Below are positions 1 through 64,000 of a stretch of 64,000 nucleotides of DNA, one piece after another. Where the stretch lies: NCBI RefSeq assembly GCF_963082655.1, contig NC_081552.1:128931494-128995493 (forward strand). Reading direction: 5' to 3'. The notes below the pieces were generated by a model that saw only the letters and a list, made by a program, of their open reading frames with translations, was not told the origin of the DNA and made no database searches. The translations under genes were made by a program, and so were the position numbers. How positions within the stretch are numbered: the first letter of the stretch is position 1; every line of letters begins with the position of its first letter. This DNA comes from Stomoxys calcitrans. Taxonomy: Eukaryota; Arthropoda; Insecta; Diptera; Muscidae.

Positions 1-640
1 GCTATCTTTTTTTTTATTATTATTATATTTTGTTGTTGTTCACTGACCTTAGGTTTTGAAACCATCCACTCTGGATTTCTCAAGTAATTTCCGAAGGAAG
101 GTAAGGCCGTGCCAAAGGATTGAATCTTCTAAATGATATTGTTTATTTGTGCTTTATTGATATTGACGAAATGATTCCCATTGCAGGAATTTGACATGTC
201 ATTCCTAGCCACCCTTGATGCTAACGCATGGCAGGTACGTTGTTGTTGTTGCTTTTATAAAACAATAGGGACCTATCCACAGTTACCACCGCAATAGGCA
301 TATATTAAATGGCGGATTAAAAATTTTTGTTTGATGTGATAGTGTGATTGTTGAGAGCATGTGAAGCGGATAGACTTCCCACAGATGGTGGGAGCTACGA
401 GCAATAGTAATTTCGTAAATTTGTTTTCGTCTGTTTTGCGCTTTTTTAGTTTGATCATTAAAATCTTTTCATGATTTTTCGAACATTTCCAGCTGGCGTT
501 CATATTCAATGCTTTCTATTCAAAGAATAGCATAGCAAAGAAATTACAATAGTTGGTTGGGCAAGTGTGTTATCATTCAAAACACTTTGACGGACATTTG
601 TTTTCTCAAAAATTTGAAAATATGTTGCATTTTTTGTTTT
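1..640. other. No gene recognised
   Basis: This is AT-rich sequence with short open frames of at most about 80 codons on both strands. None of them contains a motif I recognise, and no repeat boundary is visible until the family B element that starts near 641. Confidence 0.6.
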
Positions 641-1510
641 TTTGTACCCACCACCGAAGGATGTATATTCATTTTGCCATTTCGTTTGCAACACATCGAA
701 ATATCCATTTCCGGCCCTATAGAGTAAATATATATTCTAGATCAGCGTAAAAATCTAAGACGATCTAGCCATGTCCGTCCGTCTGTCTGTTGAAATCACG
801 CTACAGTCTTTAAAAATAGAAATATTGAAATTTTTGTGTTAGGCCACTTGACATCCTTCTTCAATTTGAGTAAGACCGATCTCTCTATTAAGGTCTTGGG
901 CCCATAAAAGGCGCATTTATTACCCGATTTCGCCGAAATTTGGGACAGTGAGTTGTGTTAGGCCCTTCGACATCCTCCTTCCATTTGGCTGAGATCGGTT
1001 CAGATTTGGATATAACTGCCATATAGACCGATCTCTCGATTTAAGGTATTGGGCCCGATTTCGCTTAAGTTTGAGAAAATGAGGTGCGACAACTTTTTTC
1101 AATTTGGCCCAAATCAGTCCAGATTTGGATATAACTGCCATATAAACCGATCTCTCGATTTAAAGTCTTTGCCCCATAAAAGGCACTTTTATAATCCGTT
1201 TTCGCTGAAATTTGACACAGTGACTTATATTAGGCTTTTCGACATCCGTGTCGGATATGGTTCAGATCGGTATATATTTGGATATGGCTACCAAAATGAC
1301 CAATATTTTGTTCTACAAAATCGAACAATTACTTGTACTTATTAGGCCACTCAATATCCACCCAAATCGGACCATATTTCGATAAAGCGGCTATGGGGGC
1401 ATAAATTATGCATTTTTCACCGGCTTAAGACGAAAGGTGGATTACATATATACCCGAGGTGGTGGGTATCCAAAGTTCGACCCGGCCGAACTTAACGCCT
1501 TTTTACTTGT
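641..1510 (-). mobile_element. DINE-1-like family B element, copy B1
   Basis: Read on the minus strand this is a family B element. It begins with ACAAGTAAAAAGGCGTTAAG and the palindrome TTCGGCCGGGCCGAA near 1475-1510. It ends at a 'TACCCACCACC' hairpin arm near 645-660. Between them lie diverged ~150-bp units that share 'ATATGGCAGTTATATC'-type text, and a short GTCC/GTCT tract at 771-790. The hairpin, the TATATATTC core at 728-737 and the GTCY tract are the layout described for Drosophila DINE-1/mini-me elements (non-autonomous Helentrons). Family assignment is by layout; I did not compare it with a database. No coding capacity is seen. Confidence 0.75.
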
Positions 1511-2418
1511 TTTTAAATAAAATATTGGAGAGGAGTTCAAGCAGACAAAAATCATAGAGCGTCAAAGCTTACCAAAAGTTTTCGAGCTCATCAGCAACTT
1601 TAACTTGTGCTGCAGATATATATTCCCAAAACAAGAAAAAATTAACTTAATATTGACAAGAGTTTTGCGTGGGTGGGTATAAAGCCAAAAATTAGAAACG
1701 ATGAAACGATAAATATTGACATTCTGAATGGGTAATTTAATTGCAAACTCGATATTTATATAGATTTTGGATTTTGAACATCTTACCAACTTCAACTTTA
1801 TGAGCAAGAAAACGCTTAATGGGGCTATATATTTGACATGGAACGTCAAGGAATTTTGTTATCGCATAAATAGAAGAGGCCGATAAGAAGGAAAATGGGG
1901 TAAACGTTTCCATTAAGTGGTCTTTAAAGCCTTAGCTTTCTTTTCATCAAATCTACACCACTCTCCATTTCGATCTATGATTGGAACTTTTCTCTTTTTT
2001 GGATATTATATTCGCTATTCTTTGATGGATTTTACTTTTTCAAAAATGTTGTTGTGGAATATTTTTTTCTCGTGACATTTCTCTCTCATAGAAGATCGGA
2101 TATTATGTTGTAGTTTGTTCTATCCGTTGCTGACATTGTTCTCTGCCAGATTTTCCGTAACTTTCTTTTGTCTACTATGAGTTTTCTCAGCACTAGAGAA
2201 ATGTTACCTGAACGGTCAAATATTCCACCGGTGTGGACAAATATATAGCTTCATGTACGACTTTGGTTAGATTCTTAATGGAGTCCAAATCATTTCCATT
2301 TTTAAGCGAAATATTCAAATTTAAATTCTCATTTAAATATTCGTTAAAAATAAACTACATTAATTAGTTTGATTGGTAATAAGTCTCTTTCGAGGTATTT
2401 GTTTTTGACAACTACTAC
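1511..2418. other. AT-rich stretch, no gene recognised
   Basis: The longest frame is 95 codons on the minus strand at 1562-1849. It is rich in Ile, Lys and Leu and has no recognisable domain. I see no repeat family here. Confidence 0.55.
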
Positions 2419-2429
2419 CTAGGTTAGGT

Positions 2430-4973
2430 TAGGTTTAAGTGGCAGTCTTCCATCAGATGCACTATAGTTGCTACCGTTGAACCATCTGGATCGCTTTAAA
2501 AAGCTCAACAACTTGCGATTGTTCACATTCGCTAAATCCGACAAGTTCTGAAAGAAATGAGAACCTAAGTGGAACTTCTTCGATGTCCTCACAGCTGCTG
2601 CAAAAGCCGTTACTGGCAACCTTCAGTCTGTCAGCATGTTTTCTGATTAGACAGTGACCTGTCATGACGGACACAATCACCGAGACGTCTGTTCTAGCCG
2701 GTGACTGCAGAGCGGAAAACCCCTTCAAGTCTAGATTAGGCCACATAGTATTGGAATGCTCACAGCCCCCTCTTTGTGATCATTTATCATTCGTTGCCCT
2801 TCGGGCCTGATCCTGAACACTTAGTTTACATGTCGTTCCCGTGGAACGTGTAAGATAGTTCTTAGTCTCGCCAACTCGTTCGCCTGTGTGGCCCGGTACC
2901 CAGAACAGGTGAATTTTAAACTGTTCAGCCATCTCGTTGAGAGATCTGTGAAAGTAGAGGGCGGTTTTTGTGCTCAGAAATACGTTCTCCAGGGATTAAA
3001 TGGCTGCCTGGCTGTCTGAGAAGATATTTTTGCCAAACGTCGTTATGACATTTTTATCTTTCGCATTCCACCGCTTCCTTTATTGCAAGGATCTCCGTCC
3101 GTATAGAAGTCTATGAAACATTTATTACCAGGAATATCGCAGTTTCAATCGGTTCTATAAGGAATAATGGTACAGTACTTGTTTATCAAAAAGCGGATCA
3201 GGCAGGGAGTAATCCACACTGCCTGGAACATCGGATATTGTATCAACGATAACACAGTATCCGTAGCCGCCACATGGCCAAAGAAAAAGCTCCCGTAGCC
3301 TCACGGCAGTAGTCGCAGCAATTTGCCTAGCCACAATGTCCAGACTAGTAATAGTATGTAGTCTTCAATTCAGTGCATCAGATGGTGTCGTCCTCAGTGC
3401 GGCTGTGATGCACAAACAAGACATCATATGGATCCGGTTGACTATTGAACAGTGGGTGGATTTTTGAAGCGCCGTTCACCAGACCACAACACCATATAGC
3501 ACTATAGGTCTGACAACTGCAGAATATAACCAGTACATGACGCGCGGTCTAAACCCCCAATTTTTTCCAATTGCTCTCTTGTAGGTGTATAGGGCAAGAG
3601 TTGCTTCTTTTCTTGCTCTTTTCAAAATGTTATATTTGAAGTTAAATTTTCTGTCCAGATTCTTGTTTTGCGCTTTCTGTAAATGAAACATTCTCTCCTC
3701 CCAAGGAGACAGGTTTCAGTCTTGGACGGATTTACGCCTTGACCACTTTAGGTAGCCCAATTTGCTGTTGCTCGCAGAGCTTCCTGAAGTATATCTCTTG
3801 GAATGCACTTTTACATTTTTTTCTTCCATAGACAAAAATATATTGTTAATGGAAATATTCAAAAGTAGTGGAAACAGTTCATCTCCTTGAGGTGTTCTTC
3901 TGCGGACCCATCTTTTTAGATCCACCGATCAGAAGCCCGCCAACATGCGTCTTTTAGTAAAAAAGTTGTTAATAATCTTTCTTATAGAAGGTCTCGAAGA
4001 CAGAATCTTCCATGGCCTAGAGGCCTCAGATGTATCCCCCACGGAGCTGCAGAATTCCTCCCACAATTTGTTCTGAGTCTTTCTCAGCTCGCCCTTATAT
4101 TTTCTTAGCTCACCCTGCAGCCCTTCTATAGATCTAGCACCTCTGTGTCCACCATTGTGTTTGCACCTTGGCTTGGCACTAGGACATATTGACTCAAACG
4201 AGTCATTGAGGGCCTTCGTGACCATTGCATCTATATCCTTAGCAGTTTCCATTTCCTTTTCTGGTCTAGAAGGCATAGACGTGCAGAATTTGTGCCGAAA
4301 TTTATTCTTTCTTCTGGTTAGACGAGGGACCACTTCTGCAGTATTTTCTCCAAGGCTGAAACTTATATAACGATGATCAGAGGATTTGTGGTCATCCAAC
4401 ACTTCCCCGACGCATATTCTTGCGCTTATATCCTACGATAAATAGGCAATACCTAGTAACTCCTGCCTGTTCCTGGTAATAGAGGTCGGTATATCCCCTT
4501 TATTACAAATCGCCAGATATCACCTTATAATATATTCGATAAGCAGCTCACCCTTTTAGTTAACATTCGTACTTCCCCATATCTGTTGATGTGCATTAAC
4601 ATCACTTCCTACAATAAGGCTCTTCTTCTCTGCGGCTTTAACCAGCTACTTATTCAAGGCGTCATCTCCTCCAATCAGTAATAAGACTTATTTATTTCAA
4701 GGCTTACTACTACTGAATCTTCAGTGCTAGACGCGGAAGAAAAAAAACATTTAGACTACCCCTTGCAACAATACAGGCTCTGTGTCTCCCATTCCCCGTA
4801 TCCTTGAGAAGTTTAAATCCTGGAATTCTTAGTCCACGAACTATTCCTCCACACACCCATGGTTGCTCAATAAGAACCACATCAAAATCCCCAGCCATCG
4901 GGAGAACCTTTAGTGCAACCGAAGTGGCCTTACAATGGTGGAGATTTGTCTGCAGAAACCGGACCATAGACAT
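2430..4973 (-). pseudogene. LINE ORF2 (endonuclease-RT-RNase H) pseudogene
   Basis: The reading starts at the ATG at 4973 (MSMVRFLQTNLHHCKATS), the usual start of a LINE AP-endonuclease. The catalytic 'QEPW' motif reads 'IEQPWV' here, so the glutamate is displaced. The fragment at 3929-4402 carries the SDHR motif and the endonuclease-RT linker. The fragment at 3716-3925 has RT text 'RRTPQGDELFPLLLN'. The fragment at 3476-3691 is the RT thumb (VVRPIVLYGVVVW). The C-terminus at 2430-2746 has 'CSSCEDIEE' and, in a second frame, 'LGSHFFQNLSDLANVN'. The palm YADD box is not readable. The RNase H region at 2750-3470 is too decayed to place catalytic residues. Confidence 0.75.
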
Positions 4974-6330
4974 GATTCAGAACTTCCACCACAGTTGCAT
5001 TCGTCTCGTCTTCGAAATTCGTCAGGAGTTCATCCTCACAAGATTCGTTAGATCTTGCCATGATGAGTTTCCGTATGCATCCAGGGGCAGGTGAGAAAGC
5101 ATTGGAACCACTCTTCCTCAGGACACTGGTCATTCGCGGGGTGGACGATTCCTACTTGGATGCTTCACTAGCTGAAAGACTTTGAGTTCAGTCCTTCCCG
5201 GCTGGAGTACACCTTGAGCCCAGTCCAAACGGATGATCCACCCACATGGGACTTGTCAGGTCCCATTTCGATGCCTTCCCCTCCTTTTTCGACCGTGTCA
5301 GGGGGATTTTCAATCTCCTGCAATCCGCCTGACGTTAGAAATGTAGTCGATAGTTCCTCAGGCAAGTGTTCAGCAACAACTGCTGTGTCGTCTCCTGATT
5401 CCCCAACCCCACCGCTTGTATACACCATCAGTTTCAAATTGTTGAATCTGTAGGATACAAATCCTTCAGACTTTTTGAGGTCTGTGAGACAGCCGGAGTT
5501 TAATACAAATACTGCATGTATCCGGCCACCATCAGCCTCATCAAACCTTCCAATCTTGAAAACGGTGGTTGAAAAATTAGAATTACATTCCCTTAGTATT
5601 CCAAGTATCGATTCAGGATCTGAGGGAATCCTTGGTATCCAAGCATGCGCCATTTGTCCAGTGCTGCACCGCAAAAACATCGGAGTATACTGATAGCAGT
5701 ACATTAACTATCTCACTCCAATTATTCGCTGTTCTTCTCACTTGTCGACAACTGCCATTACTAAACTGTCCCTAGCGACATTAGCAAAAGTCCTTGGACC
5801 CATATAACTATTGTTCGCCTTAGTTCTTTTAGGCATGGGATGCCCCCAGGTGACCGCAGTCTTTTGCCTGACTGCGGTGCCGTTTCCGAAACTAGCAGTG
5901 TAGCCTTTGGTGTCAGCCGCTCAGCAATCTCCGAGCCCAATTCTGGGAGTGTATCTCCCTAACAGTGATATTCTTAGGATCATTCGCACCAAGCCTCTCA
6001 ATAAACCTGAGAGCGATGCGCATTCTTTTATTCCAACCTATTAAAGAGCTTGTTGGTTTGCCGGGGAAGGCTGATGTCCTAAGCATATTATATGCATGGG
6101 AAGAAAGAATAGATTCGGCCTTGTCCTTAAGACTCAAACTTCGTCTATAGCACCCGCTGATCAGTCGTCTTTCGGCTAGTGGAGTTTGGAGCAGTCGCTC
6201 CACCCGTCGAGGTTTCAGTAGCAGACAACATGCTACGGCCTGATACGACCACCGCAGCTTTTAGGTCTTTGGAGTTCGTTCTAAGCCTTCTTCCGGGCTC
6301 TCGATCATCAACCTCCTAATGGATAACACT
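4930..6330 (-). pseudogene. LINE ORF1 pseudogene
   Basis: Two clear pieces are visible at 5913-6203 and 5168-5704, followed by a C-terminal piece ending in 'VSADKSPPL' and a stop at about 4930. The same protein is seen at 50443-50930 and 60300-60620, which shows it belongs to the element and not to the host. The last 44 nt overlap the ORF2 start at 4973 in another frame, an arrangement common in LINEs. The 5168-5704 piece resembles a domain found in fly retroelement ORF1 proteins (DUF4780-like, from memory). Its expected role is binding element RNA. Frameshifts separate the pieces. Confidence 0.65.
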
Positions 6331-6360
6331 ATCGTAGCTATCCTTGAGTGTTTTAAAATT

Positions 6361-6723
6361 TGTGGTCGGGTATATGGGCCCTATTTGTTACATTAAGTTA
6401 GTACTCTATTCCCGAATACCTTTCATTTCACTCCCATATTTTCCCGATCTTTTATTTTTGGGTGGTACTTAAGGGGGAGAGTACGCTCAATTTTTATTCC
6501 TTGAAAAATTCTTTTTTTGAACTTAGAATCTTATTTAAAAAAAAAACATTTAAAGATGCTCCTAATTGTAAAATCCTTTTGGGTCTTCACCTGCAGTTCA
6601 CTGTCGTCTTGTCCCAAGGTAAATTTCCGAGCTTTCAACGATATTTTGACTGTCATTTTAGATTTTCGTTTTCAATAACAATGCGCAATGTTACGGATTT
6701 ATTAACCTACCATTTAAAATAAA
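6361..6723. other. No gene recognised
   Basis: This is AT-rich spacer between the LINE 5' end and a family A element. An 86-codon frame at 6462-6722 is Phe- and Leu-rich and has no recognisable motif. Confidence 0.5.
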
Positions 6724-7582
6724 ACAAGTAGGAGCGTGCTAAGTTCGGCCGAGCCGAATCTTATATAACCTCCACCATGGATCGCATTTGTCGAGTTCTT
6801 TTCCCGGCATATCTTCTTAGGCTAAAAAGGATATAAGAAAAGATTTGCTCTGCTATTAAAAAGATATCAAGATATGGTCCGGTTCGGACCACAATTAAAT
6901 TATATGTTGGAGACCTGTGTAAAATGTCAGCCAATTCGAATAAGAATTGCGCCCTTTATGGGCTCAAGAAGTAAAACAGAGAGATCGATTTATATCGGAG
7001 CTGTATCAGGCAATAGACCAATTCAGACCATAATAACCACTTATATTGATCGTACAAAATTTCAGGCAAAACGGATAATAAATGCGACCTTTAGAGGCTC
7101 AAGAAATCAAGATCTCAGATCGGTTTATATGACAACTATATCAGGTTATGATCCGATTTGAACCTTATATGGCATGGTTGTTAGATATCATAACAAAATA
7201 CTTTCTGCAAAATTTCATTCCAATAGGATAAGAATGGCGCCCCCTAGAGGCTCAAGAAGTCAAGACCCAAGATCGGTTTATATGGCAGCTATATCATTTA
7301 CAATACCGACCTACACTAATAAAAAGTATTTGTGCAAAATTTAAAGCGGCTAGCTTTACACCTTCGAAAGTTTACGTGCTTTCGGCAGACAGACGTACGG
7401 ACGGACGGACAGACGGACGGACAGACGGACGGACAGACGGGCGGACATGTCTATATCGCCATAATATGTCACGACGATCAAGAATATATATACTTTATGG
7501 GGTCTCAGACGAATATTTCGAGTTGTTAGAAACAAAATGACGAAATTAGTATACCCCCATCCTATGGTGGAGGGTATAAAAA
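6724..7582 (+). mobile_element. DINE-1-like family A element, copy A1
   Basis: Family A layout, 5' to 3': ACAAGTAAAAGCGTGCTAAG; the palindrome TTCGGCCGGGCCGAA; a TATACCCTCCACCATGG arm; a head unit; a variable number of 153-bp units (motif GGTTTATATGGCAGCTATAT); 'GCGGCTAGCTTTA'; a (GGAC)n/(GACA) tract; the core GATCAAGAATATATATACTT; and a 3' hairpin made of TATACCCCC(C)ATC and ATGGTGGAGGGTATA. Copy A1 has three unit motifs. One base of its 5' arm is changed (TATATAACCTCC). The conserved core next to TA-rich and GTCY-type microsatellites matches mini-me/DINE-1 elements of flies, now regarded as non-autonomous Helentrons. It is non-coding. The open frames inside it come from a repeat period divisible by three. 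Confidence 0.8.
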
Positions 7583-8590
7583 TACTTAATGTGAAAGAAA
7601 ATACTTTTCATCAAAGGGAATGATTCCTTAAAAAGTCGGAAAATTGATTATCTCTTAATAAAGTTTGGTAATTATTGGCTCGAGTCTTTTAAATCGAGAC
7701 AAGAATTTTTTCATTGTGGCTGGTCAAAATGCCTAACATGATGTTAAACTTAAATGTAAGGTTTTTATTAATACTTATAAAATAACAAAAAAAAATAATT
7801 TATTTATTAAAATACATGTATAAAATTTAAAAAAAATCTTACCAGCCATTTTGAGCGATTTGCTTTTTCTAGTGTTAAAAAAGGAAAAATAAAATGGAAC
7901 TTTCCAAAAATGACGTTTCTTGGTTTTGAAGTCTGAAAAGTTTAATGTTTCTCGAAAAAAGGGGTTATGAATAATAGAAATAACGACCATTTACAGTAGA
8001 AAACAGAGCATCAATAATCCGGATAGTTAGGGGCTAGAAGCGTTTATCGGATAATTAAGGTGAATGTTTCAATCTGTTGTACAGTACATACATACATACA
8101 TAATTCTTTGTTTCATATATTTTGTGGATTTTTTCATTGAAGTTTTTTTTTAATTCTGAAGTATTTGCTGTATTTTGTGTTAATTTGGCTTTTTATTTTC
8201 ATAAATCGGTACTGCAATTTAGAAAACTTTTTTTGTACAAACATAAATAAAATAAAGCAGATTTAATGCCTACACATTTTTAATCATTGCTTACGAAATT
8301 ACATAACACAACACTTAATGTCGTTCATGATTTTTCTTCTCAATCAGAAAAATATATATTTGTCGTCAATGTAATGTTTGCAATTCCGGGCAGATGATGA
8401 AATTGCAATTAATTAATTGAAACAAGAATATTTTGTTTTAGTTATTAACTCCAGGTAATTGATTCACGGAATCACAGTAGACTGTCAGAATGAACTGTGG
8501 ATTTTAAACACCCCACTCGCACTTTAAATAATTTTTTTTACAAACTTTAAATGTTAGAATCAAAGATTATACAATTTATATACAATATAT
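7583..8590. other. AT-rich stretch, no gene recognised
   Basis: No coding or repeat family signal is recognised. A short (CATA)n run lies at about 8087-8102. A 71-codon minus frame at 7775-7990 is Phe- and Lys-rich and is probably chance. Confidence 0.55.
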
Positions 8591-10575
8591 ACAGGCGGAC
8601 CGGGCCCGCTCCGCTGCGCCTTTTTTACTTTATAAGGAACGAAATTTTCCTTGGAATATTTATTTTCGACAATGAAAGAGCTGTTAGTGAAATACCACGT
8701 TACGAAAATAGTATATCGCTTGACTAACAGTTTAACAATATAATTATCTGACCCCCATATGATCTTTATTGGTCTACGAATTTGAGTTTGAATGTATGAT
8801 GTAGTCCATTCTTAAAATACTTTATTTCAGCCCGATATTCTCATGATGTCTGATTAAGGGGTGTTTTCGGGGGTGGGGTGGTGCCCCAGACACTTGGCCC
8901 TGAAAAATATCAGCATCGTTCTCTTCACACAAATACCATTTATTTAAACCCCATTGGCAGCAAAACCAATGACATTAGTTTTGAGGGGAGTTTACAGGAT
9001 AAGGCGTCCCCAAACACATGGTCCCAAAATTGGTTATCAAATTCGTTTTCTAATCTTAAATACCTTTCATTTGATCCACATAATGGCATGGTCAAAAAAT
9101 TTGTACGCTTTTGGGGTGTTTTGGGGAAGGGATGATGCCTTTATTTCATGGTCCTACATTTGGATATCAAATGTGTTTTCTACTCCCAAATACCTTTATT
9201 TAAGCCCCATATTGCGATGGTCAGTAAAAAATAGCTGCTTGGGGGGTGGACCTCCAAAAAAATGGTCCCGAAAGTGGGTATCAATTCTTGCTCTATCTCC
9301 AATTCCTTTCATTTAAGCCTCACATTGATTTGGTCGGTAACTATGCACGATTAGGGGGTATTTTGGCGAGTGGGGTGGTCCCCCAATCACTAAGCTCTGA
9401 AAATATATCAGCATCGTGCTCTATGCTCATCTATTGGAACCCCATATTGCCATTGGCCTCAACATGGGATATCAAATTCGTTTTCTGATCTCAAATACCA
9501 TTCACTTAAATGGCTTATTGAAAAAGCCAGCAAATATGTCCGGTTTGGGGTATGGGCCAAAAAACTTTGAATATCGAGCTCCACTGTCTTGAATACCCAA
9601 ATTGTCTTGGTGAGAAAATATGTCCTACTTGGAGGTTGTTATGGTGTTGAGACGTCCCCTAGACAGTTGGTCCCGAATGTTGATGTCAGATTTATGGTCT
9701 ACTCCCAAATATCCTTCATTTGAGCTCCATTTTTCCATAGTCGGCAAACATGACCGGTTTGGGGAGTGTTTTGAGGAATGGGGCGGCCACCCAGTGACTT
9801 GGCTTTGAAAATACATATCAGATTCGTGTTCTACTCTAAAATACCTCTTATTTGAGCCTCATATTGCAATGGTCAGCAAATACTTCCTATTTAGGTGGTG
9901 TTATGGGGGTGGGGTGGCCCCATAGACACTTTTCCCGATGACATCAGATTCGTACTTTACTTCCAAAGACCTTTCATTTAAGCCCCATATTGCTATGGTC
10001 GTAAATTTGTCTTCTTTGGGGGATGTTCTCGGGGATGGGCGGTCCCTCAAACACGTGGTCCCACATCTGGATATCAGATTCGTATCCTGCACTCAAATAC
10101 TTTATATTTAAGCCCCATATTGTCGTGGTCAGTAAATAAGTCCTGTGTGGGGGTTGTTTTGGTTAAGAGGTGGACCCCCAGAATTTTTGCCCCAAATTTG
10201 GATATCAGATTCGTATTTTATTCTCAAATTCCTTTTATTTGAGTACCATATTGCCATGGTCGGTAAATATGTCCGATTTAGGGGTGTTTTGGGGGTTGGC
10301 GTGGTCCGCTATACACATGGTCCGACAATTCGATATCAGATAAGTTTTCTAATCTTAAATACCTTTCATTTGAGTCCCATATTGTCATGATTGGTGTATA
10401 TTATATTTGGTAGGTTTTGGGGTGGGGCGCCCCGCCTACGTACCCCATCCGAAATTTGGATACAAAAATTTTGTTTGTAAAATTAGGTGGAGGGTCCGGA
10501 GGGTCATTATGCACCAACTGTGAAAATTTCAAGAAAATCGGTTCAGCCGTACTTGCACTACTTCCGCTGCAAAAT
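8591..10575 (+). repeat. Family C repeat, copy C1
   Basis: It starts with the GC-rich string GACCGGGCCCGCTCCGCTGC, followed by a ~250-bp AT-rich lead that is shared with 15694 and 42825. The body is about a dozen diverged units of roughly 131 bp. Each unit has 'TGGATATCAGATTCGTATTC', 'CCTTTCATTTGAGCCCCATA' and 'GTGTTTTGGGG'. The 3' part carries 'GAAAATTTCAAGAAAATCGG' before the similarity stops near 10570. No protein is encoded; the frames of up to 120 codons across it are repeat artefacts. I cannot assign the family. It behaves as a dispersed mobile repeat because its ends recur elsewhere in the window. Confidence 0.7.
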
Positions 10576-10589
10576 CTATTTGTGAAATA

Positions 10590-11892
10590 AAATTATTTTG
10601 GAGTTGCAGCATGTTATTGTAAATCATTATAATTCAGTATTGGAAATAAAGTGCAACATTAGGACCATACAACAGGTTCAGAGAACATGTTGTTTTGGCA
10701 TAGGTGGAGCGATGAGGACCACGCCCACTAGGGCACTGGAGACTATTCTAGATATCAGACCCATTGTCATACATATTAAGTGTGAGGCACCCACTGCGTC
10801 TATGAGACTTAGGGCGATGGGAGAATGGATTGAGGATGGGAGCAGCTCATATCATGGCGGTCCGATCGGATACCCGAGATGAACCTTGAGGTCGAATGCA
10901 AGGCACTGCTATCAGCGGCACAGTCTTGGACTGACGTAACCCTAGTATTGTCATCTGGAATACCATGTTACACGGATGGATTAAAGCTAGAGGACAAGGT
11001 GGGCCTGGGGGTATATATTGAGAACCCAGGGACTGAGATCTGCCTAGACTGCTTGACCGTGATCTATGCGATCACGGAATGCGTGAGGTGGTGTGGTGCT
11101 AACGCAAGGACGTCGAGTGTGAACATGTTTACGGACAGTAAAATTGTCATAAGGGCAATAACAATCAGGACGGTAAGGTCACGAACAGTCTTACAGGAGA
11201 TTAACGCCTTCTCTGAGGGTGGCAAAATCCGCATCGTTTGGGTGCCGGGCCACAACGGAGTAAGGTGGAATGAAAGGGCAGACGATTTGGCGATGAAGGC
11301 CAGAGGGCTGCCGTCAATAAACTTGGTTAACCCGAATCCTTTCGGGTAGTCGCAGTCCGAGTTAAGGGAGTGGGCGACGAATGCGCATGCAACCTTGTGG
11401 AACAGCGAAACGGTCGGTAGGACGGCGAAAATCCTATGGGGGGATCCAAATCGTGAGAAGACGAGACTGTTACTAAAAGGAAGTAAGAAGGAGGTCAATA
11501 TAGCTATTATTATATGTCATAAATGGACACATAGGACAACGAGCTCACTTATGTATAATCGGTATGGCAAGTGATAGCATGTGTAGGGCATGCGGGTAAG
11601 ATGATGAGACGTTGGAGCATTTCCTTTGTTATTGCCCGGTTTCTAACAGATACCGGCACTTAAGTGGGGACGCAATGCCACACATAAACCAACTTAGGGG
11701 AGTGGCATGGAAAACAATTAAGGATTTTGACAGTAGCACAGAATTCCCCTCTTAGATTTTATTTTTTAAGGTTACTTTTTTAGTATTTGGAACGCACAGC
11801 AAGCCAATTACTGACTTAGGTGTATGTCCAAAGTGACATGGGGTGGATTAACATCCGCACCCTCTTTTCAACCTAACTTAACCTAACCTACA
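10590..11892 (+). pseudogene. RNase H LINE 3' end (5'-truncated), copy 1
   Basis: A piece at 10598-10880 reads as the RT-RNase H linker (QQVQRTCCFGIGGAMRTTPT). A 156-codon frame at 10879-11349 is an RNase H domain with 'CYTDGLK' (Asp33), 'MFTDSK' (Asp86), 'WVPGHNG' and 'ERADDLA' (Asp135/136). The stretch that should hold the catalytic glutamate, between the first and second aspartates, is missing, so the enzyme would be dead. After the stop at 11349 the C-terminal text (C-x2-C, 'DETLEHFLCYCP' type) resumes with frameshifts to about 11750. The 3' tail at 11870-11890 reads AACCTAACTTAACCTAACCT. Copies 2 and 3 are at 18370 and 47540. Confidence 0.8.
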
Positions 11893-12116
11893 ACAAATAT
11901 GTATTTATCAACAAGGTTCCATTGTTTTATCATCGGCAAATGTCCTATATTATTTCATTAAATTTTGGTATTAGCACTTTTCTATATTTATAAATTTGAA
12001 TTATTATTAAGTAATATAAGCAAATTAAGAAAAACTGCAACAAAAATTTTTTTTCAGATAAACTAATAGCACTTTGAATGGTCTTAAATTTACTTTCCTT
12101 TAATATAATATTTTGA

Positions 12117-13087
12117 ACAAGTAAAAGCGCGCTAAGTTCGGCCGGGCCGAATCTTATATACCCTCCACCATGGATCGCAATTGTCGAGGTCTTTTCCCGG
12201 CATCTCTTCTTAGGCAAAAAAGGATATAAGAAAAGATCTGCTCTGCTATTAGAGCGATATCAAGATACGGTGTAAAATGTCAGCCAATTCGAATAAGAAT
12301 TGCTCCCTTTGGGGGCTCAAGAAGTAAAATAGGGAGATCGATTTATATGGGAGCTGTATCAGCCTATAGACCGATTCAGACCATAATAAACACGTATGTT
12401 GATGGTCACGAGAGAATCCGTCGTACAATATTTCAGGCAAATCGGATAATACTTTCGATCTCTAGAGGCTCAAGAAGTCAAATCCCAGATCGGTTTATAT
12501 GGCAGCTATATCAGGTAATGAACCGATTTGAACCTTATTCGACAAAGTTGTTGAAAGTAAGAAAAAAACACGTCTTGCAAAATTTCAGCCAAATTGGGTA
12601 GGAAATGCGCCCTCTAGAAGCTCAAGAAGTCAAGGTCCAAGATCCGTTTATATGGCAGCTATATCAGGTTATGAACCGATTTAAACTATACTTGGCACAA
12701 TCATTGGATATCATAAGAAAACACGTCGTGCAAAATTTCATCCCAATCGGATAAGTATTGCGCACTCTAGAGGCTCAAGAAGTCAAGACCCAATATCGGT
12801 TTATATGGCAGCTATATCAAAATATGGACCGATATGGCCCATTTAGAATACCTACCGACCTACACTAATAACAAGTATTTGTGCAAAATTTCAAGCGGCT
12901 AGCTTTACTCCTTCGGAAGTTAGCGTGCTTTCGACAGGCAGACGGACGGACATGGCTAGATCGACATAAAATGTCGCGACGATCAAAAATATATATACTT
13001 TATGGGGTCTCAGACGAATATTTCGAGAAGTTAAAAACAGAATGACGAAATTAGTATACCCCCATCCTATGGTGGAGGGTATAAAAA
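12117..13087 (+). mobile_element. Family A element, copy A2
   Basis: Both ends are intact: ACAAGTAAAAGCGCGCTAAG at the left and the hairpin ending GGAGGGTATAAAA at the right. It has four unit motifs. The GGAC tract is very short, only GACGGACGGACA after 'CAGGCA'. It has a complete head unit. Confidence 0.8.
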
Positions 13088-13282
13088 TTACAGTCCCATT
13101 CGCCAATTTTTTGAGGATAAACGATTTTTTTTTACGTTTAATTAATATTAATATTAAACATCCCCATAATGGCAATCGATTAAGTATTCCTTAGTATACT
13201 TAGTAATGTTATATGTATAAGGAAGTATTGTAAAAATGTTTAGTTAATAATATGAAAACTGAATTATTTACATACATTTTAT

Positions 13283-14082
13283 TTTTATACCCACCTCCGA
13301 AGGATGGGGCCATATTCATTTTGTCATGCCGTTTGCAACATATCGAAATATCCATTTCCGACCCCATAAAGTATATATATTCGTGATCAGTGTAAAAATC
13401 TAAGACGATTTAGCCATGTCCGTCCGTCTGTCTGTTGAAATCATGCTACAGTCTTTAAAAATGGATATATTAAGCTGAAACTTTGCACAGATTCTTTTCT
13501 TGTCCATAAGCAGGTTAAGTTCTCAGATGGTCTATATCTTGATATAGCTGTCATATAGACCGTTCCGCCGATTTAGGGTCTTAGGCCCATAAAAGCCACA
13601 TTTATTATCCGATTTTGCTGAAATTTGGGACAGTGAGTTGTGTTAGGCTCTTCGACATCCTTTGTCAATGTGGCTCATATCGGTTTAGATTTGGATACAG
13701 CTGCCATATAGACCGATTCTCCAATGTAGGGTCTTAGGCCCGTAAAAGCCATATTTATTATCCGATTTTGCTGAAATTTGGGACAGTGAGTTCTGTTAGG
13801 CCCTTTGACACCCTTCTTCAATTTGGTCCAAACCGCCCATATTTGGATATAGCTGCCATATTGACCGATCTCTCGATTTAAGGTAGTGGGCCATTTAAAG
13901 GCGCATTTATTGTCCGACGTCGCCAAAATTTGGAACAGTGAGTTGTGTTGGGCCTTCGACATTCCTCTTCAATTTGGCCCAAATCGGAACATATTTCGTT
14001 ATGGCTGCTATGGGGCATAAGTTATACATTTTTCACCAGGTTTTGACGAAAGGTGGTTTACATATAACGCCTTTTTACTTGT
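13283..14082 (-). mobile_element. Family B element, copy B2
   Basis: Minus-strand family B copy with the 3' hairpin arm at about 13285-13310, the core near 13370-13395 and the GTCC/GTCT tract at about 13415-13435. The 5' end has lost the palindrome and the first hairpin arm: 'TTTACATATA' joins straight to 'ACGCCTTTTTACTTGTT'. Its 5' end abuts the 3' end of the family A copy at 14083 with no spacer. Confidence 0.75.
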
Positions 14083-14866
14083 TATACCCTCCACCATAGG
14101 ATGGGGGTATACTAATTTCGTCATTCTGTTTGTAACACCTCGAAATATGCGTCTAAGACCCCAAAAGGTATATATATTCTTGATCGTCATGTCATTTTAA
14201 GTCGATCTAGCCATATCCGTCCGTCTATCCGTCCGCCCGTCCATCTGTCGAAAGCACGCTCACTGTCGAAGGACCTAAGCTAGCCGCTTGAAATTTTGCA
14301 CAAATACTTTTTAGTAGTGTAGGTCGGTTGGTATTGTAAATGGGTCAAATCGGTCCATGTTTTGATATAGCTGCCATATAAGCCGATCTTGGGTCTTGAC
14401 TTCTTGAGCCTCTAGAGGGCGCAATTCTCATCCGATTGCACGTAGTGTTTTGGTAGCACTTGCAACAACTACGCTAAGTAAGGTTTAAATCGGTTAATGT
14501 TTTGATATAGCGGCCATATAAACCGATCTTGAGTCTTGACTTCTTGAGACTCTAGAAGGCGCAATTCTCATCCGGCTTCTCTCATGACCTTCAACATACG
14601 TTTCTAATATAGTCTGAATCGACCAATAGCTTGATACATCTCCTCTATAAACCTACAATATATCCCGATTTTGCTTCTTGGGCCCCTACAAAGCGCAATT
14701 CTTATCTGAATGAACTGAAATATTACACAATGACTTCTACAATGTTCAGCATTCATTTATGGTCCGAATCGGACTATAACTTGATATAGGTCCAATAGCA
14801 TAACAGTTCTTATTCAATATTCTATGTTTGTCTAAAAAGAGATACCGCGCATAGAACTCGAACGAA
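14083..14866 (-). mobile_element. Family A element, copy A11, 5'-truncated
   Basis: Minus-strand copy beginning (in plus coordinates) with the TATACCCTCCACCATAGG hairpin and the core near 14170-14200, followed by about three diverged unit motifs. It breaks off near 14866 in text equivalent to the head region, before the terminal palindrome. It is more diverged than most plus-strand copies and looks older. Confidence 0.7.
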
Positions 14867-15693
14867 ACCCAAGTGATGCTCTTTCCTGCTATTTTGCGGC
14901 GTAAAATGGACATCGGAGGGAAATAAAATAAAACCCGAAAATATTTTTCTAAAATTGAAATTGAAATGTTTCGTTGCTTGGCTCTCTCACAAATGGTTGT
15001 CGCTAATTTGCAATTTTTACTTTGATTGTAAATTGGTACTTAACCCTGCTTGTTGTGCAATCACTTTGAAACTTTACATGTAATAAGCCTTCGGTTACCT
15101 GATAACTAAAAGATGTTTCTATGCAGTAAAGTGCCCGAAAATCGGGGTTGGAAAAAAAATATAGGACAGACACTATATTTATAATCAAAAATAAGATTGA
15201 AAAGCTAGATAATTCTTTTTTTAAATTGAGATTCCGTTGCAGGATATTGTCCGAATAGCATAGCAAAAAACCTTTAAAATGTCAGCAAAAGCGTGTTTTT
15301 GCTAGAAGCATTTGACTGTAAATCCGTATAGCGATTTCAATTTCGACCAAGAAATATCATCAGCGCACGATGTCAAATAAATTATGGTGCTTTACGTACC
15401 ATCCCAACTAGAGTAGGTTTTAAAGCACACATCTGAATTTGAATAGGGCTCTTTAAGACGACTTGCTTCACAAGTGCAATAGAAAACAAATCAAATCTTA
15501 CTTCTTACTAAGTCACTGATGTGAAAACGCTACACCTGTCTAAATTGGGTTAAGGTGCACTGTACCAACCAACATCCAAATTTTTGATACAAACGTTATG
15601 GAAACCTATCTCCATGTTTAAATTCTTGAATACAAAAATAAATTCTTTTAAATATTATTGGAAACGGATTAGGAATTTCCATTTTTATTAAAT
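14867..15693. other. No gene recognised
   Basis: This is AT-rich sequence with an 87-codon minus frame at 15003-15266 that has no recognised motif. No repeat boundary is seen before the family C start at 15694. Confidence 0.5.
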
Positions 15694-17100
15694 ACTAGCT
15701 GACCCGGGCCCGCTCCGCTGCGCCTTCTTTTACTTTATATGGAACAAAAGTTTCCTTGGAATATTCATTTTCGACAATTAAAGATTTTTTAGTGAAATAC
15801 CATGCTACGAAAATAGTATATAGCTTGACTAACAGTTTAACAATATAAGTGCCTTTATCTGAATCCCATATGATCTTTATTGGTCTACGAATTTAAGTTT
15901 GGATGAAAGGTGTACTCCATTCTTAAAATACTTTATTTCAGCCCGAAGAGAAAGTGTGATGCCCTAAATACATGGTGCTACATTTGGATATCAAATTCGT
16001 ATTCTACTCCACAAATACCTTTATTTGAGCCCCATATTGCGATGGTCACTAAAAAATTGCTGTGTGTGGGGCATTTTGGGAAAGGAGTAGACCCCCAGAA
16101 AAAAGGTTCCATAAATAGGTATCAATTCTTACTCTACCTCCCAATACTTTTTATTTAGGCCCACATTGTTATGGTCGGTAAATATGCCCGATATAGGGGT
16201 GTTTTGGGGATTGGGGTGGTCCCCCAAACACTAAGCCCGGAAAATATATCAGCAACGTGCTCTATTCTCATATATCTATATATCATTTATTTGAACCCCA
16301 TATTGTCATTGGCCTCAAAATTGGATATCAAATTCGTTTTCAAATCTCATTTAAACTCCTTGCAAAAGTCAGCAAATATGTCCGGTTTGGGGTATTGGCC
16401 CTAAAAACTGTAAATATTTAGTTCCACTCTCTTTACGACCCAAATTGTTTTGGTGAGCAAATCCGTCCTATTTGGGGGTTGTTATGGTGGTGAGACGTCC
16501 CCTAGACAGTTGGTCCCTAATGTTGATATCAGATACGTGGTCTACTCCCAAATACCTTTAATGTGAGCCCCATATTTCCATAGTCGGCAAACATGACCGG
16601 CTTAGGGGGTGTTTTGGGGGATGGGCGGGCCTCAGTGAGTTGGCCTTGAAAATATATATCGGATTCGTGTTCCACTTTAAAAACCCTCTTATTTGAGCCT
16701 CATATTGCAAAAGTCAGCAAATACTTCCTATTTGGGTGGTGTTGTGGGGGTGGTGTGGCCCCATAGACAGTTTTCCTAAATATTGATGTCAGATTCGTGC
16801 TTTATTCCCAAATGCCTTTCATTTGAGCCCCATATGGCTATGGTCGTAAATTTGTCCCCTTTTGGGTAGGTTTTTGGGGAGAGGTTGCCCCCCAAACACT
16901 TGGTCCCATATTTGATTATAAGATTCTAATTCTACACTCAAATACCTTTTATTTGAGACCCTTATTCCCATGGTCAGAAAATAAGTCCTGTTTGGGGGGT
17001 GTTTTGGGGAAGGGGTCCACCCCCCCAGAAACGTGTTCCCACATTTGGATATCATATTTGTATTCTACTCGCAAATATCTTTCATTTGAGTCACATTGAT
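15694..17100 (+). repeat. Family C repeat, copy C2, 3'-truncated
   Basis: It begins AATACTAGCTGACCCGGGCC, identical to the start of copy C3 (42825). About nine ~131-bp units follow. It ends abruptly at 17100, where a minus-strand family A element begins. Family C text does not resume after that element, so the 3' part was lost or lies elsewhere. Confidence 0.7.
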
Positions 17101-17963
17101 TTTTATACCCTCCACCATAAGATGGGGGGTATACTAATATCGTCATTCTGTTTGTAACTACTCGAAATATTCGTCTGACACCCCATCAAGTACATATATT
17201 CTTGATCGTTGTGACATTTTATGTCGATCTAGCCATTTTATGTCGATCTAGATGTCCAACAACTGTGCCAAGTATGGTTCAAATCGGTTCATAACCTGAT
17301 ATAGCTGCCGTATAAACCGATCTTAAGTTTTGACTTCTTGAGCCTCTAGAGTGCGCAATTCTTATCCGATTTGAATGAATTTTGGCACGACGTAATTTGT
17401 TATGATATCCAACAACAGTGCCAAGTATGGTTCAAATCGGTTCATAACATGATATAGCTGCCATATAAACCGATCTTGGGTCTATACTTCTTGAGCCTCT
17501 AGAGTGCGCAATTCTTATACGATTGGAATGAGATTTTGCACGACGTGTTTTGTTATGATATCCAACAACTGTGCCAAGTATGGTTCAAATCGGTGCATAA
17601 CCTGATATAGCTGCCACATAAACCGATCTTGGGTCTTGACTTCTTGAGCCCTAGAGGTCGCAATTATTATCCGATTTGCCTGATTTGTACGACGGATTCT
17701 CTCATGACCATCAACATACGTGTTTATTATGGTCTGAATCGGTCTATAGCCCGCAATTATTATTCGAATTGGCTGACATTTTACACAGGTCTCCCACATG
17801 TAATTTAATTGTGGTCCAAACCGGATCATATCTTGATATCGCTCGAATAGCAGAGCAAATCTTTTCTTATATCCTTTTTTGCCTAAGAAGAGATGCCAGG
17901 AAAAGAACTCGACAAATGCGATCTATGGTGGAGGGTATATAAGATTAGCACGCTTTTACTTGT
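17101..17963 (-). mobile_element. Family A element, copy A12, with internal deletions
   Basis: Minus-strand copy with an intact 3' hairpin at 17105-17135. The GTCY tract and the 'GCGGCTAGC' segment are missing: the 'GTCGATCTAG' text is duplicated and then jumps straight into the units. It has three unit motifs. Near 17750 the head unit is also shortened, and the terminal palindrome is deleted ('ATATAAGATTAGCACGC'). Confidence 0.75.
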
Positions 17964-18369
17964 TTATATTAAAAATAAAATTGGAAAATTTTCTTAATAA
18001 TATTAATGCTATTTTTGACGTTTAATCTAAGTCGTGGGATCTCCTTCATTTTAAATGGAATTTAATTAATTTAATATACTGCCATATAACGCAACTCACA
18101 TTCAGTTCAAAGATATACATTCTTATGTCAAGGACGAGATTTTAAAAATTGAACATACTATTTTAATAAGTCTTTGTGATTAAGATATTATTTTTAAAAC
18201 CAAGCATGAAATCGTAAAAATTAGGAGCATTTACTTGTCATTTAGGACAAAACGCTTCCTTAATATTACTTTTATATTAGGACACATTTTTTCAGTGTAC
18301 ACTCTGCATCATTAATAATTTGCCGCGTATCGTTCTAAGCAGTTAGAGCATTGGGGAGCCGTTTCTTAA
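17964..18369. other. No gene recognised
   Basis: This is AT-rich spacer. No frames or repeats are recognised. Confidence 0.5.
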
Positions 18370-19705
18370 GATTAGGTAATGTTGAAAAGAGGATGCGGAT
18401 ATTAATCCGCCGCATGCCACTATGGACATACACCTAAGCCAGCAATCGGCTTGTTGTGCGCTCTAAATACTAAAAAGTAACCTCGAAAAAAAATTTAAGA
18501 TGGGAATTCCGTTCTACTTACAATATCCCTAATTGTTTTCCATACTACTCCCCTATGATGGTTCATGTTTGGTATGATATCCCCTCCTAAGAACCGGTGT
18601 CTATTAGCCGCGAAAGCCGGGCAATGATATAAGAAACGCTCCAACGTCTCATCACCTTCGCCACATGCCCTACATATGCTATCACTAAGCATAAGTGACT
18701 TCGTATTCCATGTGTCCCTTTATGATACCGAAAGCGTTGCTAATCATCTTCGTACTTCCTGTCGGTATCCGGATTTCCCCATAGAATTATCGCCATCCTA
18801 CATATCTCGTCCACCGCGCCCTTAACTCGGACTGCTTCAACCCGAAAAGCTTAGGGTTAACCAAGTTTATTGACGGCAGTCCTCTGGCTTTCACTGCCAA
18901 ATCGTCGGCTTTCTCTCAGTTGCTCTGATATGGCCCCACACCCAAACGTTGCAGATTGTGCCATTCTCAGAAACGCGTTAATATCCTTCTTCACTCCTAG
19001 ACGTTTCACGACCTAACCGCCCAGGTTGTTATTGCACTGATGGCCAGTTTACTGTTCGTAAAAAAAAATTTCACACTCGACGTCCTGGTGTGAACACCAC
19101 ACCATCTCATGCATTTCGTGATCGCCCGGATCACTGCCTGCCTGGAATCGTATTATGGTCAGGCAGTCGAAAACAGATATCAGTGGTTGGGTTCTCAATG
19201 TAGACCCCCAGGCCCACTCTGTCCACTAGCTTTGATTCACCTATATAGAGTTTCGTCAATCCAAGACTCTATGGCAGTAATGTCTCGCACTCGACCTCAA
19301 GTGTCATCTCAGGTATCCGGAAACCTCTTCTAATCCATGCAGTCATCGCCTCGATTATACCACGATGGTATGACCCGCTCCTTTTCTCTATTCATTCTCC
19401 CGTCGCTTTAAGCCTTATAACCGCAGTGACTGCTTCACACTTAATCTGTTTGTCAAAGGGCGTGGTTCTCTTGCTCAGCCTATGCCAAGACAATATGTTC
19501 TCTGAACCTGTTGTGTTATCCTAACGTTGCACTTTTCTCAATCGCAGTCCACCAAACTACTGAGGCGTAAGTAAATATTAGTCTAACCACGCTCCTGTAG
19601 AGCCAGTGGATTATTCAAGCCGAATTTCACTCCTACGGCCCATCTACATGATGCCCAACATCTGTCAGCATCGAAAACATTGGACATGGTCGCCCAATGT
19701 TCTCA
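18370..19705 (-). pseudogene. RNase H LINE 3' end, copy 2 (minus strand)
   Basis: Same family as the copy at 10590. The clearest piece is 18495-18692 (MLSDSICRACGEGDETLERF ... YHCPAF), the Cys-rich C-terminus with a C-x2-C pair and a later His-Cys. Upstream on the minus strand, broken frames continue through the RNase H region (18700-19300) to the RT thumb and linker near 19450-19700 ('QQVQRTYCLGIG'). Stops and frameshifts are frequent. The 3' tail at 18370-18384 is a worn 'CAACATTACCTAATC'. Confidence 0.75.
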
Positions 19706-19879
19706 ATGTGTTTAATATTATAAACTTTTCTATTATTTGATTTTGGATCCAAATTCACATAAAACAACGGCAGATACTGAATCGCATTACGACTTAAAGC
19801 AGGTCTAACACTTCTTACTTGGTGCCAACTCTAAAAGAACGCTCTAGCTTAAGTTGGTAGGTGTAGAAAACAAACGTTT

Positions 19880-20027
19880 CCGCTTCGCTGAATTTGAAAA
19901 TTTTTCTGTATTGGTTTGAATTTCATTATTGGTTTAACTTTCCATTTGGCGGGCTTTTGAGGTGGGGCGGCCGCCCTAGACATCCCACCTCAAATAAGTA
20001 TACCAGATTTCTGTGTTTGAGGTATTA
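19880..20027 (+). repeat. Family C repeat, copy C4, left part
   Basis: This family C stretch includes 'CCATTTGGCGGGCTTTTGAG' and 'GGCGGCCGCCCTAGACATCC'. It is cut by family A copy A3 and resumes at 21521. Its minus-strand text aligns with both flanks of the Transib at 37463-40515 and so serves as a paralogous empty site for that insertion. Confidence 0.65.
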
Positions 20028-21520
20028 ACAAGTAAAAGCGTGCTAAGTTCGGCCGGGCCGAATCTTATATACCCTCCACCATGGATCGCATATATCGAGT
20101 TCTTTTCCCGGCATCTCTTCTTAGGCAAAAAAAGGATTTAAGAAAAGATTTGCTCTGCTATTAGAGCGATATCAAGATATGGTCCGGTTTGGACCACAAT
20201 TAAATTATATGTTGGAGACCTGTGTAAAATGTCAGCCAATTCGAATAAGAATTGCGCCCTTTGTGGGCTCAAGAAGTTAAATAGAGAGGTCGATTTATAT
20301 GGGAGCTATATCAGGCTATAAACCGATTCAGACCATAATAAACACGTATGTTAAAGGTCATGAGAGAATCCGTCGTACAAAATTTCAGGCAAATCGGATA
20401 ATAATTGCGACCTCTAGAGGCTCAAGAAGTCAAGATCCCAGATCGGTTTATATGGCAGCTATATCAGGTTATGAACCGATTTGAACCATATTTGGCACAG
20501 TTGTTGGATATCATAACAAAATACTACGTGCCAAAATTCATTTAAATTGGATAAGAATTGCGCCCTCTAGAGGCTCAAGAAGTCAAGACCCAAGATCGGT
20601 TTATATGACAGCTATATCAGGTTATGGACCGATTTGAACCATACTTAGCACAGTTGTTGGTTGTCATAACAAAACACGTCGTGCAAAATTTCATCCCAAT
20701 CGGATAAGAATTGCGCACTCTAGAGGCTCAAGAAGTCAAGACCCAAGATCGGTTTATATGGCAGCTATATCAGGTTATGGACCGATTTGAACCATACTTA
20801 GCACAGTTGTTGGATGTCATAACAAAACACGTCGTGCAAAATTTCATCCCAATCGGATAAGAATTGCGCACTCTAGAGGCTCACGAAGTCAAGACCCAAG
20901 ATCGGTTTATATGGCAGCTGTATCAGGTTATGGACCGATTTGAACCATACTTGGCACAGTTGTTGGATGTCATAACAAAACACGTCTTGCAAAATTTCAT
21001 TCCAATCGGATAAGAATTGCGCACTCTAGAGGCTCAAGAAGTCAAGACCCAAGATCGGTTTATATGGCAGCTATATCAGGTTATGGACCGATTTGAACCA
21101 TACTTAGCACAGTTGTTGGATGTCATAACAAAACATGTCGTGCAAAATTTCATTCCAATCGGATAAGAATTGCGCACTCTAGAGGCTCAAGAAGTCAAGA
21201 CCCAAGATCGGTTTATATGGCAGCTATATCAAAACATGGACCGATATGGCCCATTTACAATACCAACCGACCTACACTAATAAGAAGTATTTGTGCAAAA
21301 TTTCAAGCGCCTAGCTTTACTCCTTCGGAAGTTAGCGTGCTTTCGACAGACAGACGGACGGACGGACGGACAGACGGACGGACATGGCTAGATCGACATA
21401 AAATGTCGCGACGATCAAGAATATATATACTTTATGGGGTCTCAGACGAATATTTTGAGTAGTTACAAACAGAATGACGAAATTAGTATACCCCCCATCT
21501 TATGGTGGAGGGTATAAAAA
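20028..21520 (+). mobile_element. Family A element, copy A3
   Basis: Complete at both ends, with a head unit and seven unit motifs in total. The central units are nearly identical to each other at 153-bp spacing: 'GCGCACTCTAGAGG' falls at 20713 and again at 20866. The GGAC tract is at 21352-21385. It is inserted cleanly into family C, between 'TTGAGGTATTA' and 'CAAACTAAATTTTGC'. Confidence 0.85.
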
Positions 21521-23756
21521 CAAACTAAATTTTGCGTAAATCGCCCCACCCATCTCCGAAATATGGAGTGAATGGAGAATTGGAGTAGTCAAACCCTTTG
21601 GCTCGAAAGATGATATCAGATTAATTTTCTACTCCCAAAAACCACATTTGAGCTACATATTGCTATAGTCGGTATATATGTGCCGTTCATGAGGAGTTTA
21701 TGAGATGAGTCGTACCTAAAACACTTGGCCATAAAACAGATATCGGATTTGAGCCCGTTTTTGCCATAATCAACAAATTTGTCCAGTTTGAGCGGTATTT
21801 AGGTTTGGGCGGCCTCCCACGCACTTAGCCCTGAAAAAATATCAGCATCGTGCTCTACTGTTAAATTCCTTTTATTTGAGCCACAATTCCAATTGGTTTA
21901 GGTGGATTTTATGGGGTGAGAGTATCTCCAAACACTTGGCCTCAAAATTGGATATCAAATTCGTTTCCTACTATCAAATACCAATATTTTTTCAGCTTCT
22001 TATTTTCATAGTTGGCAAACATGACCGGACCGGTTTGAACGGAGTTTAGGGGGCAGGCCCTGAAATAGTATCAGCATCGTGCTAGAACACGATTTTGTTT
22101 GAGCCCCATAAAGTAAAGCATTTTGAAGGTCGCGATCAAGATATTCAAGGCAACTGGTCTCGTTCAAATCCAGCCTAATTAATTTTTTTTGTGTTGCTTA
22201 TCTATTTGAAAGCTACCACTTGGGATACCACAGTTTTAAAGATCCGTAGGTGCCCCAATTTGTCTATCCTAATTTGAGGGTAAAAAGCGTACTCTTCTGC
22301 CAAAGACCTTTTATTGGTGTCCAATTCTGTCTTCATCGGCCTTCATTTATTATTTTCAATTCTACTCTACTGTCATTGAACTTTGGTTCAAAACCCATAT
22401 TATCCCGATCGAATTACACGTCTTATTGAAGCGTATTAGGTGGGTGGGCCAGTCCCAGACTCTGTTCCTAATGTGTATATCAGATTCGTAGTCAACTCTC
22501 AAAGACCTTTCATTTAATACCCATTTTGTGACATTGGACATTCATGCCCTTTTTGGGGTTGGACAGACCCTGTAGATACCTTGGACCAAATTCTTATAAC
22601 ATATGTGAACTCAACTTCCAAACATCTTTCATGTGATACCCATATTGTCTCAATCGGCAAATATGTCCTGTTGAGGGGTTTTTGGAGGATGGGGCCTCCT
22701 CAGACACCATGGAATAAAGTTTTATATCAGCTTTTTAATATACTTTTAAATACATTTCTTTTGTTATCCATATTACCCCAATCGATAAATATGTCCAGCT
22801 GGGGGTTTTGGGGGGTGGAGAGGCCCGTCAGACACCAAGGAATATATTTTTATGTCAGATTTGTACTTTTTTTAAACACCTTTCATTTGATACCCATATT
22901 GCCCAAAGAGGTAAAAGTGTCCTGGGGGGTGGAGAACCCCCCGACATTTAAGATGATATTTTTATGCCAAGTTCGTATTTTAGTCTTTTATACCTCTCAT
23001 TTGATACCCATATTGCCCAAAGTGGTAAAAGTGTCCTGTAGGGTGGTGTTTTGGGGGGTGGGTAACCCCTGACATTAAGAGTGACATTTTTATGCCAAGT
23101 TCATACTCTACACTTAAATACCTTTCATTTGATACCCATACTGTCCCTGTCGGTAAACATGTCCGTTCGGGTTGGTTTTGAGATGGGGCGTCCCCCATGT
23201 AAGTTGACCCCAAAATTTTATACCAATTTCGTGTTTTTGGGGTACCATAAGGTGGCATGCAAAATATCGATTTAATCGGTGCACCCATCTCCGAGATCTG
23301 GCGTTTTTGAAAATTTGGTAAGGTGAGGGTCTTCCCCCTCTTCGGGTATCAAAAAATGTAGTACAATATTTTCACCGCCGTTTTGAGTCCGTATAGACTG
23401 AAAAACGGCTAAACCGATTACCTTGACATTTTCACGGATTGTGTAAGTTGGTCTGGGAGGAAACATAGGCAATATAATTTTTTAATATCGGGAGGGGGGG
23501 CAAACCCTACCCCTAACCCTAAAAGTACTACCAAAAAATTAAAGTGGACCGATCGTTACAACATGCGATTCAAATAAAAGGAATTCAAGAGTAGAGTACG
23601 AATTTCATAATAAAATTTGGTTCTATGTACCTGGGGGCCGCCCCAGCCCCAGACACCTTAAAATAAGTTTATCATGACAATGTGGGACTCAAATGAAAGG
23701 TATTCGGGAGTAGATTACCAATACGGTCAGGAGGTAGGAATAGGCCTTATAATTTA
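21521..23756 (+). repeat. Family C repeat, copy C4, right part, strongly diverged
   Basis: It continues from 20027 after the A3 insertion ('TTTTGCGTAAATCGCCCCAC' matches the 3' half of copy C3). The downstream sequence is a series of diverged ~131-bp units with 'CTTTCATTTGATACCCATAT' and 'TTTTGGGGGGTGG'. It may represent more than one old element. No coding capacity; the 163-codon frame at 22581-23072 follows the repeat units. Confidence 0.55.
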
Positions 23757-24035
23757 TTGATAACGGAAGGGGGCGGTCCCTCCACACGACCAAAAAATGT
23801 TGAACAAATTGTCATTCTATTACTAGTAGCATCCCCGAAGAGGTTAAATAGGATGGTCGAAAGTATTCAAACTCCAAAATCAACAAAATCAATGGTGACA
23901 TCCAATATATATGTGGACGAATTGAAAGCAAGAGTAAAAGATATTGATCTTCTTGAAAATGCAGCTGTAAGAATTATTTCTAATTTTACTGAAGAATAGT
24001 TGAACACATCTGATAACTCCGAAGTGGTTTTGAGT
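23757..24035 (+). other. Unassigned 80-codon open frame
   Basis: The open frame at 23757-23999 (… SNIYVDELKARVKDIDLLEN …) has ordinary protein-like composition and directly precedes a SINE and the Transib pseudogene. I cannot match it to the N-terminus of the intact Transib protein in this window. It may be part of the same dead element, a different element, or chance. Confidence 0.3.
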
Positions 24036-24330
24036 CCACCGTAGCGCAGAGGTTACCATGTCCGCCTATGGCGCTGAACGCCTAGGTTCGAATCCTGGCG
24101 AAACCATCAGAAAAAATTTTCAGCGGTGGTTTTCCCCTCCTAATGCTGACAGGTACTATGCTACGTAAAACTTCTCTCCAAAGAGGTTTCGCACTGCGTC
24201 ATGCCGTTCGGACTCGGCTATAAAAATGAGGCCCCTTATCATTGAGCTTAATCTTGAATTCGACTTCACTTATTGGTATGTGAGAAGTTAGCCCCTGTTC
24301 CTAAGTGAAATTTTCATGGCCAAATTTGCA
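24036..24330 (+). mobile_element. tRNA-derived SINE, copy 1
   Basis: The head is tRNA-like. An A box-type string lies at 24042-24052 (TAGCGCAGAGG) and a B box, GGTTCGAATCC, at 24085-24095, as in RNA polymerase III promoters. The body has 'TTTTCAGCGGTGGTTTTCCC' and 'TCCAAAGAGG', and the tail ends near 'TTCATGGCCAAATTTGCA'. Two minus-strand copies at 31077 and 59795 share body and tail. It is not a functional tRNA gene, because the head runs into a shared, unrelated body. Confidence 0.8.
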
Positions 24331-25310
24331 ATTTTGGTTTTTATCAGCAAATGGGGTCGTGATGGATCATCACACAACAAAACACGAGCTTTGTCGGACG
24401 AAATAAAGGAAGATATTGCTGCATTACCCATGATTGTTATAAACCAATCGGGAAGAAATATAAAAGTTGTGTTTCAAGTACCACTCACTATGATAGATGG
24501 AAAAGAAGCAAACTCATTCACTGGCCCAACTGGACATCTAATATTTGTGGAAAGAAAAATGGGCAATTCGAGGAAGAGTCTGACGAAAATTAAGTAAATG
24601 AAAATGCTCTCAATTTCGGTATTTCGCTCTGCACTGTAGAATTCGATTCATGGAATATTGTTGGCATTTATCATATGATCTTAAATATCGGACTAGCCCT
24701 GGAAACCGTGATGTCTCTGCTAGAAACAACCAAGATCTCCACAAAATGGGGCAAGAAGAGAAGAATCGACCCCAGTTGGAGTTTAAGCAAAAGAGACTTA
24801 AAATAGATAAACCTCTTTACGGATACGGAAGCACAAATGACGGCAACACAGCAAGGCGCTTTTTTGAGGACCTCGTATCGATATCTTAAATAACCGGTCT
24901 TGATGAACACTTGCTAAGACTATTCAAGGGAATTTTGGTGTGATCACATGTGACCAGGTGATAAATTCAACCAAATTTGAAGCATATAGTATTGATACAA
25001 ACAACATTTTAATTGATTTATATTCGTGGAAAGCTTTAACACCGACAGTACATAAAGTCTTAAATCACGGTAAGAAAATTGTGTAGTACAAGATACTTCC
25101 GTTAGCAGAACTTACAGAAGAAGCTCAGGAATCCCGAAACAGAGACGTTCAATAGTTTCGGTTTTCAATACCCCAAAGAACAGCAAAGTAAATGAAAATT
25201 ATGATTTGATTCATTGTTTATTGTTATCGTCTGATTCGGAACTATGCAGCATCAGAACTAAATGGCTAACTAAAATATGTGATGATATTGATAAGGACGG
25301 TCTCGAATGT
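24331..25310 (+). pseudogene. Transib transposase pseudogene
   Basis: This is a second, distinct Transib relative. It has 'KWGRDGSSHN' (first catalytic Asp at 24361-24363), 'LTMIDGKEAN' (second Asp at 24496-24498), 'LYGYGSTNDGNTARRFFED' near 24815-24870, the zinc histidine motif 'PTVHKVLNHG' near 25035-25065, and 'EEAQES' (catalytic Glu at 25129-25131). The intact protein at 38008 has the same motifs in the same order. Only 45 residues separate the first two aspartates, against 104 there, so a deletion of about 60 codons lies between them. The N-terminal half is missing and a SINE abuts the left edge. Several stops and frameshifts follow. No terminal repeats were recognised. Confidence 0.8.
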
Positions 25311-25775
25311 TTTCGCTATAAAACACATATTTTTAATCCAATTTTTTTTTAACTTTTGTAGGAGGCCTTTTTCTGGCCTAACACATTTATATTGCAAACC
25401 ATGGGCAAATCAATCAATGTTTAGTGTAGGCCCCATATATGGTTCCATTTCACATAAGGAGAGTTTTACATTGAGTTTAATGAAGTCTAGATCAAATTTA
25501 GGATAGATAGAATCCGAGTTTAGGATAAGGTATATTGCGTAAATAAGGCGGTCGGTTTTCATCGCTTATGATGACGACAATAAAAAAATTTGGAATATTC
25601 GACTTTTTTGAAAAATGAACTTTTAAGATGCCCATATATAAAATCGGAGAGGATAGAGATATTTTCATAATTGTTGCTGTCTTTTGTAGTAGAAGTGATA
25701 CAGGGAAACACATGTTCAATAAAATGTGACGTAGTACTTGTTTTTCAAAGTGAATATAGCATTTCTTGAAAATCT
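25311..25775. other. No gene recognised
   Basis: Non-coding sequence 3' of the Transib pseudogene. It may include that element's 3' untranslated part, but I found no CACnnTG-type end. Confidence 0.4.
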
Positions 25776-26888
25776 TTTTATGCCCTCCACCATAGGATGG
25801 GGGTATACTAATTTCGTCATTCTATTTGTAACACCTCGAAATAGACGCATAAAACCCCATAAGGTATATATATTCTTGATCATCATGACATTTTAAGTCG
25901 ATCTAGCCATGTCCGTCCGTCTGTCTGTCGAAAGCACGCTTACTTTCGAAGGAGTAAAGCTAGCCGCTTGAAATTTTGCACAAATATTTCTTATTATTGT
26001 TGGTCGGTTGGCATAGTAAATAGGCTGCCATATAAACCGATCATGGGTCTTGACTTCTTGAGCCTCTAGAGGGCGCAAATCTGGTCCGATTTCTTTGAAA
26101 TTATGCAAGTTTTGGTATCACTTGCAACAACTGTGTTAAGTATGGTTCACATCGGTTTGTAACCTGATGTAGCTGCCTTATAAACCGATCTCGGGTCTTG
26201 ATTTCTTCAGCTGTTAGAGGGCGCAATTTTTATCCGATTTGGCTGTAATTTTGCACGTGGTGTTTTGGTATCACTTTCAACAACTGTGCAGAGTATGGTT
26301 CAAATCAGTTCATAACTTGGTATAGCTGCCATATAAACAGATCTTGGATCTTGAATTCTTGAACCACTAGAGGGCGCAGGTTTCATACGATTTGGCTGAA
26401 ATTTCGCATGAGGTGTTTTGGTATCACTTCCAACAACTATGCAAAGTATGGCGCAAATCGGTACATAACCTTATATAGCTGCCATATAAGCCGATCTGGG
26501 ATAATGACTTCTAGAGCCTCTAGAGGGTGAAATTCTAATCCGATTTGACAGAAATTTAGTACAATTGTTTCTCCCATGCGTGTTCAATATGGTCTGAATC
26601 GATATATAGCTTGATACTGCTCCCATATAAATCAATCTCCTGATTTAGCTTCTTAAGCCCCTACAAGGCTCATTCTTATCCGAATGTACCGATATATTAT
26701 ACTACGACTTCTACAATGTTCATTCATTCAAATTTAGTTATGGTCCGAATCGGACTATAATTTGATATAGCTCAATTAGCATAACAGTTCTTATTCATTG
26801 TACTTTTGTTTGCTAAAAAGATATACCGCGTAAAGAACGCGATCCATGGCGGATTCGGCCTGGCCGAACTTAGCACGCTCTTACTTGT
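25776..26888 (-). mobile_element. Family A element, copy A13, diverged
   Basis: Minus-strand copy with both ends recognisable: a worn hairpin (TATGCCCTCCACC) at the left and CGGCCTGGCCGAACTTAGCA then TACTTGT at the right. It has about five diverged unit motifs and looks like one of the oldest A copies. Confidence 0.75.
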
Positions 26889-27229
26889 TTTTAGCATTTT
26901 GGCTGCCATTAATCTATTTATGGCATGGATATGGCGGGACATACTTGAAATTGTTGGGAACATTTTAAGCTTTAATTCAAGCTCATAAATCATTAAAAGA
27001 TCCTCTTGGAACTTTTTGGCCAGTGTGAAACTTTTAAAATTAAATATTGGTCTCAAGATAACGGGGTGGTTTAATATCGAAAAGAGTCAAAGTAGTCCTA
27101 AACAATTTTCTTAACACCTTCACTTTGTGAAAATGGAAAAAAAGATAATGCTTTCGTGGCCAAAGTTTGCGAAAACTTGAAGAAAATTGGAGTATCTTTT
27201 TTGAAAAATTTTGCAAATTTTTGATAAAA
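26889..27229. other. No gene recognised
   Basis: AT-rich spacer between two family A copies. The short Lys- and Phe-rich frames are not protein-like. Confidence 0.5.
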
Positions 27230-28384
27230 ACAAGTAAAAGTACCCTCCACCATTGATCGCATTTGTCGAGTTCTTTTCCCGGCATCTCTTCTTAGGCAAA
27301 AAAAGGAGATAAGAAAAGATTTGCTCTGCTATTAGAGCGATATCAAGATATGGTCCGGTTTGGGCCACAGTTAAATTATATGTTTGAGACCTGTGTAAAC
27401 TGTCAGCCAATTCGAATAAGAATTGCGATCTTTGGGGGCTCAAGAAGGAAAAACAGAGAGATCGATTTATATGAAGGTGTATCGGGCAATAGACCGATAC
27501 AGACCATAATAAACACGTATGTTGATGGTCATGAGAGAATCCGTCGTACAAAATTTCAGGCAAATCGGATAATGATTGCGACCTCTAGAGGCTCAAGAAG
27601 TCAAGATCCCAGATCGGTTTATATGGCAGCTATATCAGGTTATTAACCGATTTGAACCTTATTTGACACAGTTGTTGGTTGTACGAATAAAATACGTCGT
27701 GCAAAATTTCATTCTAATCGGATAAGAATTGCGCACTCTAGAGGCTCAAGAAGTCAAGACCCAAGATCGGTTTATATGGCAGCTATATCATGTCATGGAC
27801 CGATTTGAACCGTACTTGGCACAGTAGTTTGATATCATAACAAAACACGTCGTGGAAAATTTAGTTCCAATCGGATAAGATTTGCGCACTCTAGAGGCTC
27901 AAGAAGTCAAGACCCAAGATCGGTTTATATGGCAGCTATATCAAGTTATGAACCGATTTGAACCATACTTGGCACAGTTGTTGGATAGCATAACAAAACA
28001 CGTCGTGCAAAATTTTATTTCAATCGGATAAGAATTGTGCACTCTAGAGGTTCAAGAATCAAGACCCAAGATCGGTTTATATGGCTGCTATATCCAAACA
28101 GGGACCGATATGGCCCATTTAGAATCCCAACAGACCTACACTAATAAGAAGTATTTGTGCAAAATTTCAAGCGGCTAGCTTTAGTCCTTCGCAAGTTAGC
28201 GTACTTTCGACAGACAGACAGACGGACGTACGGACATGACTAGATCGACATAAAAAATCGCGACAATCAAGAATATATATATACTTGATGGGGGTCTCAG
28301 ACGAATATTTCGAGTAGTTACAAACAGAATGACGAAATTAGTATACGAAATTAGTATGAGAAAATTAGTATAGAGGGTATAAAA
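27230..28384 (+). mobile_element. Family A element, copy A4
   Basis: The 5' end has lost the palindrome: 'ACAAGTAAAAG' joins straight to 'TACCCTCCACC'. It has five unit motifs. The 3' hairpin is scrambled, with 'GAAATTAGTATACGAAATTAGTA' type local duplication before 'GAGGGTATAAAAA'. Confidence 0.75.
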
Positions 28385-29140
28385 ATATTTTTCATTTTGA
28401 AGACGATGCCAGTTGTAAACTGCTTCTGTGAAATTTAAAGTTTATAGCTTAAAGAATGACTGAGTTCTTAAAAAACACTGAAAAAAAACTAACTCAAAAT
28501 TCTGATCTTTTAAAATTAAACAACTCATTACTCGTTCACGGTATACGATGGCATGGTGCGGTATGCATATTTTTCTTAGATCTCGTCAATCTTTTTCTCT
28601 AGAGTCAAAAGTTATGGCCCCCAGAAAGTTGAAGTGGTCAACTTTGACACTCTGTATATGGACCCACGGCAGTAATTTCGTGAAAGCTTATGTCCTCCTC
28701 TACAAATGTCTAGAAACGCTAAGATCATAAGATAAAAAGTTGCAGACTTCTTTCCATTTTTTTTGCCGTTTGGCCCACTGTGCGTCGAGTACAGCAAATT
28801 GACTGGTTGAAGCTTGAGAATGATGCATCATCTTATTTACTGCCTTCACATTCTGCTTCGTTTGCATTGCGTACAATTGTCGTTGCGCACACAAATTGTT
28901 AACAAACAACAATTGCATTCAATTGTCTGTGTCCTATTTGAACCAGGGATTCGGAGTGGAGCATGGAGCGGAGCATGCACATTTTTTTTGGTTAACTAAC
29001 TTGTTATTTTGGCGAATTGGAACAAAAATTTTATGTTCTTAAATTAACGCGAGATAAGTTCAGAGTTAACTTTTGTAAAATCGTTATCTATCACATATTA
29101 AAGATTCGATTTCTACCAATTTTAAAAGTTTCCTCTTAAA
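28385..29140. other. No gene recognised; possible solo Transib-like end
   Basis: No frame longer than 72 codons and no recognised protein. A CACTGTG heptamer at 28776-28782 is followed by CGTCG, which resembles a Transib right end next to a CGNCG-type target. No partner end was found. The rest is unassigned. Confidence 0.35.
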
Positions 29141-29365
29141 GTCAAAATGAGAAAAACGAGCCAATTTTGGTCGGGCCAAATCTTGTATAATATCCACCAT
29201 TGATCGCATTTGGAAGTTCTTTGCACGGTTTCTCTTTATAGGCAGAAACAGAAAAGGATCAAGAAACAAATTTTTTGGATTTTTATACCTGCCACCATAC
29301 AATTGGGGGCGAAATTCATTGAATCATTCCATTTGCAGCACAACCATTTCTGACCCTAAAAAGTA
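29141..29365 (+). repeat. Degenerate DINE-1-like fragments
   Basis: 29148-29215 is a worn family A 5' end ('CCAATTTTGGTCGGGCCAAA', 'ATATCCACCATTGATCGC'). 29280-29365 resembles the 3' hairpin and core start of family B in minus orientation ('TTTTTATACCTGCCACC'). The mariner-like element that follows appears to interrupt the core at its 'AAAGTA' text. Confidence 0.55.
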
Positions 29366-30243
29366 AAGGGTGATTTTTTAGCTATTATCTTTTTGACAAC
29401 ACTGGTTTAAACAGCTCACGCACGTTTCGTGTTTTGTTTCACCAGTTTGGTCTATGAGTTAACCATGAATCGTTTTACAGACGAACAACGCTTGTAAATG
29501 ATTGAATTTTATTATCAAAATGCGTGCTATATTAAAAAGTTCATCGCGCTTCTCTCTTTTATGGACGAAGTCCATTTTTGGCTCAATGGGTACATAAATA
29601 AGCAGAATTGTCGATATTGGAGTGAAGATCAGCCAGAAGCATTGCAAGAGCTACCAATGCATCCTGAAAAAGTCACAGTTTGGTGCGGTTTATTGGCTGG
29701 TGGCATCATTAGACCGTACTTCTTCAAATATGATGCGAATCATAACGTAACTGTGAATGGTGAGCGCTACCGTGAGATATTCAACTTTTTGCCCAAAATG
29801 CAAGATTTCGACTTGCATGACCTATGGTTTTAACAAGACGGGGCCACATGCTACATAGCACGCGTAACAAAGGACTTATTGCAAAGGCGTTCGGTTTACA
29901 TTTTATTTCACATTGGCCGCCCAGATCGTGCGATTTAACGCCTTTTGACTATTTTTTGTGGGGCTATGTTAAAGGTCATGCCTATACATGACAAGAAAGA
30001 CTACATTGAAGCATTTATTCGTGAGATACTGGTCGAAATGTTAGAAAGAGAGTGCAAAAAATTGACTAAGCGGATGGACCATTTGAGGTGCAGTCACGGT
30101 CAACATTTGCATGAAATAATCTTCAAACATTAAATTATATTAATTAAATTATACCGTACATTCAAATAAAGATTTCATGCATTTTTCTGAATTCTATGCT
30201 TTTTTTTGAAAAACTTTCTTATCCCTCTTAAAAAATCAAGCTT
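29366..30243 (+). mobile_element. Mariner-like element, copy 1
   Basis: The left end reads AAGGGTGATTTTTTAGC after a TA at 29364-29365. The right end is a worn version of the same sequence (AAAAAATCAAGCTT) near 30230-30243. It encloses a broken transposase. The same terminal motif is perfect at 51227-51832. Confidence 0.75.
29465..30133 (+). pseudogene. Mariner-like transposase pseudogene, copy 1
   Basis: It starts with the ATG at 29465 (MNRFTDEQRL, then a stop) and 'IEFYYQNACY', the start of the DNA-binding region. It then jumps straight to 'FMDEVHFWLNGYINKQNCRY', which holds the first catalytic Asp, so most of the helix-turn-helix region is deleted. The second Asp is in 'QDGATCYIA', preceded by a stop in place of Gln. 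The third lies in decayed 'RSCDLTPFDYFLWG' text near 29930-29965. The C-terminus 'LHEIIFKH' ends at a stop at 30131-30133. A Tc1/mariner DDxD enzyme would cut the element ends, but this copy is dead. Confidence 0.8.
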
Positions 30244-30553
30244 TGGAAGGAGCTGATACTCGCCATTCCAAATTTCAAAGCGCTAATCACGATATAATCC
30301 GATATACCCAGTCATCAGGCCTAACCTGACGGCGTTCTGAAAACGTATCTAACCACGTTCCAGCTTGATAGTTCTATGTTTGAAGACATAAGTGGCAATC
30401 CAAATAAGAAATTAGGAAGTTCTATCTCTTTGCTGTGAGGAGACTAAAGAATATCTAATGTGTGGCTGGTTGGTAAGAAAGAGATATGTTGATAGATTTT
30501 TAAAAGAGTAACCACTTGGTAACTACATACAAGTCGTTTATTGTTAATAAAAA
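30244..30553. other. No gene recognised
   Basis: 310-bp spacer. No protein or repeat family is recognised. Confidence 0.5.
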
Positions 30554-31589
30554 ACAAGAAAAAGCGTGCTGGGCCGGGCCCACCACCATGGATTCTGCTA
30601 AAAATGTATACAAAATAAATTTAGTTGAAGGGCATAATAATATTGTACATACTAAACTTCGGTCAAACTAGCAAAAATTAAAGCTTCTAGGAACCGAACA
30701 AGGATGATCGAGAGGCCGGTTTACATGGGTCATACACTGATGTGGACCGTATTCAGCACAGTTGTTGGAAGTCGTAACAGAATACAACATGCAAAATATC
30801 AGCCAAATCGGACAAAAATATCGGTTTGTAAGGTCTCAAGTCAAGTCGGGAGCTATATCAGGTTATAGACCATTTTAGACCGTACTTCGCACAGTTGTTA
30901 AAAGTAATAACAAAACACTACGTGCTCAATTTCACCCAAATCGGACAAAAATTGCGGCTACCAGTGGCTCAAGAAGTCAAAGCGGAAGTACGGTTTATAT
31001 GGGAGCTAAATCTAGATCTGAATTGATATGGCCCATTTGAAATCTCCAATGAAATACATACATAGTAAGCAAAATTGCAAATTTTGCCCATGAACATTCC
31101 ACTAAGGAACAGGGGCAACATATCAATGAGTGCAGTCGGATTCAAGTTTTAAGCTTAATGATAAAGGGCCTCCTTTTTGTAGCCGAGTCCGAACGGCGTG
31201 CCGCAGTGCGACACCTCTTTGGAGAGAAGTTTTAAGTGGCATAGTACCTCACAAATAATGCCAGCACTAGGAGGGGAAAACCACCGCTGAATATTTTTCT
31301 GATGGTTTCGCCAGGATTCGAACCCAGGCGTTCAGCGTCATAGGCGGACATGCTGACCTCTGCGCTACGGTGGCCTCCAAAAACTAAGTATTTGAGCAAA
31401 ATTTCCAGTGGCTAGCTTTACGCGTTCGACCGCTATTGTGATTTCGCCAGACGGACGGGCATGGCTAGATCGAATAGAGACGGTCAAGAATAAATATTCT
31501 GTATGGGGTCTTAGACGAATATTTCGAGGTCTTACAAACGGAATGACTAGATTCCTATACCCCCATCCCATGGTGATGGGTATAAAAAA
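30554..31589 (+). mobile_element. Family A-like element, copy A14, old and SINE-interrupted
   Basis: The left end is ACAAGAAAAAGCGTGC with a shortened palindrome that runs into CCACCACCATGG. About three diverged unit motifs lie between 30720 and 31020. A minus-strand SINE (31077-31374) splits it. The 3' part resumes with 'AGTATTTGAGCAAAATTTCC', a short GACGGACGGGC tract, the core near 31480-31510 and a hairpin ending GGTGATGGGTATAAA. Divergence in every segment makes this one of the oldest A-type copies. Confidence 0.75.
31077..31374 (-). mobile_element. tRNA-derived SINE, copy 2
   Basis: Minus-strand copy of the SINE at 24036. The tRNA-like head is at the right (B box complement GGATTCGAACC near 31314-31324, A box complement near 31358-31368) and the tail is at the left (GCAAATTTTGCCCATGAAC). 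It is full length by comparison and nested within family A copy A14. Confidence 0.8.
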
Positions 31590-31629
31590 ACGACTAGACC
31601 ATTTCGTGAGATAAGACGTTCTTCAAACT

Positions 31630-32120
31630 TGGTTTCCTATAAATTAATTGTGACATTCGCTGTGTGGATTGTGGCGCGTCCTGTTGGAACCACATGTCCT
31701 CCAAGTCCATATCATCCAATTTGGGCCAAAAACATTCTGGTCCTGGTCATAACGGAAGAAGTACAGCCCAATGACGCCGCCAACCCAAAAACCGCAACAA
31801 ACCGTAATTTTTCCGGGATGTAATTATGACTCATAGAGTACGTGTGGGATGCTGTCTTATCTGTAATGCATATTTTGCTTACTGACGAATCCATTCATCC
31901 AGAAATGAGCTTCATCGCTGAAGAAGATTTTTCGATGAAAACGTGAGGCCACGGACCACGAATTTCGGTAGTAAAATTTAATAACTTCGACTCGATGTTG
32001 TTTGTCGTTTGCTGTCCCTATCGATTTCCTTTTGAAGCGTCCCTGAAAAAAACCCTGTATTAGGCGGTGATGATATTTTGAATATTTTTTTATCAAAAAT
32101 TTTTTCCTGCTGCACAATAA
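31630..32120 (-). pseudogene. Mariner-like transposase pseudogene, copy 3
   Basis: On the minus strand, 'ANDKQHRVEVIKFYYRNSWSV' text (start near 32016) runs directly into 'HRKIFFSDEAHFWMNGFV' (first catalytic Asp) at 31857-31960. The DNA-binding segment is therefore missing at the same place as in the copies at 29465 and 51227. Downstream, in another frame, come 'LHPEKITVCCGFWVGGVIG' and, after a further deletion, decayed text near the second catalytic Asp. It is a different subfamily from the other two by sequence. No terminal repeats were recognised. Confidence 0.7.
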
Positions 32121-32164
32121 ATGAAGTTATGACTAAAATAACATTTGTTCCACTTAAATATTGA

Positions 32165-33462
32165 ACAAGTAAGAGCATGCTAAGTTCGGCCGGGCCGAAT
32201 CATGGATCGCATTTGTCGTGTTCTTTTCCTGGCATCTCTTCTTAGGCAAAAAAGGATATAAGAAAAGATTTGCTTTGCTATTAGAGCGATATTAAGATAT
32301 GGTCCGGTTTGGACCAAAATTAGATTATATATTGGAGACCTGTGTAAAATGTCAGCCAATTCGATAAGAATTGCACCCTTTGGGGGCTCAAGAAGTAAAA
32401 TAGAGAGATCGATTTATATGGGAGCTGTATCGGTCTATAGACCGATTCAGACCATAATAAACACGTATGTTGATGGCCATGAGAGAATCCGTCGTACAAA
32501 TCAGGCAAATCGGATAATAATTGCGACCTCTAGAAGCTCAAGTAGCCAAGTCCCCAGATCGGTTTATATGACAGCTATATCAAGTTATGAACCGATTTGA
32601 ACCATACTTGGCACAGTTGTTGGATATTATAACAAAACACGTCGTGCCAAAATTCATTCAAATCGGATAAGAATTGCACAATCTAGAGGCTCAAGAAATC
32701 AAGACCCAAGATCGGTTTATATGGTAGCTATATCAGGTTATGAATCGATTTGAACCATACTTGGCACAGTTGTTGGATATCATAACAAAACACGTCGTGC
32801 AAAATCTCATTGCAATCGTATAATAATTGCGCACTCTAGAGGCTCAAGAAGTCAAGACCCAAAATCGGTTTATATGGCAGCTATATCAGGTTATGAACCG
32901 ATTTGAACCATACTTGACAAGTTGTTGGACATCTTAACAAAACACGTCGTGCGAAATTTCGTTGCAATAGGATAAGAATTGCGCACTCTAGAGGCTCAAG
33001 AAGTCAAGACCCAAGATCGGTTGATATGGCAGCTATATCAGGTTATGGACCGATTTGAACCATACTTGACACAGTTGTTGGATATCATAACGAAACACGT
33101 CGTGCCAAAATTCATTCAAATCGGATAAGAATTGCGCCCTCTCGAGGCTCAAGAAGTCAAGACCCAAGATCGGTTTATATGACAGCTATATCAAAACATG
33201 GACCGATATGGCCCATTTACAATACCAACTGACCTACACTAATAAGAAGTATTTGTGCAAAATTTCAAGCGGCTAGCTTTACTCCTTCGAAAGTTAGCGT
33301 GCTTTCGACAGGCGGACGGACGGACATGCCTAGATCGACATAAAATGTCACGACGATCAAGAATATATATACTTTATGGGGTCTCAGACGAATATTTCGA
33401 GTAGTTACAAACTGAATGACGAAATTAGTATACCCCCCATCCTATGGTGGAGGGTAGAAAAA
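32165..33462 (+). mobile_element. Family A element, copy A5
   Basis: The palindrome is present, but the TATACCCTCCACC arm is deleted ('GGGCCGAATCATGGATCGC'). It has six unit motifs. The GGAC tract is short (33312-33325), and the 3' hairpin is intact except for a final GGGTAGAAAAA. Confidence 0.8.
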
Positions 33463-33465
33463 CAG

Positions 33466-34794
33466 TAAGGAAGGGCAAAAGTCGGTCGGTGCCGACTGTA
33501 TAATAACCTACACCTACCCTATAAGTACAATGTGGGAGCTATATCCAATTCTGATAATATTTTGATTGACTTCGGCGAGCAAATATGTTCAAACTGTAGT
33601 AACTACGGTTGACAAATGACAACATTATTGGAAAGTCCCTAAAATCTGACGAACATATATATAGCATCTATATATAATTCTATTCCGATTTCAAGCAAAC
33701 TTCTCAGATAAGGCGTTGTACAAAGTTTTGGGAAGATTGGTTAATAAATGCGATTGCAATGGTTCTAGGAGTGAAAATCGGGCGATATATATAAAATTTG
33801 TTCCGCCAAATTTCGAGAGAATGGGTTAACAATTGACCATTTTATAACATTATTACTGCAAATCGGACGAACATATATATTGGAGCTATATCTAAATCTG
33901 AACCGATTTCAAACAAACTTCTCATATATTGTGGTAGTGGATGAGGAAGGCGTTGTACAAAATGTTCGAAAGATTGGTCAATATTTGCGCTTGTATTGGC
34001 TCTAGGAGTCAAAATCGGGATATATATATGAGAGCTATATCTAAATTTGATGCGATTTCCATGAAATTCACCAGTAATGTCGAGAGTCATAAAAAATCCT
34101 TCCTGCCAAATTTCGACAGAATTGCTTAACAAATTACCATTTTATTTCATTTATGCAAATCGGGCGAACATATATATGGGAGCTATATCCAAATCTGGAC
34201 CGATTTCAAGCAAACTTATCAGATATTGTGGTAGTCCTCGAGGAAAGTGTTGTGCAATATTTTGCCGAGATTGGCCAATAAATGTGTTTGCAGCTGCTCT
34301 AGGAGTGATAATCTGGCGATATATTTATATATGAGAGCTATATCTAAATCTGAGCCGATTTCCATGAAAATCACCAGTAATATTGAGAGTGGTAAAAAAA
34401 ACCCTCCTGGGAAATTTCGAGAGAATCGGTTAATAAATGACCATTTTATTGCATTATTACTGAAAATCGGACACACATATATATGGGAGCTATATCCAAA
34501 TATGAACCGATTTTTTCCAATTTCAATAGGCTTCGTATCAAGGCCGAAAAACATACCTGTACCAAATTTTAAGACGATCGGATGAAAACTGCGACCTGTA
34601 CTTTGTACACAAATTAACATGGACAGACAGACAGGCAGACAGACGGACATAGCTAAATCGAATCAGAAAGTGATTCTGAGTCGATCGGTATACTTATCAA
34701 TGGCCCTATCTTTCATCCTTTTGGGTGTTACAAACTACAATAATTCACTAAGTTATAATACCCTGTACCACAGTAGTGGTGTGGGGTATAAAAA
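33466..34794 (+). mobile_element. DINE-1-like family D element, copy D1
   Basis: The left end is AAGGAAGGGCAAAAGTCGGT then GTGCCGACT. The right end has a (GACA)n tract at about 34622-34646 and a hairpin made of TACCCTGTACCACAGT and GTGGTGTGGGGTATA at 34760-34792. The interior has 'GAGCTATATC' at 33883, 34032, 34180, 34335 and 34487, which is a spacing of about 148-155 bp. Alternate units resemble each other most, giving a higher-order period of about 300 bp. The layout matches families A and B, but the sequence is clearly distinct. Confidence 0.75.
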
Positions 34795-34821
34795 TCCATT
34801 AAATATATTAATGTCATCTCC

Positions 34822-34853
34822 ATTAAAAATACTTGCAAAGTAGTATTTTTAAT
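34822..34853. repeat. Perfect hairpin, 12-bp arms
   Basis: Arms at 34822-34833 (ATTAAAAATACT) and 34842-34853 are exact reverse complements around an 8-nt loop. It directly abuts the larger hairpin that starts at 34854. Confidence 0.85.
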
Positions 34854-34924
34854 CCGTAGGATAGGTCCTGAGACAGTTCCAAAAGGATGAGTATTTTGGA
34901 ACTGTCTCAGGACCTATCCTACGG
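34854..34924. repeat. Perfect hairpin, 31-bp arms
   Basis: 34854-34884 and 34894-34924 are exact reverse complements over 31 bp, with a 9-nt loop (GGATGAGTA). The left arm starts CCGTAGGATAGGTCCTGAGA. No flanking gene makes it look like a transcription terminator. It could be the fused ends of a small inverted-repeat element. Confidence 0.9.
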
Positions 34925-35084
34925 TGTTAGAATGGTGGCAATGGCTCACCTCGAGCGACAAACCCTTATAAAAGTGATAGGTGTTTTCCATATAAGGGGA
35001 CGGGAAATGACACCGTTCCCTATCACCAGAGAAACTATCCCGTGACGGGTGTGAGACCTATCCCATTTCCCGTAGGGAAGTTAG

Positions 35085-35276
35085 AAGTCATAGAAAAACA
35101 CCACCTTCAAAATTTCAGGCAAATCGAGTAATAATTGCGCCCTCCAGATGCTCAGAAAGTCTAAGTGGGAGATCGCTTTATATGGCATCTATATCAAGTT
35201 ATCAACCGATTTAGACCATACATGGAACAGTTGTAGGAAGTCATACCAAAACGATATGCGCGGATGATAATTGCGC
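35085..35276 (+). repeat. Isolated ~150-bp unit of family A type
   Basis: This contains one diverged unit ('CCTCCAGATGCTCAGAAAG', 'CGCTTTATATGGCATCTATATC', 'CCGATTTAGACCATAC') with no element ends. It runs straight into an RTE-like LINE. Confidence 0.6.
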
Positions 35277-36394
35277 TGTATAGAACCAAATTGATCAAGT
35301 TGTGATAGATGGAAGACATTCATACAGCGTGTTAGATGTACGATCCATGCGTGGATCGAATTTATATTCGGATCATTACCATGTAGCAGCAAAGGTTCAC
35401 ACTCGTTTGAACATGGCGAGGAAAGTACGATCCGACACTGCACGTAAGCTGGGCATTGAAAACAATGCAAACACAACAGATGGCAATGGCATACTCCACT
35501 CGATATAATGGTGCAGCGGCAAACTATTGCCCACTTCATGGAAAATGCCGCGATATCCGTACTTGGATACCGAAAGCCTCCCCCAAGAAACCCATGGTAC
35601 GACCAAGAGTGTCGAGACGCTACTGAAACCAAGAATGAGGCATATAGAGCATCCCTGCAATCAGTAGCAAAGATGAAGGAAAGGTATCGGGAAAAAATGA
35701 TAGAGGGGAAACGTCTATTCCGCAGAAATCGTCTTTCCATAGAAAAGGAAATGGAAAGACGTGAGTGTGAGCGGATTAAGATGTAAATGAGTCAGAATGA
35801 AGTCAGGAAATTACACCAAAGAATTAAACGTCAAACCGATGGCTTTGGTACAGGCACATCCACCTCCAGAGACAAAGAAGGAAATCTGGTAACTGACACA
35901 GACAACATGCTTAGGATATGGAAATAACATTTTACCCAACTGCTAGTGTGCGACGATGGCGGCGAAGAGGATACCCCAGAACCAATCCCTGATGATGGTA
36001 TAGAATGTTTACCTCCTAGTCAGAATGAGATCCAAGTAGCAGTGACCCGACTGAAGAACAACATGGCAGCAGGTGCCGACGGATTACCCGTTGAACTATT
36101 TAAGACCGGAGGCGACACGCTGATTAGGCATATGTATCAGCTTGTCTGCGCAATCTGGCTAGAAGAACGCATACCCGATGATTGGAACCTCAGCATACTT
36201 TGTCCCGTATACATTAAAGGAGACAAGACGGAATGTGCCAACTATAGAGGAGTAAGTCTCCTCCCCATCGCATACAAGATAATCTCGAGAGTACTGTGTA
36301 AAAGATTAAAACCTAGAGTAAATCCACCCTAGACCAGATATTCACACTGTGTCAAATCCTGGAAAAGAACCGAGAAGGACAAATCAACACCATC
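35277..36394 (+). pseudogene. RTE-like LINE fragment (endonuclease end to RT fingers), copy 1
   Basis: The endonuclease C-terminus reads 'IDGRHSYSVLDVRSMRG' and 'YSDHYHVAAK' (SDH motif) near 35305-35390. A linker at 35508-35786 has 'PPPRNPWYDQECRDAT'. The RT fingers at 35946-36332 include 'NNMAAGADGLPVELFK' and 'NYRGVSLLPIAYKIISRVLC'. The piece stops at 'DQIFTLCQILEKN', before the palm aspartates, where family C text begins. Frames change at least twice. Similar proteins in databases are usually named after craniofacial development protein 2; that is recalled knowledge and was not checked. Confidence 0.75.
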
Positions 36395-37457
36395 TCTATG
36401 TGGTACGCCCCCCAAACCCAAAAAACCCCTCAACAGGACTCTTTCACCGCTTTGTGCAATATGGGTATCAAATGAAAGATATTTAAAAGTAGAGTAAGAA
36501 TCTGATGTAAACATGTATTCTTAGGTGCTTGAGGCCCCAATCCCATAACGCCCCAGCAGGGCTTATTTATGGGTATCAAATAAAAGGTCTTTGGAAGTTG
36601 ACTACGAATCTGGTTTACATATTTGGTATAGAGTCTGGGACCGACCCACCCTCTAAATACCTTTCAATAAGACGTGTAGTTCGAGCGGGTTTTGGTTTTG
36701 AATGTAGATAACCAATACAAAAATAATTAATTAGTGTGAATCTGAAAGAGACCCGTAATCCTGAATATCTTTACTACCACCTTCAAAATGATTGACATTA
36801 AAGGTCTCAAACTAAATCGTGCTCTAGCACGATGCTGATATTATTTCAGGGTCCGCCCCCTTAACTCCTTTTAAACCGGCCATGTTTGTCAACTATGGCA
36901 ATAAATGGTAGGTATTTAATAGTAGAAAACGAAATTGGCACCCAATTTTGAGGCCAAGTGTTTGCGGATCGTCTCACCCCATTTGAGAGTAGAGAACGAT
37001 GCTGATATTTTTTCAAGACATACTTTTTGTGGATTATGGTATAAAGGGACCCAAATCTGTTATCTGTTTTATGGTCAAGAGTTTCAGGGACGTCTCACCT
37101 CATAAATCCCCCCTAAATCATACATATATACCGACTATGGCAATATATAGCTTAAATTGGTTTGGTTTGGGGAGTAGAATATGTATCAGATATCCACTAT
37201 CGGGGCAAAGGATTTGGCAACTCTACTCCACCACCAATACCAAGGTCCAAGGTCCATCTGACATTGTCAGATGTCAGATGGGGCGATTTAAGCGAAGTTT
37301 AATTTGTTTCTACTATCTCAAAAACAGAAAATTAATATAACAATAAATCTACACTCTAATTATAAGATTATTATCTTGTTGTGTAGACAATAAATCTATA
37401 AATAAATAAATAAAATAAAAATTTGGTATCCTTATTTAGGGTGGGATATCTAGGGGG
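36395..37457 (-). repeat. Family C repeat, copy C5, 3' part (minus strand)
   Basis: Diverged minus-strand family C units: 'ATGGGTATCAAATGAAAGAT' and similar text recur. It continues past the Transib insertion at 40521. The stretch 37000-37440 is poorly conserved and includes an AT-rich (AAATA)n run near 37385-37415. Confidence 0.55.
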
Positions 37458-37462
37458 CGGCG
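37458..37462. other. Transib target site duplication, left
   Basis: CGGCG immediately precedes the element and is repeated at 40516-40520. Transib elements are known to duplicate 5-bp GC-rich sites of the CGNCG type. Confidence 0.92.
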
Positions 37463-37490
37463 CACAGTGTTGCCCCGGTGGACAAAAATG
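37463..37490 (+). repeat. Transib left terminal signal, 12-RSS-like
   Basis: The heptamer CACAGTG (37463-37469) is identical to the V(D)J recombination signal heptamer. A 12-bp spacer (37470-37481, TTGCCCCGGTGG) follows, then ACAAAAATG (37482-37490). That nonamer-like block matches the RSS nonamer ACAAAAACC at its first seven positions. Confidence 0.85.
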
Positions 37491-38007
37491 CAAAAATCGG
37501 AAATGAAAATTTTTATGAAATCTTTTACTAATCTTTTAGAAAACACTTCAAATATGAAGAATTTAAAAAAAAATAATTATATTTGAAGTTCCTCGTCATC
37601 TAATGGGCGTTTTCGTACGAAGGTTTTTTAACAAATGGATGATGCATATTTTTTCCCAAAAATTAAAATTTCTGTTTATGTAAACAAAATTGATTTTTTA
37701 TTTATTGGGGTACCAAAATAGAATAAGATCTTAAAGAGGACATAATTGACAGCACATTTGTCAACGTAAGGTGTCACTGACATGAACATATGGTTAGTAC
37801 CGTTACTTTTAAATAAGAGGCAAAAATAAAGCAATTACTGTCAAAAGTGAAATTTTCAGCAGAGTGGATCTAAAAAAGTCCAACTGGGACCACGCTAACT
37901 CTTTTTCAGCGTTCTTCAGTGAAGTGTCCTGAATCAAAAAGGCTAAATTTCAGCTGCACCAACTTGCACCATTTGCGTATATAGTGTTATATTATATTAA
38001 AGCTAAA

Positions 38008-39906
38008 ATGAAAGTGCGTGAGTTGTATAATATTTGGTTGTCTGTTAAAGCAGTAAACCCAACGCATGTAAACAAAGTAATAATAAACAAAATCGAAAGC
38101 AATGGCAACAAGTTACTGAATGAACAAGACAAAGAAAAAATAAAATCAACTTTAAAGAAGTTCAACAAAAAATGGGTTAAATGTTCCCGTATGAAACTAA
38201 GGTTTGAATCATCCAATAATATTTGGCTGGATACCGACATGCGTCTGGGCGTAAATGATTTCTTTGAGGTAATTAAAACATTTTTTTTAAAGCTTATCAC
38301 CACTATGACCAAAAATATTTAAAATTAGGAACCAAGTACTAGTGGCAGTAGAGGAAGACCACGAAAGTCCTTTGAAGAATCGTGCAATAGAACAAAGAGA
38401 AGGCGAGTGGATGAGTTAGTTACATCGAATTCATCAGAATTAATTAAAAAAGCTGCGGAAAAGCTAACTATCCTGAGTAATCAAAGCACCATATCAGTTA
38501 AAGAGGCTTTGGGCTTGTACGTTGATATGGATTTGTCCTATAGAACATACAATATGATGAGAAATTTAGTAAATTCATTTCATAAGGATTGTTTCCCATC
38601 GTATAAGGCTTTATTCAAATCTAAACAAGAACTTATACCACATGATATCGAGGTAACAGAGAGCTCTGCAGAAATTCCATTGCAGTCTCTATTAAATCAA
38701 ACCGCAAAAAGCTTGATGGACTCCCATAACTTGTGCCCCAAAAAAGATATTACATTAGAATGTAAATGGGGGTTCGATGGAAGTTCGAACCACAGCGTAT
38801 ATAAACAAAAATTTTCGAACCCAAGAATTAATGATGAGTTTATATTTGTGGCATCTCTGGTACCATTGCGATTTTTTGATCCTAAAACCTCCACAACATT
38901 ATGGGAAAACGATCGCCATTCCTCACCCAGATATTGTCGACCAATAAAATTCATGTTTATGAAAGAAAACCCTGATTTGGTGAGAGATGTGGAACGGAAT
39001 ATTTCACTTCAAATCGAAAGCTTGAACAGCTTTCACCATGAAGAAAAAAACGTAAATGTTAGTTTTTCTATGAAGCTAACTATGATAGATGGCGCTGTCT
39101 TAAATGTTCTTACGAATAATAAAAGCAGTTCAAATTGTTGTATTTGTGGGGCGAAGCCTACCGAAATGAACTCAACTGCAGTGTCTGAACGCGATGTAAA
39201 TGAAGAGCATTATAAATATGGACTCTCGACGCTGCATGCTAGAATTAAGTTTTTTGAATGTATACTCCATATTGCGTATAAGTTAAAAGTGAGAAAATGG
39301 AGGGTTTCAAAAGAACAGGAGAAACAAGTAGTTTCTGAAACTAAGTCACAGATTCAAAAAAAAATTAAAGAACAATTAGGATTAATAGTAGATAAAGTTA
39401 AAAATGGTTATGGCACAACAAACGATGGAAATAGCGCCAGAACATTTTTCTCAAATATTGAAATTGCATCGAAAATAACTGGAGTTGATAACAATTTAAT
39501 ACGAAACTTTTCAATAATACTGCGAACTATTTCAAGTGGATCAAAAATAAATATAGAAAATTTCGATACGCTCTTGAAGGAAACAAGGGATTTGTATTTA
39601 AGCAAGTATGCTTGGTATTTCATGCCAGCTACGGTGCACAAAGTACTTGTCCATGGAATAGGATTCATAAAATATTTCTCAATTCCTATTGGAATTTTGT
39701 CAGAGGAGGCAATGGAGTCATGCCATAAAATAATCAGAAAGGCAAGACTAGAGCATACACGAAAGTGCGACAGAGAAAAAACTAATAAAGATTTGTTTGT
39801 ATATATGATTTTACACTCAGAGCCATCCATTAGTGTTTTAAGTCAAAAGAATAGAAATATCTCCGAAAACTTAAATGATATTCAATATTATATTGAGCAA
39901 GATTGA
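38008..39906 (+). CDS. Transib transposase, two exons (RAG1-core homologue)
   Basis: The predicted protein has 612 residues. Exon 1 is 38008-38268 (87 codons from the first ATG) and exon 2 is 38329-39906; removing the 60-bp intron keeps the frame. The N-terminal domain ends in 'KKWVKCSRMKLRFESSNN'. A basic segment follows (GRPRKSFEESCNRTKRRR), probably for DNA binding or nuclear entry. Catalytic residues by motif are Asp237 (WGFDGSSNHS), Asp341 (LTMIDGAV) and Glu550 (EEAMESCHKIIRKAR), matching RAG1 D600, D708 and E962. Cys357/Cys360 (CCIC) and His524/His529 (HKVLVH) match the RAG1 zinc-binding set. The enzyme should nick and hairpin DNA at the CACAGTG ends and move the element by cut and paste. 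The reading has no premature stop. Activity is inferred; the motifs are seen directly. Confidence 0.92.
38269..38328 (+). other. Transib intron, 60 bp, phase 0
   Basis: The 5' site is GAG|GTAATT at 38268/38269 and the 3' site is AAATTAG|GAA at 38328/38329. The length is typical of short fly introns. If the intron is retained, the frame stops inside it at about 38320-38322, giving a short protein with the N-terminal domain only. The frame downstream has no ATG at its apparent start (the codon at 38407 is GTG, Val), so splicing is needed for the full enzyme. Confidence 0.85.
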
Positions 39907-39979
39907 AAACAATACAAAGAAATGTTGATACCTTTTTTGAAGTGTTATTATGTTTTATGTTGTTTTATAAGAAATATGA

Positions 39980-40002
39980 AATAAAAAATTAAATAAAATA
40001 AA
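39980..40002 (+). promoter_or_regulatory. Polyadenylation signals of the Transib gene
   Basis: Three AATAAA hexamers lie at 39980-39985, 39992-39997 and 39997-40002, about 75-95 bp after the stop codon and just before the tandem repeat. They would place the transcript end upstream of or within the first repeat unit. Confidence 0.65.
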
Positions 40003-40020
40003 TTTGAAAAAAATTTCGCT

Positions 40021-40420
40021 TTACATTGGTTCAAGAAGTCAAATCGGGAGATCGGATTATATGGGAGCTATATCAGGACATAGTCCGATTTGAACCATAC
40101 TTACCATGGATGTTGAAAGTCATAACAGTAGCCTTTGTGCAAAATTTCAGCGAAATCGGATAACAACTGCGACCTCCAGGAGCTCAAGAAGTCAAATCGG
40201 GAGATCGGTTTATATGGGAGCTATATCAGGATATAGCCCGATTTGGTCCATACTTACCATGGATGTTGAAAGTCATAACAGTAGCCTTTGTGCAAAATTT
40301 CAGCGAAATCGGATAACAACTGCGACCTCCAGGAGCTCAAGAAGTCAAATCGGGAGATCGGTTTATATGGGAGCTATATCAGGATATAGCCCGATTTGGT
40401 CCATACTTAATGTTTTTCTT
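40021..40420 (+). repeat. 153-bp tandem repeat inside the Transib element
   Basis: About 2.5 units. 'GACCTCCAGGAGCTCAAGAA' falls at 40171 and again at 40324, a period of 153 bp, and the second and third units are nearly identical. Each unit has 'CGGTTTATATGGGAGCTATA', 'CCCGATTTGG' and 'CAAAATTTCAGCGAAATCGG'. These are the same landmarks, in the same order and at the same period, as the inner units of family A elements. The 116-codon open frame across it is a by-product of the period being 51 codons. Confidence 0.9.
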
Positions 40421-40476
40421 AATTTAAGTCAAATATACATGTATTTAAAATTTTAGAGCTCTATCTTAACTCTAAC

Positions 40477-40515
40477 TAATTTTGTCCAACGAATGTATGA
40501 AGAGGCAACACTGTG
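40477..40515 (-). repeat. Transib right terminal signal, 23-RSS-like
   Basis: Read inward on the minus strand: heptamer CACAGTG (40515-40509), a 23-bp spacer (40508-40486), then ACAAAATTA (40485-40477), which matches the RSS nonamer at its first six positions. Both ends share 'TTGCC' after the heptamer and 'TGGACAAAA' at the nonamer. Only the spacer length differs, by 11 bp. Confidence 0.85.
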
Positions 40516-40520
40516 CGGCG
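40516..40520. other. Transib target site duplication, right
   Basis: CGGCG directly follows the right-hand heptamer complement CACTGTG and is identical to 37458-37462. Confidence 0.92.
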
Positions 40521-40852
40521 CCACCTTCAAAACCCGCCAAATGGAAATATAAACCAAAATGACAATATGGGGATCAAATGAAAGGTATCTGAGATTAGAT
40601 CACGAATCAGATATATGGGCATCCACCTCAGCCCTAAAAATACATCCATACCGGATATATTTACCGACCACAGCAATATAAGGCTCAAATAAAAGGTATT
40701 TAGGAGTAGAGCATGAAGAATCTGAAAGACCGTACTAGCACCCCAAAACAGGAATTATTTCCTACCCGTGTCAGTATAGGGCTCAGATAAAATAAGAGAG
40801 TGAAAGAATGCGCAGCGGAGCGAGCCCTGTCCAGCTAGCTTTAGAATATAAA
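40521..40852 (-). repeat. Family C repeat, copy C5, 5' part (minus strand)
   Basis: It resumes the family C text interrupted by the Transib ('CCACCTTCAAAACCCGCCAA'). The minus-strand start of the family is at 40800-40850, where the complement reads CTAGCTGGACAGGGCTCGCT then CCGCTGCGC. Confidence 0.7.
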
Positions 40853-40919
40853 ATGATTTGCCACAATTACGACTGTAGCTGTGGGAGAGGGTTGGCCAAC
40901 TTTCAGAAAAGAAAAAGAA

Positions 40920-42640
40920 ACAAGTAAAAGCGTGCTAAGTTCGGCCGGGCCGAATCTTATATACCCTCCACCATGGAGCGCAGTTGTCGAGTTCTTTTCC
41001 CGACATCTCTTCTTAGGCAAAAAGTGATATAAGAAAAGATTTGCTCTGCTATTGGTGCGATATAAAGATATGATCCGGTTTAGACCACAATTAAATTATA
41101 TGTTGGAGACCTGTGTAGAATGTCAGCCAATTCGAGTAAGAATTGCGCCCTTTGGGGGCTCAAAAAGTAAAATAGAGAGATCGATTTATATGGGAGCTGT
41201 ATCGGGCTATAAACAGATTTAGACCATAACAAAAACGTATGTTGATGGTCAAGAGAGGATCCATCGTACAAAATTTCAGGCAAATCGGATAATAATTGCG
41301 ACTTCTAGAGGCTCAAGAAGTCAAGATCCCAGATCGGTTTATATGGCAGCTATATCAGGTTATGAACCGATTTAAACCTTATTTGACACAGTGGTTGAAA
41401 GAAAAAATAAAAAATAAAAAACGTCATGCAAAATTTCAGCCAAATCAGGTAGGAATTGCGCCCTCTAGAAGCTCAAGAAGTCAAGTCCCCAGATCTGTTT
41501 ATATGACAGCTATATCAGTTTATGAGCCGATTTGAACCATTTTTGGCACACTTGTTGGATATCATAAAAAAAACATGTCGTGCAAAATTTCATTCCAATC
41601 TGATAAGAATTGCGCACTTTAGAGGCTTAAGAAGTCAAGACCCAAGATCGGTTTATATGGCAGCTATATCAGGTTATAGACCGATTAGGACCATACTTGG
41701 CACAGTTGTTAAATATCATAACAAAACAAGTCGTGCAAAATTTCATTATAATCGGGTAAGAATTGCGCACTCTAGAGGCTTAAGAAGTCAAGACCCAAGA
41801 TCGGTTTAAATGGCAGCTATATCAGGTTATGGACCGATTAGGACCAAACTTGGCACAGTTGTTGAATATCATAAGAAAACACGTCGTGCAAAATTTCATG
41901 CCAATCGGATAAGAATTGCGCACTTTAGAGGTTCAAGAATTCAAGACCCAAGATCGGTTTATATGGCAGCTATATCAGATTATGGACCGATTTGAACCAT
42001 ATTTAGCACAGTTGTTGGATATCATAACAGAACACGTCGTGCCAAAATTCATTCAAATCGGATAAGAATTGGGCTCTCTAGAGGCTCAAGAAGTCAAGAC
42101 CCAAGATCGGTTTATATGGCAGCTATATCAGATTATGGACCGATTTGAACCATACTTAGCACAGTTGTTGGACATCATAACAAAACACGTCGTGCAAAAT
42201 TTCGTGCCAATCGGATAAGAATTGGGCACTTTAGAGGCTCAAGAAGTCAAGACCCAAGATCGGTTTATATGGCAGCTATATCAAAACATGGACCGATATG
42301 GCCCATTTACAATACCAACCGACCTACACCAATAAGAAGTATTTGTGCAAAATTTCAAGCGGCTAGCTTTACTCCTTCGGAAGTTAGCGTGCTTTCGACA
42401 GACAGACGGACGGACGGACGGACGGACGGACGGACGGACGGACGGACGGACGGACGGACGGACGGACGGACGGACGGACGGACGGACGGACAGACGGACG
42501 GACATGGCTAGATCGACATAAAATTTCACGACGATCAAGAATATATATACTTTATGGGGTCTCAGACGAATATTTCGAGTAGTTACAAACAGAATGACGA
42601 AATTAGTATACCCCCCATCTTATGGTGGAGGGTATAAAAA
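40920..42640 (+). mobile_element. Family A element, copy A6
   Basis: Complete ends and eight unit motifs, equal to the longest interior seen here (copy A7 also has eight). Unit-to-unit divergence is higher than in A3 or A10. It contains a greatly expanded GGAC tract. Confidence 0.85.
42400..42505 (+). repeat. (GGAC)n microsatellite, about 105 bp
   Basis: Almost uninterrupted GGAC tetranucleotides follow 'CTTTCGACAGACAGAC'. One GACA interruption occurs near the right end. The same site in other A copies holds only about 10-40 bp, so this is a local expansion of the element's built-in tract. Confidence 0.95.
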
Positions 42641-42824
42641 ACTACAAGTTATATACCTATTTTTTAGAATAAGGCATTCAGTGAATTTAAGGTATTCAGG
42701 TAAGCAGGCGAATTCATTTGAATATGTGAAGGATATACTTGGGCCAAATTTGGGATCAGCCCGTATTTTGATATTGCAATTCACAAATGCAAGGAAAAAC
42801 GCACCTTTCGATTTTTATTCAAAT

Positions 42825-45030
42825 ACTAGCTGACCCGGGCCCGCTCCGCTGCGCCTTCTTTTACTTTATGTGGAACAAAAGTTTCCTTGGAATATTTATT
42901 TTCGACAATTAAAGAGCTTTTAGTGAAATACCATGCTACGAAAATAGTATATCGCTTGACTAATTGTTTAACAATATAAGTGCCTTTATCCGAATCCCAT
43001 ATGATCATTATTGGTCTACAAATTTAATTTTGGATGTAAGGTGTACTCAATTCGTAAAATACTTTATTTCAGCCCGCTACTCTCATGATATCTGATTTAG
43101 GGGTGTTTTCGGGGATGAGGTGGTCTCCCAGACACTTGGCCCTGAAAAGTATCAGCTCTTCTTTCAAAAACCATTTATTTAAACCCCATATTGCCATTGG
43201 TTTAGGGGAGTTTGTACGATGAGGCGTCTCCCAAACACATGGCCCAAAATAGGTTTTCACCCTTTGTGGGATAAAATATCGGAAAATATATCAGCAACGT
43301 GCTCTATTCTCATATATCAGTTTATCATTTATTTGAAGCCCATATTGCCATTGGCCTCAAAATTGAATTTCAAATTCGTTTTCAAATCTCATTTAAACTC
43401 CTTATTGTAGAAGTCAGCAATTATGTCCGGTTTGGGTTATTGGCCTAATAACTATAAATATTTAGTTCCACTCTCTTTACGACCCAAATTGTCTTGGTGA
43501 GGAAATACGTCCTATTTGGGGGTTGTTATGGTGGTGGGACGTCCCCTAGAGAGTTGGTCCCTAATGTTGATATCAGATACGTGGTCTATTTCAAATACCT
43601 TTAATTTGAGCCCCATATTTCCATAGTCGGCAAACATGACCGGCTTGGGAGGTGTTTGGGGGATGGGCGGCCACTCAGTGAGTTGGCCTTGAAAATATAT
43701 ATCGGATTCGTGTTCCACTCTAAAAACCCTTTTATTAGAGCCTCATATTGCAAAAGTCAGCAAATACTTCCTATTTGGGTGGTGTTGTGGGGGTGGGGTG
43801 GCCCATAGACACTTTTCCCAAATATTGATATCAGATTCGTGATTTACTCCTAATGACCTTTCATTTGAGCCCCATATTGCTATTATTGTAAATTTGTCCC
43901 CTTTGGGGCACTTTTTTGGGGAGAGGCGTCCCCCATACACTTGGTCCCATCAGAATCTAATTCTACTCTCAAATACCTTTCATTTAAGCCCCATATATCC
44001 ATGGTCAGTAAATAAGTTCTGTTTGGGGGGTGTTTTGGGGAAGGGGTCCACCCCCCAGAAACGTGGTCCCACATTTGGATATCAGATTCGTATTCTACTC
44101 GCAAATACCTTTCATTTGAGTCCCTTATTGCCATGATCGGTAAATATGTCCGATTTAGGGGGGTTTTGGGGGTTGGGTGGTGTTGTGGGGGTGGGGTGTT
44201 CCCATAGACACTTTTCCCGAATATTGATGTCAGATTTGTGCTTTACTCCCAAAGACCTTTCATTTGAGCCCCATGTTGCTATGGTCGTAAATGTGTCCCC
44301 TTTGGGGGAAGTTTTTGGGGAAAGGCGGCCCCCCAAACACTTGGTCTCATATTTGGATTTCAGATTCATATTCTACATTCAAATACCTTTTATTTAAGCC
44401 CCATGTTCCCATGGTCAGTAAATAAGTCCTGTTTGGGGGGAGTTTTGGGAAAGGGGTGGACCCCCGGAAACGTGGTCCCACATTTGGATATCAGATTCGT
44501 ATTCTACTCGCAAATACCTTTCACTTGAGTCCCATATTGCCATAGTCGGTAAATATGTCCGATTTAGGGGTGTTTTGGGGGTTGGGGTGGTCCCCCTAGC
44601 ATTTGGTTCGACAAATGGATATCAGATACGTTTTCTTGTCCTAAATACCTTTCATTTGAGTCCCATACTGTCGTGATTGGCCTAAATATATGTTTGGTAG
44701 GTCTTAGGGTGGGGCAGCCCCCCTAGGTACCCCATCCGAAATTTGGATACCAAATTTTTATTTTGAGGGTACTATATGAGAGGACACAAAATTTCGCTTA
44801 AATCGCACCACCCATCTCCGAGATCTGGCGTTTTTGAAAGTTATGGTAAGGGGGAGGGTCCCCCCCCCCCCCCCCCCCCCTTCAGATATCAAAAAATGTA
44901 GTACCCTATTTTCACCATGGGGTCATTATGCACCATCTGTGAAAATTTCAAGAAAATCGCTTCAGACGTTTCTGAGTCTATGAGGAACACACAAACAAAC
45001 AAACACAAATTGATTTTTATATATAAGATT
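42825..45030 (+). repeat. Family C repeat, copy C3, most complete
   Basis: It starts AATACTAGCTGACCCGGGCC and ends ACAAATTGATTTTTATATAT with AAGATT, giving about 2.2 kb. 'CCTTTCATTTGAG'-type landmarks fall at a spacing of about 131 bp (for example 44382, 44514 and 44645). The last 250 bp are unique: 'CACCCATCTCCGAGATCTGG', a poly-C run, 'GAAAATTTCAAGAAAATCGC' and an (ACAA)n run near 44990-45008. It has no target duplication or terminal inverted repeat that I can see and no protein. I use it as the reference for the family. Confidence 0.75.
44860..44880 (+). repeat. Poly-C run of 21
   Basis: An uninterrupted C homopolymer inside family C copy C3. The matching place in other copies has only a few C residues. 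Its length may be unreliable in the assembly. Confidence 0.9.
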
Positions 45031-45167
45031 CTACACAACTACACTCTACCGGATAGGTGATAAAATCATAGAGGTGTGCATATTAGTTTGCGATTTTGGC
45101 GCAGGGTATAAAATATTTTATATACAAATTATATATAGTTAAAAAGGTCTAGATTTGTAGAAGACAA

Positions 45168-46382
45168 ACAAGTAAAAAGGCGTTAAGTTCGGCCGAGCCG
45201 AACTTTGGATACCCACCACCTCGGGTATATATGTAAACCGAAGGGCCTTACACAACTCACTGTCCCAAATTTTGCCGACATCGAACAATAAATGCGCCTT
45301 TTATGGGCCCAAAACCTTAAACCGAGGGATCGGTCAATATGGCAGCTATATCCAAATCTGATCCGATCTGTGCCAAATAAAAAAATGATTTTGAAAGGCC
45401 TAACACAACTCATTGTCCCAAATGTCAGCAAAATCGGATAATAAATGTGGCTTTTATAGGTCTAAGACCCAAAATCGGAGGATCGGTCTATATCTATCTA
45501 ATTCTGGACCGATCAGATCCAAATTGACGAAGGATGTTGAAGGGCTTAACACAACCCACTGTCGCAAATTTCAGCAAAATCGGATAATAAATGTGGCTTT
45601 TATGGGCCTAAGACCCAAAATCGGAGGATCGATCTATATGGCAGCTATATCTAAATCTGGACCCATCTAAGCCAAAGTAACGAATGATGTCAAAGGGCCT
45701 AACACAACTCACTGTCCCAAGTTTCAGCAATATCGGATAATAAATGTGGCTTTTATTGGCCTACGACCCTTAATCGGCGCATCGGTCTATATGGGGGCTA
45801 TATATAGATATAATCCGATATAGCACATCTTCGAACTTGCTTATAGACAAAAACCTGCTTTAAGAAAAAAGAATCTGTGCAAAGTTATAGCTCAATATCT
45901 CTATATTTGAAGACTGTAGCGTGATTTCAACAGACAGACGGACAGACGGACGGACATGTCTAGATCGTCTTAGATTTTTACGCTGATCAAGAATATATAT
46001 ACTTTATAGAGTCGGTAATTGATATTTGGATGTGTTGCAAGCGGATAATAAATGTGGCTTTTATTGGCCTAAGACCCTAAATCGGCGGGTCGGTCTATAT
46101 GGGGGCTATATCAAGACATAGTCCGATATAGCCCATCTTCGAACTTAACCTGCTTATGGACAAAAAAAAGAATCTGTGCAAAGTTTCAGCTCAATATCTC
46201 TATTTTTGAAGACTGTAGCGTAATTTCAACAGACAGACGGACGGACATGTCTAGATCGTCTTAGATTTTTACGCTGATCAAGAATATATATACTTTATAG
46301 GGTCGGAAATGGTTATTTCGATGTGTTGCAAACGGAATGACAAAATGAATATACCCCCATCCGTCGGTGGTGGGTATAAAAA
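45168..46382 (+). mobile_element. Family B element, copy B3, with duplicated 3' end
   Basis: The left end is ACAAGTAAAAAGGCGTTAAG with a palindrome carrying one change (TTCGGCCGAGCCGAA), then TACCCACCACCTCGGGTATA. About five unit motifs follow. The terminal block (GACA/GGAC tract, 'GATCAAGAATATATATACTT' core) occurs twice, near 45930-46005 and 46230-46300, with an extra unit between. The true end is the hairpin at 46350-46380. Confidence 0.8.
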
Positions 46383-47539
46383 GTATTATTTTTGATGAGA
46401 AATTTTTCTAAAAGCAAAAATATGGTAAATATTAAATTTTTGTGAAAACGAAAATTCAAATTGAAAAAATTCTAAGATAGAACTGATTAAAGATATCTTA
46501 GTATTTTTTTTTTAATTTTGCAGATAATAAACCACAGGATTTTTTTTACAGAAATCCCCAAAATACCCCTTTCGGGCAAAGATGGTTTCAAAATCGTCTT
46601 TTTTAGTAATTTTTCTGTGGAGGACTTGCATGACGGATTAGAGGACATATGGAATAAAAACACGTGTGCCCAATTGTTGGATCTGGGTTTTGGAAACTTT
46701 GTACGTTTTTCCAATTTTTTAATAAAAACTTGCTAATTTTGAAATACATATAGCACCAGTTTAAGTTGGCTTATCTTGTTCAAATTAAAATATCTTTAAA
46801 ACCATCTACTATATATCCTCTTCACAAACATAAAAGAAATAAGGTATTAAAGCAAGTTTTTACAACAAAGACTAATAAAAGAAAATAATTTTTTTTACAA
46901 AAAAATACAAAAATACACTTTTTTTTAATTTTTGATTAAATAACTTTTAACTGAACTATCAGATGTGGACCGTCATGCATACAAATTAAAATCACAAATG
47001 CCTCGTAAATTGCAAAATATAAAGCAGATCTCGGTCAAAATTGCAACAAACAAAAATTTAAAATCGAATATCTTCAAAACCAGTGGAGATATTGTATACC
47101 TCAAGTAGGTTTTTGTAGGGATTTTTGAACACTAAGCAGCAAAAAAAAAAAGAATTTTGAAAATCGGACCATAAATGAAGATTTGGCAGCCCCAACAAAT
47201 TTTCGGAGTACCGAGGTGACCAAATTTAGGAGCCTGCCAAGAGGCGTCCGGACCACCTAGGGCCCTGAACGTAAACTCGCTAAAACCTCCGCTCTAACCA
47301 TTCCAAATTTTAAAGAGATATCTCCATCCGTTCTCACACAGCATATTTCTTAGAAATTTTTTTTCCATTTTTTTTTTTCATTCTGCGTCGCTGACCAAAA
47401 ATTTGATTATGATAAACTTTCATAGCAGAGCACGCATTTTGACAATAAAATTAAATAATTTATAAGCGTTGTTCATTTATAGGACAATTCATGGTGAAAT
47501 TATAGACCAAACCGAAAATTTTTGACAGTAAAATAAAAG
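46383..47539. other. No gene recognised
   Basis: AT-rich sequence. A 72-codon plus frame at 46518-46736 has protein-like composition but no motif I know. A less AT-rich patch lies at 47200-47340. No repeat family from this window is recognised. Confidence 0.45.
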
Positions 47540-48546
47540 TGTTGCCAATGTTAACCCAGATTAGACTGAAATCTGCCTGTTCACGGAGAAGACGAAGGTA
47601 GGCCATTTTGACGCACCGCGTTTCCTCAGTAGAACAATTTCGATATCTGACAAGGTCAAACACTTACGTGTGATCTTGTACAGGAAACTGAATTGTAAGC
47701 GTACCAAGAAGGCGCACAGATGTTGGGCACTATGTAGACGGGTCGTAGTCTCGAATAGGTGCAACGCAAGGATAATATAATAGGTATAGGCGGAGCGATG
47801 AGGACCACGACCACTAGGGCACTGGAGACTATTCTGGATACTCGACCCATAGACATACAGATTTAGTGCGAGGACACAACTGCGGCTATGAGACTAAAAG
47901 CGATAAGAGAATGAATTGAAAATAGGAGCTGCTCATACATCGCGGTATAATCGAGGCGGAACCCTAGTATTGCCATCTGGAAAATCATGTTACACGGATG
48001 GATCAAAGAGGAAAGAGTCGGCCAGGGGGTCTGCATTGAGAACCCATGGACTGAGAACTGTTTTGGAGTAAGGGGATATGAGAAACCAGACGATTTGGCG
48101 GTGAAGACCAGAGACTGCCGTCAATAATCTTGGTTAACCCGAAGCTTTTCGGGTCGTCCGAGTTAAGAGAGTGGGCAACGAATGCGCATGTAACCCTGTG
48201 GAACAGCGAAACGGTCGGTAGGACGGCGAAAATCCTATGGCGGGTCCAGATCGTGAGAAGACGAGGCTATTCCTGAAAGGAAGCAAGAAGGAGTTCAGTA
48301 TAGCTTTTAGTGTCATAACGGGACACATAGGACTACTTATACGAAATCGGTGCGGCAAGTGATAGCATGTGTAGGCCATGTGGGGAAGTTGATGAGACGT
48401 TGGCGCATTTCCTATGTCACTTACTTGTTACGAGGTTACTTTTTAGTTTTTAGATCGCACAACAAGACGATAACTGGCTTAGGTGTATGTCCATAGTGGT
48501 ATGGAGCAGATTACTATCCGCACCCAATTTTCAATCTTACCTTATC
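47540..48546 (+). pseudogene. RNase H LINE 3' end, copy 3, with deletions
   Basis: RT C-terminal text ('LRVILYRKLNCKRTKKAHR', 'CWALCRRVVV') near 47640-47760 is followed by 'IGGAMRTTTTRALETILDTR'. Then comes a strongly shortened RNase H region in which only 'MLHGWIKEE' and 'EKPDDLAVKTRD' are recognisable. The C-terminal 'LMR...WRIS' region and the shared 3' untranslated text ('GGCTTAGGTGTATGTCCATA') end in a worn tail at 48531-48546. It belongs with the copies at 10590 and 18370 and is not functional. Confidence 0.75.
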
Positions 48547-48823
48547 GTAAAAAAATATTAATTATCACTCAGAAACACGAACTTAATACCCACTTTCACA
48601 ATTAAAATATTTAATTTAAGGACTTTTTTTAAATAATATTTAAAGATAAAAATTCTACAAATAAAATTTAATTAAAATAATAAGACTAGAATTAAGAGAA
48701 AATTCATATAGAATTATGTCTTAGAAAAATTTTTGAAAAAAATACCAAGATGATTTTGGGTTAAATAAAATTTTAAAAAAATTTTGTTTAAAACAATCAC
48801 TTTTATATTTTCATACCAATAAG

Positions 48824-49095
48824 GTAAGGCAAAAGTTGGGCTCTGCCGACTTTTTAATACCCTACACCTACCCTATGAGTACAAAGTGGGAGCTTTGTCT
48901 AATTCTGAACCAATTTTGATGGACCTTAGTGGATATTTTTAGAAGGGTTATTAAACAAACAGTATCAAATTTCGAGCAAATATGTACAAACTGTAATATA
49001 TACAGTTGAAAAATGACAACATAATTGTAAATTACCCAAAATCTGATCAAACTTCTAAGATATTATGGTAGGCATCGAGGAAAGCTGCTGCGACA
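48824..49095 (+). mobile_element. Family D element, copy D2, 3'-truncated
   Basis: It starts AAGGTAAGGCAAAAGTTGGG then CTGCCGACT, like D1, and keeps less than two units. It breaks off at about 49095 ('GGCATCGAGGAAAGCTGCTG'), where minus-strand LOA-type LINE sequence begins. Confidence 0.7.
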
Positions 49096-50935
49096 GGTGA
49101 TCTCCAGGGATTTTTGCCCTAAGATATGTTTCTATCAACCTCTCAAGAGTCCTCAGAATAAAGGATTTAGACTTATAGGACGAAAATCTTTCGCCTTCGT
49201 GTGGTGGGGTTTTAATGCTTTTGGAATGAAAATGACCTTCGTGTCCTCATTCCCACAGGTGTATATGACATTCTGGTGTATATGACACAAGCAGAGTATA
49301 TCTTCCTAAGCCAAGGAACCAGTCTATCAGATAAAGCTTGTAATTCAACCGGTGATACATCATCAGAACATGACAACTTAAAGGAGTCGAAACATCTTAT
49401 CGCCTAAAGGATTTTCGGCTAAGATACAATTTCCCTAACATGCTCCGACGAATGCATACCAGGGACAACCTTTTCTGGCGTCACGTTGTCCGTTGGAGAA
49501 TTTCCCGGGAAATGTGTATCTACGAGTAGTTCTAGTGTTTCTTCACTAGACATAGTCCATACATTCTCTGACCTCTGAATATACCGCACCGTAATAGGTC
49601 TCGAGGATAGAATCTTCCTTAGCCTAGAGGACTCAGATGTATCTCCACGGAGCTGCAGAATTCTACCCAGGATTTGTTCGGAGCCTTTCTCAGCTCGCCC
49701 CTATATTTACTTAGCTCAGCCTTATAGATGTCCCAATCGTGTGGTGCTCTTGTGGCTTTTGCTCTGTTGAAGAGTTTTCTGCAGTCCTTCCTTAGACGAA
49801 CCAGCTCTGGGGTCCACCATGGCGGTCGCTGTTTGCCCCTTGGCTTGGCACTAGGGCATGCTGACACAAGCGAGTCATTCAGGGCCTTCGTGATCCGCTT
49901 GACCAATATGTCTATATCCTCCTTAGTTTCCACCTCCTTTTCTGGTCTAGAAGGGATAGACATGCAGAATTTGTTCCGAAATTTATCCCAATCCGCCTTT
50001 CTTCTGTTTAGCCGAGGGACCACTATTTCAATCTTTTCTCCAAGGCTGAAACTAATATAACGACGATCAGAGAAGCTGTGGTCATCCAACACTTTCCAGT
50101 CGCATGTTCTTGCGCTTAAATATTCCGTAAAAGGTACTATCTAGTACCTACTGCCTGTTCTTGGTAATAGAGGTCGGTTTATCTCCTTTATTACAAATCG
50201 TCAGATTGAAACTTATAATTTATTCAGTAAGCAACTCACCCTTTTCGTTGACATCCGAACATCCCTATATCTGGGGTTGTGCATTAGCATCACTTCCTAC
50301 AATGAGGCTTTTCTTCCCAACAGAAGCGGCTTCAACCAGCGATTCAAGGTATGAAGGTGGCATCTCTGAATCTTGTGCCATATATAGGGAAGCCAGCCAG
50401 TAATGAGACTTGTTTATTTCAAGACTGGCTACTACTTAATCTTCAATACTTAGCGACGGAAGATTCGTTAGATTTTGTCATGATGAGCCTACGTACGCAT
50501 CCAGGGGCAGGCGAGAAAGTTGTGGAACCACTCTTCCTCAGGACACTGGACACTTGCAGTGTGGATGATTTATCCTTAGATGCTTCACTAACTGTTGCTG
50601 TCGAAGTATTTTCTGAGTTCCGTGCTTCCCCGCTGGCATACACTTTGAGCCCAGTCTAACTTTCTGACCCACCTACACAGGGCTTGTCGGGTCCTGTTTC
50701 GATACCATCCCCTCCTGTCTCGATCGCGACAGGGAGATTTTCAGTCTCCTGCAATTCGTCTGACTTGAGCGATGTTGTCGATAGTTCCTCAGGCAACTGT
50801 TCAACAACAACTGCTGAGTCGTCTCCTGATTCCCCGCCCCATCGCTTCTATAGTGCGGAGATAGGGAAGGAAGATATCTTTGGTCTAACATTTGGAAAGT
50901 TTAGCCTCCACTGCACTGAAGCCGGGCATTGAAAA
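49096..50935 (-). pseudogene. LOA-type LINE, copy LOA2 (ORF1 part, endonuclease, linker)
   Basis: On the minus strand from 50935: an ORF1 C-terminal half ('VLRKSGSTTFSPAPGCVRR' at 50443-50643), a deletion into mid-endonuclease text near 50400-50280 ('SDANAQP'), then a 157-codon frame at 49619-50092. That frame contains SDRR (SDHR elsewhere), the linker and 'KQRPPWWTPELVRLRKDCRK'. It ends in the RT approach region (49100-49560). The RT palm and the 3' end are missing, which is unusual because LINEs normally lose 5' ends. A later rearrangement is likely. Confidence 0.75.
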
Positions 50936-51226
50936 GCTGCAAACACAACAGATGGTAACGGCATACTCCACTCGACTGACCCAATTGCTTGATGAAAGCA
51001 CTCCTACCGATGGCAAACCATTGCCCATTGGCAAACCATTGCCCACTGGCAAACCATTTCCCACTCCATTGAAATGCCGTGAAATCCGTACTAGAAGCCT
51101 CCACCAAGAAATCCTTGGTACGACCAAGAATGTCGAGATGACACACTGATAAGGCGAATGCATCAGCTTGTCTGGGCAATCTGGCTTGCAGAATGCATAC
51201 CCGATGGTTGGAACCTCAGCATACTA

Positions 51227-51832
51227 AAGGGTGATTTTTTTGAGGTTAGGATTTTCATGCATTAGTATTTGACAGATCACGTGGGATTTCAGACATGGTG
51301 TCAAAGAGAAAGATGCTCAGTATGCTTTGACATTTCATCATGAATAGACTTACTAACGAGCAACGCTTGCAAATCATTGAATTTTATTACCAAAATCAGT
51401 GTTCGGTTCGAAATGTGATCAAATTTTGACAAATTTTGTTCAGCGATGAGGCTCATTTCTGGTTGAATGGCTACGTAAATAAGCAAAATTGCCGCATTTG
51501 GAGTGAAGAGCAACCAGAAGCCGTTCAAGAACTGCCCATGCATCCCGAAAAATGCACTGTTTGGTGTGGTTTGTACGCTGGTGGAATCATTGGACCGTAT
51601 TTTTTCAAAGATGCTGTTGGACGCAACGTTACGGCGAATGAACACATTTCGAACCGAACACTGATTTTGGTAATAAAATTCAATGATTTGCAAGCGTTGC
51701 TCGTTAGTAAGTCTATTCATGATGAAATGTCAAAGCATACTGAGCATCTTTCTCTTTGACACCATGTCTGAAATCCCACGTGATCTGTCAAATACTAATG
51801 CATGAAAATCCTAACCTCAAAAAATCACCCTT
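51227..51832 (+). mobile_element. Fold-back mariner-like element, 606 bp
   Basis: It is inserted at TA (51225-51226 and 51833-51834). The ends are AAGGGTGATTTTTT and its complement. The inverted arms are about 190 bp (51227-51417 and 51643-51832) and identical except for one T in a T-run. Ordinary mariner ends are only about 30 bp. Here both arms include the start of the transposase gene ('MNRLTNEQRLQIIEFYYQ', ATG near 51341 on the plus strand and its mirror on the minus strand). The 225-bp centre encodes 'QILFSDEAHFWLNGYVNKQ' to 'FKDAVGRNV'. The near-identity of the arms points to a recent event. Confidence 0.9.
51341..51642 (+). pseudogene. Mariner-like transposase remnant, copy 2
   Basis: The start codon and first 26 or so residues (to 'QCSVRNV') are followed at once by a stop and 'QILFSDEAHFW', which carries the first catalytic Asp. 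The reading continues through 'MHPEKCTVWCGLYAGGIIG' to 'GRNVTANE' and then enters the inverted arm. The helix-turn-helix region and the last two catalytic residues are absent. Confidence 0.85.
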
Positions 51833-52704
51833 TATATCCAGTAAACAAGAAAGGTAACATGACGGAATGTGCCAACTACAGAGGAATAAGTCTCCTCCCC
51901 ATCGCATACAAGATACTCTCGTGAGTACTGTGTGAAAGTTTAAAACCTGAACTCAATGAGATAATTGGGTCCTATCGATGCGGCTTCAGACCTGGTAAAT
52001 CTACCATAGACCAGGTATTCACACTGCGCCAAATCCTGGAAAAGACCCGAGAAGGACAAACCTCTTTCTCCTTCTTGTCTTGAAAGCCGCTTTCGATAGC
52101 GCTATACGTTCAAGCCATATCTGAGTTTGGTATCCCTGCAAAATAATAAGACTCTGCAGGATGACACTTGCTCAGTAAGAATAGGAAAGAATCTCTCCGA
52201 ATCATTTAATAGCAAACGATGTTTCAGACAAGGAGATAGCCTATCGTTTGATCCCTTTTATATCCTGCTGGAGAAGATTATATAGATGCAGATGTGAATA
52301 TATATGGCTCACTACTCACAAGACAACAAATGCTACTCGCCTTTGCCGACGACATCTATTTTATAGGTCTGTTAAAGGAAGCAGTAACAGCAGCCTTTGA
52401 AAGAATCGAAAGAGAATCGTCAGAAATGGAAGACAAACCGTCAAAATGGAAGAAAAACCGTTTAGATAAAGAAGACGGAGAATGTTGGAAACCACAACTT
52501 TAAGAGAGTCAGAAACTTTATCTACCTCCGTTCCGCCGTAACCGAAATATGAGCTGCATAAGCTGTATGAAGACGTTAACAGTGCTACACATACGTGTAC
52601 AACGGTACAATGATCAAAGAAGATCGAGGCGCTTGGAACGCTATTCTACATTCGGATAGTAGAACAAATGTTCTGCAATAGCCAATTAGAGTAAAGTAAT
52701 TAAA

Positions 52705-54322
52705 ACAAGTAAAAGCGTGCTAAGTTCGGCCGGGCCGAATCTTATATACCCTCCACCATGGATCGCATTTGTCAAGTTCTTTTCCCGGCATCTCTTCTTA
52801 GGCAAAAAAGGATATAAGAAAAGAGTTACTCTGCTATTAAAACGATATCAAGATATGGTCCGGTTCGGACCAAAATTAAATTATATGTTGCGTTAAGAAT
52901 TGCGCCCATTGGGGCTCCCGAAGTAAAATAGAGAGAACGATTTATATGGGATCTGTATCGGGCTATAGACCGATTCAGACCATAATAAACACGTTTGTTG
53001 ATGGTCATGAGAGGATCCAACGTACAAAATTTCAGGCATATCGGATAATAATTGCGACCTCTAGGGGTCAAGAAGTCAAGATCCCAGATCGGTTTATATG
53101 GCAGCTATATCAGGTTATGAACCGATTTGAACCTTATTTGATCCAGTTGTTGAAAGTAAAAATAAAATACGTCATGCAAAATTTCAGCCAAATCGGATAG
53201 AAATTGCGCCCTCTAGAAGCTCAAGAAATCAAATCCCCAGATCTGTTTATATGACAGCTATATCAGTTTATGAACCGATTTGAACCATACTTGGCACAGT
53301 TGTTGGATATCATAACGAAATACTTCGTGCAAAAATTCATTCAAATCGGATAAGAATTGTGCCCTCTAGAGGGTCAAGAAGTCAAGACCCAAGATCGGTT
53401 TATATGGTAGCTATATCAGGTTATGGACCGATTAGAACCATACTTGGCACAGTTGTTGGGTATCATAACAAAACACGTCGTGCGAAATTCCATTCCAATC
53501 GGATAAGAATTGCGCGTTCTAGAGGCTCAAGAAGTCAAGACCCATGATCGGTTTATATGGTAGCTATATCTGGTTATGGACCGATTTAAACCATACTTGG
53601 CACTGTTGTTGGATATAATAAGAAAACACGTCGTGCGAAATTTCATTTCAATCGGATAAGAATTGCGCACTCTAGAGGCTCAAGAAGTCAAGACCCAAGA
53701 TCGGTTTATATGGCAGCTATATCAGGTTATGGACCGATTTGAACCATACTTGGCACAGTTGTTGGATATCATAACAAAACACGTTGTGCAAAATTTCATT
53801 CTGATCGGATAAGAATTGCGCACGCTAGAGGCTCAAGAAGTCTAGACCCAAGATCGGTTTATATGGCAGCTATATCAGGTTATGAACCAATTTGAACCAT
53901 ACTTGGCACAGTTGTTGGATATCATAGCAAAACACGTCATGCAAAATTTCGTTCCAATCGGATAAGAATTGCGCACTCTACAGGCTCAAGAAGTCAAGAC
54001 CCAAGATCGGTTTATATGGCAGCTACATCAAAACATGGACCGATATGGCCCATTTACAATACCAACCGACCTACACTAATAAGAAGTATTTGTGCAAAAT
54101 TTCAAGCGGCTAGCTTTACTCCTTCGGAAGTTAGCGTGCTTTCGACAGACAGACGGACGGACGGACGGACGGACAGACGGACGGACATGGCTAGATCGAC
54201 ATAAAATGTCACGACGATCAAGAATATATATACTTTATGGGGTCTCAGACGAATATTTCGAGTAGTTACAAACAGAATGACGAAATTAGTATACCCCCCA
54301 TCTTATGGTGGAGGGTATAAAA
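52705..54322 (+). mobile_element. Family A element, copy A7
   Basis: Complete ends with eight unit motifs. The head unit is shortened (a deletion after 'TTAAATTATATGTTG'). The GGAC tract is at 54150-54186. Its last base adjoins the first base of A8. Confidence 0.85.
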
Positions 54323-55641
54323 ACAAGTAAAAGCGTGCTAAGTTCGGCCGGGTCGAATCTTATATACCCTCCACCATGGATCGCATTTGTCGAGTTCTTT
54401 TCCCGGCATATCTTCTTAGGCTAAAAAGGATATAACAAAAGATTTGCTCTGCTTTTAGAGCGATATCAAGATATGGTCCGGTTTGGACCACAATTAAATT
54501 ATATGTTGGAGGCCTGTGTAAAATGTCAGCCAATTCGAATAAGAATTGCGTCCTTTGGGGGCTCAAGAAGTAAAATAGAGAGATCGATTTATATGGGAGC
54601 TGTATCTGGCTATAGACCGATTCAGACCATAATAAACACGTATGTTGATGGTCATGAGAGAATCCGTCGTACAAAATTTCAGGCAAATCGGATAATAATT
54701 GCGACCTCTAGAAGCTCAAGAAGTCAAGATCCCAGATCGGTTTATATGACAGCTATATCAGGTAATGGACCGATTTGAGCCATGCTTGGCACAGTTGTTG
54801 GATGTCATAACAAAACACGTCGTGCCAAAATTCATTCAAATCGGATAAGAATTGCGCCCTCTAGAGGCTCAAGAAGTCAAGACCCAAGATCGGTTTATAT
54901 GACAGCTATATCAGGTTATGAACCGATTTGAACCATACTTAGCACAGTTGTTGGATATTATAACAAAACACATCGTGCAAAATTTCATTCCAATCGGACA
55001 AGAATTGCACACTCTAGAGGCTCAAGAAATCAAGACCCAAGATCGGTTTATGTGGCAGCTATATCAGGTTATGGACCGATTTGAACCATACTTGGCACAG
55101 TTGTTGGGTATCATAACAAAACACGTCGTGCCAAAATTCATTCAAATCGGATAAGAATTGCGCCCTCTCGAGGCTCAAGAAGTCAAGACCCAAGATCGGT
55201 TTATATGACAGCTATATCAGGTTATGGACCGATTTGAACCATACTTGGCACAGTTGTTGGATATTATAACAAAACACGTCGTGCAAATTCGGATAAGAAT
55301 TGCGCCCTCTAGAGGCTCAAGAAGTCAAGACCCAAGATCGGTTTGTATGGCAGCTATATCGAAACATGGACCGATATGGCCCATTTACAATACCAACCGA
55401 CCAACACTAATAAGAAGTATTTGTGCAAAATTTCAAGCGGCTAGCTTTACTCCTTCGGAAGTTAGCGTGCTTTCGACAGAGAGACGGACGGACAGACGGA
55501 CGACATGGCTAGATCGACATAAAATGTCACGACGATCAAGAATATATATACTTTATGGAGTCTCAGACGAATATTTCGAGTAGTTACAAACAGAATGACG
55601 AAATAAGTATACCCCCCATCTTATGGTGGAAGGTATAAAAA
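54323..55641 (+). mobile_element. Family A element, copy A8
   Basis: Begins ACAAGTAAAAGCGTGCTAAG directly after the A7 hairpin, with one change in the palindrome (GGGTCGAA). It has six unit motifs. One unit is shortened near 55285, and the final hairpin reads GGAAGGTATAAAA. Confidence 0.85.
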
Positions 55642-55646
55642 GAACA

Positions 55647-56925
55647 ACAAGTAAAAGCGTGCTAAGTTCGGCCGGGCCGAATCTTATATACCCTCCACCA
55701 TGGATGGCATTTGTCGAGTTCTTTTCCCGGCATCTCTTCTTAGGCAAAATAAGATATGGTCCGGTTCGAACCACAATTAAATTATATGTTGGAGACCTGT
55801 GTAAAATTTCAGCCAATTCGTATAAGAATTGCGCCCATTGGGGCTCACGAAGTAAAATAGAGAGAACGATTTTTACGGGATCTGTATCGGATCCGATTCA
55901 GACCATAATAAATACGTTTGTTGATGGTCATGAGAGGATCCGTCGTACAAAATTTTAGGCATATCGGATAATAATTGCGACCTCTAGGGGTCAATAAGTC
56001 AAGAAGTCAAGATCCCAGATCGGTTTATATGCCAGCTATATCAGGTTATGAACCGATTTGAACCTTATTTGACACAGTTGTTGAAAGTAAAAATAAAATA
56101 CGTCATGCAAAATTTCAGCCAAATCGGATAGGAATTGCGACCTCTAGAAGCTCAAGAAGTCAAATCCCCAGATCTGTTTATATGACAGCTATATCAGGTT
56201 ATGGACCGATTCAACCATATTTGGCATAGTTGTTGGATATTATAACGAAATACTTCGTGCAAAAATTCATTCAAATCGGATAAGAATTGTGCCCTCTAGA
56301 GGCTCTAGAAGTCAAGACCCAAGATCGGTTTATATGGCAGCCATATCAGGTTATGGACCGATTTGAACCATACTTAGCACAGTTGTTGGATATCATAACG
56401 AAACACGTCGTGCAAAATTTCATTCTGATCGGATAAGACGCGAGAGGCTCAAGAAGTCAAGACCCAAGATCGGTTTATATGGCAGCTATATCAGGTTATG
56501 GACCGATTTGAACCATACTTGGCGCAGTTGTTGGATATCATAACAAAACACGTCGTGCCAAAATTCATTCAAATCGGATAAGAATTGCGCACTCTAGAGG
56601 CTCAAGAAGTCAAGACCCAAGATCGGTTTATATGGCAGCTATATCAAAACATGGACCGATATGGCCCATTTACAATACCAACCGACCTACACTAATAAGA
56701 AGTATTTGTGCAAAATTTCAAGCGGCTAGCTTTACTCTTTCGGAAGTTAGCGTGCTTTCGACAGACAGACGGACGGACAGACGGACGGACATGGCTAGAT
56801 CGACATAAAATGTCACGACGATCAAGAATACATATACTTTATGGGGTCTCAGACGAATATTTCGAGTAGTATAACAGAGTGACGAAATTAGTATACCCCC
56901 CATCTTATGGTGGAGGGTATAAAAA
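55647..56925 (+). mobile_element. Family A element, copy A9
   Basis: Starts five bases after A8. It has six unit motifs, a shortened head (lost text after 'TTAGGCAAAAT' and after 'GTATCGGATC') and a complete 3' end. It shares the 'GTTGAAAGTAAAAATAAAATA' type variant unit with A7, which suggests common descent within the array. Confidence 0.85.
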
Positions 56926-56974
56926 TGCCTCCAGTTTGAATTTAAAAACAGCAAAAGTGAACACAACGGTCCAC

Positions 56975-56975
<1 letters not shown>

Positions 56976-57032
<57 letters not shown>
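56976..57032 (+). repeat. (TA)n microsatellite
   Basis: About 27 TA dinucleotides with one TTTA interruption, just outside the 3' end of A9. It is separate from the short TA core inside the element. Confidence 0.9.
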
Positions 57033-57960
57033 GTTGTACCTACAAGCCTCCATCTGCTAAGAAGGTTCCAATTGGTACCAAATTCGGTGAAAAATCATTT
57101 TGTCACCCATCATATATTTGCTAGTCGTACCTACGTTCCAAATTTCAGCCTTTAGCTGCATCGAAAATGTACGAATTGTCAATAGATCATAAAGTAACCC
57201 ACCATATATTTCATAGTTGTACCTACATACCGAATTGCAGACCTCTAGCTCCATTTGTAAAGAAAGTACCATATGGTACCAATTGCGGTACTAAACGTAC
57301 GTTTTCTCCCGCAACATGTACCAGTTTTATATTTTTTTTCAATTTCGTTATTTTGCAGCAGATGTCTTTTGAGTCAAACTTCAAAATTCTTCATGATCCT
57401 ATGTAATGATTCATATATATATATGTATATATATATGTGTCTGGCTCCATTCTGTATGTTTTAGTACCTAAATGAACAATTTTGAAAAACAAATTTCTAC
57501 TCACCCGGTATATACCCTCAAAGTGTAATTGCATCCCAGCGACTATCCATTCGCCCTGTTCAAAGTTCACCAATTTCGTAAATTTTTGGTACTTTTTTAA
57601 AACTCAAATGTACAAACTTTCAATAACTTTTATAGTCACCCAGTTAAGGTCGCGGAAGTGTAACTTAGTTCCAAAATTCAGAGCTCTAACTCAATTTACA
57701 AAAAAAGTACCAAATAGTACCAATTTCGGCGCTTCTGCTACTTTTCCACTTCTGTTACTATATTGCAAATTTTTTTTTAACCAAACCTTATAATTTCCCG
57801 ACGCTCTTTAATTTGAGCCCAAGAAAATTCTTCTAGCCCTAGCCGTTCGCCCTGGTCTAATAGTTTCCATTATCGTACTATTTGGTATTATTTTGTACCT
57901 TGATGTACGAATATAACCTAACTCGGTCTTATCTCGCGCCTCCGATCCAAGCCGTTTGGA
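57033..57960 (+). repeat. Degenerate tandem repeat, family E
   Basis: Recurring text: 'AGTTGTACCTACA', 'CAGACCTCTAGCTCCATTTG', 'AAAGTACCAWATGGTACCAA'. It returns at irregular spacing near 57035, 57125, 57225, 57660 and 57850. Units are strongly diverged and I cannot set a clean period. The frames of 60-110 codons are not protein-like. Confidence 0.5.
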
Positions 57961-57964
57961 CTGG

Positions 57965-58240
57965 GCAGTCACCAGCTAGTTATCAGTCAATCACGCGACA
58001 AAGCATACGCCCGGTAGCTTTGTGTTTCGCTTGAAGAATTCAAACAGCTTGATTTTGAAACAAGTAGCATTGCTTATGGTGTGTATGTTGGGCGGTAGGT
58101 TGTTCCAGAGGCGAACACAATTCACAATGTATTGCCGTTCCGAGATTTGAGTGTCAAAACGAGGTTGAATAAGTTTAAGGCAACGGATTGATCTGGCGAA
58201 TTGCAGATAAGTAATCACTTAACATTCAGTCAGATTGTAA
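57965..58240 (-). pseudogene. LINE reverse transcriptase C-terminus (Jockey/CR1-like)
   Basis: The 75-codon minus frame at 57991-58218 includes 'CVRLWNNLPPNIHTISNATC' and 'FKIKLFEFFKRNTK'. 'RLWNxLPxxI...S...FK..L' is the usual end of Jockey/CR1-type RT proteins. It probably belongs with the minus-strand RT pieces at 60026 and 62141. Confidence 0.7.
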
Positions 58241-58304
58241 ATGACATGTTAAATATTTGTTATGCATATAGTGATATGCAGGCTTGTCGATTTAAAAAAA
58301 AAAA

Positions 58305-59790
58305 AACAAGTAAAAGCGTGCTAAGTTCGGCCGGGCCGAATCTTATATACCCTCCACCATGGATCGCATTTGTGGACTTCTTTTGCCGGCATCTCTTCTT
58401 AGGCAAAAAAGGATATAAGAAAAGAGTTGCTCTGCTATTAAAACGATATCAAGGTATGGTCCGGTTCGGACCATAATAAACACGTTTATTGATGGTCACG
58501 AGAGGATCCGTTGTACAAAATTTCAGGCATATCGGACAATAATTGCGACCTCTAGGGGTCAAGAAGTCAAGATCCCAGATCGGTTTATATGGCAGCTATA
58601 TCAGGTTATGAACCGATTTGAACCATACTTGGCACAGTTGTTGGATATCATAACAAAACACGTCGTGCAAAATTTCATTCAAATCGGATAAGAATTGTGC
58701 CCTCTAGAGGCTCAAGAAGTCAAGACCCAAGATCGGTTTATATGGCAGCTATATCAGGTTATGAACCGATTTGAACCATACTTGGCACAGTTGTTGGATA
58801 TAATAACAAAATACGTCGTGCAAAATTTCATTCAAATCGGATAAGAATTGTGCCCTCTAGAGGCTCAAGAAGTCAAGACCCAAGATCGGTTTATATGGCA
58901 GCTATATCAGGTTATGGACCGATTTGAACCATACTTGGCACAGTTGTTGGATATAATAACAAAATACGTCGTGCAAAATTTCATTTCAATCGGATAAGAA
59001 TTGCGCACTCTAGAGGCTCAAGAAGTCAAGACCCAAGATCGGTTTATATGGCAGCTATATCAGGTTATGAACCGATTTGAACCATACTTGGCACAGTTGT
59101 TGGATATAATAACAAAATACGTCGTGCAAAATTTCTTTTCAATCGGATAAGAATTGCGCCCTCTAGAGGCTCAAGAAGTCAAGACCCAAGATCGGCTTAT
59201 ATGGCTGCTATATCAGGTTATGAACCGATTTGAACCATACTTGGCACAGTTGTTGGATATCATAACAAAACACGTCGTGCAAAATTTCATTCTGATCGGA
59301 TAAGAATTGCGCACTCTAGAGGCTCAAGAAGTCAAGACCCAAGATCGGTTTATATGGCAGCTATATTAGGTTATGAACCGATTTGAACCATACTTGGCAC
59401 AGTTGTTGGATATCGTAACAAAACACATCGTGCAAAATTTCATTCCAATCGGATAAGAATTGCGCACTCTAGAGGCTCAAGAAGTCAAGACCCAAGATCG
59501 GTTTATATGGCAGCTATATCAAAACATGGACCGATATCGCCCGTTTACAATACCAACCGACCTACACTAATAAGAAGTATTTGTGCAAAATTTCAAGCGG
59601 CTAGCTTTACTCCTTCGGAAGTTAGCGTGCTTTCGACAGACAGACGGTCGGACATGGCTAGATCGACATAAAATGTCACGACGATCAAGAATATATATAC
59701 TTTATGGGGTCTCAGACGAATATTTCGAGTAGTTACAAACAGAATGACGAAATTAGTATACCCCCCATCTTATGGTGGAGGGTATAAAAA
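58305..59790 (+). mobile_element. Family A element, copy A10
   Basis: Complete ends with seven unit motifs. Part of the head unit is deleted: 'GGTTCGGACC' joins directly to 'ATAATAAACACG'. Inner units are close to identical at 153 bp. The GGAC tract is almost absent ('CAGACAGACGGTCGGACATG'). Confidence 0.85.
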
Positions 59791-59794
59791 CAAA

Positions 59795-60022
59795 TGCAAA
59801 ATTTGCCCATGAACATTCCACTAAGGAACACGGGCAAACTTCTCACATATCAATGAGTGCAGTTCGATTCAAGTTTAAGCTCAATGATAAGGGGGCTCCT
59901 TTTTATAGCAGAGTCCGAACGGCGTGCCACAGTTCGACACCTCTTCGGAGAGAAGTTTTACATGGCACAGTACCTCACAAATGTTGCCAGCATTAAGAGA
60001 GGAAAACCATCGCTAAAATATT
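59795..60022 (-). mobile_element. tRNA-derived SINE, copy 3, headless
   Basis: It has body and tail only ('GCAAAATTTGCCCATGAAC' at the left). It stops near 60020 before the tRNA-like head, so it is 5'-truncated. It lies four bases from the 3' end of A10. Confidence 0.75.
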
Positions 60023-60025
60023 TTT

Positions 60026-60260
60026 TTTTTATTTATAAAAAACACATCTTGCTATATCGTTGCAAGCACTTTAAGATTTTTGCTGGTGTCTGCATCGCAT
60101 TTTGCAAATATCTTGCATCCATATAATAATGTAGGAGCTAAATAAGTTTTTGTAAGCAGCTTTCTTATGTCAATTCTTGTCTTTTTTAAACCGTTGAGTG
60201 GAGGGGACGTTTTGTTGTTTCGCCTTGCAAAAATTTTCCTGTAACTCGTAATAGGTCATT
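60026..60260 (-). pseudogene. LINE RT thumb fragment (Jockey/CR1-like)
   Basis: Minus-strand text 'IRKLLTKTYLAPTLLYGCKI' and 'FAKCDADTSKNLKVLATI', then a stop. It is the segment that normally lies between the RT palm and the C-terminus. It overlaps the end of the 62141 fragment in alignment, so two related copies may be involved. Confidence 0.65.
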
Positions 60261-60284
60261 ATTTTTGGAAGAAAAATTTAAGTC

Positions 60285-62140
60285 ACTCAACGATAGCTGC
60301 GATAGATTTATCCATTAGGCGGTTGATGATCTGCGACTGTCTCCAGTGAAGTAGCAGATTTAGAGCCCGGGAGTAGGCTTGGAATGGACTCTAAAGACCC
60401 AACAGCTGCGGTGGTGGTAACTCCACCACTAGCCGACAGACGACTGGTCAGCAGGGGTTTTTGACGTAGACACCTGGATCGAGTCTTAAGGACAAGGGCG
60501 AACCTATTCTTACTTCGCATGCCTATAATTTGTCTAGCCCATCGGCCTTTCCTGGCAAACCAACATGCTCTTTAATGGGTTTGAATAATAGAAAACGCAT
60601 CGCTCTCAGGTTTATTGGAGGCTTGGTGCGAAGGCTCTTATTAATGCTCTTACTAAGAGCAAACCTTATAACTGGCTGGCTTCCCTATATATGACACAAG
60701 ATTCAGAAATGCCGCTTCCAAACCTTAAGTCGCTGGTTGAAGCCGCTTCTGTAGGGAAAAAGAGCCTCATTGTAGAAAGTGATGCTAATGCAAGTCACCA
60801 GATATAGGGAAGTTCGGATGTCAACGAAAGGGGTGAGCTGCTTATTGAATATATAATAAGTTGCAATCTGGCGATTTGTAATAAAGGAGAACAGACAGGA
60901 GGTACTAGATATTACCTTTGTATCGGAAAATAAAAGTGAAAGAATATGCGACTGGGATGTGTTTGGTGACCACAGCTTCTCTGATCATCGTTATATTAGT
61001 TTCAGGAAGTGGAAATTACGGAGGATATAGACATAGTGGTCAAGCAGACCACGAAGGCCCTGAATAACTTGCTTGTGTCAGCATGTCCTAGTGCCAAGCC
61101 AAGGGGCAAACAGCGACCGCCATGGTGGACCCCAGAGCTGGTTGGTCTAGGGAAGGACTGCAGAAAACTTCAATAGAGCAAAAGAGATTGAGCTAAGAAA
61201 ATATAAGGGCCAGCTGAGAAAGGCTCAGAAGAAATCCTGGGTAGAATTTTGCAGCTCCGTGGAGGATACATCTGAGGCCTCTAGGCTAAGGAAGATTCTG
61301 TCCTCGAGACCTATTACAGTGGGGCATATTCAAATGTCAATGAATGTATGGAAAATGTCTAGTGAGGAAACACACATTTCCCGGGAAACTCACCAACGGA
61401 TAACGCTGAGCTAGAAGAGGTTGTCACTGGTATGCATTCGTCGGAGCTTATTAGGGAAATTGTATCTGAGCTGAAAATTCTTGAGGCGATATAAAGTTTC
61501 GACTCCAGTCGCCAGGCCCTGATGTATCATCGGTTGAATTACAAGCTGTGTCTGATAGATTGCTTCCTTGACTTAGGCAGATATACTCTTCTTGTATCAG
61601 AATGTCATATATATTTCTGTGGGATGGAGGGACTTGAAAGTCATTTTCATTCCGAAAGCAAGAAAACCTTACCACACGAAGGCGAAAGATTTTCGTCCTA
61701 TTAGTCTGTCATCCTTTATGCTGAAGACTCTTGGCAGGTTGATAGAAACATATCTTAGGAAAAAGATCCCGGGAGATAGCTTGTCGCGGCAGCAGCATGC
61801 ATAATGGCAAATCCACTGAAACAGACCTTCACGACCTAGTCGGCTACTTCAAGGGTTCTCTCGCTGTCAAGGAATATACAATGGTAGCATTTCTTGACGT
61901 TGAAGGTGCTTTCAATAATGTAAAACCGACGTCAATCAGAAGGTGTTCTACATTAGGTTCTCATTTCTTTGAGAACCTGTCAGATTTAGCAAGTTATTGA
62001 TCTTTTTAAATCGATCTGGATGGTTCAACGGAAGAAACGAGAGAGCATCTCCCTTCTTCTGTTCATGTGGTATCACAATGGACGAAAACGTCTAGGTGAG
62101 TCTGATGGCAGTCTGACACTTAAACCTAACCTTACCTAAT
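60285..62140 (+). pseudogene. LOA-type LINE, copy LOA3, with large internal deletions
   Basis: The plus-strand 5' part (60285-60620) carries ORF1 text ('NNRKRIALRFIGGL'). A deletion joins it to the mid-endonuclease near 60640 ('NLITGWLPYI'). It continues through decayed 'GDHSFSDHRYISF' text near 60968-61005 and the linker ('KQRPPWWTPELV' near 61108). The RT start follows, with 'YTMVAFLDVEGAFNNV' (catalytic Asp at 61896-61898). A second deletion joins it to the extreme C-terminus ('LGSHFFENLSDLA') and a tail at 62122-62139 (AAACCTAACCTTACCTAA). It retains both termini but not the coding middle. Confidence 0.8.
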
Positions 62141-62960
62141 CGCCTTATTGCAAAGGGAGTTGACAAGCGAACGGCCCATAAATTTTTCAGCATTCCACGA
62201 ATTTTGCCAACTGTTTCATTAATATGATTCGTCCACGTTTGGCTTGTATTGAAAGGAAGTCCTTGATTTTTGGCAACATGAACACGAGTTACAACAGAGT
62301 TTCCAATTTTAACAGAGAAATCATCAGTTATTGTCACATTTGGTATACATATAAAAATCAGTTTAGTTTTAGATGGATTTTAACTTAATGCATTTTTAAC
62401 ATCCCAAATTTTTATTAAGTTTAAATCAATATTTATATTATCCAAGCAGGTTTGAATACCACTCTTTATGCAGCTTGTGTATAGTTGGGCATCGTCTGCA
62501 TAGATTTGAATTCCACATGTAGAAGTCTCGTCAAGCAACGTCATTTATTTACATTGAGAATAAAAGAGGACCAAGTATAGAGCCTTGAGGTACACCTTTA
62601 AGGACAGAATGGCAGTTTGACCAACTATTGTTACAGAAATCTGACTGTGATCTTTGTTTTAGATACGATCCAACAGTGGGAGGAAGGATATCATATTTTC
62701 ATTCAAGTTTTGACGAAGGTTTTCAATTACATCAATCAGAACAGTGGTACAACTTATTTTTGTTCTTGCCAGTCTGATAATAGATTTTGAGATTTCAGAC
62801 AATGCTCAATTTGGTTAGCCGTTATGCGTTTCAGTGCTTTAGAGAGGTATGGCAAAGTGGCATTAGACGCTACTTATTTTTTGATTTGCGAATGGGTACA
62901 ATTTTTGCCTGTTTCCATACAAGCGGAATCGTGGATTTATTTAAGACAGTGTTTATCAAT
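62141..62960 (-). pseudogene. LINE reverse transcriptase fragment (Jockey/CR1-like)
   Basis: Minus strand, in order: fingers text 'LPYLSKALKRITANQIEHCL', 'GVPQGSILGPLLF' near 62580, the catalytic YADD at 62491-62502 ('IQIYADDAQLYTS'), and 'VHVAKNQGLPFNTSQTWTNH' to 'GKIRGMLKNLWAV' at 62141-62337. Several frameshifts and stops. LOA3 abuts its downstream edge and a Tc1 element abuts its upstream edge. Confidence 0.8.
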
Positions 62961-62963
62961 ATA

Positions 62964-64000
62964 CAGCGGTCAAAAAAAGTATTCATCATTCAATGTTTTT
63001 TTTTAATAAGTCTACAAAAGACAATTGGAATAAAAACATATTAAACTAATGATGCAGTAGTGCTTGTGTGATATATATGTACACAATTTCATTGTTTTTA
63101 AAGAAAAAAATAGTATTTATTGGAACAAAAAGGGCCATTTTACAGCTGAACACAAAAAATTAAACAAAAAAAGTATTCATCATTGCAAAAAAACAAAAAA
63201 ATAAATAACATAATTTAAAAAAATTAATACTTTGTTATTCGACCACCGCGTCTTATAACTTCTTTTAAACGGTTTGACATCGATTGGACTAATTTAGCGG
63301 TTATATTTTGGTCTATATTAGTCCATTCCTCCATTATCACCTGTTGCATTTGACTCTTGCCCAAAGATGTTCAATTGGGTTCAAGTCGGGACTTTGAGGA
63401 GGAGTTTTAATGACTTTGGGGCAGTTATACAGCATCCACATCTTGGTATTTAAAGCAGAATGTTTGGGGTCATTATCTTGATAATATTGAAAGTTATTAC
63501 CAAGCCCAAGTTTTACAGCACTATCTTTTAAATTCCTCTTTAAAATGTCAATGTAATACTTATGATCCATTACTCCATTAATAATTTCAAGATTTCCCGC
63601 TCCTGAAGCCGCCATACACCCCCAAACCATTAAACCACCTCCACCATGTTTTACAGTAGCAACTGTGTTTCGTTCTTCAAGCTCTGTATTTGGTTTTCTG
63701 TACACTATGACCTATCCATCGCACCCAAAAAGATTAAACTTGCTCTCGTCTGCAAAAATGACTGTTTTCCAAAATGATTCGGGCTGTTTTACATACATTT
63801 TTGCGAAGTTTAGCCTTTTCACTCGGTTTATTTTATTTATAAAGGGCTTCTTACGTGCAGTTCTTCCTCTGTAACTATGCCTTTTGAGTGTATTTCGAAT
63901 TGTTTGTGTAGTAACTTCCTTCCCTAAATATTCCATAGTGTTTTTACGAAGAATGGTCGCATTTGTCTTCGGAGTTTTCTGAACTTGCCGCACTAGCCAA
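62964..64000 (-). mobile_element. Tc1-like transposon, cut by the window edge
   Basis: The left end starts CAGCGGTC after a TA at 62962-62963. A 20-bp motif (CAAAAAAAGTATTCATCATT) occurs at 62971-62990 and again at 63165-63184. That is the subterminal direct-repeat layout of IR/DR Tc1 elements. The other end lies beyond 64000. Confidence 0.85.
63224..64000 (-). pseudogene. Tc1-like transposase, nearly intact, 5' end outside window
   Basis: Read on the minus strand from the edge: DNA-binding C-terminal half, then 'VIFADESKFNLFG' (first catalytic Asp), 'YQDNDPKHSA' (second Asp) and 'SPDLNPIEHLW' (Glu), the DD34E pattern of Tc1 enzymes. One in-frame TAG follows 'FGCDG' at about 63710-63712, probably from TGG. 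One frameshift after 'HLWARVK' near 63345 moves the C-terminus into another frame, where 'LVQSMSNRLKEVIRRGG' ends at a TAA at 63224-63226. All catalytic motifs are kept, so this is a recently broken copy. Confidence 0.88.

Follow-up and report, generated by a model that had tools for sequence, protein, structure and literature searches.

How old is the 12/23 rule of V(D)J recombination? In the parts of the literature that we consulted, whether it predates RAG2 and the vertebrates is an open question. HzTransib, for which structures have been solved, cannot settle the age of the rule because its ends are described as symmetric, as are those of most Transibs (PMC8289069). Transibs with 12/23 ends are already known, the listed examples being Transib5 of Drosophila melanogaster and Transib2, N1, N2 and N3 of Anopheles gambiae (PMC8355894, after Kapitonov and Jurka 2005). 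Here we describe an element in a 64,000-nucleotide stretch of the Stomoxys calcitrans genome (the window), which a preliminary description had put forward as a natural candidate for how the 12/23 rule could arise. That suggestion is reasonable, although it is not new, since a 12/23 Transib has already been proposed in print to have seeded V(D)J recombination (PMC8355894). The element raises the question of whether its spacing belongs to a family of transposons or to one copy, and what the spacing may do.

A complete Transib with unlike ends

Positions 37463-40515 of the window are occupied by a complete Transib of 3053 bp (family A; Table 1), bordered on either side by a perfect 5-bp duplication that had escaped the preliminary description. 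The element thus combines CAC heptamer terminal inverted repeats (TIRs) with GC-rich 5-bp duplications, as Transibs do. Read inward, its ends are CACAGTG-12-ACAAAAATG on the left and CACAGTG-23-ACAAAATTA on the right. Heptamers, spacers and nonamer-like blocks lie where they had been described, and the reported numbers of leading nonamer matches (seven left, six right) are correct. The right block ACAAAATTA is private to the window copy among 33 complete copies, and the variant found in the others, ACAAAAATA, has seven leading nonamer matches. The pattern CACAGTG N{10,25} ACAAAA matched twice in the window, both times at the element tips, against 0.03 matches expected. A second block common to both ends (CGKTGGACAAAA, 12 nt, 1 mismatch) was reached in only 5 of 20,000 shuffles, in agreement with the earlier proposal that the ends are homologous and differ by 11 bp in length.

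Table 1. Features of the family A element and its borders in the window.
Feature	Positions	Strand	Remarks
Left target-site duplication CGGCG	37458..37462	.	identical to 40516-40520
Left heptamer CACAGTG	37463..37469	+	
12-bp spacer TTGCCCCGGTGG	37470..37481	+	same in 33/33 complete copies
Left nonamer-like block ACAAAAATG	37482..37490	+	
Transposase exon 1	38008..38268	+	GT..AG joint matches NCBI model P0001 (LOC131997013) over 513 residues
60-bp intron	38269..38328	+	GT..AG in 29 copies with equal coding length
Transposase exon 2	38329..39906	+	whole protein 612 aa
Internal 153-bp tandem repeat, 2.5 copies here	40031..40409	+	number differs among element copies
Right nonamer-like block ACAAAATTA	40477..40485	-	ACAAAAATA in the other 32 complete copies
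23-bp spacer TTGCCTCTTCATACATTCGTTGG	40486..40508	-	same in 33/33 complete copies
Right heptamer CACAGTG	40509..40515	-	
Right target-site duplication CGGCG	40516..40520	.	

The family A transposase is uninterrupted and RAG1-like

The enzyme next to these ends had been called apparently intact, and the spliced reading frame indeed runs through 612 amino acids without a stop. It carries a GRPR motif (residues 96-99), the acidic residues D237, D341 and E550, and the zinc ligands C357, C360, H524 and H529. Across 50 aligned rows D237, D341 and all four zinc ligands are invariant and E550 is present in 90% or more; alignment equates the acidic triad with D126, D225 and E436 of HzTransib, as numbered in PMC6941560. 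The protein is homologous to a characterised Transib, its DDE triad and zinc ligands occupy the positions expected of the family, and in fold comparison it matched both HzTransib (37% identity over the aligned fold) and the RAG1 core (about 16%). GRP was present in 75 of the 88 homologues that extend to this position. In a few alignments, all of high rmsd (5.5-11.3), the GRPR region lines up collinearly with where the RAG1 core begins; most rows begin downstream of it.

Among 36 close copies of the element, at least 29 encode an uninterrupted 612-aa transposase, and the other 7 have a different length or lack the 3' end. The NCBI model LOC131997013, which describes a near-identical copy on another contig, departs from the 612-aa frame after residue 513. 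A Pfam comparison of the transposase open reading frames gave no match for exon 2 and two weak, sub-threshold matches for exon 1. We found no RAG2-like partner among the listed open reading frames of the element, all others of which are 140 aa or less, and the remainder of the 3-kb element consists of short flanks and the tandem repeat, leaving no room for a second gene. Family A is a single-gene transposon and, by its list of reading frames, does not have the convergent RAG1L and RAG2L genes that distinguish RAGL/ProtoRAG elements.

Young copies share the 12/23 ends and exact duplications

The preliminary description had suggested that both ends be compared across genomic copies. Searching the fly assembly with the 98 bases at the left end of the element, in which the best 40 of 240 candidates were scored, returned 36 left ends at 99-100% identity and 4 at 89-90%. 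Counting the window copy, 12/23 ends together with identical 5-bp duplications were found in 33 of these 36 close copies. Of the other three, L032 and L049 have mismatching bases at the outer right tip, and L041 aligns within the stretch over just its first 1712 bases. The first 60 bases are identical in 32/33 left ends and 32/33 right ends. The deviant left end has an additional A about 40 bases in, and the deviant right end is that of the window copy. Duplications on the left favour CGNCG, with C, G, C and G at the four fixed positions in 30, 34, 34 and 34 of the 36 copies, respectively. Divergence from the majority sequence amounted to 29 substitutions in 85,486 sites (35 copies, L041 excluded). 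Family A has thus been mobilised very recently with its 12/23 ends, and its young copies look like a single lineage.

Spacer lengths persist in older copies

Diverged relatives kept the same lengths. The spacer is 12 bp in 6/6 diverged left ends (L067-L070, L104 and L105; 85-90% identity to the queries) and 23 bp in 7/7 diverged right ends (L067, L071, two in L072, and L073-L075; 84-86% where scored). The L072 ends have the appearance of a local duplication, and a pattern search of 4-kb stretches did not find left partners for four of the diverged right ends.

We also scanned the genome with a pattern that leaves the gap free, GTGTTGCC N{1,30} TGGACAAAA, and obtained 208 matches; the same pattern reversed gave 1. 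Among the 100 matches listed, the spacer is 12 bp in 44, 23 bp in 45, and 11, 13, 15, 20, 22, 24, 26, 29 or 31 bp in the remaining 11, of which 6 are off by one base and some may be chance matches. Subtracting the 28 ends of 14 young copies leaves 72 listed matches (30 with 12 bp, 31 with 23 bp and 11 other), some at the same loci as the diverged ends above. Since the pattern fixes TTGCC and TGG within the spacer, these counts cover ends that retain both. Inward-facing pairs less than 8 kb apart were of the 12/23 type in 16 of 16 cases among the 100 matches listed of the 208, and 14 of the pairs are young. The two old pairs, L106 (1143 bp) and L107 (762 bp), are short and 75-78% alike over their longer aligned parts, with no clear duplication in the flanks inspected; an additional old pair, in L108, is 12/23 too.

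These results make the observation stronger than first claimed. Coincidence in one copy, a doubt that the preliminary description had itself raised, is rejected by the copy search, the diverged copies and the genome scan; nothing spoke in its favour, and we consider it practically out of the question. Variable spacers, which had been named as a sign against the 12/23 reading, were absent, lengths of 12 and 23 bp being found in young copies, diverged copies and most listed scan matches. The complete element, the exact duplications, the tens of near-identical copies and the mostly uninterrupted transposase argue for recent mobilisation, and because the spacers remain 12 and 23 bp in young and old relatives alike, the ends appear to be an inherited pair. 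We are accordingly confident that family A is an intact, recently mobilised cut-and-paste Transib with an inherited 12/23 pair of ends.

Constancy alone does not prove selection, because the young copies resemble a single lineage and common descent links the old ends. The spacing could have been passed on passively, with an enzyme that reads the heptamer and the next few bases and for which the ACAAAA block, like the distance at which it lies, is of minor importance. The near-identity of young family A copies fits such passive inheritance, which is a serious possibility if not the one we would choose, and retention of 12 and 23 bp where the inner parts are just about 75-80% alike speaks against it. 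Other families in the same genome bear on this point from both sides.

Two further Transib families in the same fly

A genome-wide protein search for Transibs (best 83 of 1208 candidates scored) revealed two further groups at about 37-42% identity to family A. Family B (NCBI LOC131994136; about 38% identity to family A) ends in CACATTG GTTCAAGAGTGG CCGAAATTC and CACATTG GTTCAAGTTCATTGAACGAGCGG CTAAAAATA, again a difference of 11 bp. Its ends resemble the nonamer weakly (5 of 9 positions in both cases), and we chose the 12/23 register where 13/24 is also possible. Both ends and exact duplications were present in 11 of the 12 copies checked (2/2 and 9/10), and all 40 left ends scored (best 40 of 46 candidates) are identical over 100 bases. 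One family B element lies at L076:1029-4265. Family C carries long terminal inverted repeats (about 1.44 kb) and so has identical ends, each consisting of CACAGTG, 11 or 12 bp and an A-run. Its 5-bp duplications are exact in 2/2 copies, which lie at L078:447-5087 and L079:520-5090. In the samples examined, each of families A, B and C has near-identical copies. A search of viral and genome contig collections for DNA of relatives confirmed none.

A phylogeny of 42 proteins placed families A and B on separate, well-supported branches, family B grouping with a protein of Helicoverpa armigera, and family C formed a long branch of unsure placement. Asymmetric Transib ends are thus either ancient, with losses in some lineages, or have arisen repeatedly. 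Asymmetry is not required of all Transibs, since family C is symmetric and yet makes exact duplications. This last point favours passive inheritance of the spacing, as do the symmetric ends of HzTransib, which show little nonamer similarity (PMC8289069); against it stands family B, with the same 11-bp difference on another branch of the tree.

In families A and B alike the longer spacer lies downstream of the transposase gene. In other transposons, unequal ends are known to offer a site for a host protein or to fix the order in which cleavage occurs, and this precedent, together with the shared orientation in A and B, would suit a functional asymmetry free of any pairing rule, in which the extra 11 bp serves such a role and like ends also pair. 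We regard this as unlikely; like-end pairs made up 0 of the 16 facing pairs among the 100 matches listed of 208.

How unlike ends might be paired

By analogy with HzTransib and RAG1, a dimer of the family A transposase would bind both ends through the heptamer, nick them and then form hairpins on the flanks, and the excised element would be inserted into a CGNCG-like target. The N-terminal region bearing GRPR, which appears to be positioned like the nonamer-binding domain of RAG1, may touch the ACAAAA blocks of a 12-end and a 23-end. A length difference of 11 bp, roughly one helical turn, might hold these blocks on the same face of the DNA, and by making the ends unlike it could cause one left and one right end to be paired.

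Taken further, an insect transposase without RAG2 might obey a proto-12/23 rule by joining a 12-end to a 23-end; selection would have kept the fixed 11-bp difference in two or more of this fly's Transib lineages, and the symmetric Transibs would have lost it. We hold this to be rather improbable as it stands; if true, the 12/23 rule would predate RAG2 and the vertebrates. Among the sources consulted, each seen in part, we found no end-pairing test in any 12/23 Transib. Family A is suited to probing the origin of the rule and makes the pairing of unlike ends testable. As one fly genome holds two families of the 12/23 type with ends unequal by 11 bp (A and B) beside the symmetric family C, like and unlike ends could each be compared with their own enzyme.

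Relation to known systems

To the 12/23 Transibs already known, family A adds a young, largely intact and numerous member. Transib5 and Transib2/N1-N3 likewise combine heptamers and nonamer-like blocks, separated by about 12 and 23 bp; they are other elements in other hosts, here likened by published description only, whereas for family A we document near-identical copies as well as an open transposase. HzTransib (Helicoverpa zea; PDB 6pqn, 6pqx and others), at about 37% amino acid identity, differs in the end symmetry and low nonamer similarity given above. ProtoRAG of amphioxus shares the RAG1-like enzyme and asymmetric TIRs, and prefers asymmetric ends (PMC8289069), but it has 27/31 spacers and a RAG2-like gene, neither of which is seen in family A. 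Within one limited literature collection, no paper covering both Transib and Stomoxys was found.

Vertebrate RAG1/RAG2 and its 12/23 recombination signal sequences (RSSs) share with family A the CACAGTG heptamer, a left nonamer at 7/9, spacers of 12 and 23 bp and the RAG1 core fold. Family A has no visible RAG2 partner and is a transposon rather than a domesticated recombinase. Heptamer identity and the spacer match might suggest that the family A lineage, or a similar one, was the direct source of vertebrate RSSs, as others have proposed for 12/23 Transibs in general (PMC8355894). This seems very improbable to us: RAG1 is far more distant from the family A enzyme than HzTransib is, and likeness of ends can reflect shared ancestry or convergence. 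Subgroup I Transibs, moreover, all of which are described as having asymmetric TIRs, are placed closer to RAG1L than Subgroup II, which includes both kinds (PMC9435367).

Repeats in and around the element

The 153-bp repeat inside the element resembles many 153-bp arrays in the window, for example at 20222-21245 and 58509-59521, and the number of its units agrees with the main length classes of family A (about 2900, 3053 and 3206 bp). By eye, the surroundings of the element (37040-37462 and 40521-40720) look like a dispersed repeat, and positions 42397-42503 hold a (GACG)n stretch some 27 units long.
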